DNA from: Methylorubrum populi
GTDB lineage: Bacteria > Pseudomonadota > Alphaproteobacteria > Rhizobiales > Beijerinckiaceae
DNA: 64,000 bases
Assembly (NCBI RefSeq): GCF_002355515.1
Contig: NZ_AP014809.1
Location: forward strand, 3,248,501-3,312,500
Reading direction: 5' to 3'
Below the pieces are notes generated by a model. That model did no database searches. It was given only the letters and a program-made list of their open reading frames with translations, and was not told where the DNA came from. Made by a program: the position numbers and the translations under genes. Within the stretch, counting starts at the first letter, position 1; every line of letters starts with the position of its first letter. Of the stretch, positions 1 through 64,000 are shown piece after piece.

Positions 1-16
1 CTTGCTCATCGGCAAC

Positions 17-46
17 GCTTGGCGCGGGCTCCCCGCTTTGCCAAGC
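17..46. repeat. GC-rich hairpin downstream of the first leftward gene
   Basis: The arms GCTTGGC (17-23) and GCCAAGC (40-46) enclose a second stem, GCGGG (24-28) with CCCGC (32-36). A TTT bulge lies on one side. It follows the stop codon of the leftward gene that ends at 64. There is no U-run after it in the leftward direction, so it may be a processing or transcript-end structure rather than a classical terminator. Confidence 0.4.
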
Positions 47-63
47 CGGTATCGGCGCCGTGC

Positions 64-336
64 TTACGCGTCGTCCTCCGGCGCGAACACCTCGCCCTTC
101 TCGGCGAGCCGGACATTCGCCCGGTCGGCCGGCAGATCCCGCAGGTCGCGGTAGTCGCGGATCATGCGGTGCAGATCGGCCCGCGCCGGTTCGGACGGCT
201 CGGGCGCGCCGGGATCGAAGCCCTCCATGACCGTCTCAACCCGCTGGTCGATGACCGCACGGTTCCGCGGATCGAGCCCTTCGATCCGCGCGAGCAGGTC
301 GGCGATCGCCGCGCGCTTCGTCTCCAGTTCCGACAT
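64..336 (-). CDS. small hypothetical protein
   Basis: A 90-residue, charged, soluble protein beginning MSELETKR, with no signal peptide or membrane segment. It is rich in Glu, Asp and Arg, and the predicted helices are amphipathic. I chose the ATG at 336 because residues upstream of it are arginine-rich and look like non-coding frame. It stands divergent from the SplB-like gene that starts at 441. I do not recognise a family. Confidence 0.55.
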   Translation of the reverse strand: MSELETKRAAIADLLARIEGLDPRNRAVIDQRVETVMEGFDPGAPEPSEPARADLHRMIRDYRDLRDLPADRANVRLAEKGEVFAPEDDA

Positions 337-440
337 CGAACGCCCCGCAAAGGTTTCGCGCCGGGACAGCGCCCGAAGGCGCCCACGGTTCCGCAGGGCC
401 GCACCCCGGACCTTCAACGGGGCCGGAGGGTTGGTGCGGC

Positions 441-1553
441 ATGACCCATGTCCTGACTGAGGAAGCCGAGATCCGGCCGGCAGTGAAGCCCCGTTCCGCT
501 CGCCTCTGGCGCCCGCGCCGGGTTCTGGTGACGCCCGCCGCCCTCGAACACGCGCATGGCCGGGAGATCGTCGCGCGGGCCGAATGCCTCGGGCTCCCGG
601 TCGAGCGGCTGAAGAGCAACCGGCTCACCGGCCTGCGCGACGACAATCCGCGCCGCGCCTATGCGGAGGCCAAGGCGACGCTTGCCGTTGTCACGGCCCC
701 GCCGACGAAGCTGAAGCTGCAGCCGATCCCGCCGAGCGCCGACTGGCGCTTCGATCTCGCCGAGGGCTGCCCGGCCCATTGCCAGTACTGCTACCTCGCC
801 GGCTCGCTCTCGGGCCCGCCGGTTACCCGCGCCTACGCCAATCTCGACGCGATCCTCGGCAACCTCGGCGACTATCTCGGCCAGGGCGGCGTCACCAGCG
901 CCTCGGAGGCGCGGGCGGCGGAGGGCACCACCTTCGAGGCCTCCTGCTACACCGATCCGCTCGGAATCGAGCATCTCACCGGCTCGCTCTCGGCGGCGAT
1001 CCGCCATTTCGGCGCCTGGGATGCCTCAGTGCAACTGCGCTTCACCACGAAGTTCGCCGCGGTCGGACCGCTTCTCGACCTGCCGCATCGGGGCCGCACC
1101 CGCATTCGCTTCTCGGTCAACGCCGCTGCGGCGGCGCGTTACGAGGGCGGCACCGCCCCGCTGGCCGACCGGCTCGCCGCTATCGGTGCGGTCGCCCGCG
1201 CCGGCTATCCGGTCGGTCTCACCATCGCGCCGATCCTGCCGGTCGAGGGCTGGCCGGACGCCTACGACGCCCTCCTGCGCGATGCGGCCGAAGCTCCGGC
1301 CGAGGTGAGCGCGCCCGATTTGACGGTCGAACTCATCACCCACCGCTTCACGCCGGGTTCGAAGAGGGTGCTGGAGGGCTGGTATCCAGGCGCCGACCTG
1401 CCGATGCGCGAGGCCGAGCGGACCCGCAAGCTCACCAAGTTCGGCTCGGTGAAGTACGTGTTTCCCAGCGACCTGATGAAGGCGATGCGGGCACATCTGA
1501 CGGAGCGGATCGCGCTTCGCTTGCCGGCGGCGCGGATCCTCTACTGGACTTAA
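441..1553 (+). CDS. SplB-like radical SAM protein (spore photoproduct lyase family)
   Basis: A 370-residue protein with the radical SAM iron-sulphur motif C-x3-C-x2-C at Cys110, Cys114 and Cys117, preceded by a basic N-terminal region. The order of conserved blocks matches the spore photoproduct lyase family, which reverses a UV-induced thymine dimer in spore formers. Non-sporulating alphaproteobacteria carry homologues of unproven function, so DNA repair is an inference here. The ATG at 441 has GGAGG about 11 bases upstream. It converges on the endonuclease III gene with a 4-base overlap of the ends, so two candidate DNA-repair genes lie tail to tail. Confidence 0.8.
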   Translation: MTHVLTEEAEIRPAVKPRSARLWRPRRVLVTPAALEHAHGREIVARAECLGLPVERLKSNRLTGLRDDNPRRAYAEAKATLAVVTAPPTKLKLQPIPPSADWRFDLAEGCPAHCQYCYLAGSLSGPPVTRAYANLDAILGNLGDYLGQGGVTSASEARAAEGTTFEASCYTDPLGIEHLTGSLSAAIRHFGAWDASVQLRFTTKFAAVGPLLDLPHRGRTRIRFSVNAAAAARYEGGTAPLADRLAAIGAVARAGYPVGLTIAPILPVEGWPDAYDALLRDAAEAPAEVSAPDLTVELITHRFTPGSKRVLEGWYPGADLPMREAERTRKLTKFGSVKYVFPSDLMKAMRAHLTERIALRLPAARILYWT

Positions 1554-2326
1554 ATCCGGTCGGAGGCGGTCGCCCCGCGCGCCTGTCCCGTCGGGCAGAT
1601 GTCGAGCAGGACGCAGCGCGCGCAGGCCGGGGAGCGGTGGAAGCATACCTGCTGCCCGTGCAGCATCAGCACCTCGTGGTTGTCGTAGAGCTTCTGAGCC
1701 GACCAGTCGTCGGGCAATTGCGCCCGCAGCACCGCGTGGCTCGGCCCGACATCGACCCTCGGGCTGATCAGCCCCGTGCGCTGGGCGACGCGGTGATGGT
1801 GGCTGTCCACCGGCAGGGCCGGCATCCGCAGCGTCGAGAAGGACAGGACCGCAGCACTCGTCTTCGGCCCGATGCCGAGAATGGCTTCGAGCCAGCCCCG
1901 CGCCTCATCGACGCTCATGCCTTCGAGGACATCGAGGCTGAGCCCTCCCACCCGCTCGCGCACGGCGGCGAGCACCGCCTTGATGCGCGGCGCCTTCAGC
2001 TCCGGCCACGTCACCCCGCGGATCGTCTCTTCGATCTCGGCGACGGAGGCTGCCTCGACCGCCGCCCAGTCGGGCCAGCGCGCCCGCAGCGCCTTGAAGG
2101 CGCGGCCGGAATCTGCGTTGCGAGTCCGGTGCGAGAGCAGCGAGGAGATCAGTTCCGAGAGCGGGTCGAGGCTGTGGAAGTAGGGGATCGGGCACCCGTA
2201 GACCCCGCAGAGCCGGCGATGGATCTCCAGCGCCTTGTCCTTGAGGGTCTCGGAGGCCGTCGTCGGCGTCTCGCGGCGGCGTTGGCGGGGAGCAACGGGG
2301 AGGGCGGGGTCGGGGAAAAGCGGCAT
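1550..2326 (-). CDS. endonuclease III-like DNA glycosylase (HhH-GPD)
   Basis: A 258-residue base-excision repair enzyme homologue. It has the helix-hairpin-helix segment LGIGPKTSAAVL with the lysine expected to form the Schiff base. This is followed by VDSHHHRVAQR with the catalytic aspartate, and a C-terminal iron-sulphur loop C-x6-C-x2-C-x5-C. The segment LLSHRTRN stands where classical endonuclease III has LLSAQATD, so this belongs to a divergent clade and substrate range could differ. The ATG at 2326 begins a proline- and arginine-rich leader. The gene converges on the SplB-like gene. Confidence 0.85.
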   Translation of the reverse strand: MPLFPDPALPVAPRQRRRETPTTASETLKDKALEIHRRLCGVYGCPIPYFHSLDPLSELISSLLSHRTRNADSGRAFKALRARWPDWAAVEAASVAEIEETIRGVTWPELKAPRIKAVLAAVRERVGGLSLDVLEGMSVDEARGWLEAILGIGPKTSAAVLSFSTLRMPALPVDSHHHRVAQRTGLISPRVDVGPSHAVLRAQLPDDWSAQKLYDNHEVLMLHGQQVCFHRSPACARCVLLDICPTGQARGATASDRI

Positions 2327-2375
2327 GGGAGCCGAATCCGCGAAGGGATTCGGCGGTTCCCGGCCTGCGACACCC

Positions 2376-3125
2376 CTACTTTGCGAGCGCGTAGATGTTG
2401 ATGTCGAGCTTGTCGTCGGCGCCCTCGCCGAGATCCGTGACGTATTCTTCGAGAAAACGGTCCTGGACCGCGATCTCCTTCGCGTCGAGATAGGCGATCA
2501 GCGTCTCGTAGGTGCCGTCGATCTCCTCGTAGGTGCCGCTGTGCTTGAACCGCAGCGCCTTGCCGCTCGGGCTCGATCCGAACTTCACGCCGTCGCTCTC
2601 CGTGCCCGATGCGGGAGCGGCTTCGATCGGGATCATCGCCTCGTACTGGAAGCCGTCATCCTCCGTCTTGGTGAAGAGCGCGATCGGCCGGCCCGCCGGC
2701 TTGAGGTTCTGCTTCGCCAGCGCGTCGCCGATGGTCTTGAACGCCTTCCGCAGGTTCGCCCGCGCCTCGTCCCACTTGGTCTCGCCCGAGAGGATCGCCA
2801 CGGGCTTGGCCGGCAGCGTCACCTCGTCGACGTCGTTGGGCTCACCCGGCGCCGGCACCAGGGTCGGCAGAGTCGAGGGCGGGGGCGTGACCGATCGCGC
2901 CGCGCCGGACTGCGCCGGGCGCGGGATCGGCACCTGCTGCGGCGCGGGTGACGCCGGGTCGGGACCGGATTTCGACGTGTCCGGCACGGTCGTCGTCGGC
3001 AGCGGATTCGACTCGGCGGGGGAGGGGGCGTTGGTGGGCGGCGGCGCGCCCTGGGCGACGGCCGCGTTCGAGAGGAGCGGGGCGAGAGCGAACAGGCCCG
3101 CGGCGAGGGAGGCGAGACGGGTCAA
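2376..3125 (-). CDS. exported protein with GyrI-like effector-binding domain
   Basis: With the TTG start at 3125 the product has 249 residues. GGAG lies about 10 bases upstream of the start. It opens with a signal peptide ending near SNAAVAQG, followed by a proline- and serine-rich linker of about 90 residues. The C-terminal half (KPVAILSGETKWDE to the end) resembles the GyrI-like/SOUL-type small-molecule-binding domain also found in AraC-type regulators. Here it is predicted to be periplasmic and without a DNA-binding domain. The frame stays open upstream to 3500, but that stretch overlaps dapF and lacks coding character. Function unknown. Confidence 0.6.
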   Translation of the reverse strand: MTRLASLAAGLFALAPLLSNAAVAQGAPPPTNAPSPAESNPLPTTTVPDTSKSGPDPASPAPQQVPIPRPAQSGAARSVTPPPSTLPTLVPAPGEPNDVDEVTLPAKPVAILSGETKWDEARANLRKAFKTIGDALAKQNLKPAGRPIALFTKTEDDGFQYEAMIPIEAAPASGTESDGVKFGSSPSGKALRFKHSGTYEEIDGTYETLIAYLDAKEIAVQDRFLEEYVTDLGEGADDKLDINIYALAK

Positions 3126-3300
3126 GGTGGTGGGGCTCCGATTGGCCGATGCGGACAGGGTAGGGCCGAATTGCGCCCCGGGCGAGACCGTCGCGGCGCG
3201 ACGTTGAGGTCTCGGGCTGCCGACTCGCGGCCGGTCGGCTTTTGCCATATACGCCGCGCCAAACCCCCACATCCTCGCTGACAAGGTCGTCAGAGGTCCG

Positions 3301-4191
3301 ATGAGCCCTCTCGCCAATCGCCGCTTCCTGAAGATGCACGGTGCCGGCAACGCCATCGTCGTGCTCGACCTGCGCGGCACCTCGATCCGCGTCGCCCCGG
3401 CAGAGGCCCGCGCCATCGCCGCCGACGCGCATTCGCGCTTCGACCAGCTCATGGTGGTGCACGACCCCGTCACGCCCGGCACCGATGCCTTCATGCGCAT
3501 CTACAACACCGACGGGTCGGAATCCGGCGCCTGCGGCAACGGCACCCGCTGCGTCGGCTACGCCCTGCTCGACGACCCGGCCATGGCGCGGCCGGCCGAG
3601 AACGGCTGCCTGACCCTTGAAACCAAGGCCGGGCTGGTCGCGGTCAAGCGCGTCACCGACCGCTCCTTCACCGTGGACATGGGCCAGCCGCGCCTGCGCT
3701 GGGACGAGATCCCGCTGGCCGAGCCGTTTCCTGATACCCGCCGCATCGAGCTGCAGGTCGGGCCGATCGACGATCCGATCCTGCACTCGCCGGCCGCCGT
3801 GAGCATGGGCAACCCGCACGCGATCTTCTTCGTCGAGCGCGATCCCGACACATTCGATCTCGGCCGGATCGGGCCGCTGCTCGAAGCGCATCCGATCTTC
3901 CCCGAGCGGGCCAACATCTCCGTCGCCCAGGTGACCGGCCGCGACACGATCAAGCTGCGCGTCTGGGAGCGCGGCGCCGGACTGACGCTCGCCTGCGGCA
4001 CCGCCGCCTGCGCCACGGTGGTGGCGGCCTCGCGCCTGCGCATGATCGGCCGGGCGGCCCGCGTTTCCCTGCCCGGCGGCGAACTCTCGATCGAGTGGCG
4101 CGCCGACGACCACGTGCTGATGACCGGCCCCGTCTTCCTCGAAGGCGAAGGCAGCTTCTCGCCCGACCTCTTCGCCGGGCTCGACGGGTGA
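3301..4191 (+). CDS. dapF: diaminopimelate epimerase
   Basis: Interconverts LL- and meso-diaminopimelate for lysine and peptidoglycan synthesis. At 296 residues it is slightly longer than the usual 270-280. Both catalytic cysteines are present: Cys78 in [10 protein letters not shown] and Cys232 in LACGTAAC. The N-terminal glycine motif reads [10 protein letters not shown], where most bacteria have HGxGNDF. It overlaps mtaB by four bases (GTGA), which suggests translational coupling. Confidence 0.95.
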
Positions 4192-5420
4192 GTGTCGAGA
4201 CGCTCACCTTCGGCTGCCGGCTCAACACCGTCGAGTCGGAGGTGGTGCGCGGCCACGCCGAGGCCGGCGTCGAGGGGCGCGATCTTGTCGTCGTCAACAC
4301 CTGCGCGGTGACGGCGGAGGCCGGGCGGCAGGCCCGCAAGGCGATCCGCCGGCTCGCCCGCGAGCGGCCGGGGGCCGAGATCGTCGTGACCGGTTGCGGC
4401 GCCGAAGTCGAGCGCGCGCAGTATGCCGACATGCCAGAGGTGGCCCGCCTCGTCGGCAACGCGGCAAAGCTCAGGCCCGAGAGCTGGCGCGACGGCACCA
4501 TGCCTCCGCCGGAGGACATCATGGCGGTGCGCCGGGCCGAGCCGACCCGCATCCTCGGCATGAACGGGCATACCCGCGCCTTCGTGCCGGTGCAGAACGG
4601 CTGTGACCACCGCTGCACCTTCTGCGTCATCCCGTTCGGCCGCGGCAATTCCCGCTCGGTGCCCGTCGCCGAGGCGGTGGCGCAGGTGCGCCGCATCGTC
4701 GAGCATGGCGGCCGCGAGGTGGTGCTCACGGGGGTCGATCTCACCGCCTATGGCCGCGACCTCGACGCGAGCCTGAGCCTCGGGCGCCTCGTGCGGACGA
4801 TCCTCGCCGAGGTGCCGGATCTCGCGCGGCTGCGCCTCTCCTCCATCGATTCGGTCGAGGCCGATCCGGAGTTGATCGCCGCCTTCGCCGAGGAGCCGCG
4901 GCTGATGCCGCATGTGCATCTCTCGCTGCAGGCGGGGGACGACCTGATCCTCAAGCGGATGAAGCGCCGCCATTCGCGCGCTGACGCGATCCGCCTCTGT
5001 CGGACCCTGCGCGATCTGCGCCCCGGCCTCGTCTTCGGCGCCGACCTGATCGCTGGCTTCCCCACCGAGACGGAGGCACAGTTCGCCCGCTCCCTCGACC
5101 TCGTCGAGGAGTGCGGACTGACGCATCTGCACGTCTTCCCCTTCTCGCCGCGCCCCGGCACGCCCGCCGCGCGGATGCCGGCGGTGCCCGGCGACGAGAT
5201 CCGCGCCCGCGCCGCAAGGCTGCGCACGGCCGGGGCGGCGGCGCTGGCCCGCCATCTCGACGGCGAGGTCGGAACCCGTCGGCGGGTGCTGACCGAGCGC
5301 GGCGATACGGGACGGACCGAGGCGTTCTCGCTGGTGCGGTTCGCAGCGCCCGTGGCCGCGGGGGAGATCCGCGACGTCACCGTCGCCGGGCATGACGGGC
5401 AGGCGCTGCTCGCGGCTTGA
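4188..5420 (+). CDS. mtaB: tRNA t6A37 methylthiotransferase (MtaB family)
   Basis: A 410-residue radical SAM methylthiotransferase that adds a methylthio group to t6A37 of tRNA. The N-terminal domain carries the three cysteines of the auxiliary cluster (Cys10, Cys39, Cys70). The radical SAM motif C-x3-C-x2-C is at Cys139, Cys143 and Cys146. The GTG at 4188 overlaps the dapF stop, and this start places Cys10 where the family has it. The open frame continues upstream inside dapF, but that part is shadow. Pairing of dapF with mtaB is common in alphaproteobacteria. Confidence 0.9.
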
Positions 5421-5439
5421 AGGAAAGCTCGCCGACTCC

Positions 5440-6204
5440 TCACTCGCCTGTTGTGCCGGCCTCCTCTCCCGCGGAGGGGAGAGAGCTCTCGGGGGCAAGC
5501 GACATGCCGCAAGCCTCCAGTCCCGCCCGCATATGCGAGGGGACGGGAGCCTCGACCAGGATCGCTTCCCGCTTCGGATAGAGCGGCAGGCTCAGGCCTC
5601 GCGCATGGAGTTGCAGGCCCGGCCCGTCCCGCCCGGCGCTGCCGTAGATCGCGTCGCCGCGGATCGGCCAGCCCATCGCCGCGCAGTGGACGCGGAGTTG
5701 GTGCGTCCGCCCCGTGACCGGCTTCAGTTCGAGCCAGGACAGGCCGTCGGCCCGTCCGAGCACCCGGTAGAGCGTGAGCGAAGGGGCGCCGGCCGGATCC
5801 GTCTTCATCCACCAGCTGCGCGGATCGTCCGAGCGCTTGGCCAGCGGCAGGTCGATGCGGCCCTCCATCGCCTCGGGGCCGCCCTCCACAAGGGCCCAGT
5901 AGGTCTTGTTCACCTTGCCGTCGGCGAACAGGCGGTTCAAACGCGTGAGCGCCTTGGCGTGGCGGCCGAGCACGAGGCAGCCCGAGGTGTCGCGGTCGAG
6001 CCGGTGCGCGGCCTCGGGCCGGCGCGGCAGGCCGAAGCGGAGGGCGTCGAGATGGTCGGTCAAGGTCGGCCCCCCCTTCGGGCCCGGATGCACCGGTAAA
6101 CCTGCCGGCTTGTCGATGACGAGCATCAGGGCATCGCGGTAGAGCAGGGAAAGACCTATCTCCGGTTCGTCGGTGCGATCCGGCACTGAAACACGTGCGT
6201 TCAT
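5440..6204 (-). CDS. RluA-family pseudouridine synthase
   Basis: Isomerises uridine to pseudouridine in RNA. The catalytic motif HRLDRDTSG is present, followed by the conserved GRTHQLRVH segment. There is no N-terminal S4 domain, as in short RluA-type enzymes. The ATG at 6204 gives 254 residues; a further in-frame ATG at 6240 would add twelve unconserved residues. Which rRNA or tRNA site it modifies cannot be told from sequence. It is divergent from ftsY. Confidence 0.88.
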   Translation of the reverse strand: MNARVSVPDRTDEPEIGLSLLYRDALMLVIDKPAGLPVHPGPKGGPTLTDHLDALRFGLPRRPEAAHRLDRDTSGCLVLGRHAKALTRLNRLFADGKVNKTYWALVEGGPEAMEGRIDLPLAKRSDDPRSWWMKTDPAGAPSLTLYRVLGRADGLSWLELKPVTGRTHQLRVHCAAMGWPIRGDAIYGSAGRDGPGLQLHARGLSLPLYPKREAILVEAPVPSHMRAGLEACGMSLAPESSLPSAGEEAGTTGE

Positions 6205-6260
6205 GCCCCACGGGCTAAAGCGCCGGATCGTCGCGGGCAAGGTTTGAGCAAGGGACTGGG

Positions 6261-7748
6261 ATGAGCGACGACGAGAAGCCCGGCTGGTTCGGACGGCTGT
6301 TCGGACGAAAGGGCACGCCCGAGGCCAAGCCCGCGGAAGCCAAGCCCGCGGAAGAGGTGCCGACGGACGAGATGCCCGCCGAACAGGCGTCGGTCACGGA
6401 TCATCCTGCGCCGGAGCCGGCCACGCCGGATCCGCTGTCGCCGGCCTCCGAATCCGAGGGCCAGCCGGATTTCACGACTGCGGCCGACGACGTGTCCCAC
6501 GTGCCGCCGCCGGCCAGCGAACCCGCGCCGGAGGATCCGGACAAGAACCAGATCCCCGATGAGGTGGAGGGCGCCGACCTCCAGCCTGAGCCGCAGCCCC
6601 CTTCGGGCGAGGCGCCGCAGCCGGATGAGGCGCCGCTCGAGAGCGAGACCCTGGCCGTCCCCGCCGAGCCGGCGGAGAAGCGGAACTGGTGGTCTCGCCT
6701 GACCGGCGAGGACGCCCCGCCCGCGACGGAAGCGCAACCGCCGGCCGAGGCCGACATCCAGCCCGTCGATTCAGCCGCCGCTCTCGCGAGCGACGCGATC
6801 TCCGGCTCCGTCGAAGGCATGGAGAAGCGGGGCTGGTGGTCGCGGCTCACGGCGGGCATGCGCCGCACCTCGTCCGCCCTGTCGGACCGGGTGACGGGCC
6901 TGTTCACCAAGCGCAAGCTCGACGCCACCACCCTCGAGGATCTGGAGGACGCGCTGATCCAGGCCGATTTCGGCGTGGAGACGGCGATGCGGATGTCGGA
7001 GGCGGTCGGCAAGGGCCGCTACGAGAAGGGCATCTCGCCCGACGAGGTGCGCGCCATCCTCGCGACCGAGATCGAGCGGGCGCTGGAGCCGGTGGCGCTG
7101 CCGATCGCGATTGATTCGGCCAAGAAGCCCTACGTCATCCTGACGGTCGGCGTGAACGGCGCCGGCAAGACGACGACGATCGGCAAGCTCTCGCTCAAGT
7201 TCAAGGCGGAAGGGCGCAGCGTCATGCTGGCGGCGGGCGATACCTTCCGCGCCGCGGCGATCGAGCAGCTGCGCGTCTGGGGCGAGCGCACCAACACCCC
7301 CGTCATCAGCCGCGAACAGGGCTCGGACGCGGCGGGACTCGCCTTCGACGCCTTCAAGGAGGCGCGGGAGAACGGCACCGACGTGCTTCTGATCGATACC
7401 GCCGGCCGCCTGCAGAACAAGGCCGGGCTGATGGCAGAGCTGGAAAAGATCGTCCGCGTCATCCGCAAGCTCGACCCGGAGGCACCCCACGCCACCCTTC
7501 TGGTGCTCGACGCCACCGTTGGGCAGAATGCATTGAGCCAGGTCGAGCTGTTCTCTCAGGCCGCACCCGTGTCGGGCCTCGTGATGACGAAGCTCGACGG
7601 AACCGCGCGGGGCGGTATTCTAGTGGCACTCGCCGCGAAGTTCGGCTTGCCCGTGCATTTCATCGGCGTCGGCGAGGGCGTGGAGGATCTGGAGCCGTTC
7701 GCCGCGCGGGATTTCGCCAGGGCGATCACCGGTCTTCCCAAGGAGTAA
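6261..7748 (+). CDS. ftsY: signal recognition particle receptor FtsY
   Basis: Docks ribosome-SRP complexes at the membrane for co-translational insertion. At 495 residues, about the first 200 are an acidic, proline-rich A domain, followed by the NG GTPase domain. The P-loop [10 protein letters not shown] lies near residue 297, DTAGR near 379, and [10 protein letters not shown] closes the GTPase core. The A domain holds three tryptophan/basic motifs (residues 6-14, 140-148, 189-198), the last of which corresponds to the membrane-binding helix before the N domain. Its last codons provide the ribosome-binding site of the next gene. Confidence 0.96.
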
Positions 7749-7752
7749 CCGA

Positions 7753-8412
7753 TTGCCCGCCGTTCCCTCGGAGTCTCGTGAGAACCTCAGCATGAAGGTC
7801 GAGAGCGTTCCGCCGCGCCGGCACTTGCCGCCGCTTCTCAAGCTGGCGCTGGAGGTGGGCCCGCTCGCGGTATTCTTCCTGAGCAACGCCTATGCCGAGC
7901 GCTTCGGCGTGACGGCGGAGAGCAAGCTGTTCGTGGCGACCGGCGTGTTCGTCGTCGCCACAATGATCGCGCTCGGCGTGCATTTCGCCCTGCTGCGGCG
8001 GCTGCCGATCATGCCGCTCGTCTCGGGCGTCGTGGTCCTCGTGTTCGGCGGCCTGACGCTGGCGCTTCAGGACAAGACCTTCATCATGATGAAGCCGACT
8101 ATCGTGAACACGCTGTTCGGCCTCGTCCTGCTCGGCGGCCTCGCCTTCAACAAGTCGCTGCTCTCGGTCGTGCTCGACAGCATGTTCGCGTTGACGGATG
8201 AGGGCTGGCGCAAGCTGACCTTCCGCTGGGGCCTGTTCTTCCTCGCACTCGCCGCCCTCAACGAGATCGTCTGGCGCACGCAGACCGAGGATTTCTGGGT
8301 GAGCTTCAAGGTGTTCGGCATCATGCCGCTCACCATCGCCTTCGCCCTGGCGCAGACGCCGCTGCTGCTGCGCCACGAGCGCAAGGACGAGGCCGACGCG
8401 AAGATCGGCTGA
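7753..8412 (+). CDS. yciB: inner-membrane septation protein A (YciB/IspZ family)
   Basis: A 219-residue integral membrane protein with about five to six hydrophobic segments and the family opening [16 protein letters not shown]. Members affect cell-envelope integrity and septation, but a precise biochemical role is not established. The TTG at 7753 is preceded by AAGGAG at 7739-7744, inside the end of ftsY, which supports this start over the ATG at 7792. It is probably co-transcribed with ftsY, as in many alphaproteobacteria. Confidence 0.85.
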
Positions 8413-8418
8413 TCGGCC

Positions 8419-9279
8419 CTAGCCGATCCGCCGCGGCATCCGGAACGGCAGCATCAGGCGCACCAGCGGGTTACGAAAGCGCTTGAGCGACAGGCTCTCG
8501 TGGACCGGCCGGACCGCCTTTCCGTCCAGCGTCGAGGCAAGGAGCGAGCGGGCGTAGAACGGTGTATCCTCGAGGGTGCGGACGACCTGCGCCCGCGCAT
8601 CGTCGCTGCGGGTCGTGCGCGGCATGCGCCACAGCCCGGTCGGCGGCAGGCTCGCGGCGAGCGGCGGGCGCATCTCGCGCCGGGTGCCGTCAGCGTCGAA
8701 GCGCAGCGTCAGGTTCTGGCCGCTGCCGTCGGTGCGGCGCACGTCGTAGAGAATGGTCGAGCCGCGCTCGAGCGGCGCCCGGCACCATGTCCAGTCCGTG
8801 AAGGCATCCTCCAGGGCGCCGTCGCCGTCGTTGGTGTCGTGGTAGCCGCTGCCGCGCCACGCGATCGCGGGCGCCGTAAACTCGGCCTCGACGTCGCAAT
8901 CGGGCGCCATCGGCCACCAGCGGTGCAGGCCGTGCGCGTCGAGGGTGAAGGGCTGCGCCGTCAGCGCCTTCGGCCGCACCCGCACCGTCCCCCGCACCGC
9001 CTGCGGGATCGGCGCGCCCCGCTCGTCGAGGCGGATGGTGAGCACGCTGCCATCCCATTCGAGCGAGGACGGCCCCAGGCTGAAGCTCGTCGCCTCACGG
9101 GCGAGGGCGCGGGCGTTGCGCTCGGTCATGGCGAAGCGGTTGGCGCGCTCGCCGTACAGCACGACGTTGACGGCGCAGTGGGCGAACGGATCGCGCTTCG
9201 CGTCCCAGGCGTAGTAGGGCGAGAACACGCTGCCGATGAAGGCGATGATCGTCAGCCCCTGGCGCCCGTCCGCGCTCAC
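8419..9279 (-). CDS. crtC: carotenoid 1,2-hydratase (hydroxyneurosporene synthase)
   Basis: Adds water to the 1,2 double bond of acyclic carotenoids in the spirilloxanthin/spheroidene-type pathway. Conserved blocks include LTIIAFIGSVFSPYYAW and RFDADG. I give the GTG at 9279, which overlaps the crtD stop as GTGA, as the only canonical nearby start. However, the family's conserved N-terminal block (GGYVWWYVDA) is encoded in frame just upstream, inside the end of crtD. No ATG, GTG or TTG in this frame precedes it until 9621. The true N-terminus is therefore unresolved, and the mature coding region probably reaches about 9336. Confidence 0.85.
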   Translation of the reverse strand: MSADGRQGLTIIAFIGSVFSPYYAWDAKRDPFAHCAVNVVLYGERANRFAMTERNARALAREATSFSLGPSSLEWDGSVLTIRLDERGAPIPQAVRGTVRVRPKALTAQPFTLDAHGLHRWWPMAPDCDVEAEFTAPAIAWRGSGYHDTNDGDGALEDAFTDWTWCRAPLERGSTILYDVRRTDGSGQNLTLRFDADGTRREMRPPLAASLPPTGLWRMPRTTRSDDARAQVVRTLEDTPFYARSLLASTLDGKAVRPVHESLSLKRFRNPLVRLMLPFRMPRRIG

Positions 9280-10811
9280 CGCATCGACGTACCACCAGAC
9301 ATAGCCGCCGCGCGCGACCGCGCCGTCGAATCGAGGTCCGCGCGCAGTGCCGCCGCCGCGAGCCGGCCCGATTGCGCCGCCATCGGCACCCCCGGCCCCG
9401 GATGCACGCTCCCCCCGGCCAAATAGAGCCCCGGCACCCGCGTCCGCGCCCCCGGCCGTTTGAACGTCGCCGTCCAGCCGTGAGAGGCCCGGCCGTAGAG
9501 GGCGCCCCCCGTTCCCGGAAAAAGCCGTGCGAAGTCCTCCGGCGTCGTGGCCGTCGCCGGTCCCGTCGGGGCCAGTGTGAGGCCGCAGGCCGAGAGCTTG
9601 CGAAGGATGTTCGTCTCGCATGCGGCGATCTCCCGAGGGGCGAGTGGACGGTCCCCGCCATCGGCCGGGGCGTTGACGAGGAGGAGCAGGCGTTCGGGAT
9701 CGTTCGGCGGCGATCCGCCGTCGCCGTCCCGATCCTGGGCACAGACGTAGACGGTCGGATCCGGCGGCAGGCGCCGTCCGCGCAGGATCGCGTCGAACTC
9801 CGCCCGGTAATCGGCGGAGAAGAACACGTTGTGGTGGGCCAGGTCGAAGCCCGTCGCCTCCGCCGTCCGACAGAAGGTCACCGCCGAGAGCGAGCGCTCG
9901 CGGGGCGGAATCCGGTCTCCGGCTGAGGCCGCGTCGGCACCGAGCAAGCCCGCGCCGAGGGCTGCGACGTCCGCGTTCGCGATCACCGCGTCGGCCGCCA
10001 ACCGCTCGCCGCCGGCGAGTTCGACACCTGCGACACGGCCGCCCTCGGCGATGATCCGCGCGACATGTGCGCCGGTTCGGATCCTGGCACCCTGTCGCTC
10101 CGCCAGACCGGCCACGACGGCGGCGAGTCGGCTCAAGCCACCTTCGACGGTCCAGATCCCGGCCTGCTCGACATGGGCGACCAGCATCAGGGTCGCCGGC
10201 GCCTCGAACGGCGAGGCGCCGCAATAGGTGGCGTAGCGCCCGAAGAGCTGGCGCAGGCGCGGGTCGCGAAAATACTCCCCGAGCGCCGACCACAGAGTCG
10301 CGAAGGGTTGGATGCGCCAGAGGCTGCCGATGCCGGACAGGCCGACGCGCTGGGCGAGATCGACCGGGCTCGGCCGGTCGGCACGGATGAACGGTCCCTC
10401 GAGGGTGCGGTAGACCTCCGCCGCGCGAGCGCAGAAGCGGCGGTAGCCGTCCGCCTCGCGGGCACCCGCGAAGGCGCCGATCGCGTCGGCCGACGCGTCG
10501 ATGTCAGCGAACAGATCGAGTCGCTCGCGCTCGTTCCAGGCGTGACGGGCCAGCAAGCTGGCCGGTCGCAGGCCGATCTCCGCCTCGAGGCTCGTGCCGG
10601 CCTCGGCGAAGAGCGCGTCGAACACCCACCGCATGGTGAAGACGGTCGGGCCCGCCTCGACCGGGATGCCGCCCACCGAGACCGCCCGCATCTTACCGCC
10701 GACCGACGGCGCCCGCTCCAGCACCGTCACGTCGAGACCCGACGCGGCGAGACTGAGCGCCGCGGTGAGACCGCCGATCCCGGCGCCGATCACGATGACG
10801 CGCTTCTCCAT
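9276..10811 (-). CDS. crtD: hydroxyneurosporene/methoxyneurosporene dehydrogenase (phytoene-desaturase family)
   Basis: A FAD-dependent desaturase that introduces the 3,4 double bond after hydration and methylation of acyclic carotenoids. The 511-residue protein starts with the dinucleotide-binding motif VIGAGIGGLTAALS and ends with the family's C-terminal FAD-binding block (LYLAGGSVHPGPGVPMA). I call crtD rather than crtI because of the adjacent crtC, crtE and crtF genes and the overall match. It is transcribed away from crtE, with a PpsR-type palindrome between them. The last 20 or so codons overlap the conserved start of crtC in another frame. Confidence 0.85.
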   Translation of the reverse strand: MEKRVIVIGAGIGGLTAALSLAASGLDVTVLERAPSVGGKMRAVSVGGIPVEAGPTVFTMRWVFDALFAEAGTSLEAEIGLRPASLLARHAWNERERLDLFADIDASADAIGAFAGAREADGYRRFCARAAEVYRTLEGPFIRADRPSPVDLAQRVGLSGIGSLWRIQPFATLWSALGEYFRDPRLRQLFGRYATYCGASPFEAPATLMLVAHVEQAGIWTVEGGLSRLAAVVAGLAERQGARIRTGAHVARIIAEGGRVAGVELAGGERLAADAVIANADVAALGAGLLGADAASAGDRIPPRERSLSAVTFCRTAEATGFDLAHHNVFFSADYRAEFDAILRGRRLPPDPTVYVCAQDRDGDGGSPPNDPERLLLLVNAPADGGDRPLAPREIAACETNILRKLSACGLTLAPTGPATATTPEDFARLFPGTGGALYGRASHGWTATFKRPGARTRVPGLYLAGGSVHPGPGVPMAAQSGRLAAAALRADLDSTARSRAAAMSGGTSMR

Positions 10812-10863
10812 CGAAAGACGCTCGCTTTACCCTACCGTCGGCGTTGATCCCAACCGCGATTAG

Positions 10864-10881
10864 TGTCAATCATAATTGACA
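10864..10881. promoter_or_regulatory. PpsR/CrtJ-type operator between crtD and crtE
   Basis: TGTCAATCATAATTGACA is a near-perfect inverted repeat that fits the TGT-N12-ACA site bound by the PpsR/CrtJ repressor in purple bacteria. Its right half doubles as a perfect TTGACA (10876-10881) reading towards crtE. Its left half gives the same hexamer towards crtD. Binding here would block both divergent promoters. I did not find strong -10 boxes for either direction. Confidence 0.8.
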
Positions 10882-10919
10882 CATGAGCAAGACAACATGA
10901 ATTGACTCGGGAGGACGCG

Positions 10920-11786
10920 ATGGACGTCGGCAGGCGGATCGAGACGGTGCTCGACGTGGCGGTTTCGCACGCGGAGGCGCCGGGGGCGCCGCCGCTCCTG
11001 GCCGAGGCGATCCGCTACGCCGTGTTCCCGGGCGGGCATCGCATCCGTCCGCGCCTCTGCCTCGCCGTGGCACGGGCCTGCGGTGACGACGACCCCGCAG
11101 CCTCGGATTCGGCCGCGGCGGCGATCGAGCTGTTGCACTGCGCCTCTCTCATTCACGACGACCTGCCGTGCTTCGACGACGCGGCGATGCGCCGGCAGAA
11201 GCCCTCGGTCCACGCCGCCTTCGGTGTTCCGCTCGCCGTTCTCACGGGCGACGCGCTGATCGTCGCCGCCTTCGAGACGCTGGCTCGGGGAGCCGCCCGC
11301 TCGCCCGCTCGACTCGCCGCCCTGGTCGGGCTCGTCGCCCGCGCCGTCGGCTCGCCCTCGGGCATCGTCGCGGGACAGGCCTGGGAATCCGAGCCGCATG
11401 TCGATCTCGTCGAGTACCAGCAGGCCAAGACCGGCGCGCTGTTCGCCGCCGCCACCGTCGCGGGCGCGGCGGCGGCGGGCGCGGCACCCCTGCCGTGGCG
11501 CCTGCTCGGCGAATGCCTCGGCGAGGCTTACCAAGTCGCCGACGACCTGCGCGACGTCGCCTGCCGCCAGGAGGAGATCGGCAAGCCCGCCGGCCGCGAC
11601 GCGACCCTCGGGCGCCCGAACGCCGCCGCCCTGCTCGGAATGGGCGGCGCGCTGGAGCGGCTCAGGCGGCTGACACGGGAGGCGATCGAGGTGATCCCGG
11701 ACTGTCCGGGACAGGCCGCGATGCGTGCTGAGATCGAGGCCCAGACGCGCCTGTTCCTTCCCGCCTCGCTGCGCGAAGCGGCTTGA
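10920..11786 (+). CDS. crtE: geranylgeranyl diphosphate synthase
   Basis: A polyprenyl synthetase that makes the C20 precursor for carotenoids and the phytyl/geranylgeranyl tail of bacteriochlorophyll. The first aspartate-rich motif reads DDLPCFDD and the second DDLRD, after an FPGGHRIRPRL block. The ATG at 10920 follows GGGAGGA at a normal distance; the TTG at 10902 is an alternative but poorer start. First gene of the crtE-crtF unit, controlled from the PpsR-type palindrome just upstream. Confidence 0.92.
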   Translation: MDVGRRIETVLDVAVSHAEAPGAPPLLAEAIRYAVFPGGHRIRPRLCLAVARACGDDDPAASDSAAAAIELLHCASLIHDDLPCFDDAAMRRQKPSVHAAFGVPLAVLTGDALIVAAFETLARGAARSPARLAALVGLVARAVGSPSGIVAGQAWESEPHVDLVEYQQAKTGALFAAATVAGAAAAGAAPLPWRLLGECLGEAYQVADDLRDVACRQEEIGKPAGRDATLGRPNAAALLGMGGALERLRRLTREAIEVIPDCPGQAAMRAEIEAQTRLFLPASLREAA

Positions 11787-11808
11787 GCCCGCCGTGCCGC
11801 CCGGGGCG

Positions 11809-12948
11809 ATGACGGAAACCGGACCCGCGCCCCGTTCGCCCGGCTGGCGCGAGCGCTGGCTCGCCCTGCGCAATCGGCTGGTGGCCTCGCCCGGCTTCCA
11901 GCGGTGGGCAGCCGGGTTTCCGTTCACGCGCGGCATCGCGCGGCGCAACACGCGGGCCTTGTTCGATCTCTGCGCCGGCTTCGTCTACGCGCAGGTGCTG
12001 TTCGCCTGCGTCCGGCTCGACCTGTTCGGATCGCTGCGCGACGGCCCCCTCCCTCCGGAAGCGATCGCCCACCGGCTCGGCTTGCCCCCGGAGCGGAGCC
12101 TTACCCTGCTGAGGGCCGCGGCCTCGCTCGACCTGATCAGGCGACTGCCCGACGGGCGCTTCGCGCTCGCCGATCTCGGTGCGGCGCTGATCGGCAATCC
12201 TTCGATCGCTCTGATGATCGAACATCACGCCATGCTCTACGCTGATCTGGCCGATCCGGTCGCGCTGCTGCGGGGTACGGCGGGCCCGACCCGACTCGCC
12301 GGCTACTGGCCCTATGCCGATGCCGCGAGCACCGCATCGGTCGGCCCTGCCTCGGTGGCGGCCTATAGCGGGCTGATGGCCGCCTCGCAGGCGCTGATCG
12401 CGGAGGATGTCCTCGACGCGCTACCGCTCGCCGACCGGTCCTGCCTGATGGATGTCGGAGGCGGTGAGGGCGTCTTCCTGGCCAAAGCCGCCCAACGCCA
12501 TCCGGGTCTGGCGCTGCGCCTGCTCGATCTGCCGCCCGTTGCCGAACGGGCAGGCGCTCGACTCGCCGCCGAGGGACACGGCGACCGGGTGGTCTGCTTC
12601 GGTCGAACCTTTCTCGACGCGCCCCTCCCGCGGGGGGCCGACGCCATCACCCTGGTGCGGGTGGTTCACGATCACGACGACGCGAGGGTCATGGCGCTCC
12701 TGCGCGCGGTTCACGCAGCGCTGCCGCCCGGCGGCCTTCTCGCGATCGCGGAACCGATGGCCGGCACGGCCGGGGCCGAGCCCGTCGGCGACGCCTATTT
12801 CGGTTTCTACCTCCTTGCCATGGGCAGCGGCCGTCCCCGCACTGTGCGGGAATTGTCCGAGATGCTGGCCTGCGCCGGCTTCAGCGGCATCCGCGAGCGA
12901 TCGACCCGCCGCCCGCTTCTCGCGCGATTGATCACAGCGACACGTTGA
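11809..12948 (+). CDS. crtF: hydroxyneurosporene O-methyltransferase
   Basis: SAM-dependent methyltransferase of the spirilloxanthin/spheroidene branch. It has an N-terminal winged-helix dimerisation region and a C-terminal O-methyltransferase domain with the SAM motif LMDVGGGEGVFL. The HDHDDARV block carries the family's catalytic histidine region. The ATG at 11809 gives 379 residues; the GTG at 11794 is possible. It follows crtE by 22 bases and ends about 100 bases before bchC, next to a second PpsR-type site. Confidence 0.88.
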   Translation: MTETGPAPRSPGWRERWLALRNRLVASPGFQRWAAGFPFTRGIARRNTRALFDLCAGFVYAQVLFACVRLDLFGSLRDGPLPPEAIAHRLGLPPERSLTLLRAAASLDLIRRLPDGRFALADLGAALIGNPSIALMIEHHAMLYADLADPVALLRGTAGPTRLAGYWPYADAASTASVGPASVAAYSGLMAASQALIAEDVLDALPLADRSCLMDVGGGEGVFLAKAAQRHPGLALRLLDLPPVAERAGARLAAEGHGDRVVCFGRTFLDAPLPRGADAITLVRVVHDHDDARVMALLRAVHAALPPGGLLAIAEPMAGTAGAEPVGDAYFGFYLLAMGSGRPRTVRELSEMLACAGFSGIRERSTRRPLLARLITATR

Positions 12949-12966
12949 TCAACTCGTAAACATCAC

Positions 12967-12994
12967 TTGACGCGCTTGAGTGTCTATCTAGGAT
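12967..12994 (+). promoter_or_regulatory. probable promoter for bchC-X-Y-Z (and puf readthrough)
   Basis: TTGACG (12967-12972) and TAGGAT (12989-12994) are separated by 16 bases and lie about 60 bases upstream of the bchC start. The -10 hexamer is inside the TGT-N12-ACA palindrome at 12981-12998, the arrangement expected for a repressed photosynthesis promoter. Assignment is by consensus matching only. Confidence 0.55.
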
Positions 12995-12998
12995 GACA
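12981..12998. promoter_or_regulatory. PpsR/CrtJ-type operator upstream of bchC
   Basis: TGTCTATCTAGGATGACA keeps the TGT-N12-ACA frame of the PpsR/CrtJ site, and only the outer arms are strongly symmetric. It overlaps the predicted -10 box of the bchC promoter. Together with the site at 10864 this predicts shared oxygen/light control of carotenoid and bacteriochlorophyll genes. Confidence 0.7.
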
Positions 12999-13052
12999 CA
13001 AAGCGATGCTGCAGCCGCAGAGTCGCAACCATCGCAGGGCGGAGACAGGGAC

Positions 13053-13991
13053 ATGGAGGCATTGGCCGTCGTCCTTGAACGACCGGAGCACCTGGCGCTG
13101 AGCCGCCTCGCGCTCACACCCGCCGTCGAGGGCGATGCGGTCGTCGCCGTATCCTGGAGCGGGATCAGCACGGGAACCGAGCGTCTGCTCTGGTCCGGCC
13201 GGATGCCGCCCTTCCCCGGAATGGGCTATCCGCTCGTGCCCGGCTACGAGGCGGTCGGCACCGTGGTCGAGGCTACGGCCGGAAGCGGCCTCAAGGTTGG
13301 GCAGACCGTATTCGTCCCCGGCGCCCGCTGCTTCGGCGAGGTCAACGGCCTGTTCGGCGGCGCGGCCTCGCACCTGATCGCCCCGGCCGCCCGCCTCGTT
13401 CCGGTCGATGCCGCGCTCGGCGACCGTGCCTGCCTCATCGCCCTGGCGGCGACCGCCTATCATGCCCTTTCCGGCATCGTCCCCGGCGAGCGCAACCTGA
13501 TCGTCGGCCACGGCGTGCTCGGCCGCCTGCTCGCGCGGCTGACGCTGCTCGCGGGCGGCACGCCGGTGGTGTGGGAATGCGAGCCGCTTCGCGCGAACGG
13601 AACCTTCGGCTACGCGGTACTGTCGCCCGACGACGATCCCGCGCGCGACTACGCGACCATCACCGATGTCAGCGGCGATGCGAGCCTGCTCGATACGCTC
13701 ATCGGCCGGCTCGCCCCCGGCGGCGAGATCGTGCTCGCCGGCTTCTACGAAGCGCCCCTTACCTTCACCTTCCCTCCCGCTTTCATGCGCGAGGCCCGAA
13801 TCCGGGTCTCGGCGGAGTGGCGGCCGGGCGATCTCGCCGCCGTTCGGGCGCTGATCGAAAGCGGAAGCCTGTCGCTCGACGGACTGATCACCCACCGCGT
13901 GCCGGCGACGCAGGCGGAGGGCGCCTACCGTACCGCCTTCGCCGACCCGGCCTGCCTGAAAATGATCCTCGATTGGAGGACCTGCTCATGA
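13053..13991 (+). CDS. bchC: 3-hydroxyethyl bacteriochlorophyllide a dehydrogenase
   Basis: Oxidises the C3 hydroxyethyl group to acetyl late in bacteriochlorophyll a synthesis. It is a zinc-alcohol-dehydrogenase-like protein of 312 residues with SWSGISTGTERLLW, the GYPLVPGYEAVG block and a nucleotide-binding region near VGHGVLGRLLARL. The ATG at 13053 follows GGAGACAGG. An upstream in-frame ATG at 12993 falls inside the operator and promoter and is unlikely. It overlaps bchX by four bases (ATGA). Confidence 0.93.
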   Translation: MEALAVVLERPEHLALSRLALTPAVEGDAVVAVSWSGISTGTERLLWSGRMPPFPGMGYPLVPGYEAVGTVVEATAGSGLKVGQTVFVPGARCFGEVNGLFGGAASHLIAPAARLVPVDAALGDRACLIALAATAYHALSGIVPGERNLIVGHGVLGRLLARLTLLAGGTPVVWECEPLRANGTFGYAVLSPDDDPARDYATITDVSGDASLLDTLIGRLAPGGEIVLAGFYEAPLTFTFPPAFMREARIRVSAEWRPGDLAAVRALIESGSLSLDGLITHRVPATQAEGAYRTAFADPACLKMILDWRTCS

Positions 13992-14992
13992 ACCTTCAGC
14001 TCAACAAGGCGGCGCTCGCCGCCGCCGCGACGCTGCGGGACGAGGCCGCCATCGAGCCCGATCCGGTCGCGACCGGCGAGGTGAAACGCGAGACGCAGAT
14101 CATCGCGATCTACGGCAAGGGCGGCATCGGCAAGTCGTTCACCCTTGCCAACCTCAGCTACATGATGGCCCAGCAGGGACGTAAGGTGCTGCTGATCGGC
14201 TGCGACCCGAAGAGCGACACGACCTCGCTTCTGTTCGGCGGGCGCGCCTGCCCGACCATCATCGAGACCTCGACCCGGAAGAAGCTCGCGGGCGAGGCGG
14301 TCGCCATCGGCGATGTCTGCTTCAAGCGCGACGGCGTCTACGCGATGGAATTGGGCGGGCCGGAGGTCGGCCGCGGCTGCGGCGGGCGCGGCATCATCCA
14401 CGGCTTCGAGCTGCTGGAGAAGCTTGGCTTCCATGAATGGGGCTTCGATTACGTCCTGCTCGACTTCCTTGGCGACGTGGTCTGCGGCGGCTTCGGCCTG
14501 CCGATCGCCCGCGACATGTGCCAGAAGGTCATCGTCGTCGGCTCCAACGACCTGCAATCGCTCTACGTCGCCAACAACGTCTGCTCGGCGGTGGAGTATT
14601 TCCGCAAGCTCGGCGGCAATGTTGGCGTCGGCGGCCTCGTCATCAACAAGGATGACGGCACCGGAGAGGCTCAGGCCTTTGCGGAAGCTGCCGGCATCCC
14701 GGTCCTGGCCTCGATTCCGGCCCATGAGGACATCCGCCGCAAGAGCGCGAATTACGAAATCATCGGCAAGCCTGAGGGGCGCTGGGGTCCGCTCTTCGCC
14801 GATCTCGCGCAGAACGTGGCGGCGGCGGCGCCGCACCAGCCGAAGCCGCTGAGTCAGGACGCGCTGCTCGGTCTGTTTTCGAGCGAGGCCACCGGCCGCG
14901 ACGTGGTGCTGGAGCCCGCCACCCTCGAGGACATGTGCGGGCGGACCACGCTCGCCAAGCCGTCCCTCGAAGTCGTCTACGACGAGGTCTGA
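13988..14992 (+). CDS. bchX: chlorophyllide a reductase, iron protein subunit X
   Basis: ATP-dependent reductase component that feeds electrons to BchYZ for reduction of chlorin ring B. Its 334 residues resemble the nitrogenase iron protein: P-loop YGKGGIGKS (residues 42-50), a CDPKSDTT switch, and the two cluster-ligand cysteines in GRGCGGRG and DVVCGGFG. It has the N-terminal extension typical of BchX compared with BchL. The start overlaps the bchC stop. Confidence 0.96.
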   Translation: MNLQLNKAALAAAATLRDEAAIEPDPVATGEVKRETQIIAIYGKGGIGKSFTLANLSYMMAQQGRKVLLIGCDPKSDTTSLLFGGRACPTIIETSTRKKLAGEAVAIGDVCFKRDGVYAMELGGPEVGRGCGGRGIIHGFELLEKLGFHEWGFDYVLLDFLGDVVCGGFGLPIARDMCQKVIVVGSNDLQSLYVANNVCSAVEYFRKLGGNVGVGGLVINKDDGTGEAQAFAEAAGIPVLASIPAHEDIRRKSANYEIIGKPEGRWGPLFADLAQNVAAAAPHQPKPLSQDALLGLFSSEATGRDVVLEPATLEDMCGRTTLAKPSLEVVYDEV

Positions 14993-14995
14993 GCC

Positions 14996-16522
14996 ATGGC
15001 GGTCAGCCTCGACATCACCGCGCTCCGCGCCCGCCGCCCCGAGGGCATCGATCTCGCCGCGACGCAGGGCGACGGCCTCGGCTGCCATGCCGGCAAGGAT
15101 GCGATGCGCGCGGCGGCCGAGGCCGCCGGGATGTCCGAGACGCTGGAGCAGTACCGGCGGGACTACCCGGCCGGTCCGCACGACCAGCCGCAGAGCATGT
15201 GCCCGGCCTTCGGCTCCCTGCGCGTCGGTCTGCGCATGCGGCGCACGATGACGATCCTGTCGGGCTCGGCCTGCTGCGTCTACGGGCTCACCTTCACCTC
15301 GCATTTCTACGGGGCGCGCCGCAGCGTCGGCTACGTGCCGTTCAACTCCGAGACGCTCGTCACCGGCAAGCTGTTCGAGGACATCCGCGACGCGGTCCAC
15401 GCCTCGGCCCGGCCAGACGCTTACGACGCCATCGTCGTCATCAACCTCTGCGTTCCGACCGCCTCCGGCGTGCCGCTGCGGCTGCTGCCGAAACAGATCG
15501 ACGGCGTGCGGGTCATCGGCATCGACGTACCGGGCTTCGGCGTTCCGACGCATGCCGAAGCCAAGGACGTGCTGGCCGGCGCGATGCTGAAGTTCGCCCG
15601 CACCGAGGCGGAGAGCGGCCCGGTCCAGGCGCCGCGCGGCGGCCGCTCTGAGCGCCCGGCGGTGGCGCTGCTCGGCGAGATGTTCCCGGCCGATCCGGTG
15701 GTGATCGGCGGGCTGCTCGAACCCCTCGGCCTCAGCGCCGGCCCGGTCGTGCCGACGCGAGAATGGCGCGAACTCTACGGCGCCCTCGATGCGGCGGCGG
15801 TGGCGGCGATCCACCCGTTCTACACCGCGAGCGTGCGCGAGTTCGAGGCGGCCGGGCGTCCCGTGGTGGGCTCCGCCCCCGTCGGCCATGACGGCACCGC
15901 CGACTGGCTGGCGGCCATCGGCAAGGCCTGCGACGTGCCGCGGGATAGAATCGCCGCCGCCCAGAACCGGCTGCTGCCGATCATCCGCGGCGCGCTCTCC
16001 GCCGCACCGATCCGCGGGCGGATCACCCTGTCGGGCTACGAGGGGTCGGAGTTGCTGGTCGCACGTCTCCTCGTCGAGAGCGGTGCCGACGTTCCCTATG
16101 TCGGCACGGCCTGCCCGCGTACGCCCTGGTCCGAACCCGACCGGGTCTGGCTCGAGGAGCGCGGCGTCCGCGTCCGCTACCGTGCCTCGCTGGAGGACGA
16201 TCTCGCGGCCTTCGCGGAATTCCGCCCGGATCTCGCCATCGGCACGACGCCGGTGGTGCAGAAGGCGAAGGAGGCCGGCACACCGGCGCTCTACTTCACC
16301 AACCTGATCTCGGCGCGTCCGCTGATGGGCGCGGCCGGGGCCGGCTCGCTCGCCAAGGTGGTGAACGCTGCCCTCGCCAACCGCCCGCGTTTCGACGCGA
16401 TGCGCGCCTTCTTCGAGGGCGTCGGCACCGGCCACGCCGCCGGCATCTGGCAGGAGGTGCCGCAGGCCAAGGCCGCGCCGAAGGCGCGAGCCGCCGAGAA
16501 ACCAGTCGGGGAGATGGCGTGA
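14996..16522 (+). CDS. bchY: chlorophyllide a reductase subunit Y
   Basis: Catalytic component, related to nitrogenase NifD/E, that forms the BchYZ heterotetramer reducing the C7-C8 double bond. Its 508 residues include the conserved cysteine regions QSMCPAFGS and [12 protein letters not shown] near the N-terminus, which are expected to bind the iron-sulphur cluster. It starts three bases after bchX and its stop overlaps the bchZ start (TGATG). Confidence 0.95.
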
Positions 16523-17988
16523 TGCTGATCCTCGATCACGACCGGGCCGGCGGCTACTGGGGGGCGGTCTACGTCTTCACGGCGATCAAGGGCCTGCAGG
16601 TCGTCATCGACGGCCCCGTGGGCTGCGAGAACCTGCCGGTCACCTCGGTGCTGCACTACACCGACGCGCTGCCGCCGCACGAGTTGCCGATCGTCGTCAC
16701 CGGCTTGGCGGAAGAGGAGCTTGGGCGCCACGGCACGGAAGGGGCGATGAAGCGGGCGCACGCCACGCTCGATCCCGGCCAGCCGAGCGTCGTGGTCACG
16801 GGCTCGATCGCCGAGATGATCGGCGGCGGCGTCACGCCGGAAGGGACCGGACTGCAGCGCTTCCTGCCGCGCACCATCGACGAGGACCAGTGGCAGGCCG
16901 CCGACCGGGCAATGAGCTGGCTCTGGCAGGAATACGGCGCCCGGCGCTTCGCCAAGAAGGGCATTCCGGCCCGGCCCGAGCGCAAGCCCGGGGAGCGGCC
17001 GCGGGTCAACATCATCGGTCCGGCCTACGGCACCTTCAACATGCCGTCCGATCTCGCCGAGATCCGCCGCCTGGTGGAGGGCATCGGCGCCGAGGTGAAC
17101 CTCACCTTCCCGCTCGGCGCGCACCTCGCCGACGTGCCCAAGCTTGTCAATGCGGATGCCAATATCTGCCTCTACCGCGAGTTCGGCCGCCTGCTCTGCG
17201 AGAGCATGGAGCGGCCCTATCTCCAAGCGCCGATCGGGGTGCTCTCGACCACCAAGTTCCTGCGCTCGCTCGGCGAGATCCTGGGGCTCGACCCGGAGCC
17301 CTTCATCGAGCGCGAGCGACACACCACGATCAAGCCGGTCTGGGACCTGTGGCGCTCGGTGACGCAGGACTTCTTCGGCACGGCGAGCTTCGGCATCGTC
17401 GCCACCGAGACCTATGCCCGCGGCGTGCGCCATTTCCTCGAAGAGGAGATGGGGCTGCCCTGCCACTTCGCCTTCGCGCGCTCCGCCGGCACCAAGCCCG
17501 ACAACGCCGCGGTGCGCGACGCGATCAAGGCCAATCCGCCGCTCGTCCTGTTCGGCTCCTTCAACGAGCGCATGTACCTCGCCGAGTGCGGCGGACGAGC
17601 GGCCTACGTCCCCGCCTCGTTCCCCGGCGCGATCATCCGGCGGCACACCGGAACGCCCTTCATGGGCTACGCCGGCGCGACCTACCTCGTGCAGGAGGTC
17701 TGCAACGCCCTGTTCGACATGCTCTTCCACATCCTGCCGCTCGCCCGCGACATGGATGCGGTGGAGGCCACCCCGGCGCGGACGCACCGCGAACTGCCCT
17801 GGGACGAGGCGGCCCGTGCCCGGCTCGACGCGCTGGTCGAGCGGCACCCCGTTCTCACCCGCATCTCCGCCGCCAAGCGCCTGCGCGACGCGGCCGAGCG
17901 GGCGGCGCGCCGTGCCGCCGCCGAGCGCGTGGCGACCGACCATGTCGAGCGGGCGCAGAGCGATCTCACCGCAGGAGTTGCCGCATGA
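16522..17988 (+). CDS. bchZ: chlorophyllide a reductase subunit Z
   Basis: Partner of BchY in the dark-operative reduction of chlorophyllide a. It has 488 residues with the family opening [14 protein letters not shown], the cluster cysteine in [10 protein letters not shown], and an [17 protein letters not shown] block. The ATG at 16522 overlaps the bchY stop by one base. The stop overlaps the ATG of the following pufQ-like gene, so the bch and puf parts are likely translated in series. Confidence 0.95.
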
Positions 17989-18290
17989 GCGCGCTCCTCC
18001 ACCCCCTTCACCCTCCGGCTCCGTGCGGGGTCGGAAAGCTCGCGGAGCAACCTGCCATGGGAGCCGTCATGCAACGATCGATGCCCGCATCGTCGCGCCT
18101 GCACAGCGAGGCGATCCAGTTCCGGATCATCCTGGCTGCGACCTATCCGTTCTTCCTCGCCGCGGCGATCGTGCAGCGCGTCCTGCCGGGTCAGGCGACG
18201 CGGCGTGGCCTGCTGCCGGTGCGTCGCTCCGTCTTCGGCGAGGCCAAGGCCATGGCGGTCTCGGCGATTCCCTTCGCCTTCATGGGCTAG
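17985..18290 (+). CDS. pufQ: PufQ-like small membrane protein
   Basis: A 101-residue protein between bchZ and pufB, the position PufQ occupies in purple bacteria, where it promotes bacteriochlorophyll synthesis or delivery. It has one strong hydrophobic helix (residues about 45-65) preceded by HSEAIQFR, comparable to the membrane-proximal segment of known PufQ. The N-terminal 40 residues are proline-rich and unlike Rhodobacter PufQ, and sequence identity is low. AGGAG lies just before the ATG at 17985, which overlaps the bchZ stop. ATGs at 18058 and 18070 are alternative starts. Confidence 0.65.
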
Positions 18291-18331
18291 CGCGCCCCAC
18301 ACACTTCCGTGCGGTGACACGGGGGACCCTG

Positions 18332-18357
18332 CGCCGTGATGTCATCGAGTCACGGCG
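18332..18357 (+). repeat. hairpin in the pufQ-pufB spacer
   Basis: CGCCGTGA (18332-18339) pairs perfectly with TCACGGCG (18350-18357) around a 10-base loop, about 50 bases before pufB. In other purple bacteria, structured leaders around pufBA affect processing and stability. That role is inferred here. There is no U-run. Confidence 0.45.
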
Positions 18358-18407
18358 ACACCCGCCACGCCTGTCAACGCGCGGCACAACCAGCGGAGGT
18401 TCGATCG

Positions 18408-18638
18408 ATGGCGAACGGTATCACTGAAAGACCGAGCAGCCTGTCCGGGCTGACGGAACCCGAAGCCAAGGAATTTCACGCGATCTTCCTGACGAGCTTC
18501 ATCATCTTCACGGCGATCGCCGTGGTCGCCCACATCCTCGTCTGGCTGTGGCGGCCCTGGCTCCCCGGAGAGAAGGGCTACGCTCTCCTCGACGGCGTGA
18601 CGAACGCCGCCCACGGCCTCGTGACGATGATCGGCTGA
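18408..18638 (+). CDS. pufB: light-harvesting complex 1 beta subunit
   Basis: Antenna polypeptide of 76 residues with one membrane helix. The conserved segment [13 protein letters not shown]...[11 protein letters not shown] holds the histidine that ligates bacteriochlorophyll. The C-terminal tail of about 25 residues after RPW is longer than in Rhodobacter. GCGGAGG lies upstream of the ATG at 18408. pufA follows after 11 bases. Confidence 0.95.
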
Positions 18639-18649
18639 GGAGACGAACG

Positions 18650-18838
18650 ATGCACAAGATCTGGCTTCTGTTCGATCCGCGGCGGACCCTCGTCGCGCTC
18701 TTCACCTTCCTGTTCGTCCTGGCGCTGCTGATCCACTTCATCCTGCTCAGCACCGACCGGTTCAATTGGCTGGAAGGCCCGAAGGCCGCCAAGGCCGCCG
18801 CCGCGCACAGCCTCGTCCTCCCGACGATGCCGGTCTGA
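18650..18838 (+). CDS. pufA: light-harvesting complex 1 alpha subunit
   Basis: A 62-residue antenna polypeptide opening [13 protein letters not shown], with one membrane helix and the chlorophyll-ligating histidine in [22 protein letters not shown] lies just before the start. It pairs with PufB to build the LH1 ring around the reaction centre. Confidence 0.95.
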
Positions 18839-18861
18839 CCGGCCTTATCCGGTCCTGCCGC

Positions 18862-18879
18862 GGGCGGGCGCGCCTGCCC
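18862..18879 (+). repeat. hairpin in the pufA-pufL spacer
   Basis: GGGCGGG (18862-18868) pairs with CCTGCCC (18873-18879) through one G-U pair and a four-base loop. In Rhodobacter a stem-loop at this position protects the pufBA message and sets the antenna-to-reaction-centre ratio. A similar role here is inferred from position. Confidence 0.45.
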
Positions 18880-18915
18880 CGGCACCCTCCATCCTCATCC
18901 CCGGGGATCTCCGCC

Positions 18916-19740
18916 ATGGCAATGTTGAGCTTCGAGCGCAAATACCGGGTCCGCGGCGGCACCCTGCTGGGCGGTGACCTGTTCGACTTCTGGGTCGGCC
19001 CGTTCTACGTCGGCTTCTTCGGCGTGACGACGATCTTCTTCTCGGTGCTGGGGACCGCGCTGATCCTCTACGGGGCGGCGATCGGACCGACCTGGAACAT
19101 CTGGCAGATCAACATCGCCCCACCCGACCTGAAATACGGGCTGGCCCTGGCGCCCCTGAAGGAAGGAGGGCTCTGGCAGATCATCACCTTCTGCGCGATC
19201 GGGGCGTTCTCGTCCTGGGCCCTGCGCGAAGTCGAGATCTGCCGCAAGCTCGGCATCGGCTACCACGTGCCGTTCGCCTTCTCGGTCGCGATCTTCGCCT
19301 ACGTCACGCTGGTGGTGATCCGCCCGTTCCTGATGGGTGCCTGGGGCTACGGCTTCCCCTACGGCATTCTTTCCCACCTCGATTGGGTGTCGAACACCGG
19401 CTACCAGTATCTGCACTTCCATTACAATCCCGCGCACATGCTCGCCGTGAGCTTCTTCTTCACGACGACCTTCGCGCTGGCACTGCACGGCTCGCTGATC
19501 CTGTCCTCGACCAACCCCGCCAAGGGGGAGACGGTGAAGACGCCGGAGCACGAGGACACCTATTTCCGCGACACGATCGGCTACTCGATCGGGACGCTCG
19601 GCATTCACCGGCTCGGCCTGTTCCTCGCGCTGTCCGCGGGATTCTGGAGTGCGGTCTGCATCGTCATCTCGGGCCCCTTCTGGACGCAGGGGTGGCCGGA
19701 ATGGTGGGGCTGGTGGCTCAACCTGCCCGTGTGGCGGTGA
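18916..19740 (+). CDS. pufL: photosynthetic reaction centre L subunit
   Basis: A 274-residue membrane protein with five helices, opening [15 protein letters not shown]. It carries the family blocks around helix D ([14 protein letters not shown]) and helix E ([11 protein letters not shown]), whose histidines ligate the special-pair bacteriochlorophyll and the non-haem iron. The ATG at 18916 is nine bases after GGGGATCTCCGC, a 12-base string that recurs upstream of pufM. The next gene begins an unusual 125 bases later. Confidence 0.97.
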
Positions 19741-19786
19741 AACGGAACGCTGGTCGGCGTCCGCGCCGGCCGGCCTGAGGGCGCAG

Positions 19787-19801
19787 GTCCGATCTTCGGA
19801 C
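19787..19801 (+). repeat. short hairpin in the pufL-pufM spacer
   Basis: GTCCGA (19787-19792) and TCGGAC (19796-19801) form a six-base stem with a TCT loop. The spacer also holds a copy of the 12-mer GGGGATCTCCGC (19804-19815) that immediately precedes pufL at 18903-18914. Confidence 0.4.
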
Positions 19802-19865
19802 GCGGGGATCTCCGCAGACGGCGTGAGTCTCCTCGAACGGCCGCAGGTCCATGGAGGGAGACGCC

Positions 19866-20852
19866 GTGGCCTACTATCAGAACATCTTCACCCAGGTGCA
19901 GGTGCGCCCGGTCGAACCGGAGCACGGGATTCCGATCTCGGCGGACGCCCGCGTCGGCCGGCCGTTCAACAGCTACCTGTTCGGACTGATCGGCAATTCC
20001 CAGGTCGGGCCGATCTATGGCGGCTATCTCGGCGCCCTGTCCTTCGCCTGCGGCCTGATCGCCTTCGAGATCATCGGCCTCAATATGTGGGCCAGCGTGA
20101 ACTGGGACCCGATCCAGTTCGTGCGCCAGCTCCCCTGGTTGGCCCTGGAGCCGCCGCTGCCCAAGTACGGTCTCAAGGTGTTGCCGCCGCTCAACGAGGG
20201 CGGCTGGTGGCTGATCGCCGGCTTCTTCCTCACCGCCTCGATCCTGCTGTGGTGGGTTCGGATGTATCGTCGCGCCCGCGCGCTCGGCCTCGGCACGCAT
20301 GTCCCTTGGGCATTCGCCTCGGCGATCTGGCTCTATCTCGTGCTCGGTTTCATCCGCCCGCTTCTGATGGGCTCCTGGAGCGAGGCTGTGCCCTTCGGCC
20401 TGTTCCCTCACCTCGATTGGACCGCCGCATTCTCGCTGCGCTACGGTAACCTGTTCTACAACCCGTTCCACATGCTCTCGATCGTCTTCCTGTATGGATC
20501 GACGCTGCTGTTTGCCATGCACGGGGGGACGATCCTCGCCACCAGCCGCTACGGTGCCGAGCGTGAGATCGATCAGATCGTGGACCGCGGCACCGCGACC
20601 GAGCGCGCCGCCCTGTTCTGGCGCTGGACCATGGGCTTCAACGCCACGATGGAGTCGGTTCACCGCTGGGCTTGGTGGTTCGCGGTGCTGACGACGCTGA
20701 CCGGCGGCATCGGCATCCTGCTGACCGGCACCGTGGTGGACAATTGGTATCTCTGGGCGGTGAAGCACGGCGTCGCGCCGGCCTATCCGCAGATCTACGG
20801 GCCGATCACCGACCCGCTGGCCGCGCCGGGCGCAGGAGGGGGGACGCCATGA
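19866..20852 (+). CDS. pufM: photosynthetic reaction centre M subunit
   Basis: A 328-residue, five-helix protein that pairs with PufL. It carries [16 protein letters not shown] and [10 protein letters not shown], the helix D and E histidine blocks. The GTG at 19866 directly follows GGAGGGAGA, whereas the ATG at 19851 would lie inside that ribosome-binding site. The tail ends in a proline/glycine stretch and overlaps pufC by four bases (ATGA). Confidence 0.96.
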
Positions 20853-21940
20853 AGACGCTGCTCGTCGTCGCGGGCGCCGTCGTCGCCCTGTTCCTCACCA
20901 TCGCTCAGTTCGGCACGGCGGGGTGGACCAAACCGCCGATCCTCGCCCAGCAGCACGGCTTCCGCGGCACGGGCATGGATCAGATCCAGACCAAGGCCGG
21001 CGCGGCGGCGCTGAAGGCGGCCAACCTGCCGCCAGCGCCGGCCGATCCGGTCGAGGCCGGCACCGAGAAGGCCGGCGCGGTCTACGAGAACGTGAAGGTC
21101 CTCAAGGATCTCAGCGTGGAGGAGTTCAACCGCCTGATGACCTCGATGACGGAGTGGGTCAGTCCGGAACAGGGCTGCACCTACTGCCACAACACTGAGA
21201 ACATGGCCGACGACAGCCTCTATCAGAAGCAGGTCGCCCGGCGGATGATCCAGATGGTGCAGCACATCAACACCTCTTGGAAGGAAAAGCATGTCGGCGA
21301 GGCGGGGGTGACCTGCTACACCTGTCACCGCGGCCAGCCCGTGCCGGCCAATATCTGGTTCCAGAATCCGGGGCCGAACTACAAGACCGGCTTCATTGCC
21401 CGCAACAACGGGCAGAACATGGCCTCGCCGTCCGTCGGTCTCGCCTCGCTGCCCTACGACACGCTGAGCGAGTTCTTCGGCAAGAAGGACGTCGATGAGA
21501 ACCTGATTCGCGTGAACGCGACGACCGCTCTCCCCGAGAGCAAGGGTAAACCGATACAGGCGGCCGAACGGACCTACGGCCTGATGATCCACATGTCGTC
21601 GTCGCTCGGGGTCAACTGTACCTACTGCCACAACACCCGTGCGATTTCGAACTGGTCGCAGAGCACGCCGCAACGCACCCTGGCCTGGCACGCGATCCGC
21701 ATGGTGCGCGATCTCAACGGCGACTACATCGAGCCGCTGACATCGACCTTTCCGCCCAATCGCCTCGGCCCGACCGGTGACGCGCCGAAGCTGAACTGTG
21801 CCACCTGCCACAACGGTCAGAGTAAGCCGCTGGCGGGCGCGCACGTGGTCGAGACCTATCCCGAGCTGGCGAAGTCGACTGCCGGATTGGCGACCGCGCC
21901 GTCCGAACCGGCCCCGCAGGCCCCCGCACCACCGCCCTGA
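20849..21940 (+). CDS. pufC: reaction-centre tetrahaem cytochrome c subunit
   Basis: Re-reduces the photo-oxidised special pair from the periplasmic side. Four CxxCH haem sites start at residues 110, 156, 257 and 317, arranged as two pairs, as in the family. The N-terminus is a single hydrophobic anchor ([18 protein letters not shown]), and I see no lipobox cysteine, so it is probably held by an uncleaved helix. The C-terminus is an Ala/Pro tail. The start overlaps the pufM stop. Last gene before the terminator at 22091. Confidence 0.96.
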
Positions 21941-22090
21941 TCCGGGCTCCGCCCGTTCAAGCGGATGCCGGGTTGGCAAGCTCGCGCAGCGCCATTGGGG
22001 GATCTGGAGCGGCGATCCGGAAGGGACAACCGCATTCGGTGTGAAACAACGCTCACCACTGCCATCGGGCGAGTGACACTTGTCGCCTTA

Positions 22091-22122
22091 TGCCGCCGGT
22101 CCCCAGGCCGGCGGCATTTTTT
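22091..22122 (+). terminator. rho-independent terminator of the puf operon
   Basis: TGCCGCCGG (22091-22099) pairs perfectly with CCGGCGGCA (22108-22116) around an eight-base loop and is followed by six T residues. It lies about 150 bases after the pufC stop. The space between them shows no gene. Confidence 0.9.
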
Positions 22123-22394
22123 GTATCCGATGTCACAGCAACTTTTTTTTAAGCCGCTAATCTGAGCTGGGCGAACGACCGCCGGCTGCCGAACCCGTGC
22201 GCCGCGGTAGCGTCCAGTCGGATTATTGAGAAAGACAATTTATCTTAATTCACCTTTCAATATAACCCTAGTTACAATGGCTTAAGTCATTAGGATTATG
22301 CCTATTGTGCTGAAATTTCGTCGCATTTCGCGCTATGACCTGCCGTCCGACAGGAGCCGCGCGGGGCAGGGACCGGCGGCTTGTTCGGGCTGAG
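22123..22394. other. AT-rich intergenic region upstream of the secretion genes
   Basis: This stretch is much richer in A and T than the rest of the window, notably 22200-22330, and holds an eight-T run at 22143-22150. A TACAAT at 22273-22278 could be a -10 box for the following operon, with only a weak -35 (TTCACC, 18 bases upstream). No open frame or RNA gene is evident. Confidence 0.5.
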
Positions 22395-24176
22395 ATGAAG
22401 TTGGGGGAAAAGACGGTGAGCGACAGGCGCGATAAGAACGAGATTGCCGCCGCACTCCGGCAGTGCAAGACGGCCTTCGTGGGGGTGGCCGTCATGAGCG
22501 GCCTGGTGAACATCCTCTATCTCACCGGCTCGTTCTTCATGCTCGAAGTCTACGACCGGGTGATTCCGAGCCGCTCCGTGCCGACCCTGGTCGGTCTCGC
22601 CGCACTGGCGCTCGCGCTCTACGCCTTCCAGGGCGTGCTCGAGGCCATTCGCGGGCGCATCCTCGCCCGCATCGGCGCCGCACTGGACGAATCCCTGAGC
22701 GGGCGCGTCTTCGATCTCGTGGTGCGCGCTCCGCTCAAGGGCGTGACCCAGGGCGACGGCCTTCTGCCGCTACGCGACCTCGACCAGATCCGCGCCTTCC
22801 TGTCCGGCTCGGGCCCGTCGGCCTTCTTCGACCTGCCCTGGATGCCGTTCTACCTCGCCATCTGTTTCCTGTTCCATCCGCTGATCGGTGTGGCCGCCCT
22901 CGTCGGCATGGGCATCCTCATCGCCCTGACCTTCCTGACCGATCGCGCCAGCAAGGGCCCGACGCGGGAGGCCACCGGCCACGGAATGCGGCGCAACGGC
23001 CTCGCCGAGGCCGGCCGCCGCAACGCCGAGGTGCTGGCCGCCATGGGCATGCAGGAGCGCCTCGCCGCCCGTTGGGCCTCGGCCAACCGCGACTACATGA
23101 ACGCGCACCAGGCCGTGGCGGATGCCGGAAGCGGCTTCGGCGCCGGCTCCAAGGTGTTCCGCATGGCGCTGCAATCGGGCGTGCTCGCTCTCGGCGCCTG
23201 GCTCGTGATCCACAACGAGGCCAGTGCCGGCATCATCATCGCGAGCTCGATCCTCGTCTCCCGCGCGCTGGCGCCGGCGGAGCTCACGATCGCCAACTGG
23301 AAGGGCTTCGTGGCCGCGCGCCAGAGCTGGCACCGCCTGTCCGAGTTGCTGGCCCGGATGCCGCAGGACGAGCGACCGCATGCCCTGCCGGCCCCGAGCG
23401 AGTCCATCAGCGTCGAGGGCGCCAGCATCGCCCCGCCCGGCACGCCGCGGCTCGTGGTTCAGGATGTCAGCTTCGGCCTCCGGGCCGGGCAGGGGCTCGG
23501 CATCATCGGGCCCTCCGCCTCCGGCAAATCCTCCCTCGTGCGCGCCCTCGTCGGCGTCTGGCCGCCGGTACGCGGAAAGGTCCGCTTCGACGGTGCCGCC
23601 CTCGATCAGTGGACGAGCGGCGATCTCGGCCGGCATATCGGCTTCCTGCCGCAGGAGGTCGAGCTGTTCGCCGGCACGGTGGCCGAGAACATCGCCCGCT
23701 TCGAGCCGGATGCTCCGGCCGAGGCGATCATCGCGGCGGCCAAGGCGGCCGGCGTTCACGAGCTGATCCTGCGGCTGCCCGAGGGCTATGATACCCGCAT
23801 CGGCGAGGGCGGCTCGGGGCTTTCCGCCGGGCAGCGCCAGCGCGTCGGCCTCGCCCGCGCCCTCTACCGCGAGCCGTTCCTCGTGGTGCTCGACGAGCCC
23901 AACGCCAACCTCGACAACGAGGGCGAGAACGCGCTGACCCAGGCGATCTTCGGTGTGCGTCAGCGCGGCGGCATCTGCGTCGTCGTCGCCCACCGGCCGA
24001 GCGCTTTGGCCGCTCTCGACCTGATCCTGATGATGGCCGACGGCCGCGCCCAAGCCTTCGGGCCCAAGGACGAGATCCTCAAGCGCGTGCTGCGCCCCGC
24101 GCCGACCCCGGTGCCCGTCGCCGCCGAGTCCTCGGCCGCGCAGGCCGACGCGCCCACGATTCGTGAGAGTGCCTGA
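22395..24176 (+). CDS. type I secretion ABC transporter/permease (PrtD family)
   Basis: Fused membrane and ATPase half-transporter that energises export through a HlyD-type fusion protein and an outer-membrane channel. The N-terminal membrane domain has about five to six helices (residues about 25-300). The ATPase domain has Walker A GPSASGKSS, signature LSAGQRQRVGLARAL and Walker B FLVVLDEP. No N-terminal C39 peptidase domain is present, so substrates should carry a C-terminal signal. The ATG at 22395 is chosen; the GTG at 22416 has a comparable purine-rich leader. It overlaps the following gene by one base. Confidence 0.9.
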   Translation: MKLGEKTVSDRRDKNEIAAALRQCKTAFVGVAVMSGLVNILYLTGSFFMLEVYDRVIPSRSVPTLVGLAALALALYAFQGVLEAIRGRILARIGAALDESLSGRVFDLVVRAPLKGVTQGDGLLPLRDLDQIRAFLSGSGPSAFFDLPWMPFYLAICFLFHPLIGVAALVGMGILIALTFLTDRASKGPTREATGHGMRRNGLAEAGRRNAEVLAAMGMQERLAARWASANRDYMNAHQAVADAGSGFGAGSKVFRMALQSGVLALGAWLVIHNEASAGIIIASSILVSRALAPAELTIANWKGFVAARQSWHRLSELLARMPQDERPHALPAPSESISVEGASIAPPGTPRLVVQDVSFGLRAGQGLGIIGPSASGKSSLVRALVGVWPPVRGKVRFDGAALDQWTSGDLGRHIGFLPQEVELFAGTVAENIARFEPDAPAEAIIAAAKAAGVHELILRLPEGYDTRIGEGGSGLSAGQRQRVGLARALYREPFLVVLDEPNANLDNEGENALTQAIFGVRQRGGICVVVAHRPSALAALDLILMMADGRAQAFGPKDEILKRVLRPAPTPVPVAAESSAAQADAPTIRESA

Positions 24177-25522
24177 TGTCCTCGACGCTTGCCCCCCTCA
24201 GTGGTCTCGCTCCGGCGCTGCCGCGGCCCGTCGCCCACGGCTCGATCCGGCGCCACCTCGCCGTCGCGATCGGCCTCTCGATCGCGCTCGTCTTCGGCGT
24301 CGGCGGCTGGGCCGTCTTCACCGACATCTCGGCGGCGGTGATCGCGCCGGGCCAACTTGTGGTCGAGACTGATGTGAAAAAGGTCCAGCACCCCACTGGC
24401 GGCGTCGTCGGTGAACTTCTGGTGCGCGAGGGGCAGCGGGTCGCCGCTGGCGACGTGCTGATCCGCCTCGACGAGACCCAGACCCGGGCCAATCTCGACA
24501 TCGTTCTCAAGGCGATGGACGAGCTGGCTGCCCGCCGCGCCCGCGACGAGGCCGAGCGTGATGGCTTCAAGACCATCGCCTTTCCGCCCGAACTCGTGGC
24601 CCGCATCGACAGCGACGCCACCGTCACCCGGCTGATCGACGGCGAATCGCGCCTGTTCGCCTCCCGCGTCGCCGGCCGCGAGGGCCAGAAGGCGCAGCTG
24701 CGCGAGCGGGTCGACCAGCTCCGCCAGGAGATTGCCGGCTTGACCAAGCAGGCGGCGGCCAAGGACCGCGAGATCAACCTGATCGGCCACGAGCTGACCG
24801 GCGTGCGCGACCTCTACGCCAAGAACCTCGTGCCGCTCTCGCGCGTGACGGCGCTCGAGCGCGATGCCGCTCGTTTGGAAGGCGAGCGCGGCCAGCTCGT
24901 CGCCTCCACCGCCTCCGCCCGGGGCAAGATCGCCGAGACCGAGCTGCAGATCATCCAGATCGACGGGGAGATGCGCACCGAGGTCGGCAAGGATCTGGCC
25001 GAGATTCGCGGCAAGTGGTCAGAGCTTCGCGAGAAGCGCGTGGCCGCCGAGGACCAGCTCAAGCGGGTCGAGCTGCGCGCGCCGCAGGACGGGTTCGTGC
25101 ACCAGATGAGCGTGCACACGGTGGGCGGTCTCGTGGTCCCGAGCGAGCCGGCGATGCTGATCGTGCCGGCCTCGGACCAGCTCCTCGTCGAGGTGCGGGT
25201 TCAGCCGCAGGACATCGACAACGTCCGGGTCGGGCAGAAGGCGGTGCTGCGCTTCCCCGCCTTCAACACGCGCACGACGCCGGAGATCGACGGCGAGGTG
25301 GTGCGGGTCTCGGCCGACGTGACTCAGGACCCCAAGACCGGCCAGACCTACTACACGGCGCGCATCCGCATCCGCGAGGATCAGAAGGAGCGGCTCGCGG
25401 GTCTGCGTCTGGTGCCGGGCATGCCGGTCGAGTCCTACACTCAGATCGGCGAGCGCTCGGTGCTGTCCTATCTCACCAAACCGCTGACCGATCAGATCGC
25501 CAAAGCGTGGCGCGAGCGCTGA
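24176..25522 (+). CDS. HlyD-family membrane fusion protein (type I secretion)
   Basis: Periplasmic adaptor of 448 residues. It has one N-terminal membrane helix (residues about 28-50), a biotinyl-lipoyl-like segment, a long alpha-helical hairpin (residues about 100-280) and a beta-barrel domain. The C-terminal family signature GLRLVPGMPVESYTQ is present. The start overlaps the stop of the ABC transporter gene, so they form one operon. Neither a TolC-like channel nor a repeat-containing substrate is adjacent. Confidence 0.9.
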   Translation: MSSTLAPLSGLAPALPRPVAHGSIRRHLAVAIGLSIALVFGVGGWAVFTDISAAVIAPGQLVVETDVKKVQHPTGGVVGELLVREGQRVAAGDVLIRLDETQTRANLDIVLKAMDELAARRARDEAERDGFKTIAFPPELVARIDSDATVTRLIDGESRLFASRVAGREGQKAQLRERVDQLRQEIAGLTKQAAAKDREINLIGHELTGVRDLYAKNLVPLSRVTALERDAARLEGERGQLVASTASARGKIAETELQIIQIDGEMRTEVGKDLAEIRGKWSELREKRVAAEDQLKRVELRAPQDGFVHQMSVHTVGGLVVPSEPAMLIVPASDQLLVEVRVQPQDIDNVRVGQKAVLRFPAFNTRTTPEIDGEVVRVSADVTQDPKTGQTYYTARIRIREDQKERLAGLRLVPGMPVESYTQIGERSVLSYLTKPLTDQIAKAWRER

Positions 25523-25675
25523 CAATCTTGCCTCGCAGGCGGGTTGTCTGATAAGGCGACCGCCTCCCCGCGATGTCGCTGACGTCATCGCCGGAGCGTC
25601 CTCGCGGCGCTCCGTCCCTTCGAGACACCTTGAACAACAGGCGGCCGGTCTCGAATCCGTGCCGATGTGAGACCG

Positions 25676-25801
25676 ATGAAGATTCGCAACTCGCTCAAGT
25701 CGCTGCGCGCCCGTCACCGCGACAACCAGCTCGTGCGCCGCAAGGGCCGCGTCTACGTCATCAACAAGACCCAGAAGCGCTTCAAGGCCCGCCAGGGCTG
25801 A
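25676..25801 (+). CDS. rpmJ: ribosomal protein bL36, zinc-free type
   Basis: A 41-residue, highly basic protein of the large ribosomal subunit, opening [16 protein letters not shown] and ending RFKARQG. The Cys and His zinc ligands of the classical form are absent, which places it in the C-minus group common in alphaproteobacteria. The ATG at 25676 lacks a strong Shine-Dalgarno sequence. It sits alone, not in a ribosomal protein operon. Confidence 0.95.
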
Positions 25802-25876
25802 TCGGTTCGCCGCGCGGCAGACGCGGCACCGAAGCGCGTTGACGGGAGCCGGGTTCGGGGTGGAAGCTCCGGACCC

Positions 25877-26479
25877 ATGGATGCCCGCCGCACGCCTCTC
25901 CTGACTGCCCTCTGCCTCGGCCTTGCCCTCGCGAGCACGGGCCAGCCGGCACCGGCGGCCGACAAGCCGCGCCCCGAGAAGGAGCGCAAGGCGCACCCGC
26001 CTGTCAGCCTGGAAGATCTCTACACCCGCCTGAAGCAGGCCGGGGACGAGACCGAGGCCAAGGCGATCGCCACCCTGATCGAGCGCCGTCTCGGCCGATC
26101 CGGCAGCGCGACGGCCGATCTCCTCTCCGACCGCGCCCGGCAGGCGATGGGTGGCAACGATCTGCCTCTCGCCGTCGAACTGATGGATCGCGCCGTCGCC
26201 CTGGAGCCGAACTGGTCCGAGGGCTGGAGCCGGCGGGCGACCCTGTTCTGGCGCCTTTCCGACTCGTCTACCGCCATCGCCGACCTGCAGCGCGCCCTCG
26301 TGCTGGAGCCGCGCCATTTCGAGGCGTGGGCGGCGCTGGGGAAGCTCTACCTCGCCCAGGACGACAAGCGACGCGCCCTCGATGCCTTCCGCCGCGCGGA
26401 AGCCTTGTACCCGCAATGGGACGTGCTGAAGAAGGCGATCGAGCGGCTGACGCCCGAGGTCGAGGGACGCGACCTCTGA
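25877..26479 (+). CDS. exported tetratricopeptide-repeat protein
   Basis: A 200-residue protein with a signal peptide (cleavage near PAPAADK) and about three TPR units in residues 90-185 (AVELMDRAVALEPNWSEGW, then AIADLQRALVLEPRHFEAW). TPR arrays mediate protein contacts, and the partner is unknown. It ends 10 bases before the hydrolase gene, so the two are likely co-transcribed. Confidence 0.8.
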   Translation: MDARRTPLLTALCLGLALASTGQPAPAADKPRPEKERKAHPPVSLEDLYTRLKQAGDETEAKAIATLIERRLGRSGSATADLLSDRARQAMGGNDLPLAVELMDRAVALEPNWSEGWSRRATLFWRLSDSSTAIADLQRALVLEPRHFEAWAALGKLYLAQDDKRRALDAFRRAEALYPQWDVLKKAIERLTPEVEGRDL

Positions 26480-26489
26480 AGCGCGCGTC

Positions 26490-27485
26490 GTGAACCTTGC
26501 CGACCTCCTGCGCTTCGCCGCCGGCCTCGCCGCGGCGGCCATCGGCCTCGTGGCGCTGCTTCTCGTCTGCGCGGCGGTCGCGACGCGGTTGATCGCTTGG
26601 CGCGTCGAGGCCCGCTTTCCGGGGACCGACCGCAGGGTCGAGATCGAGGGCGGCCGAATCGCCTATGTCGAGGACGGGCCTGTCGAGGGCGCCCGGGCCA
26701 CGGTCGTTCTGCTCCACGGCGCCTCGGCCAACGCCTGCGACCCGATGGAGGGCGTCGGGCGCCACCTCGCCCGGGCGGGCTTCCGCGTCATCGCCTTCGA
26801 TCGGCCGGGATACGGCAACAGCGACCGAATCGCCGGCGCGGAGGCCGCCTCACCGACCTTCCAGGGCAGGGCGCTGGGACAGGCCCTCGACAGGCTCGGG
26901 ATCGGGCCGGTGATTCTCGTGGGCCATTCGTGGTCGGGCGCACTCGCCCTGCGGATGGCTCTCGACCGGCCGGCACGGGTCGCGGGACTCGTCCTCGTCG
27001 CACCCGTGGCGATGCCGTTCCCGTCCCGCCCGCTGCCCTGGTGGGCGAGAATTGCCCTGACACCGCCGATGACGTGGCTGCTGACGCGGACCGTCGCCGT
27101 GCCGCTCGGCCTGTACTACCTGCCCTCGGTCGCGGTCAGCGTCTTTCGGCCGGAGCCTGCGGTGGACGGTTACATCGAGGCGAGCCGCGCGCCGCTGATC
27201 CTCCGGCCCGGACCCGCGCTCGCCAACATTCAGGATCTCGCCGGGCTTCCCGCCGCCCTCGCCGAGCAGGCGCCACGCTACGGAACGATCGGCGTCCCGA
27301 GCGTGATCGTCGCCGGTGATGCCGACCCGATCGTCCAAACGCGCCTGCAGGCGGATCCCTTGAGCCGGGCAATGCCGCACGCCCGGCAGGTCGTGCTGCC
27401 GGGCGCCGGACACATGGTGACCTATACCGCCCCCGACCGGCTGGTGCGTGAGGTCGAGGCCCTAGCGGAGGCGGTGTCGCGTTAG
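26490..27485 (+). CDS. alpha/beta-fold hydrolase with N-terminal membrane anchor
   Basis: A 331-residue protein with a hydrophobic helix (residues about 8-35) followed by an alpha/beta-hydrolase domain. The oxyanion block VVLLHGASANA, nucleophile elbow GHSWSG and late histidine in LPGAGHMVTYTAPDR are all visible. The substrate cannot be inferred. The GTG at 26490 lies 10 bases after the TPR gene. The end overlaps the end of convergent pyk by four bases. Confidence 0.82.
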   Translation: MNLADLLRFAAGLAAAAIGLVALLLVCAAVATRLIAWRVEARFPGTDRRVEIEGGRIAYVEDGPVEGARATVVLLHGASANACDPMEGVGRHLARAGFRVIAFDRPGYGNSDRIAGAEAASPTFQGRALGQALDRLGIGPVILVGHSWSGALALRMALDRPARVAGLVLVAPVAMPFPSRPLPWWARIALTPPMTWLLTRTVAVPLGLYYLPSVAVSVFRPEPAVDGYIEASRAPLILRPGPALANIQDLAGLPAALAEQAPRYGTIGVPSVIVAGDADPIVQTRLQADPLSRAMPHARQVVLPGAGHMVTYTAPDRLVREVEALAEAVSR

Positions 27486-28918
27486 GCCCGCTCGGCGTGC
27501 TCGCGGGTGACGAAGGCGATGCGCACCATGTTCGTCGCGCCCGGAATGCCGAACGGTACGCCCGCCACCACGATGACCCGATCGCCGATCTCGGCGAAGC
27601 GCTCGCGCACCGCGAACTTCGCCGCGCGGAACGCCATGTCGTCCACGTCGCTGGCATCCTTGGTGACGATCGGGTGCACGCCCCAGGCCATGGTGAGGCG
27701 CCGCGCCGTCTCGCGCTTCGGCGTCAGGGCGATGACGCTGGCATTGGGCCGCGCGCGCGCCAGCCGCAGAACCGTCGAGCCGGAATGCGTCCACGCCATG
27801 ATCGAGCGCAGGCCGAGCGCCTCGACGATCTGATGCGCCGCGGCGGCGATGGCGTCGGAGGCGGTCGGCTCCGGCTCGGAGCGCTGCGCCATCAGAATCG
27901 ACCAGTACAGCGCGTCACGCTCCACCTGCTCGGCAATCCGGCTCATGGTGCCGATCGCCTCGACCGGGAACTGGCCGGCGGCGCTCTCGGCCGAGAGCAT
28001 GACCGCATCCGCGCCCTCGTAGACAGCGGTGGCGACGTCCGACACCTCGGCGCGGGTCGGCACCGGCGCGGTGATCATCGATTCGAGCATCTGCGTCGCA
28101 ACGACGACCGGCTTGCCGAGCCGGCGCGCACCGCGGGTGATCCGCTTCTGCACCCCCGGCACCTGTTCGAGGGGCATCTCGACGCCGAGGTCGCCGCGGG
28201 CGACCATGATGCCGTCGGAAATCTCGATGATCTCGTCGAGGCGCGAGAGCGCCTGCGGCTTCTCGATCTTGGCCATCACCTGGGCGCGTCCGGCGGCGAC
28301 CTTCTTCACCTCGGCCACGTCCTCCGGCCGCTGCACGAAGGAGACGGCGATCCAGTCGGCCCCCGCGGCGAGACCCGCTTCGAGATCGCCGCGATCCTTC
28401 TCGGTCATCGCCGGCAGCGGCAATACGGTGTGGGGCAGCGACACGCCCTTGCGATTCGAGATGCGCCCGCCGACCTCGACACGGGTGACAGCACGTCCCT
28501 CGCTCACCTCGGTGACGACGAGGCGGAGCTTGCCGTCGTCGATCAGAATTCCGTGATCGGGTTCCAGCGCCGTCAGGATCTCGGGGTGAGGGAGATAGAC
28601 GCGATCGGCATTGCCCGGCGTCGGATCGGAGTCGAGCACGAAAGTCTGCCCGTTCTCGAGCTCGGCCGCATCGCCGACGAAGGTGCCGAGCCGCAGCTTC
28701 GGCCCCTGAAGGTCCACGAGGATGCCGATCGGCCGCTTGGCCTCGCGCTCGATGGTGCGAATCACCTCGATCCGCTCGGGCAGCTTTTCGCGGGCCAAGT
28801 GGCTCATATTGATCCGGAACACGTCCGCTCCGGCGTGAAACAGCTTCTCGATCATCTCCGGCGTGTCGGATGCCGGGCCGAGAGTGGCGACGATCTTGGT
28901 GCGGCGCGAGCGCTTCAA
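27482..28918 (-). CDS. pyk: pyruvate kinase
   Basis: Converts phosphoenolpyruvate and ADP to pyruvate and ATP. With the TTG start at 28918, preceded by GGAGG at five bases, the product has 478 residues, the normal length, and opens KRSRRTKIVATLGPAS. The active-site signature IMVARGDLGVEMP is present. Upstream frame to 28993 is arginine-rich and probably untranslated. In a serine-cycle methylotroph this enzyme drains C3 intermediates, so control is expected. Confidence 0.95.
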   Translation of the reverse strand: MKRSRRTKIVATLGPASDTPEMIEKLFHAGADVFRINMSHLAREKLPERIEVIRTIEREAKRPIGILVDLQGPKLRLGTFVGDAAELENGQTFVLDSDPTPGNADRVYLPHPEILTALEPDHGILIDDGKLRLVVTEVSEGRAVTRVEVGGRISNRKGVSLPHTVLPLPAMTEKDRGDLEAGLAAGADWIAVSFVQRPEDVAEVKKVAAGRAQVMAKIEKPQALSRLDEIIEISDGIMVARGDLGVEMPLEQVPGVQKRITRGARRLGKPVVVATQMLESMITAPVPTRAEVSDVATAVYEGADAVMLSAESAAGQFPVEAIGTMSRIAEQVERDALYWSILMAQRSEPEPTASDAIAAAAHQIVEALGLRSIMAWTHSGSTVLRLARARPNASVIALTPKRETARRLTMAWGVHPIVTKDASDVDDMAFRAAKFAVRERFAEIGDRVIVVAGVPFGIPGATNMVRIAFVTREHAERA

Positions 28919-29290
28919 TGGAGCCTCCAACACCCGCTGGACCCGCAGGTCGCGGACATCGCGCGCGGGAACGGCCCGGCGGATGCGCGGCACCTTATGA
29001 GATGGTGCCGTTGGCCGGACGGGGGCTTGCGGGCCAGAAGCATCGCCCGGCCCCGAAGGTCAAGGCCGCACCACGAACCTGTGTCATGAATTTTTGGACG
29101 GCGGGAACCTCTGCTTCGAAAGCTCGTTCGTTTGGCCTTTTAACTTCACGGTACTTGCAGGTTTAACATTTCGTGAACGCAACTGGTGCGGCATCCAGGC
29201 TGCGTGTTGCTGGAAAGTCATAGGCAGCTTGGCCGCAACGCTGCTAGCGTGAGCATTGAAATCAGCACATCCAAAAAGGCGATCCTCACC
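28919..29290. other. divergent intergenic region between pyk and the barrel protein gene
   Basis: A 372-base region that must hold both divergent promoters. It is moderately AT-rich around 29080-29180. I found no convincing -35/-10 pair, operator palindrome or small RNA, and no likely gene. Confidence 0.4.
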
Positions 29291-30148
29291 GTGATCAGAG
29301 CTCTCCTCCTGGGTAGCGCCGCAGCGCTCGCGACCACCGCGGCCCTTGCCGCCGACCTGCCCCGCCGTGAGGCTCCGCCGGTCGCCTTCACCCCGGTCCC
29401 GGTCTTCACCTGGACCGGCTTCTACGCCGGCCTGCACACCGGCTACGCCTTCACCGACAACCCGAATATCCAGACCCGCGGCAACGATCCCTTCACGGCC
29501 GCCAACGTCGCGCTCGGCCGCCGGGCCGCCTCGATCAAGAGCGAGGTCGACGGCTTCTCCCGCATCGGCGGCGGCTTCGGCTACAATGTTCAGTTCACCC
29601 CCGGCTCCGGCTTCGTGGCGGGCGTCGCCTTCGACGCCACCTGGCTCGACCTCGACAAGCGGACCGGCTTCTACGGCACGCCGAACCCGGTCGTCGGCAA
29701 TGCCAGCGTCTACACGCAGAACCTCGACTTCCTCGGCACCGTCAACGGTAAGCTCGGCTACGCCTTCGACCGGTTCCTGGTCTACGGCACCGGCGGTCTC
29801 GCCTTCGGTCACGTCAGCTACGGCGCGGATTTCTACAACCCGGGCGCCACCCTGCTGCAGTACACCGGCGGCGGTCGCAAGATCTTCGAGACCGGCTACA
29901 ACTACGGCGGCGGCATCGAGTACGCGATCCCGGCCGACAGCTTCCTGACCTATTTCTCCATCGGCCGCTACCTCGGCATCAAGTCCGACGTCACCATCAA
30001 GGCGGAGTACATCCGCTACGATCTCGGCAGCCGCAACGTTCTGGTCGGTTCGGTTCCGGGCGGCCCGGGCGGTTCCTATACCTCGCGCTTCTCGACCGAG
30101 GGCAGCCTGATCCGCGCCGGCTTCAACTACAAGTTCGGCGGTCTCTGA
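29291..30148 (+). CDS. outer-membrane beta-barrel protein (Omp25/31-like)
   Basis: A 285-residue secreted protein with a signal peptide ending AALAADLP, then alternating aromatic strands (FTWTGFYAGLHTGYAF) and a final strand ending in FNYKFGGL, with hydrophobic alternation typical of BAM substrates. It resembles the abundant Omp25/31-type proteins of Rhizobiales. The GTG at 29291 places the signal peptide at the N-terminus. The frame is open upstream to 29186 without coding character. A terminator follows. Confidence 0.82.
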   Translation: MIRALLLGSAAALATTAALAADLPRREAPPVAFTPVPVFTWTGFYAGLHTGYAFTDNPNIQTRGNDPFTAANVALGRRAASIKSEVDGFSRIGGGFGYNVQFTPGSGFVAGVAFDATWLDLDKRTGFYGTPNPVVGNASVYTQNLDFLGTVNGKLGYAFDRFLVYGTGGLAFGHVSYGADFYNPGATLLQYTGGGRKIFETGYNYGGGIEYAIPADSFLTYFSIGRYLGIKSDVTIKAEYIRYDLGSRNVLVGSVPGGPGGSYTSRFSTEGSLIRAGFNYKFGGL

Positions 30149-30177
30149 GCCTCGTTTCGATCATTGATCGGAAATGG

Positions 30178-30203
30178 CGGGCGCCCCGAGGGGCGCCCGT
30201 TTT
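30178..30203 (+). terminator. rho-independent terminator after the barrel protein gene
   Basis: CGGGCGCCC (30178-30186) pairs with GGGCGCCCG (30191-30199) around a four-base loop and is followed by four T residues. It lies 30 bases after the stop codon. Confidence 0.85.
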
Positions 30204-30899
30204 CGTTTGCGGGGCAAACATCCCGGTGATCGATCGAACGCGTTCGGTCGTATGGATCCGCCAAGCCGGCGCGGGCGGGGAGACGGGCTCAGGGCGACCT
30301 GACTGGAAAGCGGTCTTGGGTGGCTTCGCGCACAGTAGAAGAGACTGGAAACCGCGGGCCACGCTCGCTCCTGCGCGACTTGACCAATCCGTGAGGAGAG
30401 CCGCGACGATTGAAGCCGCTCAGATCTGGCCCGCTGGCCTCCGCCTCACGGTCCGCCGGCGAGCGGCTGCCCGGGATCGGAGAGCTGAATCGTCCAGTTC
30501 CGCTGCTGACCGGTATCGACCTCGATGAAGCCGTTGCGGTCGAAGCCGCGGGCGAGACAATCCTCGACACCACGAATCGTGAAGGCGGTGTCGCGGGTGC
30601 ACATCATCGCCCGGCCGCTCCACTCGCCGCCGCGCGTATAGTCGACGGCATAGATGTAGTAGAACTGCGCCGCCAGCGATCCCCGAAGCAGGGTTTCGCA
30701 ATTGCGCGGCTTCAACTCCCACCAGCCTTCCGTCACCCAGCCCTGCGCATCGCGGTAGCCCAGCGTCACGCCGACCTTGCTGGCGGTCTGGTTGCACAGG
30801 CGCAGATCGGCGAGGGCCGGGAAGGGGAGGGCGGCGAGGCCCGCCGCGAGGCCGAAGCCCAGGAGGGCCCGCCGGGCGCGGCGAGCTTCGGGTGGGGCT

Positions 30900-32213
<1,314 letters not shown>

Positions 32214-32246
32214 GAGCGTCCTCGCACGGTTCTTGTTTGAGCGTTT

Positions 32247-32276
32247 GCTTGCCCGAGCGCTGCCGTGTCGGCAAGC
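32247..32276. repeat. inverted repeat in the divergent region upstream of gckA
   Basis: GCTTGCC (32247-32253) and GGCAAGC (32270-32276) are perfect inverted copies 16 bases apart, about 34 bases upstream of the kinase start. This could be an operator. No regulator is identified. Confidence 0.3.
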
Positions 32277-32407
32277 CTTCGCGGTTTCACAAAACTTTCG
32301 TGCCGCGGAGCATTCTTTTTGACCGCGGCGCGGCCCATCCGCCTCGCGGGCCTGCCATACCGGGCCGACCCCTTCCGATCCGGCCGCGCCGGCCCAGATA
32401 TCCGCCT

Positions 32408-33181
32408 ATGCTGTCCGTCGAACCCGAGATTCAAACCCTCCCCGAACATCCTGTGGAGCGTATCGAGGGCGATCCGTCCCGTGGTCTCCTTCTCGTCTGC
32501 GAGCATGCCTCGAACGCGGTGCCGGACGACCTCGCGCGCCTTGGGGTTCCGGAACCGGAATTTTCCCGCCACATCGCCTACGACATCGGCGCCGCGGAAG
32601 TGACCCGCCGGCTCGCCGCCCGGCTCGGCGTGCCGGCCGTGCTGACCCAATTCTCGCGTCTGATCATCGATCCGAACCGGGGGCGGCTCGACCCGACCCT
32701 GGTGATGCGCCTGTCCGACGGCGCGATCGTGCCGGGCAATGCCCGCATCGACGCGGCCGGCGTGGCCGAGCGGATCCGGCGCTTCTACGTGCCTTTCGAC
32801 CGCGCCGTGGACGAGGCGGTCGCGGCGGCGGAAGCGGCCGGCATGCGCCCGATGATCGTCACGATGCACAGCTTCACGCCGTTCTGGCGCACGATCGCCC
32901 GCCCGTGGCAGGTCGGCGTTCTCTACGATCGGGACGCGGGCTTGAGCCGCCTGATCATCGAGGCGCTGAAGGCCGACCCTGCGGGCCTGTGCGTCGGAGA
33001 CAACGAGCCCTATGGCGGCGGATTGCCGGGCGATACGATTGATCGGCACGCCACCGCCCGAGGCCTGCCCAACGCTCTGATCGAGATCCGCCAAGATCTC
33101 ATCGGCGGGCCGGAAGGCCAGGAGGAGTGGGCGCAACGCTTCGCCCGCATCCTGGGGCCGATGCTGCGCCCGGCCGCTTGA
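32408..33181 (+). CDS. N-formylglutamate amidohydrolase family protein
   Basis: A 257-residue metallohydrolase-like protein. It has VCEHASNAVP and IAYDIGA near the N-terminus and VTMHSFTP in the middle, blocks that contribute metal and active-site residues in the family. Members hydrolyse N-formylglutamate in histidine breakdown. No hut genes are nearby, so the substrate is uncertain. The ATG at 32408 is chosen because the upstream open frame is arginine/proline-rich. Confidence 0.82.
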   Translation: MLSVEPEIQTLPEHPVERIEGDPSRGLLLVCEHASNAVPDDLARLGVPEPEFSRHIAYDIGAAEVTRRLAARLGVPAVLTQFSRLIIDPNRGRLDPTLVMRLSDGAIVPGNARIDAAGVAERIRRFYVPFDRAVDEAVAAAEAAGMRPMIVTMHSFTPFWRTIARPWQVGVLYDRDAGLSRLIIEALKADPAGLCVGDNEPYGGGLPGDTIDRHATARGLPNALIEIRQDLIGGPEGQEEWAQRFARILGPMLRPAA

Positions 33182-33238
33182 CGCCACCGCCTGGCGGGAC
33201 GACCTCTGCGGCATCCGATCGACACAGAGAGCCGCACC

Positions 33239-33574
33239 ATGTCCGATCCCACGATGTCCGATCCCATGAACGGAATCGAGCCCGCGACGCAGACCGAGCT
33301 GGAGGCGGCCGTGTTCCGACGCCTCGTCTCGCATCTGCGCAACCGCAGCGACGTCCAGAACATCGACCTGATGAATCTGGCCGGCTTCTGCCGCAACTGC
33401 CTGTCGAACTGGCTCAAGGATGCGGCGGACGAGCGCGGCCTCGACGTCACCAAGGACCAGAGCCGCGAGCACGTCTACGGCATGCCCTACGAGGAGTGGA
33501 AGCGGAAGCACCAGAGCGAGGCGAGCCCTGACCAGCAGGCACGCTTCGCGTCGAGCCAGGGCGGCGGTCACTGA
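33239..33574 (+). CDS. DUF1244 protein
   Basis: A 111-residue protein with the DUF1244 core: FRRLVSHLRNRSDVQNIDLMNL followed by CRNCLSNWLKDAA and YGMPYEEWK. The paired cysteines CxxC are conserved in the family. It is widespread in alphaproteobacteria and of unknown function. A few in-frame ATGs near the N-terminus make the start uncertain by about eight residues. Confidence 0.85.
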   Translation: MSDPTMSDPMNGIEPATQTELEAAVFRRLVSHLRNRSDVQNIDLMNLAGFCRNCLSNWLKDAADERGLDVTKDQSREHVYGMPYEEWKRKHQSEASPDQQARFASSQGGGH

Positions 33575-33680
33575 GGCAAACGCCCGGCATCAACGAGCGG
33601 GTAAGGTTGATGCCGTAATCCCGGGGCATCCGGCGTGGGTCTTCGGACGCACGCCATCCCTCGCATGAAGGAGCGCCGCC

Positions 33681-33947
33681 ATGGCCGCCTCGCCTGCCCC
33701 CGCCGTCGATCCGTCCTCGGTCGCCGCCGACCAGCTCAAGAGCATCATCGAGCGCATCGAGCGTCTCGAAGAGGAGAAGGCCGGCATCGCGGGCGACATC
33801 AAGGACGTCTACGCCGAAGCCAAGGCCAACGGGTTCGACGTGAAGGTGCTGCGCAAGATCATCTCCCTGCGCAAGCGCGACCACGACGAGCGCCAGGAGG
33901 AGGAGGCGATCCTCGAACTGTACCTTCAGGCCCTGGGGATGGCGTAA
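33681..33947 (+). CDS. gapR: GapR-like nucleoid protein (DUF2312)
   Basis: An 88-residue coiled-coil protein. [21 protein letters not shown] and [17 protein letters not shown] match GapR of alphaproteobacteria. GapR clamps overtwisted DNA ahead of replication and transcription forks and stimulates topoisomerases. The length and the single-domain layout agree. AAGGAGCGCC lies upstream of the ATG at 33681. Confidence 0.92.
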
Positions 33948-34061
33948 AGCTCTCCGTTGATGGGAGGCGTAAGCGGTCCAGGGACGCAACCGTCCCGGAC
34001 ATGGGGTGCCCTGGATTGCTGACGCCAAGCCTCGCAACGACGGAAAAACGGTACGCCTCCG

Positions 34062-34593
34062 GCCACGGCGAGCGGATATCTCGGTGCCGCAGGCCGGCCG
34101 TAACCGCCTCGGCACCACCGGACTTGATCATCCATTCGAGCCGGTGGTCGCGATAATCCCGGCGCCGCCCGACCGTCATGTCGTGGTCCACGGCGGCGGT
34201 ATCGAACGCCGCGAAGGCCACCGCGACCGAAGGCCTCCCTCCCAGGCACGCGGGCCAGCGGGCCAGTGGCGTATCGGATTCCGATCCCAGGCCGTGCTGC
34301 ACCGAGCGCGCGACCATCGGCGCCGCAGCCGTGCGTCGGTCCAGCCGAAGCGGTCACTGCCATCAATCGGCCTCATCGACGGGCGGCGGGATCGCGCGGA
34401 AGAGGTCACGGTGGCATCGAAGATCGTGACATCCCCTTCGATCAGCACCGGCACCCCGGTGCGGGGATTGGCAGCGGCGAAAGGGCCGTCGCTGCGGCCC
34501 CAGCCGAAGCCTTGGTAGCTCGGCCGTCAACCGCACGCCTTTCTCGCGCGGTGCGATCCTGATCTTCTGGGCGTAGGAAGAAAGGGGATGCTC
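34062..34593 (-). pseudogene. decayed glutathione S-transferase gene
   Basis: Reading leftwards, three pieces in different frames line up in order with one glutathione S-transferase. They are EHPLSSYAQKIRIAPREKG (from 34593), GFGWGRSDGPFAAANP followed by VPVLIEGDVTIFDATV and GSDRFGWTDA (about 34519-34330), and TPLARW with RPSVAVAFAAFD and YRDHRLEWMIKSGG (34317-34062). At least two frameshifts are needed, and roughly 90 residues appear deleted between IFDATV and GSDRFGW. Family assignment is by recognition of these blocks. No complete start remains. Upstream and downstream flanks show no gene. Confidence 0.72.
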
Positions 34594-34597
34594 GTCG

Positions 34598-34638
34598 CGC
34601 CACCTCGAGGGCTCGACTGACGGGCCCTCGAGGTGGCG
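34598..34638. repeat. 15-base perfect inverted repeat beside the pseudogene
   Basis: CGCCACCTCGAGGGC (34598-34612) and GCCCTCGAGGTGGCG (34624-34638) are perfect inverted copies with an 11-base loop. It lies 16 bases past the stop of the leftward DUF882 gene and could end that transcript. There is no T-run. The arms also contain the self-complementary CCTCGAGG. Confidence 0.55.
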
Positions 34639-34653
34639 TGAGCGCCTCTCGCG

Positions 34654-36138
34654 TCAGCGGGCGAGGGAGGGTCCGTTCGTGACGGAGCCGGTGAAGCGGG
34701 CGGCGGAAAGCGGCCATGGCTCGGTCGAGAAGCGGCTCGCGAGGGGCTCCGACGGGGTATGCAGCGCCTCCGCGGGGAGGACTTCATCGGGGCGTGGGCG
34801 GGCGAGCGCCACGCGAATCGGAGCTGTCCGGGAGGCGGGCTCGGAGACGCCCTGAACCGCGGCGAAGAGCAGGCCGCGCACCTGCTCGCGCGGGTCGGCA
34901 TCCGCCGGCACGAGACGCGCCTCGGCCGCGTCCGGTTCGGACGACCCGGCAGTGTCGGTCTCAGCTTCCGCCACATGCACCATGCCGCTCAAGCCCTCGC
35001 CGTTGAGGGAGGCGAGGCGCACCGGACGCTGCGGCGGAAGGGGGATGGTGAGAGCCGTGGCGACGACGGCGAACTCGGAGGGGCGCCGCGGCGGAAGCGG
35101 CGCGACGATCGATTGGTCGGCTTCCCCGGTCAGCAACTCCTTCGCCGAGGCACCGTCCCGACGCAGGCTCGTCGCGCGCAAGGCCTCGGAAGCGGCCGGT
35201 GCGGCGTAGGCCATGGCGGCGGCCCCGTCGGCCGGGTCGGCGCTCGCGACAACGATGCTCGGCTTGGCCCGCGCCTTGGACGGCGCCGGTGCATTGGCGA
35301 GCGCGGCCGGCGGCGCGTCTGTGCCGCTGCTCCCGCCGAAGAGCGAGGCGAAGAAGCCCTTCAGGCCAGGGCCGTCGTCGATCTCGTCAGCGCTGGCGAC
35401 CGCCGTGTAGCCGAGCACCGTGCCGCCGCGCGACAGGATCTCGGCGCGCGCCTCCTCGTAGCGGGCCAGCGGCTTGCCATCGGCCGGCAGATGGACCGTC
35501 TTGCCGTCCGGAAACAGCCGCGCGAGCTGGTCGTGGCTCATGCGCGGCCACGACCGTACCGACCCGACATCGAGATGGACGAAGGGCGAGCCGGAACGGG
35601 GATACCACCCGACGCCGCCGCGCTGCATCCGCATGCCGACCGCGCGGATCTGGTCGATCGAGGCATCGGTCATGAAGAAATCCATGGCCTTGCCGAGCAT
35701 GTGCTGGCTGGTGTCGGCGACGCCCGAGGAGCGACGGCGCAGCATGGTGTTGGTCTTCGGGCTGCGGTAGCCGCAGACGATGCGCAGAGGGGCGGTCGAG
35801 CCGACGGAGCGTTGCGCCTCCCACACCACGTCGAACAGGCGCGGGTCCATCTTGACCGATTCATTCTCGCGCCAATCGCGCATCAGCCAGTTGATCTGAT
35901 CGAGGGCGGCCCGGTCGTAGCGGCCGTCGCGCTTGAAGGTGACGGTCAGCGTCTCACCGGTGTGCTGATGAACCATCGAGAGGGTGCGCGTGTCGCCGTT
36001 GGCGACCGCATCCTGGGTTTCGGCCGTTCCGGCCACCAGCAAAGCCGCCATGGCGCCGGCGGCGGAGGCCAGACGCTTCAGGCGCGGGGAAGGCGTCGTC
36101 CGGTTCGAGGGCAGGCGGTCTCGGATCGTGCGCAGCAT
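34654..36138 (-). CDS. DUF882/YcbK-like peptidoglycan peptidase, long C-terminal tail
   Basis: A 494-residue exported protein. After a signal-like helix, residues about 45-210 hold the DUF882 domain (peptidase M15-like). It shows RIVCGYRSPKTN, SQHMLGKAMDF and FVHLDVG, which supply the zinc-binding His-Asp-His set expected of D,D-/D,L-carboxypeptidases. The remaining 280 residues are low-complexity Ala/Pro-rich with two LPPxRP repeats. The ATG at 36138 is chosen. It follows the L,D-transpeptidase gene on the same strand, consistent with joint cell-wall remodelling. Confidence 0.8.
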   Translation of the reverse strand: MLRTIRDRLPSNRTTPSPRLKRLASAAGAMAALLVAGTAETQDAVANGDTRTLSMVHQHTGETLTVTFKRDGRYDRAALDQINWLMRDWRENESVKMDPRLFDVVWEAQRSVGSTAPLRIVCGYRSPKTNTMLRRRSSGVADTSQHMLGKAMDFFMTDASIDQIRAVGMRMQRGGVGWYPRSGSPFVHLDVGSVRSWPRMSHDQLARLFPDGKTVHLPADGKPLARYEEARAEILSRGGTVLGYTAVASADEIDDGPGLKGFFASLFGGSSGTDAPPAALANAPAPSKARAKPSIVVASADPADGAAAMAYAAPAASEALRATSLRRDGASAKELLTGEADQSIVAPLPPRRPSEFAVVATALTIPLPPQRPVRLASLNGEGLSGMVHVAEAETDTAGSSEPDAAEARLVPADADPREQVRGLLFAAVQGVSEPASRTAPIRVALARPRPDEVLPAEALHTPSEPLASRFSTEPWPLSAARFTGSVTNGPSLAR

Positions 36139-36362
36139 GGTCCTCACCTCGCGGGACGGCCGCGACATCGGCGATGTCACGGGGCGCCAGGATGGCCGAG
36201 GACCGGAAAGGCGGGTCGTCGGGGCCCGTGCTGCTTGCCGTCTTCTGTGACGGCTACGGACGAACCGTGGCAAAAAAGAGCCTCGCAAGGGCGATCCCGC
36301 CCGCTGTCCCGCCCGAGACAACGCAGGTTCCGATCTAAACGGGAAACGATGCGCGCGTACGC

Positions 36363-38318
36363 CTACCAGAAGCTGCGCTGCGGATAGGCGTAGACTTGGC
36401 CGCCGTCCGGCTCACCGAACATGTCGGGCGCCCGGCGCGGCGCGGCGCGGCGCTCGCTGCGGACCGCCTCGCGCGTCGTGGCCTGACGCGCGCTGGGGCG
36501 GGCTTCGGTGGACTTGGGCTTCGTGGCTGCGGGTCCCTTCGCCACCGCGTCCGGGCGGGCGGCGAGGCCCAGCGCCACCTTCATCGGCCCGTCATAGCCG
36601 TACAGATCGGGCAGGGTGCGGTAGGAGCCGAGACTGTCCACCTCGGCGGTGAAGTAGGCGAGATGCACCGGCAGCTTCTCGGGCAGGCGCAGCGTCCGCT
36701 CGCCCTTGCCGATCAGCTTCTTCAGACGCTCCTGGGTCCAGTTCGGCAGGACCGCATCGGCGAAACGGAACGGATCGTCCACGCGCACGCAGCCATGGCT
36801 GAAGGCACGGGTCGAGGCCGAGAACAGCGAGCGGTTCGGCGTGTCGTGAAGGTAGACCGCGTGCTGATTGGGGAACATGAACTTGATGAAGCCGAGCGCG
36901 TTGCGCTCCCCCGGCGGCTGGCGCAGGGAGATCACGTTACCCCGCCGCACGACCTCGAATCCGGCCGTCTTGCCCGAAGCCAGCATCTGCTTGAGGATTG
37001 AGGGCGGCACGTACCAGGACGGGTTGACGACAGCGTACTCCATCATGCCCGAGAAGATTGGCGTCGGGCTCGTCGGCTTGCCGACGATCACCCGAGTCTC
37101 GTCGCGAAGGCGCCCGTCGCGAAAAACCTTCAGCTTGAATTCCGGCACGTTGACGAGGACGTAGTCTGGCCCGAGTTCGGACGGCAGCCAGCGCCAGCGC
37201 TCCATGTTGACGAGGATGTCGGCCTCGCTCGCGCTCGCCTTCGGCAGGCTCGGGTTGGCGAGCGCCGCCACGGTGGCGCGGGTGAGGGTGCCGCTCGCCG
37301 GCAACCCGCGGCTGCGCTGGAAATCCTTCACCGCATCGGCGACGGAGCGGTCGTAGGCGTCGGATTCGCCGGGCGCGGCGTCGAGGGTGCCTGCCGCGCG
37401 CGCCTCTAGGCCGAAGCGGCTGCGCAGCAGCGGCACGCGCGGATCGCTCATCCCGAGCTTGAGGACCGGTCCGTCGGGAAGCTTGACGCTGGGTGTGCCT
37501 TGCGTCCGTCCGACCCTCAGGCCGGCGAGCCGCTCCTTCAGGGCGAGGTAGCCCGGCTGACGCGGATTGTAGGATTGCAGCACCTCGCCGGCCTGCGCGC
37601 CCGCCGCGGCGAGGCGGGTCAGTACTGCGTCGGCCGATGGCAGATCGAGGGTGGGCGTGATCAGCTTCGAGATCGAGGCCGGGTTCACCCGCCCGCCGCG
37701 GGCGTCGCGGGCATAGAGGGCGAGCGAGGCCGAGAGCTTGAGGTCGGCCTCGGCGATCTCGGCATCCGTGTCCGGTCGGCTGAGCTTGCCCACCGCCGGC
37801 ACCGGGTAGGCGTTCGGATCGAGTCCGTCCTCGCCGGCCGCGCGCAAGCGCGCGATCGCCGCATCGGCGGCCGGGGTGAAGGCGCCCTTCTCGATCCAGA
37901 TCGGCTTGAAGTTGCCGAGCGCGTAGAAGGACTGGATCGCCTCTCGATCCTTGCCGGTCAACCGCTGCAGCAGCGGTGCAGAATCGGCCAGGCGCGCATA
38001 GACGGCCGCCGGAAGCGGTTCACTCGGTGCGACCGGAGCCGGCGGGCCCTCGGCAGCGGGGGCTGGGGCGGGAGCCTCGGACGAGCCGGGCGTCTCGGAC
38101 GGGGCAGGGGCCTCCGCCGCCGACGGCGCTGTATCGTTCGTGTCCGGGGATATGGCGGGCCCGTCGGCGGGATCGACCGCGGCCTTGCGGATAACGATCC
38201 CGCTCTCGGCGGCGGGCTCCTCGGCACGGGCGGCGGCGTGGCCGAAGGCGAGGAGGGCGGCCAAAGCGACGGACAGGGTCCGCGCGATGCCCGTTCCGGC
38301 TCCCGATGCAGCGCGCAT
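36363..38318 (-). CDS. L,D-transpeptidase, YcbB-like
   Basis: A 651-residue periplasmic enzyme that cross-links peptidoglycan 3-3 or anchors proteins. In order it has a signal peptide (AAARAEEP), an Ala/Pro-rich linker, a scaffold domain (residues about 110-300), a peptidoglycan-binding repeat (VADAVKDFQRSRGLPASG) and the YkuD catalytic domain. The active-site motif is HDTPNRSLF...SHGCVRVDD, with the cysteine nucleophile. The basic C-terminus is an extension. GGGAG lies eight bases before the ATG at 38318. Confidence 0.9.
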   Translation of the reverse strand: MRAASGAGTGIARTLSVALAALLAFGHAAARAEEPAAESGIVIRKAAVDPADGPAISPDTNDTAPSAAEAPAPSETPGSSEAPAPAPAAEGPPAPVAPSEPLPAAVYARLADSAPLLQRLTGKDREAIQSFYALGNFKPIWIEKGAFTPAADAAIARLRAAGEDGLDPNAYPVPAVGKLSRPDTDAEIAEADLKLSASLALYARDARGGRVNPASISKLITPTLDLPSADAVLTRLAAAGAQAGEVLQSYNPRQPGYLALKERLAGLRVGRTQGTPSVKLPDGPVLKLGMSDPRVPLLRSRFGLEARAAGTLDAAPGESDAYDRSVADAVKDFQRSRGLPASGTLTRATVAALANPSLPKASASEADILVNMERWRWLPSELGPDYVLVNVPEFKLKVFRDGRLRDETRVIVGKPTSPTPIFSGMMEYAVVNPSWYVPPSILKQMLASGKTAGFEVVRRGNVISLRQPPGERNALGFIKFMFPNQHAVYLHDTPNRSLFSASTRAFSHGCVRVDDPFRFADAVLPNWTQERLKKLIGKGERTLRLPEKLPVHLAYFTAEVDSLGSYRTLPDLYGYDGPMKVALGLAARPDAVAKGPAATKPKSTEARPSARQATTREAVRSERRAAPRRAPDMFGEPDGGQVYAYPQRSFW

Positions 38319-38479
38319 GTCGGCAACTCCCTGGATACGGCCGAGAATGCCGCAGCTCCGCTTAAAGATCATCGACCCCGGCAAGACCGTGCGCAACCAC
38401 ACGGCCGTGCTTTAAGGCCAAGCCTGACCCTGAGATCGAACAGCCGAGCCATGACGGCTGTTCCCTGAACCTCCCGGAT

Positions 38480-39970
<1,491 letters not shown>

Positions 39971-40283
39971 GCGGGGCGCCTCGCTTTCCGTTCGAGCCGG
40001 CCGCGGGCCGACCCGACCTCCGAGGAGAGACCGGCGGGCGCATGGCGGCGGCTGTTTCGTTTCGAGGCACAGGGTCGCCCAAGAGCGTAAAGCCCCGCTT
40101 AACGACGCTCGAATTTCAGCCCGCTGCCCTCTCGAAAGGCGTTGCGCCCGATGCGGAGGCCGTTCGGCACCCGAGATTGCGGGGCGCGGTTGATCGGAAG
40201 GGCCTTGCGCTCGATATCTGGCCTCGGCCGCGCCGGCGCTCAGCATGCCGGACCGCGCTAACGCGTCGAGGAACCAGCACATC
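39971..40283. other. divergent intergenic region, nothing recognised
   Basis: This 313-base region separates the leftward response regulator from the rightward peptidase. I see no plausible gene, RNA, palindrome or clear promoter boxes, although both promoters must lie here. Confidence 0.4.
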
Positions 40284-42161
40284 ATGTCGAGCCGAGCCGT
40301 CTTCGCTGCCCTGACTCCGGACTTGTTGAGGGGGGCTGAGGAACTTGCGGCCGTGCGAGGCGCGCTGCAGGCGGCCGATCTCGGCGTACTGCCGGAATGG
40401 GACCTGACCGACCTTTACTCCGGCATGGACGACCCCGCCTTCCGTGCGGATCTCGAACGGGCCGAGTCGGACAGCCGGGTCTTCGGCGAGCGCTACGCGG
40501 GACGGATTGCCGAGATCGCCGCCGGACCGGACGCTTCTGCCGCGCTCGGCGCGGCGGTGCAGGCCTACGAGCGGATCGAGGACCTGATGGGGCGGCTGAT
40601 GTCCTATGCCGGGCTCGTCTATTCCGGCGACACCACCGACGAGAGCCGCGCCAAGTTCTACGGCGACACCCGCGAGCGCCTGACCACGGCGTCGGGCGAC
40701 CTGCTGTTCTTCGGCCTTGAACTAAATCGCGTCGAGGACGGCGTGCTCGACGCGGCGATGGCCGACGGCCCGCTCGCCCATTACCGTCCCTGGATCGAGG
40801 ATCTGCGCCGCGAGAAACCGTACCAGCTCGACGACCGCACGGAGAAGCTGTTCCTCGACAAGTCGGTCACGTCGAGCGCCGCCTGGGACCGGCTCTTCAA
40901 TGAGACCATCGCCGCTCTGCGCTTCCCCGTGCAGGGCGAGCGCCTGACCCTGGAGCCGACCCTCAACAAGCTTCAGGATCCGGACGGCGCGGTGCGCAAG
41001 GAGGCGGCGCTCGCCATCGGCGACACGCTGCGGTCGAACCTGCGCATCTTCACGCTGATCACCAACACCCTAGCCAAGGACAAGGAGATCTCCGACCGTT
41101 GGCGCGGCTTCAAGGACGTGGCCGACGCCCGCCACCTCTCGAACCGTGTGGAGCCGGAGGTGGTCGCCGCGATGGTCGAGGCTGTGCGCGCGGCCTATCC
41201 CCGCCTCTCGCACCGCTACTACCGGCTCAAGGCCAAGTGGTTCGGCGTTGATTCGTTGCCCTACTGGGACCGCAACGCGCCGCTGCCGAAAGTCGAGCAG
41301 CGCACGATTCCCTGGGCGCAGGCCCGCGACACGGTGCTGGAGGCCTACAATGCCTTTTCGCCGGACATGGCCGGCATTGCCAAAAAGTTCTTCGACGGCG
41401 GCTGGATCGATGCGCCGACCCGGCCTGGCAAGGCGCCCGGCGCTTTCGCGCACCCGACCGTGCCCTCGGCTCACCCCTACGTGCTGGTGAACTATCAGGG
41501 CAAGCCGCGGGACGTGATGACGCTGGCGCACGAACTCGGCCACGGCGTGCATCAGGTGCTCGCCGCACCCAACGGCGCGCTGATGGCGCCGACGCCCCTC
41601 ACGCTCGCCGAGACCGCCAGCGTGTTCGGCGAGATGCTGACCTTCCGCCGGTTGCTGAGCCAGACCACCGACCCGACCCAGCGCCGGGCGATGCTGGCGG
41701 CCAAGGTCGAGGACATGATCAACACGGTCGTGCGCCAGATCGCGTTCTACTCGTTCGAGCGGAAGGTCCATCTCGCCCGCGCGAAGGGCGAGCTGACGGC
41801 GGAGCAGATCAACGAACTCTGGATGTCGGTGCAGGCGGAGAGCCTCGGCCCGGCCATCACCCTCGACAAGGGCTACGAGCCGTTCTGGGCCTACATCCCG
41901 CACTTCATCCACTCGCCGTTCTACGTCTACGCCTACGCCTTCGGCGACTGCCTCGTGAACTCGCTCTACGGCGTCTACGCCCGCGCCGAGCCCGGCTTCG
42001 TCGAGCGCTACTTCGCCCTGCTCTCCGCCGGCGGCTCGAAGCCCTATGGCGAACTGCTCAAGCCGTTCGGGCTCGATGCCAGCGATCCGGGCTTCTGGCA
42101 GATCGGTCTCGGGATGATCGAGGGGATGATCGCCGAGCTGGAGGCGATGGAGGCTGCCTGA
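40284..42161 (+). CDS. pepF: oligoendopeptidase F (M3 family zinc peptidase)
   Basis: A cytoplasmic zinc peptidase of 625 residues that degrades oligopeptides. The zinc motif is HELGH at residues 416-420 in TLAHELGHGVHQ. The third-ligand region is ETASVFGEMLTF. The M3 N-terminal helical domain fills residues 1-400. The ATG at 40284 is chosen over 40245 because homology-like sequence begins after it. The toxin-antitoxin operator begins 24 bases after the stop. Confidence 0.93.
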   Translation: MSSRAVFAALTPDLLRGAEELAAVRGALQAADLGVLPEWDLTDLYSGMDDPAFRADLERAESDSRVFGERYAGRIAEIAAGPDASAALGAAVQAYERIEDLMGRLMSYAGLVYSGDTTDESRAKFYGDTRERLTTASGDLLFFGLELNRVEDGVLDAAMADGPLAHYRPWIEDLRREKPYQLDDRTEKLFLDKSVTSSAAWDRLFNETIAALRFPVQGERLTLEPTLNKLQDPDGAVRKEAALAIGDTLRSNLRIFTLITNTLAKDKEISDRWRGFKDVADARHLSNRVEPEVVAAMVEAVRAAYPRLSHRYYRLKAKWFGVDSLPYWDRNAPLPKVEQRTIPWAQARDTVLEAYNAFSPDMAGIAKKFFDGGWIDAPTRPGKAPGAFAHPTVPSAHPYVLVNYQGKPRDVMTLAHELGHGVHQVLAAPNGALMAPTPLTLAETASVFGEMLTFRRLLSQTTDPTQRRAMLAAKVEDMINTVVRQIAFYSFERKVHLARAKGELTAEQINELWMSVQAESLGPAITLDKGYEPFWAYIPHFIHSPFYVYAYAFGDCLVNSLYGVYARAEPGFVERYFALLSAGGSKPYGELLKPFGLDASDPGFWQIGLGMIEGMIAELEAMEAA

Positions 42162-42184
42162 TCCACATCGTATTAGGCAGAGTG

Positions 42185-42223
42185 CCCCGTACGTGTTATA
42201 CATACAGTATAACACGTACGGGG
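42185..42223. promoter_or_regulatory. long operator palindrome of the toxin-antitoxin pair
   Basis: CCCCGTACGTGTTATAC (42185-42201) and its exact inverse (42207-42223) flank a five-base centre, ending six bases before the antitoxin start. AbrB/MazE-type antitoxins bind such sites to repress their own operon. The AT-rich core could also contain the -10 box. Confidence 0.8.
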
Positions 42224-42228
42224 TGCCC

Positions 42229-42453
42229 ATGAAGCTCGAAGTCAAGCGCGTCGGCAATTCGACCGGCCTCATCCTGCCAAAGGAACTCGTCGGCCGGCTC
42301 AAGCTTGAGCAAGGCGATTGGCTCTATGTGACCGAGAACGCAGACGGCACAGTGCGCCTATCGCCCTACGATCCGACCTTTGAGAAGGGGATGAAAATCG
42401 CCGAGCGGGCTATGAAAACCTACCGGAATGCTCTGGCCGAATTGGCGAAGTGA
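42229..42453 (+). CDS. AbrB/MazE-family antitoxin
   Basis: A 74-residue protein with the swapped-hairpin AbrB fold signature MKLEVKRVGNSTGLILPKEL followed by LEQGDWLYV. The C-terminal part (residues about 45-74) is expected to bind and block the toxin. The ATG at 42229 is chosen. An in-frame start at 42193 would lie inside the operator. The stop overlaps the toxin's GTG start. Confidence 0.88.
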   Translation: MKLEVKRVGNSTGLILPKELVGRLKLEQGDWLYVTENADGTVRLSPYDPTFEKGMKIAERAMKTYRNALAELAK

Positions 42454-42836
42454 GCGAGGTCGTCTGGCTGAAGAGCGATCTCATCCAGGCCATTCACGCT
42501 CATCAGCTCAAGCTTTTCGGCGGACCACCCGGTATTCGCGATGAAGGGGCACTAGAATCGGCATTGGGGCGCCCGATCAACCGGGCCGGCTACGGTGAGC
42601 CTGATCTCGCAGAGCTGGCGGCCGCCTACGCTTTCGGAATTGCCAAGAACCATCCCTTCATCGACGGTAACAAGCGCGCCGCCCTGCTGGCGCTCGTCAC
42701 CTTCCTCGGTCTGAACGATGTCGACTTCGTCGTCGATGAAGCGGAAGCAGTGGTGATGATTCGCGGCCTCGCCGCGGGTGAGATCGACGAATCCGGTCTG
42801 ACCCGCTGGATCCGCGACAACTGGCCGAAGACGTAG
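42450..42836 (+). CDS. Doc/Fic-family toxin (death-on-curing type)
   Basis: A 128-residue Fic-fold protein with the motif HPFIDGNKRAA beginning at His68, which matches HPFxxGNKR of Doc toxins. Doc phosphorylates EF-Tu and stops translation. The same activity is inferred here. The GTG at 42450 overlaps the antitoxin stop (GTGA), the usual arrangement for tightly coupled pairs. A chromosomal rather than plasmid copy is implied by the neighbours. Confidence 0.9.
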   Translation: MSEVVWLKSDLIQAIHAHQLKLFGGPPGIRDEGALESALGRPINRAGYGEPDLAELAAAYAFGIAKNHPFIDGNKRAALLALVTFLGLNDVDFVVDEAEAVVMIRGLAAGEIDESGLTRWIRDNWPKT

Positions 42837-42928
42837 CGTGGCCCGCGGCGCGCCGTCCCAGCGCACTGGGCGTGGGGCACCGGCCTGCCTATCTCGGCAC
42901 GAGTCCCGATAGGAATCGATCCGCGTCC

Positions 42929-44299
42929 ATGGCCGAGACCGACCGCGAAGCCAACCGCTTCACCGCCCGCGCGAGCCGTTACGCCAGCGTCGGCGCCAAT
43001 GTCGGGGGCGTGGCCGCGCGAATGGCGGCGGCGCGCCTGTTCGGCGGCAAGGATGGCGCCAGCCTGAACAACGCCGCGGCTCTCGCGCAGGCGCTGGGCG
43101 GCCTCAAGGGCCCGATCATGAAGGTGGCGCAGCTCCTCGCCACCGTGCCCGACCTGCTGCCGCCGGAATACGCGGCGGAACTTCAGAAGCTCCAGGCCGA
43201 CGCGCCGCCGATGGGCGCGGCCTTCGTCAAGCGCCGGATGATGGCCGAACTCGGCGTCGACTGGCAGACGCGCTTCGGCAGCTTCGACCTCAGGCCCGCC
43301 GCCGCCGCCTCGCTGGGGCAGGTCCACCGCGCCGAATCGCTCGACGGCGCGCCGCTCGCCTGCAAGCTCCAGTATCCCGATATGCAATCCGCCGTTGAGG
43401 CCGACCTCAAGCAGCTTCAGGTCGTCTTCGCCCTGCACCGGCGGATGAATTCCTGGCTCGACACCTCGGAGATCGCCAAGGAGATCGGCGCCCGGGTGCG
43501 CGAGGAGCTGGATTACGGCCGTGAGGCGAAGCATGCCGCGCTCTACGGCAGCGTGCTCAAGGACATCGACTCGGTGCGGGTGCCGACGGTGCATCCCGAC
43601 CTCTCGACGAAGCGGCTGCTCACCCTCGGCTGGCTCGACGGCGAGCGAATTCTGAACTTCGCCGACGCACCGATCGAGATTCGCAACCGCATCGCCCAGG
43701 CGATGTTCAGGGCGTGGTGGCACCCGTTCAGCCGCGCCGCCGTCATTCACGGCGATCCGCATCTGGGCAATTACACCGTCTTTTCCGAGGGCGGGGAGGC
43801 GCAGGGAATTAATTTGCTCGATTACGGCTGCGTGCGGATCTTCCATCCCCGCTTCGTCGGTGGCGTGGTCGATCTCTATCGTGGGCTCTTGGAGGACGAC
43901 CGCGACCGCGTCGTCCACGCCTACGAAGTCTGGGGCTTCAAGAAGCTCGACAAGGAGACCGTCGACATCCTCAACATCTGGGCCCGCTTCATCTATGGCC
44001 CGCTACTGGAAGACCGCACGCGCACCGTCGCCGACGGCATTGAGCCGGGGGCCTACGGACGGCGCGAAGCCTTCTCCGTGCATCAGGCGCTGAAGGAGCG
44101 GGGACCGGTCACGGTCCCACAGGAATTCGTCTTCATGGACCGGGCGGCGGTGGGCCTCGGTGCGGTGTTTCTGCACTTGCGCTCTAAACTGAACTACCAT
44201 CGCCTGTTCGAGGCCGAAATCGAGCGGTTCTCCCTGGAGACGCTGTCCGAGCGACAGGGAACGGCGCTCGCGGACGCTGGCTTGCCCGCCCCGGCCTGA
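42929..44299 (+). CDS. AarF/UbiB/ABC1-family atypical kinase
   Basis: A 456-residue protein kinase-like ATPase. The family motif LKGPIMKVAQLLAT is present near residue 65. The alanine-rich loop AAAASLGQVHRA follows, then HGDPHLGNY and LLDYGCVR, corresponding to the catalytic and metal-binding loops. Homologues support ubiquinone synthesis. No other ubi gene is near, so the pathway link is inferred. The ATG at 42929 is chosen. Confidence 0.88.
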   Translation: MAETDREANRFTARASRYASVGANVGGVAARMAAARLFGGKDGASLNNAAALAQALGGLKGPIMKVAQLLATVPDLLPPEYAAELQKLQADAPPMGAAFVKRRMMAELGVDWQTRFGSFDLRPAAAASLGQVHRAESLDGAPLACKLQYPDMQSAVEADLKQLQVVFALHRRMNSWLDTSEIAKEIGARVREELDYGREAKHAALYGSVLKDIDSVRVPTVHPDLSTKRLLTLGWLDGERILNFADAPIEIRNRIAQAMFRAWWHPFSRAAVIHGDPHLGNYTVFSEGGEAQGINLLDYGCVRIFHPRFVGGVVDLYRGLLEDDRDRVVHAYEVWGFKKLDKETVDILNIWARFIYGPLLEDRTRTVADGIEPGAYGRREAFSVHQALKERGPVTVPQEFVFMDRAAVGLGAVFLHLRSKLNYHRLFEAEIERFSLETLSERQGTALADAGLPAPA

Positions 44300-44412
44300 A
44301 AAAAGCCGGCTCATGACACGCCCACCTGACCGTCAAGCTGATTGCGAGTGAGTTAGCCTTGCGCTAAATCCGCGCGTGACAAGCAAAACGAAATCAGGGA
44401 ACGGGCGCGCAA

Positions 44413-44706
44413 ATGGCGGACACGAAGACCCTCACCGGCCTGAACTACAGCCCGGCGATGGACGAGAAGACCCACGAGCAGACCTACCGGGGCTTCGTCC
44501 GCTTCGTCGAGATCGGCACCGTCACGGTTCTGTGCTGGGTCGCGGCCCTCGCCATCGGCGGCGTGCACGAGGCGTGGGTGACCGCGATTATCGGCGTGCT
44601 GGTGTCCTGGGCGGCCGCGGCGGTCGGTGCCTTCGTCCCAGCCATCGGCTGGAAGGCCCAGGCCTTCGTCCTCGCCGCCCTTCTCGCGATCCTCTTCCTG
44701 AGCTGA
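44413..44706 (+). CDS. aa3-type cytochrome c oxidase subunit IV-like protein
   Basis: A 97-residue protein with an N-terminal soluble part containing MDEKTHEQTYRGFVRF and two hydrophobic helices. The YxxFxxF-like opening matches the short bacterial aa3 subunit IV family. In many alphaproteobacteria this gene sits upstream of the transhydrogenase genes, as here. Whether it truly joins an oxidase is unproven. Confidence 0.78.
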   Translation: MADTKTLTGLNYSPAMDEKTHEQTYRGFVRFVEIGTVTVLCWVAALAIGGVHEAWVTAIIGVLVSWAAAAVGAFVPAIGWKAQAFVLAALLAILFLS

Positions 44707-44817
44707 GGATCGAGTCTTCCGGGCCGGCCCATCGGGTCGGCCCTTTCCAGATCTGAACTTCCAAGAAGGCTCGGATACCGGCACGCCGAAAGGCGGCTGT
44801 AAGAACGGGAGCAACTG

Positions 44818-45957
44818 ATGCGTATTGCCGTCTTGACGGAGACGGACCCGATAGAACCACGGGTCGCGGCCGTCCCAGAAACGGTCAAGAAGTTCATTGG
44901 TCTGGGCAGTGATGTCGTCGTGCAATCGGGAGCGGGCGCCAAAGCCGGCGTCCCCGATTCCGAGTATGAGGCCGCCGGCGCCAAGATCGCCGGCAGCGCC
45001 GAGGAAGCGCTCTCCGGCGCCGACCTCATCCTCAAGGTCCGCCGCCCGAACGCGGACGAATTGGCCAAGATCCAGAAGGGCGCCACGGTCGTCGCGATCA
45101 TGGACCCCTACGGTCACGAGGACGCGCTGAAGGCCGCGGCCGAGGCCGGCGTCAACACCTTCGCCATGGAGCTGATGCCCCGCATCACCCGCGCGCAGGT
45201 GATGGACGTGCTCTCGTCCCAGGCCAACCTCGCCGGCTACCGCGCCGTGGTCGACGGTGCCGCCGAGTACGGCCGCTCCCTGCCGATGATGATGACCGCC
45301 GCCGGCACCGTGCCCGCCGCGCGCATCTTCATCATGGGCGTCGGCGTCGCCGGCCTCCAAGCCATCGCCACCGCCCGCCGCATGGGGGCCGTGGTGACCG
45401 CCACCGACGTGCGCCCCGCCACCAAGGAACAGGTCGAATCGCTCGGCGCCAAGTTCGTCGCCGTCGAGGACGACGAGTTCAAGCAGGCCGAGACCTCCGG
45501 CGGCTACGCCAAGGAGATGTCGGCCGAGTACCAGAAGAAGCAGGCCGAGCTGGTCAAGGGCCACATCGCCAAGCAGGACATCGTCATCACGACGGCCCTG
45601 ATCCCGGGCCGCCCCGCGCCGAAGCTCGTCTCCGAGGAGATGGTCGCCTCGATGAAGCCGGGTTCGGTGCTCGTGGACCTCGCGGTCGAGCGCGGCGGCA
45701 ACGTCGCCGGCGCCAAGGCTGGCGAGATCGTCACGGTCGGCAACGGCGTGAAGATCGTCGGTCACGTCAACGTGCCGGGCCGCCTCGCGGCGACCGCTTC
45801 GAGCCTCTACGCCCGCAACCTCTACGCCTTCGTCGAGACGATGATCGACAAGGAAGCGAAGGCGCTGGCGGTGAAGTGGGACGACGAGCTCGTCAAGGCC
45901 ACCAACCTCACCCGCGACGGTCAGGTGGTCCACCCCAACTTTCAGCCCAAAGCCTGA
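44818..45957 (+). CDS. pntAA: proton-translocating NAD(P) transhydrogenase subunit alpha, part 1
   Basis: Soluble NAD(H)-binding domain I of the transhydrogenase that makes NADPH from NADH using the proton gradient. It has 379 residues, with RRPNADELAKIQKGA, RAQVMDVLSSQANLAGY and the nucleotide-binding loop IMGVGVAGLQAIATA. The alpha chain is split into two genes, as usual in alphaproteobacteria. It is followed 21 bases later by pntAB. Confidence 0.96.
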   Translation: MRIAVLTETDPIEPRVAAVPETVKKFIGLGSDVVVQSGAGAKAGVPDSEYEAAGAKIAGSAEEALSGADLILKVRRPNADELAKIQKGATVVAIMDPYGHEDALKAAAEAGVNTFAMELMPRITRAQVMDVLSSQANLAGYRAVVDGAAEYGRSLPMMMTAAGTVPAARIFIMGVGVAGLQAIATARRMGAVVTATDVRPATKEQVESLGAKFVAVEDDEFKQAETSGGYAKEMSAEYQKKQAELVKGHIAKQDIVITTALIPGRPAPKLVSEEMVASMKPGSVLVDLAVERGGNVAGAKAGEIVTVGNGVKIVGHVNVPGRLAATASSLYARNLYAFVETMIDKEAKALAVKWDDELVKATNLTRDGQVVHPNFQPKA

Positions 45958-45978
45958 TCGGTCGCGGAGGATCTCACC

Positions 45979-46431
45979 ATGGCAACCCCCCTTCCGCCCG
46001 TCTCGCCTGCTGATCAGGCCAACGCCGCCGCGGCCGCCGCTCGCGCCGCGGCCGATATCGCCCAGCAGAACGCCGCACACGCCCAGTCGATCGCCGACGC
46101 GCTCGGCCATGGCGTCGCTGCCGCCACCCACGGCGCGGTCGATCCGACCGTGTTCCGCCTCGCGATCTTCGTGCTCGCGATCTTCGTCGGCTACTACGTC
46201 GTCTGGTCGGTGACGCCCGCGCTGCACACGCCGCTGATGTCCGTCACCAACGCGATCTCCTCCGTCATCATCGTCGGCGCGCTGCTCGCCGTCGGTGTCC
46301 CGCTGATCGAGAAGGGCACCGGCTGGGCTCGCTTCTTCGGCTTCATCGGTATCGTTCTCGCCTCCGTGAACATCTTCGGCGGCTTCCTCGTCACACAGCG
46401 CATGCTCGGCATGTACAAGAAGAAGGCCTGA
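45979..46431 (+). CDS. pntAB: NAD(P) transhydrogenase subunit alpha, part 2
   Basis: Membrane part of the split alpha chain, with 150 residues. After an Ala/Gln-rich N-terminus of about 45 residues come three to four membrane helices ([44 protein letters not shown]). It lies four bases upstream of pntB. Confidence 0.94.
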
Positions 46432-46435
46432 GGCG

Positions 46436-47836
46436 ATGTCGGAAAACGTCTCTTCCCTTCTCTACATCGTCTCCGGCGTCCTGTTCATCATGGCGCTGCG
46501 GGGGCTCTCGCACCCGACGACCGCTCGTCAGGGCAACCTCTACGGCATGGTGGGCATGGGTCTCGCCATCCTCACCACGCTGGTCGGCCATCCGCCATCC
46601 GGCTTCGGCGCCTGGATCCTCGTTCTCCTCGGCTTGGGCCTCGGCGGCGGCGCGGGTGCGGTGATCGCCAAGCGGGTGCCGATGACGGCGATGCCGCAGC
46701 TCGTCGCCGCCTTCCACTCGCTGGTCGGCCTCGCGGCGGTCGCGGTGGCGGCCGGTGCGCTCTACGCGCCCCAGGCCTTCGGCATCCTCGAGAACGGCCA
46801 CTTCCACAAGCAGTCGCTGTTCGAGATGGGTCTCGGCGTGGCCATCGGCGCGATCACCTTCACCGGTTCGGTCATCGCCTTCGCCAAGCTCGACGGGCGC
46901 ATGTCCGGCAAGCCGATCATGCTGCCGGGCCGGCACATCATCAACCTCGCCATGGCGATCGGTCTGGTGGTGCTGATCGCCATCTTCATCGGCACCGAGT
47001 CGAAGGCGGTGTTCTGGCTGATCGTGATCGTGTCGCTGGTGCTCGGCGGCCTGATCATCATCCCGATCGGCGGCGCCGACATGCCCGTCGTCGTGTCGAT
47101 GCTCAACTCCTACTCGGGCTGGGCGGCGGCCGGCATCGGCTTCACCCTGGGCAACCTCGCGCTCATCATCACCGGCTCGCTGGTCGGCTCGTCGGGCGCG
47201 ATCCTGTCCTACATCATGTGCCACGCGATGAACCGCTCGTTCATCTCGGTGATCCTCGGCGGCTTCGGCGGTGACTCCGCCGCGGCGGCCGGCGGCGGCC
47301 AAGTCGAGACGCGCCCCGTCAAGCAGGGCTCGCCGGACGACGCGGCCTACATCATGAAGAACGCCGAGAAGGTCATCATCGTGCCGGGCTACGGCATGGC
47401 GGTCGCCCAGGCGCAGCACTCGCTGCGCGAGATGGCCGACATGCTGAAGAAGGAAGGCGTCGACGTGAAGTACGCCATCCACCCGGTGGCGGGCCGCATG
47501 CCGGGGCACATGAACGTGCTCCTCGCGGAAGCCAACGTGCCCTACGACGAGGTGTTCGAGCTTGAGGACATCAACGGCGAGTTCCCGCAGGCCGACGTGG
47601 CCTTCGTGATCGGCGCCAACGACGTCACCAACCCGGCCGCCAAGACCGACAAGGCCTCGCCGATCTACGGCATGCCGATCCTCGACGTGGAGAAGGCCAA
47701 GACGGTCCTCTTCATCAAGCGCGGCATGGGCTCGGGCTATGCCGGCGTCGAGAACGAGGTGTTCTTCCGCGACAACACCATGATGCTGTTTGGCGACGCC
47801 AAGAAGGTCGTCGACAGCATCCTCAAGAACCTCTGA
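46436..47836 (+). CDS. pntB: NAD(P) transhydrogenase subunit beta
   Basis: A 466-residue subunit with about eight to nine membrane helices that form the proton path (residues 1-270) and a C-terminal NADP(H)-binding domain. GYGMAVAQAQ and VIGANDVTNPAA are the nucleotide-binding and NADP-specific loops. Third gene of the pntAA-pntAB-pntB operon. Confidence 0.96.
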   Translation: MSENVSSLLYIVSGVLFIMALRGLSHPTTARQGNLYGMVGMGLAILTTLVGHPPSGFGAWILVLLGLGLGGGAGAVIAKRVPMTAMPQLVAAFHSLVGLAAVAVAAGALYAPQAFGILENGHFHKQSLFEMGLGVAIGAITFTGSVIAFAKLDGRMSGKPIMLPGRHIINLAMAIGLVVLIAIFIGTESKAVFWLIVIVSLVLGGLIIIPIGGADMPVVVSMLNSYSGWAAAGIGFTLGNLALIITGSLVGSSGAILSYIMCHAMNRSFISVILGGFGGDSAAAAGGGQVETRPVKQGSPDDAAYIMKNAEKVIIVPGYGMAVAQAQHSLREMADMLKKEGVDVKYAIHPVAGRMPGHMNVLLAEANVPYDEVFELEDINGEFPQADVAFVIGANDVTNPAAKTDKASPIYGMPILDVEKAKTVLFIKRGMGSGYAGVENEVFFRDNTMMLFGDAKKVVDSILKNL

Positions 47837-47929
47837 TCGACTCATCGGCGGTCGGCACGGCGGGGCGGGCGAGCGATCGTCCGCCCCGCTGTCGTTTACG
47901 GGGCGCAGTTTTTGCCGGCGGAAGCGGCT

Positions 47930-49765
47930 ATGGTCGCCCCCGTGTCCGCCGCCATGTCCCTCGCTTCCCCCCTCGACCCGTCCCGCCCGTTCCTCGACGT
48001 GGCCGCCTCGGTCCTCGGGCGGCCCTGGCGTGAGCGCTGCGGCGAACCCGGTCTGCAGGCCCTCGCGACGACCATGACCCAGGCCTACGGCCTGCCAGAC
48101 CTGCTGGCCCGGGTGCTCGTCGGCCGCGGCGTTCGGCCGGCGGAGGCCGAAGCCTACCTGTCTCCGCGCCTGCGCGACCTGATGCCCGACCCCGCCGTCC
48201 TCGTGGACATGGAGGCGGCGGTCGATCGGCTCGCCCATGCCGTGCGGACTCGCGAAGCGGTGGCGATCTTCGGCGATTACGACGTCGACGGCGCGTCGAG
48301 CGCGGCCCTGCTCGCCGAGTACCTGCGGGCGCTCGGCGTGCCGGTGCGAATCCACATCCCCGACCGCATCACGGAAGGCTACGGCCCGAATGTCGGCGCC
48401 GTCACGGCCTTGCGCGAGGAGGGAGCCGGTCTGCTCGTCTGCGTCGATTGCGGCACCGCCGGCCACGAGCCGCTCGCCGCCGCCGCGGCACTCGGCCTCG
48501 ACGTGATCGTGCTCGACCATCACGGCGCGCCGGAGACATTGCCGACGACCCGCGCTCTGGTGAATCCGAACCGGCTCGACGACCTGTCCGGCCTCGGACA
48601 TCTCTGCGCCGCGGGCGTCGTCTTCATGACCCTGGTCGGGCTCGCCCGCCGGTTGCGGGGGGCGGGTACTTTCGGGGCCTCGGCCGAGCCGCGGCTCACC
48701 GACTTCCTCGATCTCGTGGCGCTCGCCACCGTCGCGGACGTGGTACCGCTCACCGGACTCAACCGTGCCTTCGTCGTCCAGGGGCTCGCGGTGATGCGCG
48801 GGCGCGGACGGCCGGGGCTGGCGGCCTTGCTCGACGCGGCCGGACTGAGCGAGCCGCCGGAGGCATGGCATCTCGGCTTCCTCGTCGGGCCGCGCATCAA
48901 CGCGGGCGGACGCATCGGCGAGGCCGGCCTCGGCGCGCGCCTGCTCACCACAGCCGATCCGCTGGAGGCGCGCCGAATCGCCGATGAACTCGACCGGCTC
49001 AACCGCGAGCGGCAGGCGATCGAGGCGCAAGCCGTCGCCGAGGCCGAGGCGGAGATGGATGCACGCCTCGCCCGCGATCCAGACCGTCCGGTGCTCATCG
49101 CCGCCTCGCGCGAATGGCATCCCGGAATCGTCGGCCTCGTCGCCGCACGGCTCAAGGAGCGGTTCGGGCGGCCGGCCTTCGCCTTCGCGGTCAAGCCGGA
49201 TGGCAGTGCCGTCGGCTCCGGCCGTTCCGTCATCGGAGCGGATCTGGGAAGCGCCGTGCGCAATGCGGTCGAGGCTGGCCTCGCGGTCAAAGGGGGCGGG
49301 CACGCCATGGCCGCGGGGGTGACGCTGCCGCCCGGCGCCCTCAAAACGTTCGGTGAAAGCCTGTCGCGCGACCTCACCGAGGCGGTCGGCCGGGCGCGGG
49401 CTGCCGAGGCCCTGCTGATCGACGGGACGGTGAGCGCCGGCGGCACGACCGCTGAACTGGTTCGCCTGATTCAGCGGGCGGGTCCTTTCGGCCAGGGGGC
49501 GCCCGAGCCGGTGATGGCACTCCCTCGCCACCGCCTCGTCGATGCGGGGGTCGTTGGCAACGGGCACGTCCGCGCACGCCTCGTCAGCGGCGATGGGCAG
49601 GCCGTCGGCGCCATCGCCTTCCGCGCGGCCCAGGGTCCACTGGGCGCTGCCCTGCTCGGCGGCATCGGCCGCACTTTCCATATCGCCGGAACGCTCTCGT
49701 GCGACCGTTGGCGCGGTGCGGAGCGCGCGCAGGTTCGAATCTGCGACCTAGCCGCCTGTGGATAG
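47930..49765 (+). CDS. recJ: single-strand-specific exonuclease RecJ
   Basis: A 5'-to-3' single-strand DNA exonuclease used in recombination and mismatch repair. DHH-family motifs are present in order: FGDYDVDGASSAAL, VDCGTAG, DHHGAPE and NPNRLDD. They are followed by the DHHA1 domain with GGGHAMAAG. The ATG at 47930 has a purine-rich leader, and the ATG at 47954 is an equally plausible start. Confidence 0.94.
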   Translation: MVAPVSAAMSLASPLDPSRPFLDVAASVLGRPWRERCGEPGLQALATTMTQAYGLPDLLARVLVGRGVRPAEAEAYLSPRLRDLMPDPAVLVDMEAAVDRLAHAVRTREAVAIFGDYDVDGASSAALLAEYLRALGVPVRIHIPDRITEGYGPNVGAVTALREEGAGLLVCVDCGTAGHEPLAAAAALGLDVIVLDHHGAPETLPTTRALVNPNRLDDLSGLGHLCAAGVVFMTLVGLARRLRGAGTFGASAEPRLTDFLDLVALATVADVVPLTGLNRAFVVQGLAVMRGRGRPGLAALLDAAGLSEPPEAWHLGFLVGPRINAGGRIGEAGLGARLLTTADPLEARRIADELDRLNRERQAIEAQAVAEAEAEMDARLARDPDRPVLIAASREWHPGIVGLVAARLKERFGRPAFAFAVKPDGSAVGSGRSVIGADLGSAVRNAVEAGLAVKGGGHAMAAGVTLPPGALKTFGESLSRDLTEAVGRARAAEALLIDGTVSAGGTTAELVRLIQRAGPFGQGAPEPVMALPRHRLVDAGVVGNGHVRARLVSGDGQAVGAIAFRAAQGPLGAALLGGIGRTFHIAGTLSCDRWRGAERAQVRICDLAACG

Positions 49766-49854
49766 AATCCTGGCGAAACGGATCGGTTGACACCCGATCC
49801 GACCCTCACCATAAGGACCTCGCCCGCCGCGATCGAAACGCGGTGACCCGGTTT

Positions 49855-49938
49855 GGGGGAATGTCCCGAGCGGCAAAGGGGGCGGACTGTAAATCCGCTG
49901 CGTAAGCTTCGTAGGTTCGAGTCCTACTTCCCCCACCA
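49855..49938 (+). tRNA. tRNA-Tyr (anticodon GUA)
   Basis: An 84-base tRNA with acceptor arms GGGGGAA and TTCCCCC, discriminator A and encoded CCA at 49936-49938. The anticodon stem GCGGA/TCCGC encloses CTGTAAA with anticodon GTA at 49889-49891. The T-arm reads GTAGG TTCGAGT CCTAC. A long variable arm, as expected for bacterial tRNA-Tyr, accounts for the length. Confidence 0.97.
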
Positions 49939-50220
49939 AACACGATCCAGATCACGGCCGATCGTGACGATCGGTCCCGAGACGTGATCAACTCCATCCG
50001 ACATCGCTCATCCAGGGCGCGGTCCCGGCGCCATCGCCGCGGGCCGGCATTGCCGTGGTCGATACGCGCTGTGGCATAGCTCTGGAACGGGAAATCGCAT
50101 ATAATTGTGCGACACAGGAATCTGTTCACAGGTTTGGGCATTCGCGCGTAAAACTAACCTGCGTTAGTTCAGCTCGCTGTTCATGGCGCTAGGTTGGTGC
50201 GACTAGGCCAAGGAAACCCA

Positions 50221-50955
50221 GTGTCCAACCCGCTCGTCCGTAAGCTGGAAAACTTCGTTCGCCTGTCTCTCGAAGAGAAGCAGGCCTTGGAGAAGATTGC
50301 TCAGCCGACACGAAGACTGGGCGCGCGTGAAGATGTAATCCGCGATGGCGAGCGGCCTCGCCATGTCAACGTCGTCCTCGAAGGTTGGGCCTGCCGCTAC
50401 AAACAACTCGAAGATGGTCGCCGACAGGTCATCTCAATTTTTCTTCCTGGCGACCTTTGTGATCCGCACGTCTTCGTACTGCGCAAGATGGATCACTCGC
50501 TCGGAACGCTGACCCCAGTCGTTCTTGCTGAAGTATCTGAGACCGCCATTCGGGATATCGCCTTGCAATACCCAAGGGTCGCGGAAGCGCTCTGGTGGGA
50601 AATGCTGGTGACGGCCGCCATCCAGCGTGAATGGACGGTGAGCCTCGGCCAGCGCCTGGCGACGGAGCGGCTCGGGCATCTTTTCTGTGAGCTGTTCCTG
50701 CGACTGCGCGCCGTCGGCATGACGAGCGAAACGAGTTGCGAGTTCCCCATCACGCAGGCCGATCTCGGTGACGCGATGGGTCTGTCGACCGTCCACATCA
50801 ATCGCACGCTCAAGGAGCTGCGGGCCGCCGGGCTGATCCGCCTGCGCGGTCGTCAATTGACCATCCCGGACTTTCCGGCTCTCCAGTCAGCGTCGCTCTT
50901 CGATCCGTCTTACTTGCATTACGAACGGGATCCATCGGCAATCGACGACGATTGA
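50221..50955 (+). CDS. Crp/Fnr-family transcriptional regulator
   Basis: A 244-residue regulator with an N-terminal cyclic-nucleotide-type beta roll (RDGERPRHVNVVLEGWACRYK, ISIFLPGDLCDPH) and a C-terminal winged helix-turn-helix (ITQADLGDAMGLSTVHINRTLKEL). It lacks the N-terminal cysteine set of FNR, so an iron-sulphur oxygen sensor is unlikely. The GTG at 50221 has AAGGAA five bases upstream. The region before it, after tRNA-Tyr, holds a small inverted repeat ACTAAC/GTTAGT (50153-50168). The kinase gene follows after 51 bases. Confidence 0.88.
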   Translation: MSNPLVRKLENFVRLSLEEKQALEKIAQPTRRLGAREDVIRDGERPRHVNVVLEGWACRYKQLEDGRRQVISIFLPGDLCDPHVFVLRKMDHSLGTLTPVVLAEVSETAIRDIALQYPRVAEALWWEMLVTAAIQREWTVSLGQRLATERLGHLFCELFLRLRAVGMTSETSCEFPITQADLGDAMGLSTVHINRTLKELRAAGLIRLRGRQLTIPDFPALQSASLFDPSYLHYERDPSAIDDD

Positions 50956-51006
50956 TGAACGGCTCTCAGCCGATTCATCCTGTTGAGGTCAGCGAACGGC
51001 TCAGCC

Positions 51007-51711
51007 ATGAACCAGGATCCGCGGGATGCACGTATCGAGGAGTTGGAGGCCGAGAACCGGCGCCTGCGCCGCTTCCTCGACGAGACCGGCCTGCCGGCAG
51101 AGCTGCGCCACAAGGTGCGCAACACCCTCTCGATGCTGCGGGCGATCATCCGCCGCTCGGCCGAGACGAGCGATTCCCTGGAAACTTATGTCGCCCATCT
51201 CGACGGGCGGCTCGATGCTCTCGCCCGCGTTCTCAACGCCTTGATGCGGAGCGTCCCCGAGGGAATCGGTCTACACTCTCTCGTCGCCGATGAGCTCCTC
51301 GTGCACCTCGCGCGCGAGGGCGAGCAGGTTGTAATTTCTGGTCCGAACCTTCGTTTCCGTCCCGGCGCCGCCGAGGTCTTCGCCATTGCGGTCCACGAAC
51401 TGGCCGTGAACGCCGTCGAGCACGGTGCCTTGACCGTGCCGTTGGGGCGCATCCGCGTAACCTGGAGCCTCTCGCCTTCGGCGGTGCAGGCAGGCTCTCA
51501 ATCGCGTTTGACCTTTGTCTGGGAGGAGAGCGGCCTCGACGATCTCCCGCCGACACCGCCGCATCGCGGCTTCGGCTTCGAGGTCCTCGAGCGCAGCCTG
51601 CGCTACGAGCTGAAAGCCGACACAACGCTCGATTTCGACCCGCACGGTCTGCGCTGCACGATCAGCCTGCCGCTCGGATCCCAGATCATGGCGATCGACG
51701 ACGAGGAATAG
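51007..51711 (+). CDS. HWE-type sensor histidine kinase without sensor domain
   Basis: A 234-residue soluble kinase. A short coiled-coil N-terminus leads into the phospho-acceptor segment ELRHKVRNTLSMLRAIIRRS (His35). The ATPase domain has the HWE/HisKA_2-type N box HELAVNAVEHGAL. No PAS, GAF or membrane segment is present, so the input must come from another protein. Kinases of this family often serve the general stress response of alphaproteobacteria. No response regulator gene is adjacent. Confidence 0.82.
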   Translation: MNQDPRDARIEELEAENRRLRRFLDETGLPAELRHKVRNTLSMLRAIIRRSAETSDSLETYVAHLDGRLDALARVLNALMRSVPEGIGLHSLVADELLVHLAREGEQVVISGPNLRFRPGAAEVFAIAVHELAVNAVEHGALTVPLGRIRVTWSLSPSAVQAGSQSRLTFVWEESGLDDLPPTPPHRGFGFEVLERSLRYELKADTTLDFDPHGLRCTISLPLGSQIMAIDDEE

Positions 51712-51932
51712 CGCCACTGCTCGACAGAGCCCGGGATCGGGACACGATCTCCCGGCCTGCGGTCGATCGGTCACGCCTGTCGTTGTCCGCTCACCATTTT
51801 ACGATCGAGCGCTGTACCAAGCGTGGCCGGGGTAGCCCCGCGGCAGATCGACGGGTACTTAACATCTGGATGCTTTTCTGGAGGCATCGCCCGTCACGAG
51901 CCAGGGACCCCACCGCACGAATGCATGTCCGG

Positions 51933-53906
51933 ATGAACTGCCTGCTGCGTTCACCGGCCATCGGTGGCGTTCTCCTCGGTTTCGCGACCCTGATCGCCCT
52001 GCCGGAGCGGGCGCATGCCTTCGACCTGTTCGGGTTGTTCGGATCCGAGGAAGAGCCGCCGGCGCCGAGCGCCGGGGCGCTGCCCTACAACCTGCGGATC
52101 ACCGGCACCGACGACTCGGACATTCTCCGGGCGTTGCAAGATACCTCAACGCTCTATCGCCTGCGCCAGGACGCGCCGCCGGACGGCGAGGGGCTCGTCC
52201 GGCGCGCCGAGGCGGATCTGCGGCGCCTGACAGACGTGCTCTCGGGCTACGGCTACTATCAGGGCACGGTCTCGATCCGGATCGACGGCGTGCCCGTCAC
52301 GGGCGAGACCTCTCTGGCCGCCGCCGCCCGCGCCGCGGAAGCCTCGCGCGCCCGGGCGCTGGTGCCGGTGAAGATCGCGGTCGATCTCGGCCCCGTCTAC
52401 ACGTTGCGTAGCGTGCGCGTCCTCGATCCCCGCGGCCGACCGTTCTCGGACGAGGTGCTGCCCGAGCGCTTCACCCGCACCGACGACGACGTACCGGCCC
52501 GCTCGGCCACGGTGCTCGCCCGCGAGGCGAAGATCGTCGACCGCTTCCGCACCCTCGGCCATCCCTTCGCCAAGGCCGTCAGCCGCGATCCCATCGTCGA
52601 CGACGCCGCCCACGTCATGGATGTGACCTTCACCATCGATCCCGGACCGATGGCCGGGCTCGGCGAGGTCTCGGTCAAGGCGACCGACGGCATCGACCCG
52701 GCGGTGATCCGCTCCTTCATCTATTCCGAGCCCGGCGATCCCTACTCGCCGAAGGCCGTCGCCGATATCCGCCGCTCGGTCGCCCGCATCGAGGGCCTCG
52801 GCGCGGTGCGCGTGCGCGCGGGCGAGAGCCTCGACGCCCAGGGCAACCTGCCGATCTTCGTTGAGGTGAGCGAGCGCGAACGGAACCTCATCGGCGTGTC
52901 GGCGCGCTACTCCACGGTCGATGGCCCGGGCGTGCGCGCCTACTACGCCAACCGCAACCTCTGGGGTGGCGGCGAGACCCTGCGGCTCGATGCGGACATC
53001 TACTATCTCGGCCTCGGCTACGATCCGTTCGCGACCCAGCGCAAGCTCGCCGGCATCGACACGACGGGGCTGGGCGGGCGCCTCTCCGCCACCTTCGTGA
53101 AGCCGGCGCTCGGCGGCACCCGCAACGATCTCCTGGCGAACGCCTTCATCACCCGCGAGGTGCAGCAGAGCTATTTCGTCGACGCAGCCGGCGCCTCGGT
53201 CGCCCTCCGACACCGCTTCTCCGACACCTTCTCGGCCCAGATCGGCCTCGACGGGCAGGTCGGCCGCTCGAAGGACGCCATCGGCACCGTCGATTACCGG
53301 CTGATCGGCGTGCCGCTCTCCGTCACCTACGATTCCACCGACAGCCTGCTTGACCCGACCGAGGGTTTCCGGGTGATCGCGTCCGCCGCGCCCTATCCCG
53401 GCTTCCTCGGCTCGGATCCGGGCATCTTCGTCGCGAAGGCGCAGGGCTCGACCTACTACGCGCTGGACGAGGAGCGGAAATACGTATTGGCCGGCCGCCT
53501 CGGCTTCGGCTCGGTCTCGGGGGCGCGGCTCGACGAGATCCCCGACAACTTCCGCTTCTTCGCGGGCGGCGGCGGCTCGGTGCGCGGCTTCGCCTTCCGC
53601 ACCCTCGGCCCGCGCGGACCATTCAACCTGCCAATCGGCGGACGCAGCCTGCTGGAAGCCTCGATCGAGGCCCGCATCAAGATCACCGAGACCATCGGCA
53701 TCGTGCCCTTCTTCGATGCGGGCACGGCCTTCGCCTCGACGCTGCCGGATTTCGATGAGCGAATCCGCAAGGCGGCGGGCATCGGCGTCCGCTACTACAC
53801 CGGCATCGGTCCGATCCGCGCCGACCTCGCCTTCCCGCTCGATCGGATCAAGGGAAACCGCGAGCTGCCGGCTGCCCTGTACATCAGTCTCGGACAGGCG
53901 TTCTGA
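51933..53906 (+). CDS. tamA: autotransporter assembly factor TamA (Omp85 family)
   Basis: A 657-residue outer-membrane protein. It has a signal peptide (cleavage near RAHAFD), POTRA-like repeats (residues about 45-290), and a C-terminal beta-barrel with the Omp85 features RFFAGGGGSVRGF and a final aromatic residue in YISLGQAF. With TamB it spans the envelope and helps insert outer-membrane proteins or move phospholipids. The ATG at 51933 is chosen as the start of the signal peptide, and 51921 is possible. tamB begins at the very next base. Confidence 0.92.
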   Translation: MNCLLRSPAIGGVLLGFATLIALPERAHAFDLFGLFGSEEEPPAPSAGALPYNLRITGTDDSDILRALQDTSTLYRLRQDAPPDGEGLVRRAEADLRRLTDVLSGYGYYQGTVSIRIDGVPVTGETSLAAAARAAEASRARALVPVKIAVDLGPVYTLRSVRVLDPRGRPFSDEVLPERFTRTDDDVPARSATVLAREAKIVDRFRTLGHPFAKAVSRDPIVDDAAHVMDVTFTIDPGPMAGLGEVSVKATDGIDPAVIRSFIYSEPGDPYSPKAVADIRRSVARIEGLGAVRVRAGESLDAQGNLPIFVEVSERERNLIGVSARYSTVDGPGVRAYYANRNLWGGGETLRLDADIYYLGLGYDPFATQRKLAGIDTTGLGGRLSATFVKPALGGTRNDLLANAFITREVQQSYFVDAAGASVALRHRFSDTFSAQIGLDGQVGRSKDAIGTVDYRLIGVPLSVTYDSTDSLLDPTEGFRVIASAAPYPGFLGSDPGIFVAKAQGSTYYALDEERKYVLAGRLGFGSVSGARLDEIPDNFRFFAGGGGSVRGFAFRTLGPRGPFNLPIGGRSLLEASIEARIKITETIGIVPFFDAGTAFASTLPDFDERIRKAAGIGVRYYTGIGPIRADLAFPLDRIKGNRELPAALYISLGQAF

Positions 53907-56900
53907 ATGGTTTTTCCGCTCCGCCTGCATCGTCTGAATCGTTCCCCTCTCACGGGGGAGGGGACCCGCAGAGCGGGCGGGCGCTGGATCCTGGCAGCGG
54001 CGTTCCTGTCGGTCACTCTGCTCCTTGCCGCCCTGTTCGCCACCGACGACACCCGCGCCGCCGACGGCGAGAAGACCGTGCTCGGCGGCCTCCTTTCGAA
54101 GGCGCTCTCGACACCCTCGTCGCAGGTGTCGATTGGCGCCGTCGACGGCGCGCTCTCGTCGGACGCCACCATCCGCGATGTCGTCATCAGTGACTCTGAC
54201 GGTCCATGGTTGAAGCTCGATCGCGCCCGCCTCGTCTGGCGGCGTCTGGCGCTTCTGTCCGGCCGGCTTGAAGTCGACAGCCTGGAGATCGGCCGACTCG
54301 ATGTGCTGCGCAGGCCGGTGCCCGGCCCGACGCCGGCGGAGGCGGAGCCGGACGGCAAATTGCTTCCCGACCTCCCGGTCAAAGTCGAGATCAAGGGTTT
54401 CACGCTGGCCGAACTGGTCTTGGGAGAGAGCATCGCGGGTCAGGCGGCGCGTCTGGCCGGTGACGGGAAGGCAAAGCTCGGCAACCCGTCCGAAGGCCTC
54501 GACGTCAGCGCGGATTTCCGCCGGCTCGATGCGGCCGGGCGCTTCATCGCTCGACTGCTGTTCGTGCCCAAGGGTGAGCGCCTGGAGATCAAGGCGAACC
54601 TGATCGAGCCCCAGGGCGGCCTGCTCTCGAAGGCGGCGAACCTTCCCGGCACCCCGCCGATCAACTTCGACCTCGACGGACGCGGCACCCTCGATTCCTT
54701 CAACGCCCGGCTGGACTTCGACGCCGGCCCGGAGATCGGTGCGAAGGGCGGTGCCCGCCTCTCGCGCATCGGCACGGATCGCCGCCTGAGTCTCGACCTG
54801 ACCTCGCGCATCGAGGGGCTGGTGCCGGGCCCGGCGGCAGCGGTCTTCTCCGGCGAGACCAAGCTCGACGGCGGCATGGCTTTCTCCGATTCGGGCGCCT
54901 TCCGCATCGACCGGCTCGACCTTGCCTCCCGCACCGCGCGGCTCGGCATCGGTGGCACGCTCTCCGCCGATCGCATCGCGGATTTCATGATCGCCGCGCG
55001 CGCCCTTCCGACGGAGGGCGGGGTGACCAAGGCCGCCGAGGCGGAGCTGGAAACCCTGGTCTTCGACGGCAGCCTGAAGGGTCCGCTCTCGTCGCCACGG
55101 GTGAAGGGCAACCTCAAGGCAGCCGGCCTGCGTACGAAGGAGTCGTCCCTGGAGCGCGTCGAGGCGCTGCTGAGCGTCGAGCCGAGCGGCACCGATCCGA
55201 AGGCGCAGCGCTTCACCGTCACTGCCGACGCGGCGATGGAGGGCCTGCGGCTTGCCGATCCGGCCTTGCGCCGGGCCGTGGGCAGCCGCGCCAAGCTCGT
55301 TTTGCGCGCTGCCGCCGGAGCGGACGGCGTCCTGGACGTCACGACGCTCACCGTCGACTCCGACACCGCCCGTGCTGCCTATACCGGTCGCATCGGGCAG
55401 AACACGCTCACCGGCACGCTTGAGGCGGCGCTGGCGGATGTCGGGGCCTTCTCGGGCGTTGCGGGCCGAACGCTCGCCGGCCGCCTCGATGCCAAGGCGA
55501 GCTTGAGCGGCGATCCGGCCCGCAAGGCGCTCTCCGCCGATCTCGATCTGCGCGGTGGCGGCCTCGTCCTCGGAGAGCCGGTCGCCGACCGCCTCATCGG
55601 CCGCGCGCCGACTCTGACGGGACGGGTATCGCAGACCTATGACGGCTACGGTTTCGAGCGCCTGCGCTTCGAGGGCGCGGGACTCGTGGCGACACTCCAG
55701 GGCCAAGCCGACGCCAAGACGGCGGACGTCGCCGCCCGCATCGACCTCAGGAACCTGTCGGCTCTCGATGAGCGCCTGTCCGGCCCGGCCAGCGCGGACG
55801 CCCGGCTGACGGGCTCCCTCCTGAGGCCCGCCCTCACCGCGGCGCTGCGTGCACCCGACGTGAGCGCCAACGGCCGGCCGATCCGCGATCTGCGCCTCGA
55901 CGCCGTGCTGAGCGACCTGCGCGATGCCCTCGATGGTACGCTGCGGATGACCGGAGACATCGCCGGCAAGCCGCTCCGGGCCGAAGCCCATATGTCCCGG
56001 CCGGGCCGGACCGACTACGCCCTCGACCGGTTCGCCTTGGCCCTCGGCTCCGTCGCGGCGGACGGACAAGCCGTCATCGACACCGCCAGCCTCCTCGCTG
56101 ACGGAGCGCTGACGATCCGCGCCGGCGATCTCGGCGACCTCTCACCGCTCGCGCTCGCGCCCATGGCCGGCAGCCTCGACGCGGCGGTGAGGCTCTCGCG
56201 TGCGGGCGGACGTCAGGATGCGGTGATCCGCGCCACGGGCGCGAGCCTGCGCTACGACACGTTCGGACTGGCAAAACTCGACGCCGACCTCACCGGTCGT
56301 GACCTGCGCGCCCATCCCATCCTCGACGGCCATGCCGCCATCGACCGTCTTGTCGCCGCCGGCCAGAGCGTGGATACCGTCCGGCTCACCGCCAATGGTA
56401 CGCCGACGGCGAGCGACATCGCGCTGACCGCTCAGGCCCGGGGCTTCGCCCTCGACGGCGCGGCGCGGTTGATTCCGGCCGAGCGAACCCGGATCGAGAT
56501 CGCCCGGTTCTCGGCCCAGCGGGGCGGCGACCGCCTCGCACTCGCCAATCCCGCCGCGATCACCCTCGACGGAGCTTCAGCGCTGATCGAGGGACTCGTC
56601 GTCGCCGCCGGCCCGGGCCGGATCAGCGTCCAGGGACGGGCCGGGTCCGATCTCGACCTCAGGCTCGGCATTCGCGCCCTGCCGCTCTCGCTCGCGCGGA
56701 TCGCCGACCCGAGTCTCGCGCTGTCCGGCACGCTGGAGGGCGAGGCCGATCTGCGCGGGACCGCCGCGCGGCCGGAGGGACGCTACGCCCTCTCCGTTGC
56801 CGGCCTCGTCACCCCCGAAACCCGCAAGGCCGGCCTGCCGCCGATCACCGCGCGCGCGAGCGGCCGGCTCGCCGAGGGCGAGGCCAGCATCGACGGCCGG

Positions 56901-58298
56901 GTCTCCGCCGGGCGGGGCGTCGACGTCACCGTGACCGGCGCCGTGCCGGTCGAGGCCGGCGGCGGATTGAATCTGCGCGCTCGCGGCAGCCTCGACGCGG
57001 CGCTCGCCAACTCGATGCTCAGCGTGAGCGGGCAACGGGTCGCCGGCCGGATCGCGCTCGATGCGGGCGTGACCGGCACCGTCGCCGCGCCGAAGGTGGA
57101 AGGCTCCGCGACACTCTCCGGCGGCAGCCTCACCGATCCGCTCAACGGCATTCGCCTCACCGACATCCAGGGCCGGGTGACCGGCCGCGGCGACACCCTC
57201 GTCATCGAGCGGCTGACTGCTGCGACCCGCAACGGCGGTCGTCTTTCCGTCGATGGGCGCGTCGCCGTCGAGCCGGCCTCCGGTTTCCCTGGAACGCTCC
57301 GAATCACCGCCGACCGGGCCGAGCTGGTGTCGAGCCCGCTGATGACGGCGGTGTCGAGCCTCAACCTCGCCCTGTCGGGACCGCTCGCCCGCAAGCCGGT
57401 CATCAAGGGCCGGATCGACGTCGTCTCCATCGATGTCTCGGTGCCCGACCGTCTGCCCGCCACGGTACAGCCACTGCCGGGTATTCGCCGGGTCAACGTG
57501 ACTCCCGAAGTGCGCGAGCGCCTCGCCAAGCGGGCCGAGCGCAAGGCGCAGATCGAGGCGGCGAGCCGCGGCAAGAAGGCCCCGCCGCCGTTCGACGCCG
57601 CCCTCGACGTGACCGTAAGTGCGCCGAGCCGCATCTTCGTGCGCGGGCGCGGCATCGATGCGGAGCTCGGCGGCGAGTTGCGCGTCACCGGCTCGTCGCG
57701 CGATCCACGGGCCAACGGCGACTTCTCCCTGCGCCGCGGCGTGTTCAGCCTCGGCGGACAGCGCCTCGACTTCACCCGCGGCCGGGTGTTCTTCGCGGGC
57801 GATCTCGCCCAGCCCGATCTCGACTTCGCCGCCGAGACCAAGGCCGCGGACGTCACCGCCCGCATCGCGGTCACGGGGCCGGCGTCGCAGCCGGTCTTCG
57901 CCCTCTCCTCCGATCCGAGCCTGCCGCAGGACGAGATCCTCTCCCGCATCCTGTTCAAGAAGGCAGCGGCCGGGCTCTCGCCCTTCCAGGCGCTCCAGCT
58001 CGCCCAAGCCGTGGCCCAGCTCTCCGGCGGGGCGGGCGGGCCGGACGTCTTCGAGTCGGCCCGCAAGGGTCTCGGCCTCGACAGCCTCGACGTCTCTACG
58101 GGTGCGAGCGGCGGTCCGGCCGTCGGCGCCTCGCGCTACATCAACGACCGCATCAGCGTCGGCGTGAAGGCCGGCGCCAAGCCCGCCGACACCGCCGCGA
58201 CAATCAATTACGACGTGACGCGGCGGATCAAGCTCAACGGCGAGGCCGGCAGCGACGGCCGCACCTCGGTCGGCGTCGGCGCTGAGTGGGAATGGTAG
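53907..58298 (+). CDS. tamB: translocation and assembly module TamB
   Basis: A 1463-residue AsmA-like envelope-spanning protein. It has an N-terminal membrane anchor (WILAAAFLSVTLLLAALFAT), a very long region of repetitive beta strands forming a hydrophobic groove, and the C-terminal DUF490 domain. The DUF490 domain shows GDFSLRRGVFSLGGQRLDFTRG and LPQDEILSRILF, ending in YDVTRRIKLNGEAG. The start codon follows the tamA stop without a gap, so the two are co-translated. Confidence 0.93.
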   Translation: MVFPLRLHRLNRSPLTGEGTRRAGGRWILAAAFLSVTLLLAALFATDDTRAADGEKTVLGGLLSKALSTPSSQVSIGAVDGALSSDATIRDVVISDSDGPWLKLDRARLVWRRLALLSGRLEVDSLEIGRLDVLRRPVPGPTPAEAEPDGKLLPDLPVKVEIKGFTLAELVLGESIAGQAARLAGDGKAKLGNPSEGLDVSADFRRLDAAGRFIARLLFVPKGERLEIKANLIEPQGGLLSKAANLPGTPPINFDLDGRGTLDSFNARLDFDAGPEIGAKGGARLSRIGTDRRLSLDLTSRIEGLVPGPAAAVFSGETKLDGGMAFSDSGAFRIDRLDLASRTARLGIGGTLSADRIADFMIAARALPTEGGVTKAAEAELETLVFDGSLKGPLSSPRVKGNLKAAGLRTKESSLERVEALLSVEPSGTDPKAQRFTVTADAAMEGLRLADPALRRAVGSRAKLVLRAAAGADGVLDVTTLTVDSDTARAAYTGRIGQNTLTGTLEAALADVGAFSGVAGRTLAGRLDAKASLSGDPARKALSADLDLRGGGLVLGEPVADRLIGRAPTLTGRVSQTYDGYGFERLRFEGAGLVATLQGQADAKTADVAARIDLRNLSALDERLSGPASADARLTGSLLRPALTAALRAPDVSANGRPIRDLRLDAVLSDLRDALDGTLRMTGDIAGKPLRAEAHMSRPGRTDYALDRFALALGSVAADGQAVIDTASLLADGALTIRAGDLGDLSPLALAPMAGSLDAAVRLSRAGGRQDAVIRATGASLRYDTFGLAKLDADLTGRDLRAHPILDGHAAIDRLVAAGQSVDTVRLTANGTPTASDIALTAQARGFALDGAARLIPAERTRIEIARFSAQRGGDRLALANPAAITLDGASALIEGLVVAAGPGRISVQGRAGSDLDLRLGIRALPLSLARIADPSLALSGTLEGEADLRGTAARPEGRYALSVAGLVTPETRKAGLPPITARASGRLAEGEASIDGRVSAGRGVDVTVTGAVPVEAGGGLNLRARGSLDAALANSMLSVSGQRVAGRIALDAGVTGTVAAPKVEGSATLSGGSLTDPLNGIRLTDIQGRVTGRGDTLVIERLTAATRNGGRLSVDGRVAVEPASGFPGTLRITADRAELVSSPLMTAVSSLNLALSGPLARKPVIKGRIDVVSIDVSVPDRLPATVQPLPGIRRVNVTPEVRERLAKRAERKAQIEAASRGKKAPPPFDAALDVTVSAPSRIFVRGRGIDAELGGELRVTGSSRDPRANGDFSLRRGVFSLGGQRLDFTRGRVFFAGDLAQPDLDFAAETKAADVTARIAVTGPASQPVFALSSDPSLPQDEILSRILFKKAAAGLSPFQALQLAQAVAQLSGGAGGPDVFESARKGLGLDSLDVSTGASGGPAVGASRYINDRISVGVKAGAKPADTAATINYDVTRRIKLNGEAGSDGRTSVGVGAEWEW

Positions 58299-58377
58299 GC
58301 GGGCCCGCGGGCACCGGACTGCGAGCGGTTCAGCCGGACGATCGATACCGACAAAGCAACGGATCGGAGAGACTGGC

Positions 58378-58953
58378 ATGGGGCGGGGATTTACCTACGC
58401 CGTCGGATTGTCTCAGTTTCTGTTTCTCTCCAGTGCGCCCGTGCGCGGCGAGGCGTTCACGGACCCCTCGACCGGCTTCTCGGTGACCGTACCGGCCGGG
58501 TTCGCCATCCGATCACAGCGGAAGGACCCCACTCACGAAATCCTCGTCGATATCGTCAGCCAGACCGGACAGCCGCCCGTCGCGGGACGAAGCGAAGCGC
58601 TGTGTGCTGCAGGATTCAGGCGGAACCTACCGGGGGCCATTTCTTCGCAGGCGGAGTTGAACGCCCTGCCGGCGCTTCGCGAGCGGGTCGCCGAAGCCAG
58701 GACGATCCTGGCCGGACAAGGCCTGCAGACGGAAACCGTCGAGTCGATCAAGAGCAGCGAGTTTGCGGGGTTCGAAGTGGTCTCGGTCCCGACTTCAGGA
58801 CCGGACCACCGGAATGTCCGCATCTACATGGCGATCATGGATCGTGTGATCGGTCGGATCGACATCGTGTGCGCGACGACGAAGCAGGCACTACCCGACG
58901 CCCTTCCGATTTTTCGCGCGATACGCGACGGCACGCGCCCACCCACACGGTAG
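58378..58953 (+). CDS. exported protein of unknown function
   Basis: A 191-residue protein with an N-terminal hydrophobic segment (LSQFLFLSSAPVRGEA), likely a signal peptide, followed by a compact mixed alpha/beta domain (FSVTVPAGFAI to DRVIGRIDIVCATT). Three cysteines are present in the mature part, if residues after the signal are counted. I do not recognise the family. It stands alone after tamB, with GGAG upstream of the ATG at 58378. Confidence 0.6.
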   Translation: MGRGFTYAVGLSQFLFLSSAPVRGEAFTDPSTGFSVTVPAGFAIRSQRKDPTHEILVDIVSQTGQPPVAGRSEALCAAGFRRNLPGAISSQAELNALPALRERVAEARTILAGQGLQTETVESIKSSEFAGFEVVSVPTSGPDHRNVRIYMAIMDRVIGRIDIVCATTKQALPDALPIFRAIRDGTRPPTR

Positions 58954-59047
58954 GGGTAATCGGGATGTCGGCATCGCCCCCATCGGAGCGCCACAGAGAA
59001 GCCGCCCGGCGCAGACTGGCGCCGGGCCCCGCTGATCGTGCGCGCTC

Positions 59048-59536
59048 CTACGGCTCCTTGAAGCCGTATTCCGGCACACCCTCGTCGTTGCCGTAATACT
59101 TGTAGGGCAGGAACTTGCCCGACATGGCGAGCTTCACCCGGTCGCCCTTGTTGTTGGGCTCGCGCTCCATCGTCATGTTGAAGTCGATCGCCGACATGAT
59201 GCCGTCGCCGAACTCCTCCTGGATCAGCTCCTTCCAAGTGGTGCCGTAGACCATCACCAGTTCGTAGAAGCGGTAGATCAGCGGGTCGGTCGGCGGCATC
59301 TGCGGGATCGAGCCGCGGTAGGGCGCCTCGTTCAGCATCCGCTCCTCCGCCTGGCTAAGGCCGAACAACTCGGCGGCCTTCTTGGCCTGAGCCTTGGGGA
59401 GCTTCATCTGGCCCATGCAGGCGGCGGTGATGAGGATCGGCGAGATCCCGCCGATCTCGTCTTGGATGTACTTCCAAGTCCACCCCTTCTCGCGCTTGAT
59501 GTCGAGGAGCTTCTCGGTGAGGTCTTCGCGCTTCAT
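59048..59536 (-). CDS. cynS: cyanate hydratase (cyanase)
   Basis: Decomposes cyanate with bicarbonate to ammonia and carbon dioxide. Its 162 residues agree with the usual length of about 156. The N-terminal helix-turn-helix-like domain is followed by the catalytic domain with LIYRFYELVMVYG (catalytic Arg and Glu) and GIMSAIDF (catalytic Ser). GGGAG lies six bases before the ATG at 59536. A sigma-54 promoter at 59700-59714 faces it, and a sigma-54 activator is encoded divergently. No cyanate transporter or carbonic anhydrase gene is adjacent. Confidence 0.95.
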   Translation of the reverse strand: MKREDLTEKLLDIKREKGWTWKYIQDEIGGISPILITAACMGQMKLPKAQAKKAAELFGLSQAEERMLNEAPYRGSIPQMPPTDPLIYRFYELVMVYGTTWKELIQEEFGDGIMSAIDFNMTMEREPNNKGDRVKLAMSGKFLPYKYYGNDEGVPEYGFKEP

Positions 59537-59699
59537 GCTCGTCTCCCTGCCGGCGATCGGCTGGCCGTGAACGGGGTGGCCGTTCGGATGTCAGGGGGCG
59601 TGACCTCCGAACGGCCTGACCATTCTGTCCGCCGAAGCGAACCGAACGGCACTCGAATGACGGGCCGCGAACCGCGCCGCGTCATTGCGAGGATGGACC

Positions 59700-59714
59700 G
59701 CAAACGGCGTGCCA
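59700..59714 (-). promoter_or_regulatory. sigma-54 (-24/-12) promoter for cynS
   Basis: On the leftward strand the sequence reads TGGCACGCCGTTTGC, an exact TGGCAC-N5-TTGC match to the RpoN consensus. Transcription would start near 59689, giving a leader of about 150 bases before cynS. This is a consensus assignment, and no start site has been measured. Confidence 0.85.
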
Positions 59715-59760
59715 GACCCTGCCTCGGATCAAACGCTCGACACGGCAGTGACTTAAGCCG

Positions 59761-59822
59761 ATTTCGTTCATCTACGAAATTTCGTATATAGCGAGATCTC
59801 GTAAGATGAATGCGAGATTTCG
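59761..59822. promoter_or_regulatory. repeat array, probable activator-binding sites of the cyanase regulator
   Basis: Three palindromes share the pattern CGARATYTCG: TACGAAATTTCGTA (59773-59786, perfect), CGAGATCTCG (59792-59801, perfect) and CGAGATTTCG (59813-59822). An extra half-site ATTTCGT is at 59761-59767. They lie about 60-110 bases upstream of the -24 element of the cynS promoter, the usual place for enhancer sites of sigma-54 activators. The last copy is inside the first codons of the divergent activator gene, which suggests autoregulation. Confidence 0.7.
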
Positions 59823-61714
59823 TCGTGCTGACCCTCTCAGGTGAAGCGTCATCGGAGTACGGCCCCGCCTTCGACGAGAATCGAGAGGCGATGCTGGTGT
59901 TCGAGCCGCTCGACGACCGCATTGCCGACGCCAACCCGGCCGCTGCCGGACTGCTCGGCCGCAGCCGTGCCGCGCTGCGGGCCATGCCGGTCAGCGCCCT
60001 GCATCCCGATCAGCGGCCCGCACTTGTGGTGTTCACGCAAGCGGTCCTCGCGGAGGGGCGTTGGTGGACGCACGCCCTGATGCCGCACCACCCCGGCGGA
60101 AAGGCGCTGCGACTGGAATATGCCGCCTGTCGGCTGGCGGGTGAGCCCGTGCGCCTCCTCGTCACCCTGTACGATCTCGACGAGCGCGAGCGCCGCCGCA
60201 TCGACCGGGAGGCCGAGGAGCATATGCGCGCCGGTCTCCCCGAGTGGCAGCGGATGGAGCGCATCTTCCGCGACATCGAGCGCGGCAACCGCCTGATCCT
60301 CGGGGCGGCGGGGGAGGGGATCTACGGCGTCAACGCCGAGGGGGCCACCACCTTCGTCAATCCCGCCGCCGAGCGGATGCTCGGCTGGCGCTCGGCCGAC
60401 CTCGTCGGCAAGGACATGCACGCGACCGTCCACCACACCCATGCGGGCGGAGCCCACTATCCCCATCGCGACTGCCCGATCTACGCCGCCTTCCGCGATG
60501 GGGCCGTGCATCAGGTCGATGACGAGGTGTTCTGGCGCAAGGACGGCACCTGCTTCCCCGTCGAGTACACTTCGACACCGATCCGGGAGGGCGGGCAATT
60601 GCTCGGCGCGGTGATCGTGTTCCGCGATGTGAGCCAGCGCCGGGAGGCGGAGGATCGGTTGCGGGCGGCGCTCGCCGAGGTGGATCGGCTGCGTGAGCGC
60701 CTCGAACAGGAGAATGCCTATCTCAAGGAGGAGATCCGCGCGGAGAGCCACCATCGGGGCATCATCGGCCGCAGTCCGGCGATCGAGGCGTTGCGGCACC
60801 AAATCGACGTGGTGGCAGGCACCGACGCCACGGTCCTCGTCACGGGCGAATCCGGGACGGGCAAGGAACTGATCGCCCGGGCCATCCACGAGGCGAGCCA
60901 ACGCCGCGACCGTCCGCTGATCCGCGTGAACTGCGCGGCGATCCCGCGCGACCTGTTCGAGAGCGAATTCTTCGGGCACGCCAGGGGGGCGTTCACGGGT
61001 GCCTTGCGCGATCGGATCGGGCGGTTCGAGCTCGCCGACGGCGGCACGCTGTTCCTCGACGAGGTCGGCGAGATCCCGCTCGATCTTCAGGGCAAGCTCC
61101 TGCGCGTGCTTCAGGAACGCCAATTCGAGCGGGTCGGCGAGGAGCGCACCCGCGCGGTCGATGTCCGGCTGATCGCCGCGACCAATCGGGACCTGAAGGA
61201 AGAGGCGCGCCGCGGGCGCTTCCGCGAGGACCTCTATTTCCGCCTCAATGTCTTCCCCATCGCTTCCGCGCCCCTGCGCGAGCGCCGCGAGGATGTGCCG
61301 CTGATCGCGCAACACGTCCTGAGGGCAGCCGCGCGGCGCCTCAACCGGGCGGATCTCCGTCTCACCGAGGCCGATGCCCGCCGCCTGACCCGCTACGACT
61401 GGCCGGGCAACGTGCGTGAGCTGGAGAATGTGATCGAGCGCGCGGCGATTCTCGCCGAACGCGGGCGCTTGCGGTTCGACCTCCCGGAGGCCCGCGGCGC
61501 CGGGCCCGACGCCCGGGTGAATGCTCCCCCCGTGGATCTGGGACGGCCCCTCACCGAGGAAGAGCGCCGGGCGCGAGCCCGCAGCGAGATCGAGGCGGCG
61601 CTCCAGATGAGCGGCGGGAGGATCTTCGGTGCGGGTGGCGCGGCCGAACTGCTCGGCCTCAAGCCTACCACCCTCCGCTCGCGGATGAAGGTGCTGGGGA
61701 TCGCACGATCCTGA
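59810..61714 (+). CDS. PAS-domain sigma-54-dependent activator, probable cyanase regulator
   Basis: A 634-residue activator with no receiver domain. A degenerate PAS-like region (residues about 15-120) is followed by a PAS domain (about 155-280) with [25 protein letters not shown] short coiled coil, the AAA+ domain (Walker A GESGTGKE near residue 346, GAFTGA near 392) and a C-terminal Fis-type helix-turn-helix ([19 protein letters not shown]) come next. It lies divergent from cynS across palindromic sites and an RpoN promoter, so I infer it senses a ligand through PAS and activates cynS. Confidence 0.88.
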
Positions 61715-61864
61715 CGGCCGGCGATCTCTCTCGAACAGGCCCGCTTCGCAGGGCTGTCATTTGCGCCTGCTTCTGTCTCGTTCGATAGGTTGCGACCGCG
61801 CCGCTCGCCTCGACCGAGCATCGCGATCCGCGCAACACCCCCGTGTCACGAGCTGAGCGATGTC

Positions 61865-63391
61865 TTGAGAGCAGAACCGACACGCCGCGCCGCGACCCGG
61901 GCACGACCTCTCGAGAGAGGTGGCCGGGTTCTCGCCCTGTCCGTCCTGCTCTGCGCTGCGTCCGGCACGGCAGAGGCTCAGTCTCCTCCGGCCCTGGCCT
62001 TTCCACTGCCGCTGGCGCTTCCGCTGACGGGTGCTGGCGGCGACCCGCAGACGGCGATCGCGCAATCCCGGACGTCGGACCAGGTTTCGGTGACGAACCA
62101 GGGCTCGATCCAGGAGGCGCTCGGACCCTACGGCGATCCGTTCGGCCTGCGCGCCTTCCTCGCGGAGCGGGGCATTACCTATGTCCTCACCTATATCGGC
62201 GAGGGATTTTCGAACGCCTCCGGCGGGCTGCGGCGCGGGACGACGTTCGGAGGCCGCCTCGACACCTCGCTCGATATCGACCTCGACCGGCTCGCCGGGT
62301 GGAGCGGTGCACGTTTCCACACCGACTTCTTCCAGATCCACGGTCACGGCATGTCGCGGCGCTATGCCGACAATCTCACGACGATCAGCGGCATCGAGGC
62401 ACTGCCAGCGACCCGTCTGTTCGAACTATGGATCGAGCAGCGCTTCCTTGGTGATCGGTTCTCCGTGAAGCTCGGGCAGATCTCGGCGGACACCGAATTC
62501 GCCATTGCGCAGTCGGCGGTGGTGTTCGTCAATGCCGGCTTCGGCTGGCCGAACATCGGTGCGGTGGTGATGCCGAGCGGCGGACCGATCTACCCGCTCG
62601 CCACCCCGGCCATCCGTCTGAAGTACGAGCCGACGCACGAGCTCTCGTTTCAGGGCGGCCTGTTCAACGGCGATCCGGCCGGGACGCCGATCCGTGGCGA
62701 CGACACCGATCCGGAGCGGCGCAACCGCACCGGCACCAATTTCCGCGTCAACGATCCGGCGCTGCTACTCGGCGAAGTCGCTTATGCCTATCACAGCCTG
62801 CCCGGCACCGAGCGTCTGCCCGGCACGGCGACCCTGGGCGGCTGGTACCATTTCGGCCGGTTCGACAGCCCGCGCCTGGACGAGGTGAGAGGACGGCGAT
62901 TGGCCGATCCGGAGGCCAGCGGCATCGCCAGGCGCTTCCGCGGCGATGCGGGCCTCTACGCCATGCTCGATCAGACGATCTATCGCGAGCCGGGACGGGA
63001 GAATGCCGGCGCTTCGGCCTTCCTGCGCGTCTCGATGGTGCCGAGCGACCGCAATCTGATCGACCTCTACGTCGATGCCGGCGTGGCCTACAGGGGGCTC
63101 CTCGCGGGCCGGCCCAACGATACGCTCGGGTTCGGCATCATCCACTCGCGCATCAGCCCGGCCGCGCGCGCCTTCGATCGTGACGCGCGCCTCTTCGGCG
63201 TCGGATCGGGTCCCCTGCGCAGCAGTGAGACCGTGATCGAAGCGACCTATCAGGCGGAGGTCGTACCCGGCTTCACCCTTCAGCCGGACCTGCAATACGT
63301 CATGCGGCCCGGCGGCGGACTCGCCGACGATCGCGGCCGACGGCTGCGCAACGCCACGGTCGTGGGCCTGCGCGCGACCATCAACTACTGA
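61865..63391 (+). CDS. carbohydrate-selective porin (OprB family)
   Basis: A 508-residue outer-membrane barrel protein. A signal peptide (VLALSVLLCAASGTAEAQ) is followed by a linker and the OprB-like domain, with GGRLDTSLDIDLDRLAGW, FHTDFFQIHGHG and LGQISADTEFA. It ends in the barrel-closing segment RNATVVGLRATINY. The TTG at 61865 is the best available start just before the signal peptide, but initiation is uncertain. A TTG at 61790 would add 25 residues. The sugar or other substrate is unknown. Confidence 0.82.
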   Translation: MRAEPTRRAATRARPLERGGRVLALSVLLCAASGTAEAQSPPALAFPLPLALPLTGAGGDPQTAIAQSRTSDQVSVTNQGSIQEALGPYGDPFGLRAFLAERGITYVLTYIGEGFSNASGGLRRGTTFGGRLDTSLDIDLDRLAGWSGARFHTDFFQIHGHGMSRRYADNLTTISGIEALPATRLFELWIEQRFLGDRFSVKLGQISADTEFAIAQSAVVFVNAGFGWPNIGAVVMPSGGPIYPLATPAIRLKYEPTHELSFQGGLFNGDPAGTPIRGDDTDPERRNRTGTNFRVNDPALLLGEVAYAYHSLPGTERLPGTATLGGWYHFGRFDSPRLDEVRGRRLADPEASGIARRFRGDAGLYAMLDQTIYREPGRENAGASAFLRVSMVPSDRNLIDLYVDAGVAYRGLLAGRPNDTLGFGIIHSRISPAARAFDRDARLFGVGSGPLRSSETVIEATYQAEVVPGFTLQPDLQYVMRPGGGLADDRGRRLRNATVVGLRATINY

Positions 63392-63422
63392 CGGACACGG
63401 GAGGAACCGCTCTCGGCCTCAC

Positions 63423-64000
63423 CTACGGCCGCGGCGCTTCGGGCCCGATCGGCTGGTATGCGGGCCCGTCGGCACCGTTGTCGTTGAGGGATTCCATGAA
63501 GGCGATGAGGTCGGCCTTCTCCCGCGCCGAGAGGCGAAGCGGGCGGATGTCGCGGGAGCGGCTCGGCCTCTCAATGCCGCCGCGATCGTAGAGATCGATC
63601 ACGTCGGACAGCGTCGTCAGAGACCCGTCATGCATGTAGGGGGGACGGCGCGCGACATTGCGCAAGGTCGGCGTCTTGAAGGCGTGGCGCAGACTCGTCG
63701 AGTTGGGGAAGAAGCGCCCTCGTCCGATCGCCCCGTCCTTGGCGACGCCGACATCGTGGAACGAGCCGTCGGTGAAGTTCCACCCGGAATGGCACGCCGC
63801 GCAATGGGCTTTGCCGTTGAACAGGTCGAACCCCCGCTTGGCCGCTGCGCCGACCGCGTGCGCGTCGCCCTCGACCCAGCGATCGAACGGTGCCGGACCG
63901 GCAACGATCAGGCGCTGAAACGTGGCGAGCGCCCGTTCGATCCGCTCCTGCGTGACCGGTCCATCATCCGGCGCAGGTTCGGGGAAGGCTTTCGCGAAGG
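63423..64000 (-). CDS. di-haem cytochrome c peroxidase-like protein, N-terminus beyond window
   Basis: The C-terminal 190 or so residues of a cytochrome c peroxidase/MauG-family protein, cut by the window edge at 64000. It carries the second haem site CAACH in GKAHCAACHSGWNFTD. It then has FKTPTLRNVARRPPYMHDGSL, the family's methionine-containing segment, and the C-terminal LIAFMESL block. Such enzymes reduce peroxide in the periplasm. The first haem site is off the window. It converges on the porin gene. Confidence 0.88.
   Translation of the reverse strand, partial: FAKAFPEPAPDDGPVTQERIERALATFQRLIVAGPAPFDRWVEGDAHAVGAAAKRGFDLFNGKAHCAACHSGWNFTDGSFHDVGVAKDGAIGRGRFFPNSTSLRHAFKTPTLRNVARRPPYMHDGSLTTLSDVIDLYDRGGIERPSRSRDIRPLRLSAREKADLIAFMESLNDNGADGPAYQPIGPEAPRP

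Follow-up and report, generated by a model that had tools for sequence, protein, structure and literature searches.

A transporter-free cynF-cynS module in Methylorubrum populi: a predicted sigma-54 promoter and a conserved array of three palindromes

Background

In Escherichia coli, cyanase is controlled by CynR, a cyanate-responsive regulator of the LysR type which is encoded divergently from its target and is associated with a sigma-70 promoter. Divergent organization is also seen in the norVW system, where the activator NorR senses through its N-terminus and three enhancer sites are found between the regulator gene and a sigma-54 promoter. CynF, the regulator considered here, shares with CynR a position divergent to cyanase, although the two proteins belong to unrelated families, and it differs from NorR in having PAS rather than GAF as the sensor and in the sequence of the sites.

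The closest described system is that of Pseudomonas pseudoalcaligenes (oleovorans) CECT5344. According to the accessible sections of the published account, CynF is a sigma-54-dependent activator encoded divergently from cynABDS and is needed for cyanase activity and for growth on cyanate; the cyn operon is induced by cyanate and repressed by ammonium, a sigma-54 promoter is predicted before cynA, and a similar gene arrangement was noted in other proteobacteria (PMC6627978). In the tabled results of the same account, cyanase was not detected in a cynF mutant on any of the nitrogen sources given (PMC6627978).

The region analysed here, referred to as the window, is a stretch of 64,000 nucleotides from the Methylorubrum populi contig NZ_AP014809.1. 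A previous reading of this DNA from sequence only had put forward its cyanase region as an undescribed regulatory system, an idea that we rejected because CynF is already in print as a sigma-54 cyanase activator (PMC6627978, accessible sections). Like the CECT5344 system as described there, the window has a divergent sigma-54 activator, a predicted sigma-54 promoter and cyanase as the target; however, it has no cynABD genes between cynF and cynS, and its promoter would drive cynS behind a structured leader of 163 nt. We consider, with a probability of roughly 85%, that the CynF-cynS module is a transporter-less form of the CynF/cynABDS system, in which CynF at three palindromes drives the sigma-54 promoter of cynS on a signal received by its PAS domains and probably limits its own synthesis. 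The system is a known one, and what is added here is a probable enhancer code and a transporter-free variant that has arisen more than once, together with leads on a leader RNA and on a second cyn-like cluster.

Results and discussion

The locus and the identity of the activator

The features of the region are listed in Table 1. The genes cynS and cynF are divergent and separated by a gap of 273 bp, and the window's genome holds one match to cynS (E ≤1e-20) and one match to rpoN. A gene for an OprB-family porin (Pfam; 61790-63391) is found directly 3' of cynF on the same strand.

Table 1. Features of the cynS-cynF region, with positions counted from the first nucleotide of the window
Feature	Position	Strand	Basis or remark
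cynS, cyanase (cyanate hydratase)	59048..59536	-	Pfam PF02560 and PF21291; NCBIfam TIGR00673 equivalog, above cut-off
GCCCCC-loop hairpin of the leader; its end is 42 nt upstream of the cynS ATG	59579..59615 (stretch 59574-59621)	-	12-sequence alignment
Further hairpin, 5' side of the cynS leader	59656..59686	-	Inverted repeat; similar stems when the leaders of several relatives are folded
Putative sigma-54 -24/-12 promoter of cynS, TGGCACGCCGTTTGC	59700..59714	-	Exact TGGCAC-N5-TTGC; box at the matching place in 64/65 triad loci
Proximal presumed CynF site, ACGAAATTTCGT	59774..59785	.	Inverted repeat; spacing conserved
Middle presumed CynF site, GCGAGATCTCGT	59791..59802	.	17 bp from proximal site
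Distal presumed CynF site, GCGAGATTTCGT	59812..59823	.	21 bp from middle site; overlaps the cynF start at ATG 59810
cynF, PAS-PAS-AAA+-HTH sigma-54 activator	59810..61714	+	Pfam/NCBIfam, relatives, AlphaFold2 model; start may be GTG 59825
PAS-A of CynF	59861..60175	+	Model residues 13-117 (residue 1 = GTG 59825); pLDDT blocks 91-96, residues 11-120
PAS-B of CynF	60305..60634	+	Model residues 161-270; Pfam PAS_9 and PAS, 43-sequence alignment, model
AAA+ sigma-54 interaction domain, GAFTGA	60761..61489	+	PF00158 E 6.5e-73; Foldseek ZraR, FleQ, NtrX, DmpR
C-terminal helical region, presumed helix-turn-helix	61556..61693	+	Model helices between residues 578 and 623

Over residues 25-631 the window activator is 59% identical to the CynF proteins of P. 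chengduensis (locus L088) and P. sediminis (L088/L090). In P. chengduensis, cynF is found beside gltD and gltB (small and large subunits of glutamate synthase), as it is in CECT5344 by the accessible part of its description, and the locus has a palindrome triad at 23/17 bp with a weak sigma-54 box (12.2 of 15.9) at 64 bp. Because of this identity, the CECT5344-type neighbours and the triad, we filed the window gene as cynF, the orthology being predicted through the P. chengduensis and P. sediminis proteins and synteny and not through the CECT5344 sequence itself. The cyanase of the window is 44-45% identical to those of the same two species.

Pfam placed Sigma54_activat, AAA lid and PAS families in the divergent open reading frame. 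The description of the protein as PAS-AAA+-Fis with GAFTGA had been made from the sequence only, and the PAS, AAA+ and GAFTGA parts of it are borne out by Pfam and by the translation; the Fis-type region is suggested by model helices and an FhlA-type alignment, HTH_8 not being among the Pfam hits of this frame. The AlphaFold2 model (mean pLDDT 80.3) presents two PAS folds, the AAA+ domain and C-terminal helices, but its pTM of 0.40 means that the arrangement of the domains is not established by the model. In an alignment of 43 sequences, T391, G392 and A393 of the GAFTGA motif are invariant and A389 and F390 nearly so. CynF scored below the NCBIfam equivalog cut-offs for NorR (371 of 476 bits), NifA (364 of 529) and NtrC (315 of 559), and the LysR family is absent from its Pfam hits and from the 25 NCBIfam matches listed.

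Within PAS-B, residues H199, H203 and C217 (numbered from GTG 59825) are invariant in the 43 sequences. Since cyanate carbamoylates thiols, the conserved cysteine is a candidate sensor, although it is not known to be specific to CynF. A fold search for the PAS ligand gave no answer, the 50 matches listed being all to AAA+ domains, and PAS relatives of solved structure gave weak matches only and no ligand.

The promoter box and the palindrome array

An exact TGGCAC-N5-TTGC had been reported at this position facing cynS, and we found it there on the minus strand. By itself the box means little, because the exact pattern occurs 10 times in the genome and 10 times in a reversed control, and one-mismatch matches in the window number 2 where 2.83 are expected. 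As stand-alone evidence the -24/-12 box was therefore rejected, its frequency in both window and genome being at the level of chance.

The box is accompanied by three palindromes of the form RCGA-N4-TCGT located 60-109 bp upstream of it, in agreement with the 60-110 bases given before, and the centre of the proximal site is 66-67 bp from the box. The comparison of the cynS-activator gap across relatives, which had been proposed as a check, was run on contigs of one genome per species, taking the best 80 of 581 activator relatives; two loci without upstream DNA (L034 and L058) were dropped before counting, so that counts are given over 78 loci, or over 79 when the window's own locus is included. 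Within this best-80 set, the triad ACGA-N4-TCGT with spacings of 20-23 and 16-18 bp was found in 65 of the 78 related loci, and a sigma-54 box, defined by a score of at least 12 of 15.9, was found downstream of the triad in 64 of these 65, with both TGGCA and TTGC in 54 of the 64 boxes. The box and the array are thus credible because they are conserved together across related loci. Sites numbering 192 gave the consensus ACGA[A/G][A/T]T[T/C]TCGT. At least three sites (7 of 8 letters) were present at 67 of the 79 loci, again among the best 80 of 581, compared with none of 1580 dinucleotide shuffles, and the palindrome array is not due to chance. A loose pattern for a pair of sites matched the window's genome at 34 places; two overlapping pairs are found only in the cynF-cynS gap, and this pattern revealed no second triad.

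The distance between box and array, measured from the GG to the centre of the proximal site, falls into three groups among the 64 loci of the same best-80 set: 53-55 bp in two loci, 63-68 bp in 50 and 75-79 bp in 12, with none in between. Steps of about 11-12 bp would fit a constraint on the face of the helix, with the qualification that relatedness among the loci makes the counts non-independent. In a separate scan of the genus, covering the best 30 of 63 CynF matches with the window included, every one of the 30 loci had a box at 64-66 bp with a score of no less than 13.5 of 15.9; all three sites were present in 23 and two sites in the other seven.

The pattern has exceptions. The triad test failed at 13 of the 78 loci from the best 80 of 581 (eight gammaproteobacterial and five alphaproteobacterial), falling to 12 when more upstream DNA was included and L087 then passed. 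These 12 loci keep two sites in seven cases, one site in two, and none in three (L073, L084 and L085). Three failing loci have site-to-box distances outside the three groups, namely 60 bp (L065), 80 bp (L076) and 125 bp (L089). At L038 the triad is present and no box was found; the box of L138 ends in TTGA rather than TTGC, and the distance recorded for L138 in the genus scan is artefactual, as it was measured to an incorrect box. The literature searched gave no description of the triple site, and neither did the accessible sections of PMC6627978.

The wiring proposed earlier, in which the activator acts through the palindromes on a sigma-54 promoter of cynS, is strongly supported by this conservation in alpha- and gammaproteobacteria. 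We suggest that CynF probably occupies the three palindromes in an ordered array, that its PAS domains would receive a signal, most likely cyanate or its product, and that the AAA+ ring would then remodel sigma-54 RNA polymerase at the -24/-12 box to allow transcription of cynS. The array also overlaps the cynF start, and for this reason CynF probably limits its own synthesis as well.

The same overlap of the distal palindrome with the cynF start could be read differently, with the palindromes serving as operators of another regulator or only as a site of cynF autorepression, and cynS being transcribed from a sigma-70 promoter. Similar palindromes could bind other dimeric regulators, and this also counts in favour of that explanation. 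However, no sigma-70-type promoter was found for either gene in 59500-59900 by a simple consensus scan, whose consensus may not suit this organism (one has been published for the Pseudomonas cynF gene). Distances from the box in steps of about one helical turn also speak against it, as does the absence of the triad from all 23 of the cynS loci without a linked CynF that are described below. We regard this explanation as highly improbable, and activation of cynS by CynF at the array as the preferred one. If so, a candidate recognition code for CynF would consist of three ACGA-N4-TCGT sites, separated by about 21-22 and 17 bp and placed at defined distances from a -24/-12 box. Such a code could help to find the targets of CynF in many proteobacteria and to design cyanate biosensors.

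Cyanase genes without a linked CynF

CynF (E ≤1e-150) is found in 61 of 111 genomes of the genus, with 63 matches, whereas cynS (E ≤1e-20) is found in 108 of 111. We examined 600 nt upstream of each of 23 cynS loci that have no linked CynF; 22 of them are in genomes without a CynF match, and the genome of the remaining one, L164, has CynF elsewhere. The locus L158, with 30 nt of upstream sequence only, was left out, as were L126-L129, where cynS is found behind cynD and where there is also no triad. An exact TGGCAC-N5-TTGC was present upstream of cynS in eight of the 23 (L131, L133, L146, L150, L153, L154, L162 and L164), whereas the rate of the pattern in the window's genome predicts about 0.01 for this length of sequence. 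The triad was found in none of the 23, and one single palindrome-like match in six. The sequence-only description of the module as self-contained therefore holds locally, but not elsewhere, and another sigma-54 activator may serve cynS in species that have no linked CynF.

These boxes are one reason to consider that activation of cynS in the window could depend chiefly on a different sigma-54 activator, for example NtrC, with CynF playing a minor role, and the repression of the Pseudomonas system by ammonium (PMC6627978, accessible sections) points in the same direction. Against this, the upstream context is one and the same for five of the eight boxes, which leaves about four independent cases, and the 350 nt upstream of those cynS genes held only weak matches to NtrC-type sites (9 of 12 letters, with one of 10). 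Furthermore, array and box are held in register at CynF loci, and in the Pseudomonas cynF mutant cyanase was not detected on the tabled nitrogen sources (PMC6627978, accessible sections). A main role for NtrC or a similar activator at this promoter is in our view distinctly improbable, and CynF is retained as the likely activator.

Linkage to the transporter genes

The window's genome has cynS alone beside cynF, and its cynABD homologues are unlinked, near 219-223 kb of the same contig. Linkage to cynABDS is a feature of gene order in the published operon and not of the regulator protein. Among the 63 CynF matches of the genus, 25 adjoin cynS with no cynA in between and 35 have cynA next with cynS beyond; two others have cynA with no cynS found nearby, and one is a fragment. 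Either cynS or cynA is divergent within 1 kb at 62 of the 63, the remaining one being the fragment. A CynA homologue at least 78% identical is found elsewhere in 10 of the 25 genomes of the direct type, the window's genome included, and none at that level in the other 15.

A tree of 60 CynF proteins (23 direct and 37 transporter-type, after six duplicate rows were dropped) requires seven changes of label, at least five of which are forced by well-supported branches. For loci of the species-wide scan, the transporter label means that cynS is about 3 kb or more away or that a cynA frame was seen, and does not refer to annotated genes. From these changes and the conserved spacing we infer that the transporter genes came or went repeatedly while the geometry of promoter and enhancer stayed. 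A constant geometry with a variable transporter suggests that the module may also remove intracellular cyanate, besides its role in nitrogen scavenging. No description of a transporter-free CynF module was found in the literature searched or in the accessible sections of PMC6627978. One genome, G035, combines a transporter-free CynF-cynS pair with a locus of the CynF-cynABDS type, on contigs C5 and C13.

A second cyn-like cluster

The unlinked cynABD homologues belong to a second cluster (L125; C1:215000-232000, about 4421-14673 of that segment), which is on the same contig as cynF, at about 0.22 Mb compared with 3.31 Mb. Besides cynABD, it has genes for a NifA-type activator, OsmC, an acyl-CoA-dehydrogenase-like flavoprotein, a rubredoxin-NADH reductase, a persulfide-dioxygenase-like protein and TauE. 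Sigma-54-like boxes precede both the OsmC gene and cynA. Like CynF, the NifA-type activator is a sigma-54 activator near cyn genes with sigma-54-like boxes; unlike CynF, it has a GAF sensor, and the copy of the cluster in the window's genome has no cynS. No perfect ACGA-N4-TCGT site was found in L125-L129.

In L126, L127 and L128 the cluster of this second type ends with cynS. The genes for the activator, OsmC, flavoprotein, rubredoxin reductase and persulfide dioxygenase adjoin cynF in L166 and L167, with cynABDS on its other side, and because they are contiguous there with cynF and cynS-D-B-A we link the second cluster to cyanate metabolism. Of 111 genomes, 20 have a copy of the flavoprotein that is at least 80% identical. 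Growth on thiocyanate or cyanate has been attributed to Methylobacterium thiocyanatum, by a paper title in two reference lists and by a table in the accessible part of PMC4135167. The second cluster could possibly encode a cyanate- and sulfide-releasing pathway of the thiocyanate type, but we lowered this reading because the flavoprotein belongs to a broad acyl-CoA-dehydrogenase-like family. A narrow literature search gave, by title, no description of such a cluster. At about 12510-12784 of L169 a remnant of cynS is found after the cynD of this cluster, and the genome concerned (G017) has a CynF-cynS pair elsewhere.

The cynS leader

The 163 nt between the box and the ATG of cynS are long compared with the transporter-bearing relative L130, where the box is about 41 nt before cynA. 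On folding, this leader gives strong hairpins, a feature which, like the overlap of the distal palindrome with the cynF start, the sequence-only reading had not mentioned. The hairpin with the GCCCCC loop has 14 pairs, with 97.0% of cells paired over 12 sequences that were picked because they show the hairpin. Eight cells are changed on both sides, a number reached by none of 500 shuffles; pairs with two-sided change (3; 130/500 shuffles as high) and further pair types (12; 115/500) are not unusual. An RNA on the cynS-sense strand is favoured, because on that strand there are 12 G-U cells and no A-C cells. The exact pattern has one match in the window's genome, and Rfam gave for 59000-60000 two matches far below gathering (RsmW, 18.6 of 52; mir-7640, 18.9 of 90). 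We read the structured leader of cynS as real, with a function that is perhaps general.

The hairpin is absent in L100 and L101, which belong to the Methylorubrum-type clade (14 members in the CynF tree), and it is not shown by the leaders of other direct-type loci (L113 and L138-L144). A search of the 111 genus genomes with the hairpin model (E ≤0.1) gave matches in 29, the 12 strongest places being the 12 used for training. The best untrained match, in G106 (L185; E 6.5e-5), is not beside a cyn gene, and the next, in G101 (L186; E 0.0013), is found between cynD and cynS.

Taken jointly, these observations could be assembled into a wider picture, in which Methylorubrum cyanase would be under CynF and sigma-54 at a phase-locked three-site enhancer, an undescribed structured leader RNA, with its fixed GCCCCC loop some 40 nt ahead of the start codon, would tune the translation or stability of cynS, and the uptake of cyanate would have passed to the NifA-type sigma-54 activator, within a sulfur/nitrogen cluster possibly generating cyanate for cyanase, for example from thiocyanate. 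This combination we consider unlikely, and it is slightly weakened by the results for G106 and for L100 and L101.

The hairpin may be a general intercistronic one. A search of 298 genomes of the family (E ≤0.01) gave matches in 13, and hits were present in seven genomes of another genus; in the four inspected among these (L193, L195, L196 and L197) there is a hairpin whose loop is likewise GCCCCC. In L193 it is found between two genes, one of which resembles, by eye, that for a PQQ dehydrogenase and the other that for a periplasmic solute-binding protein.
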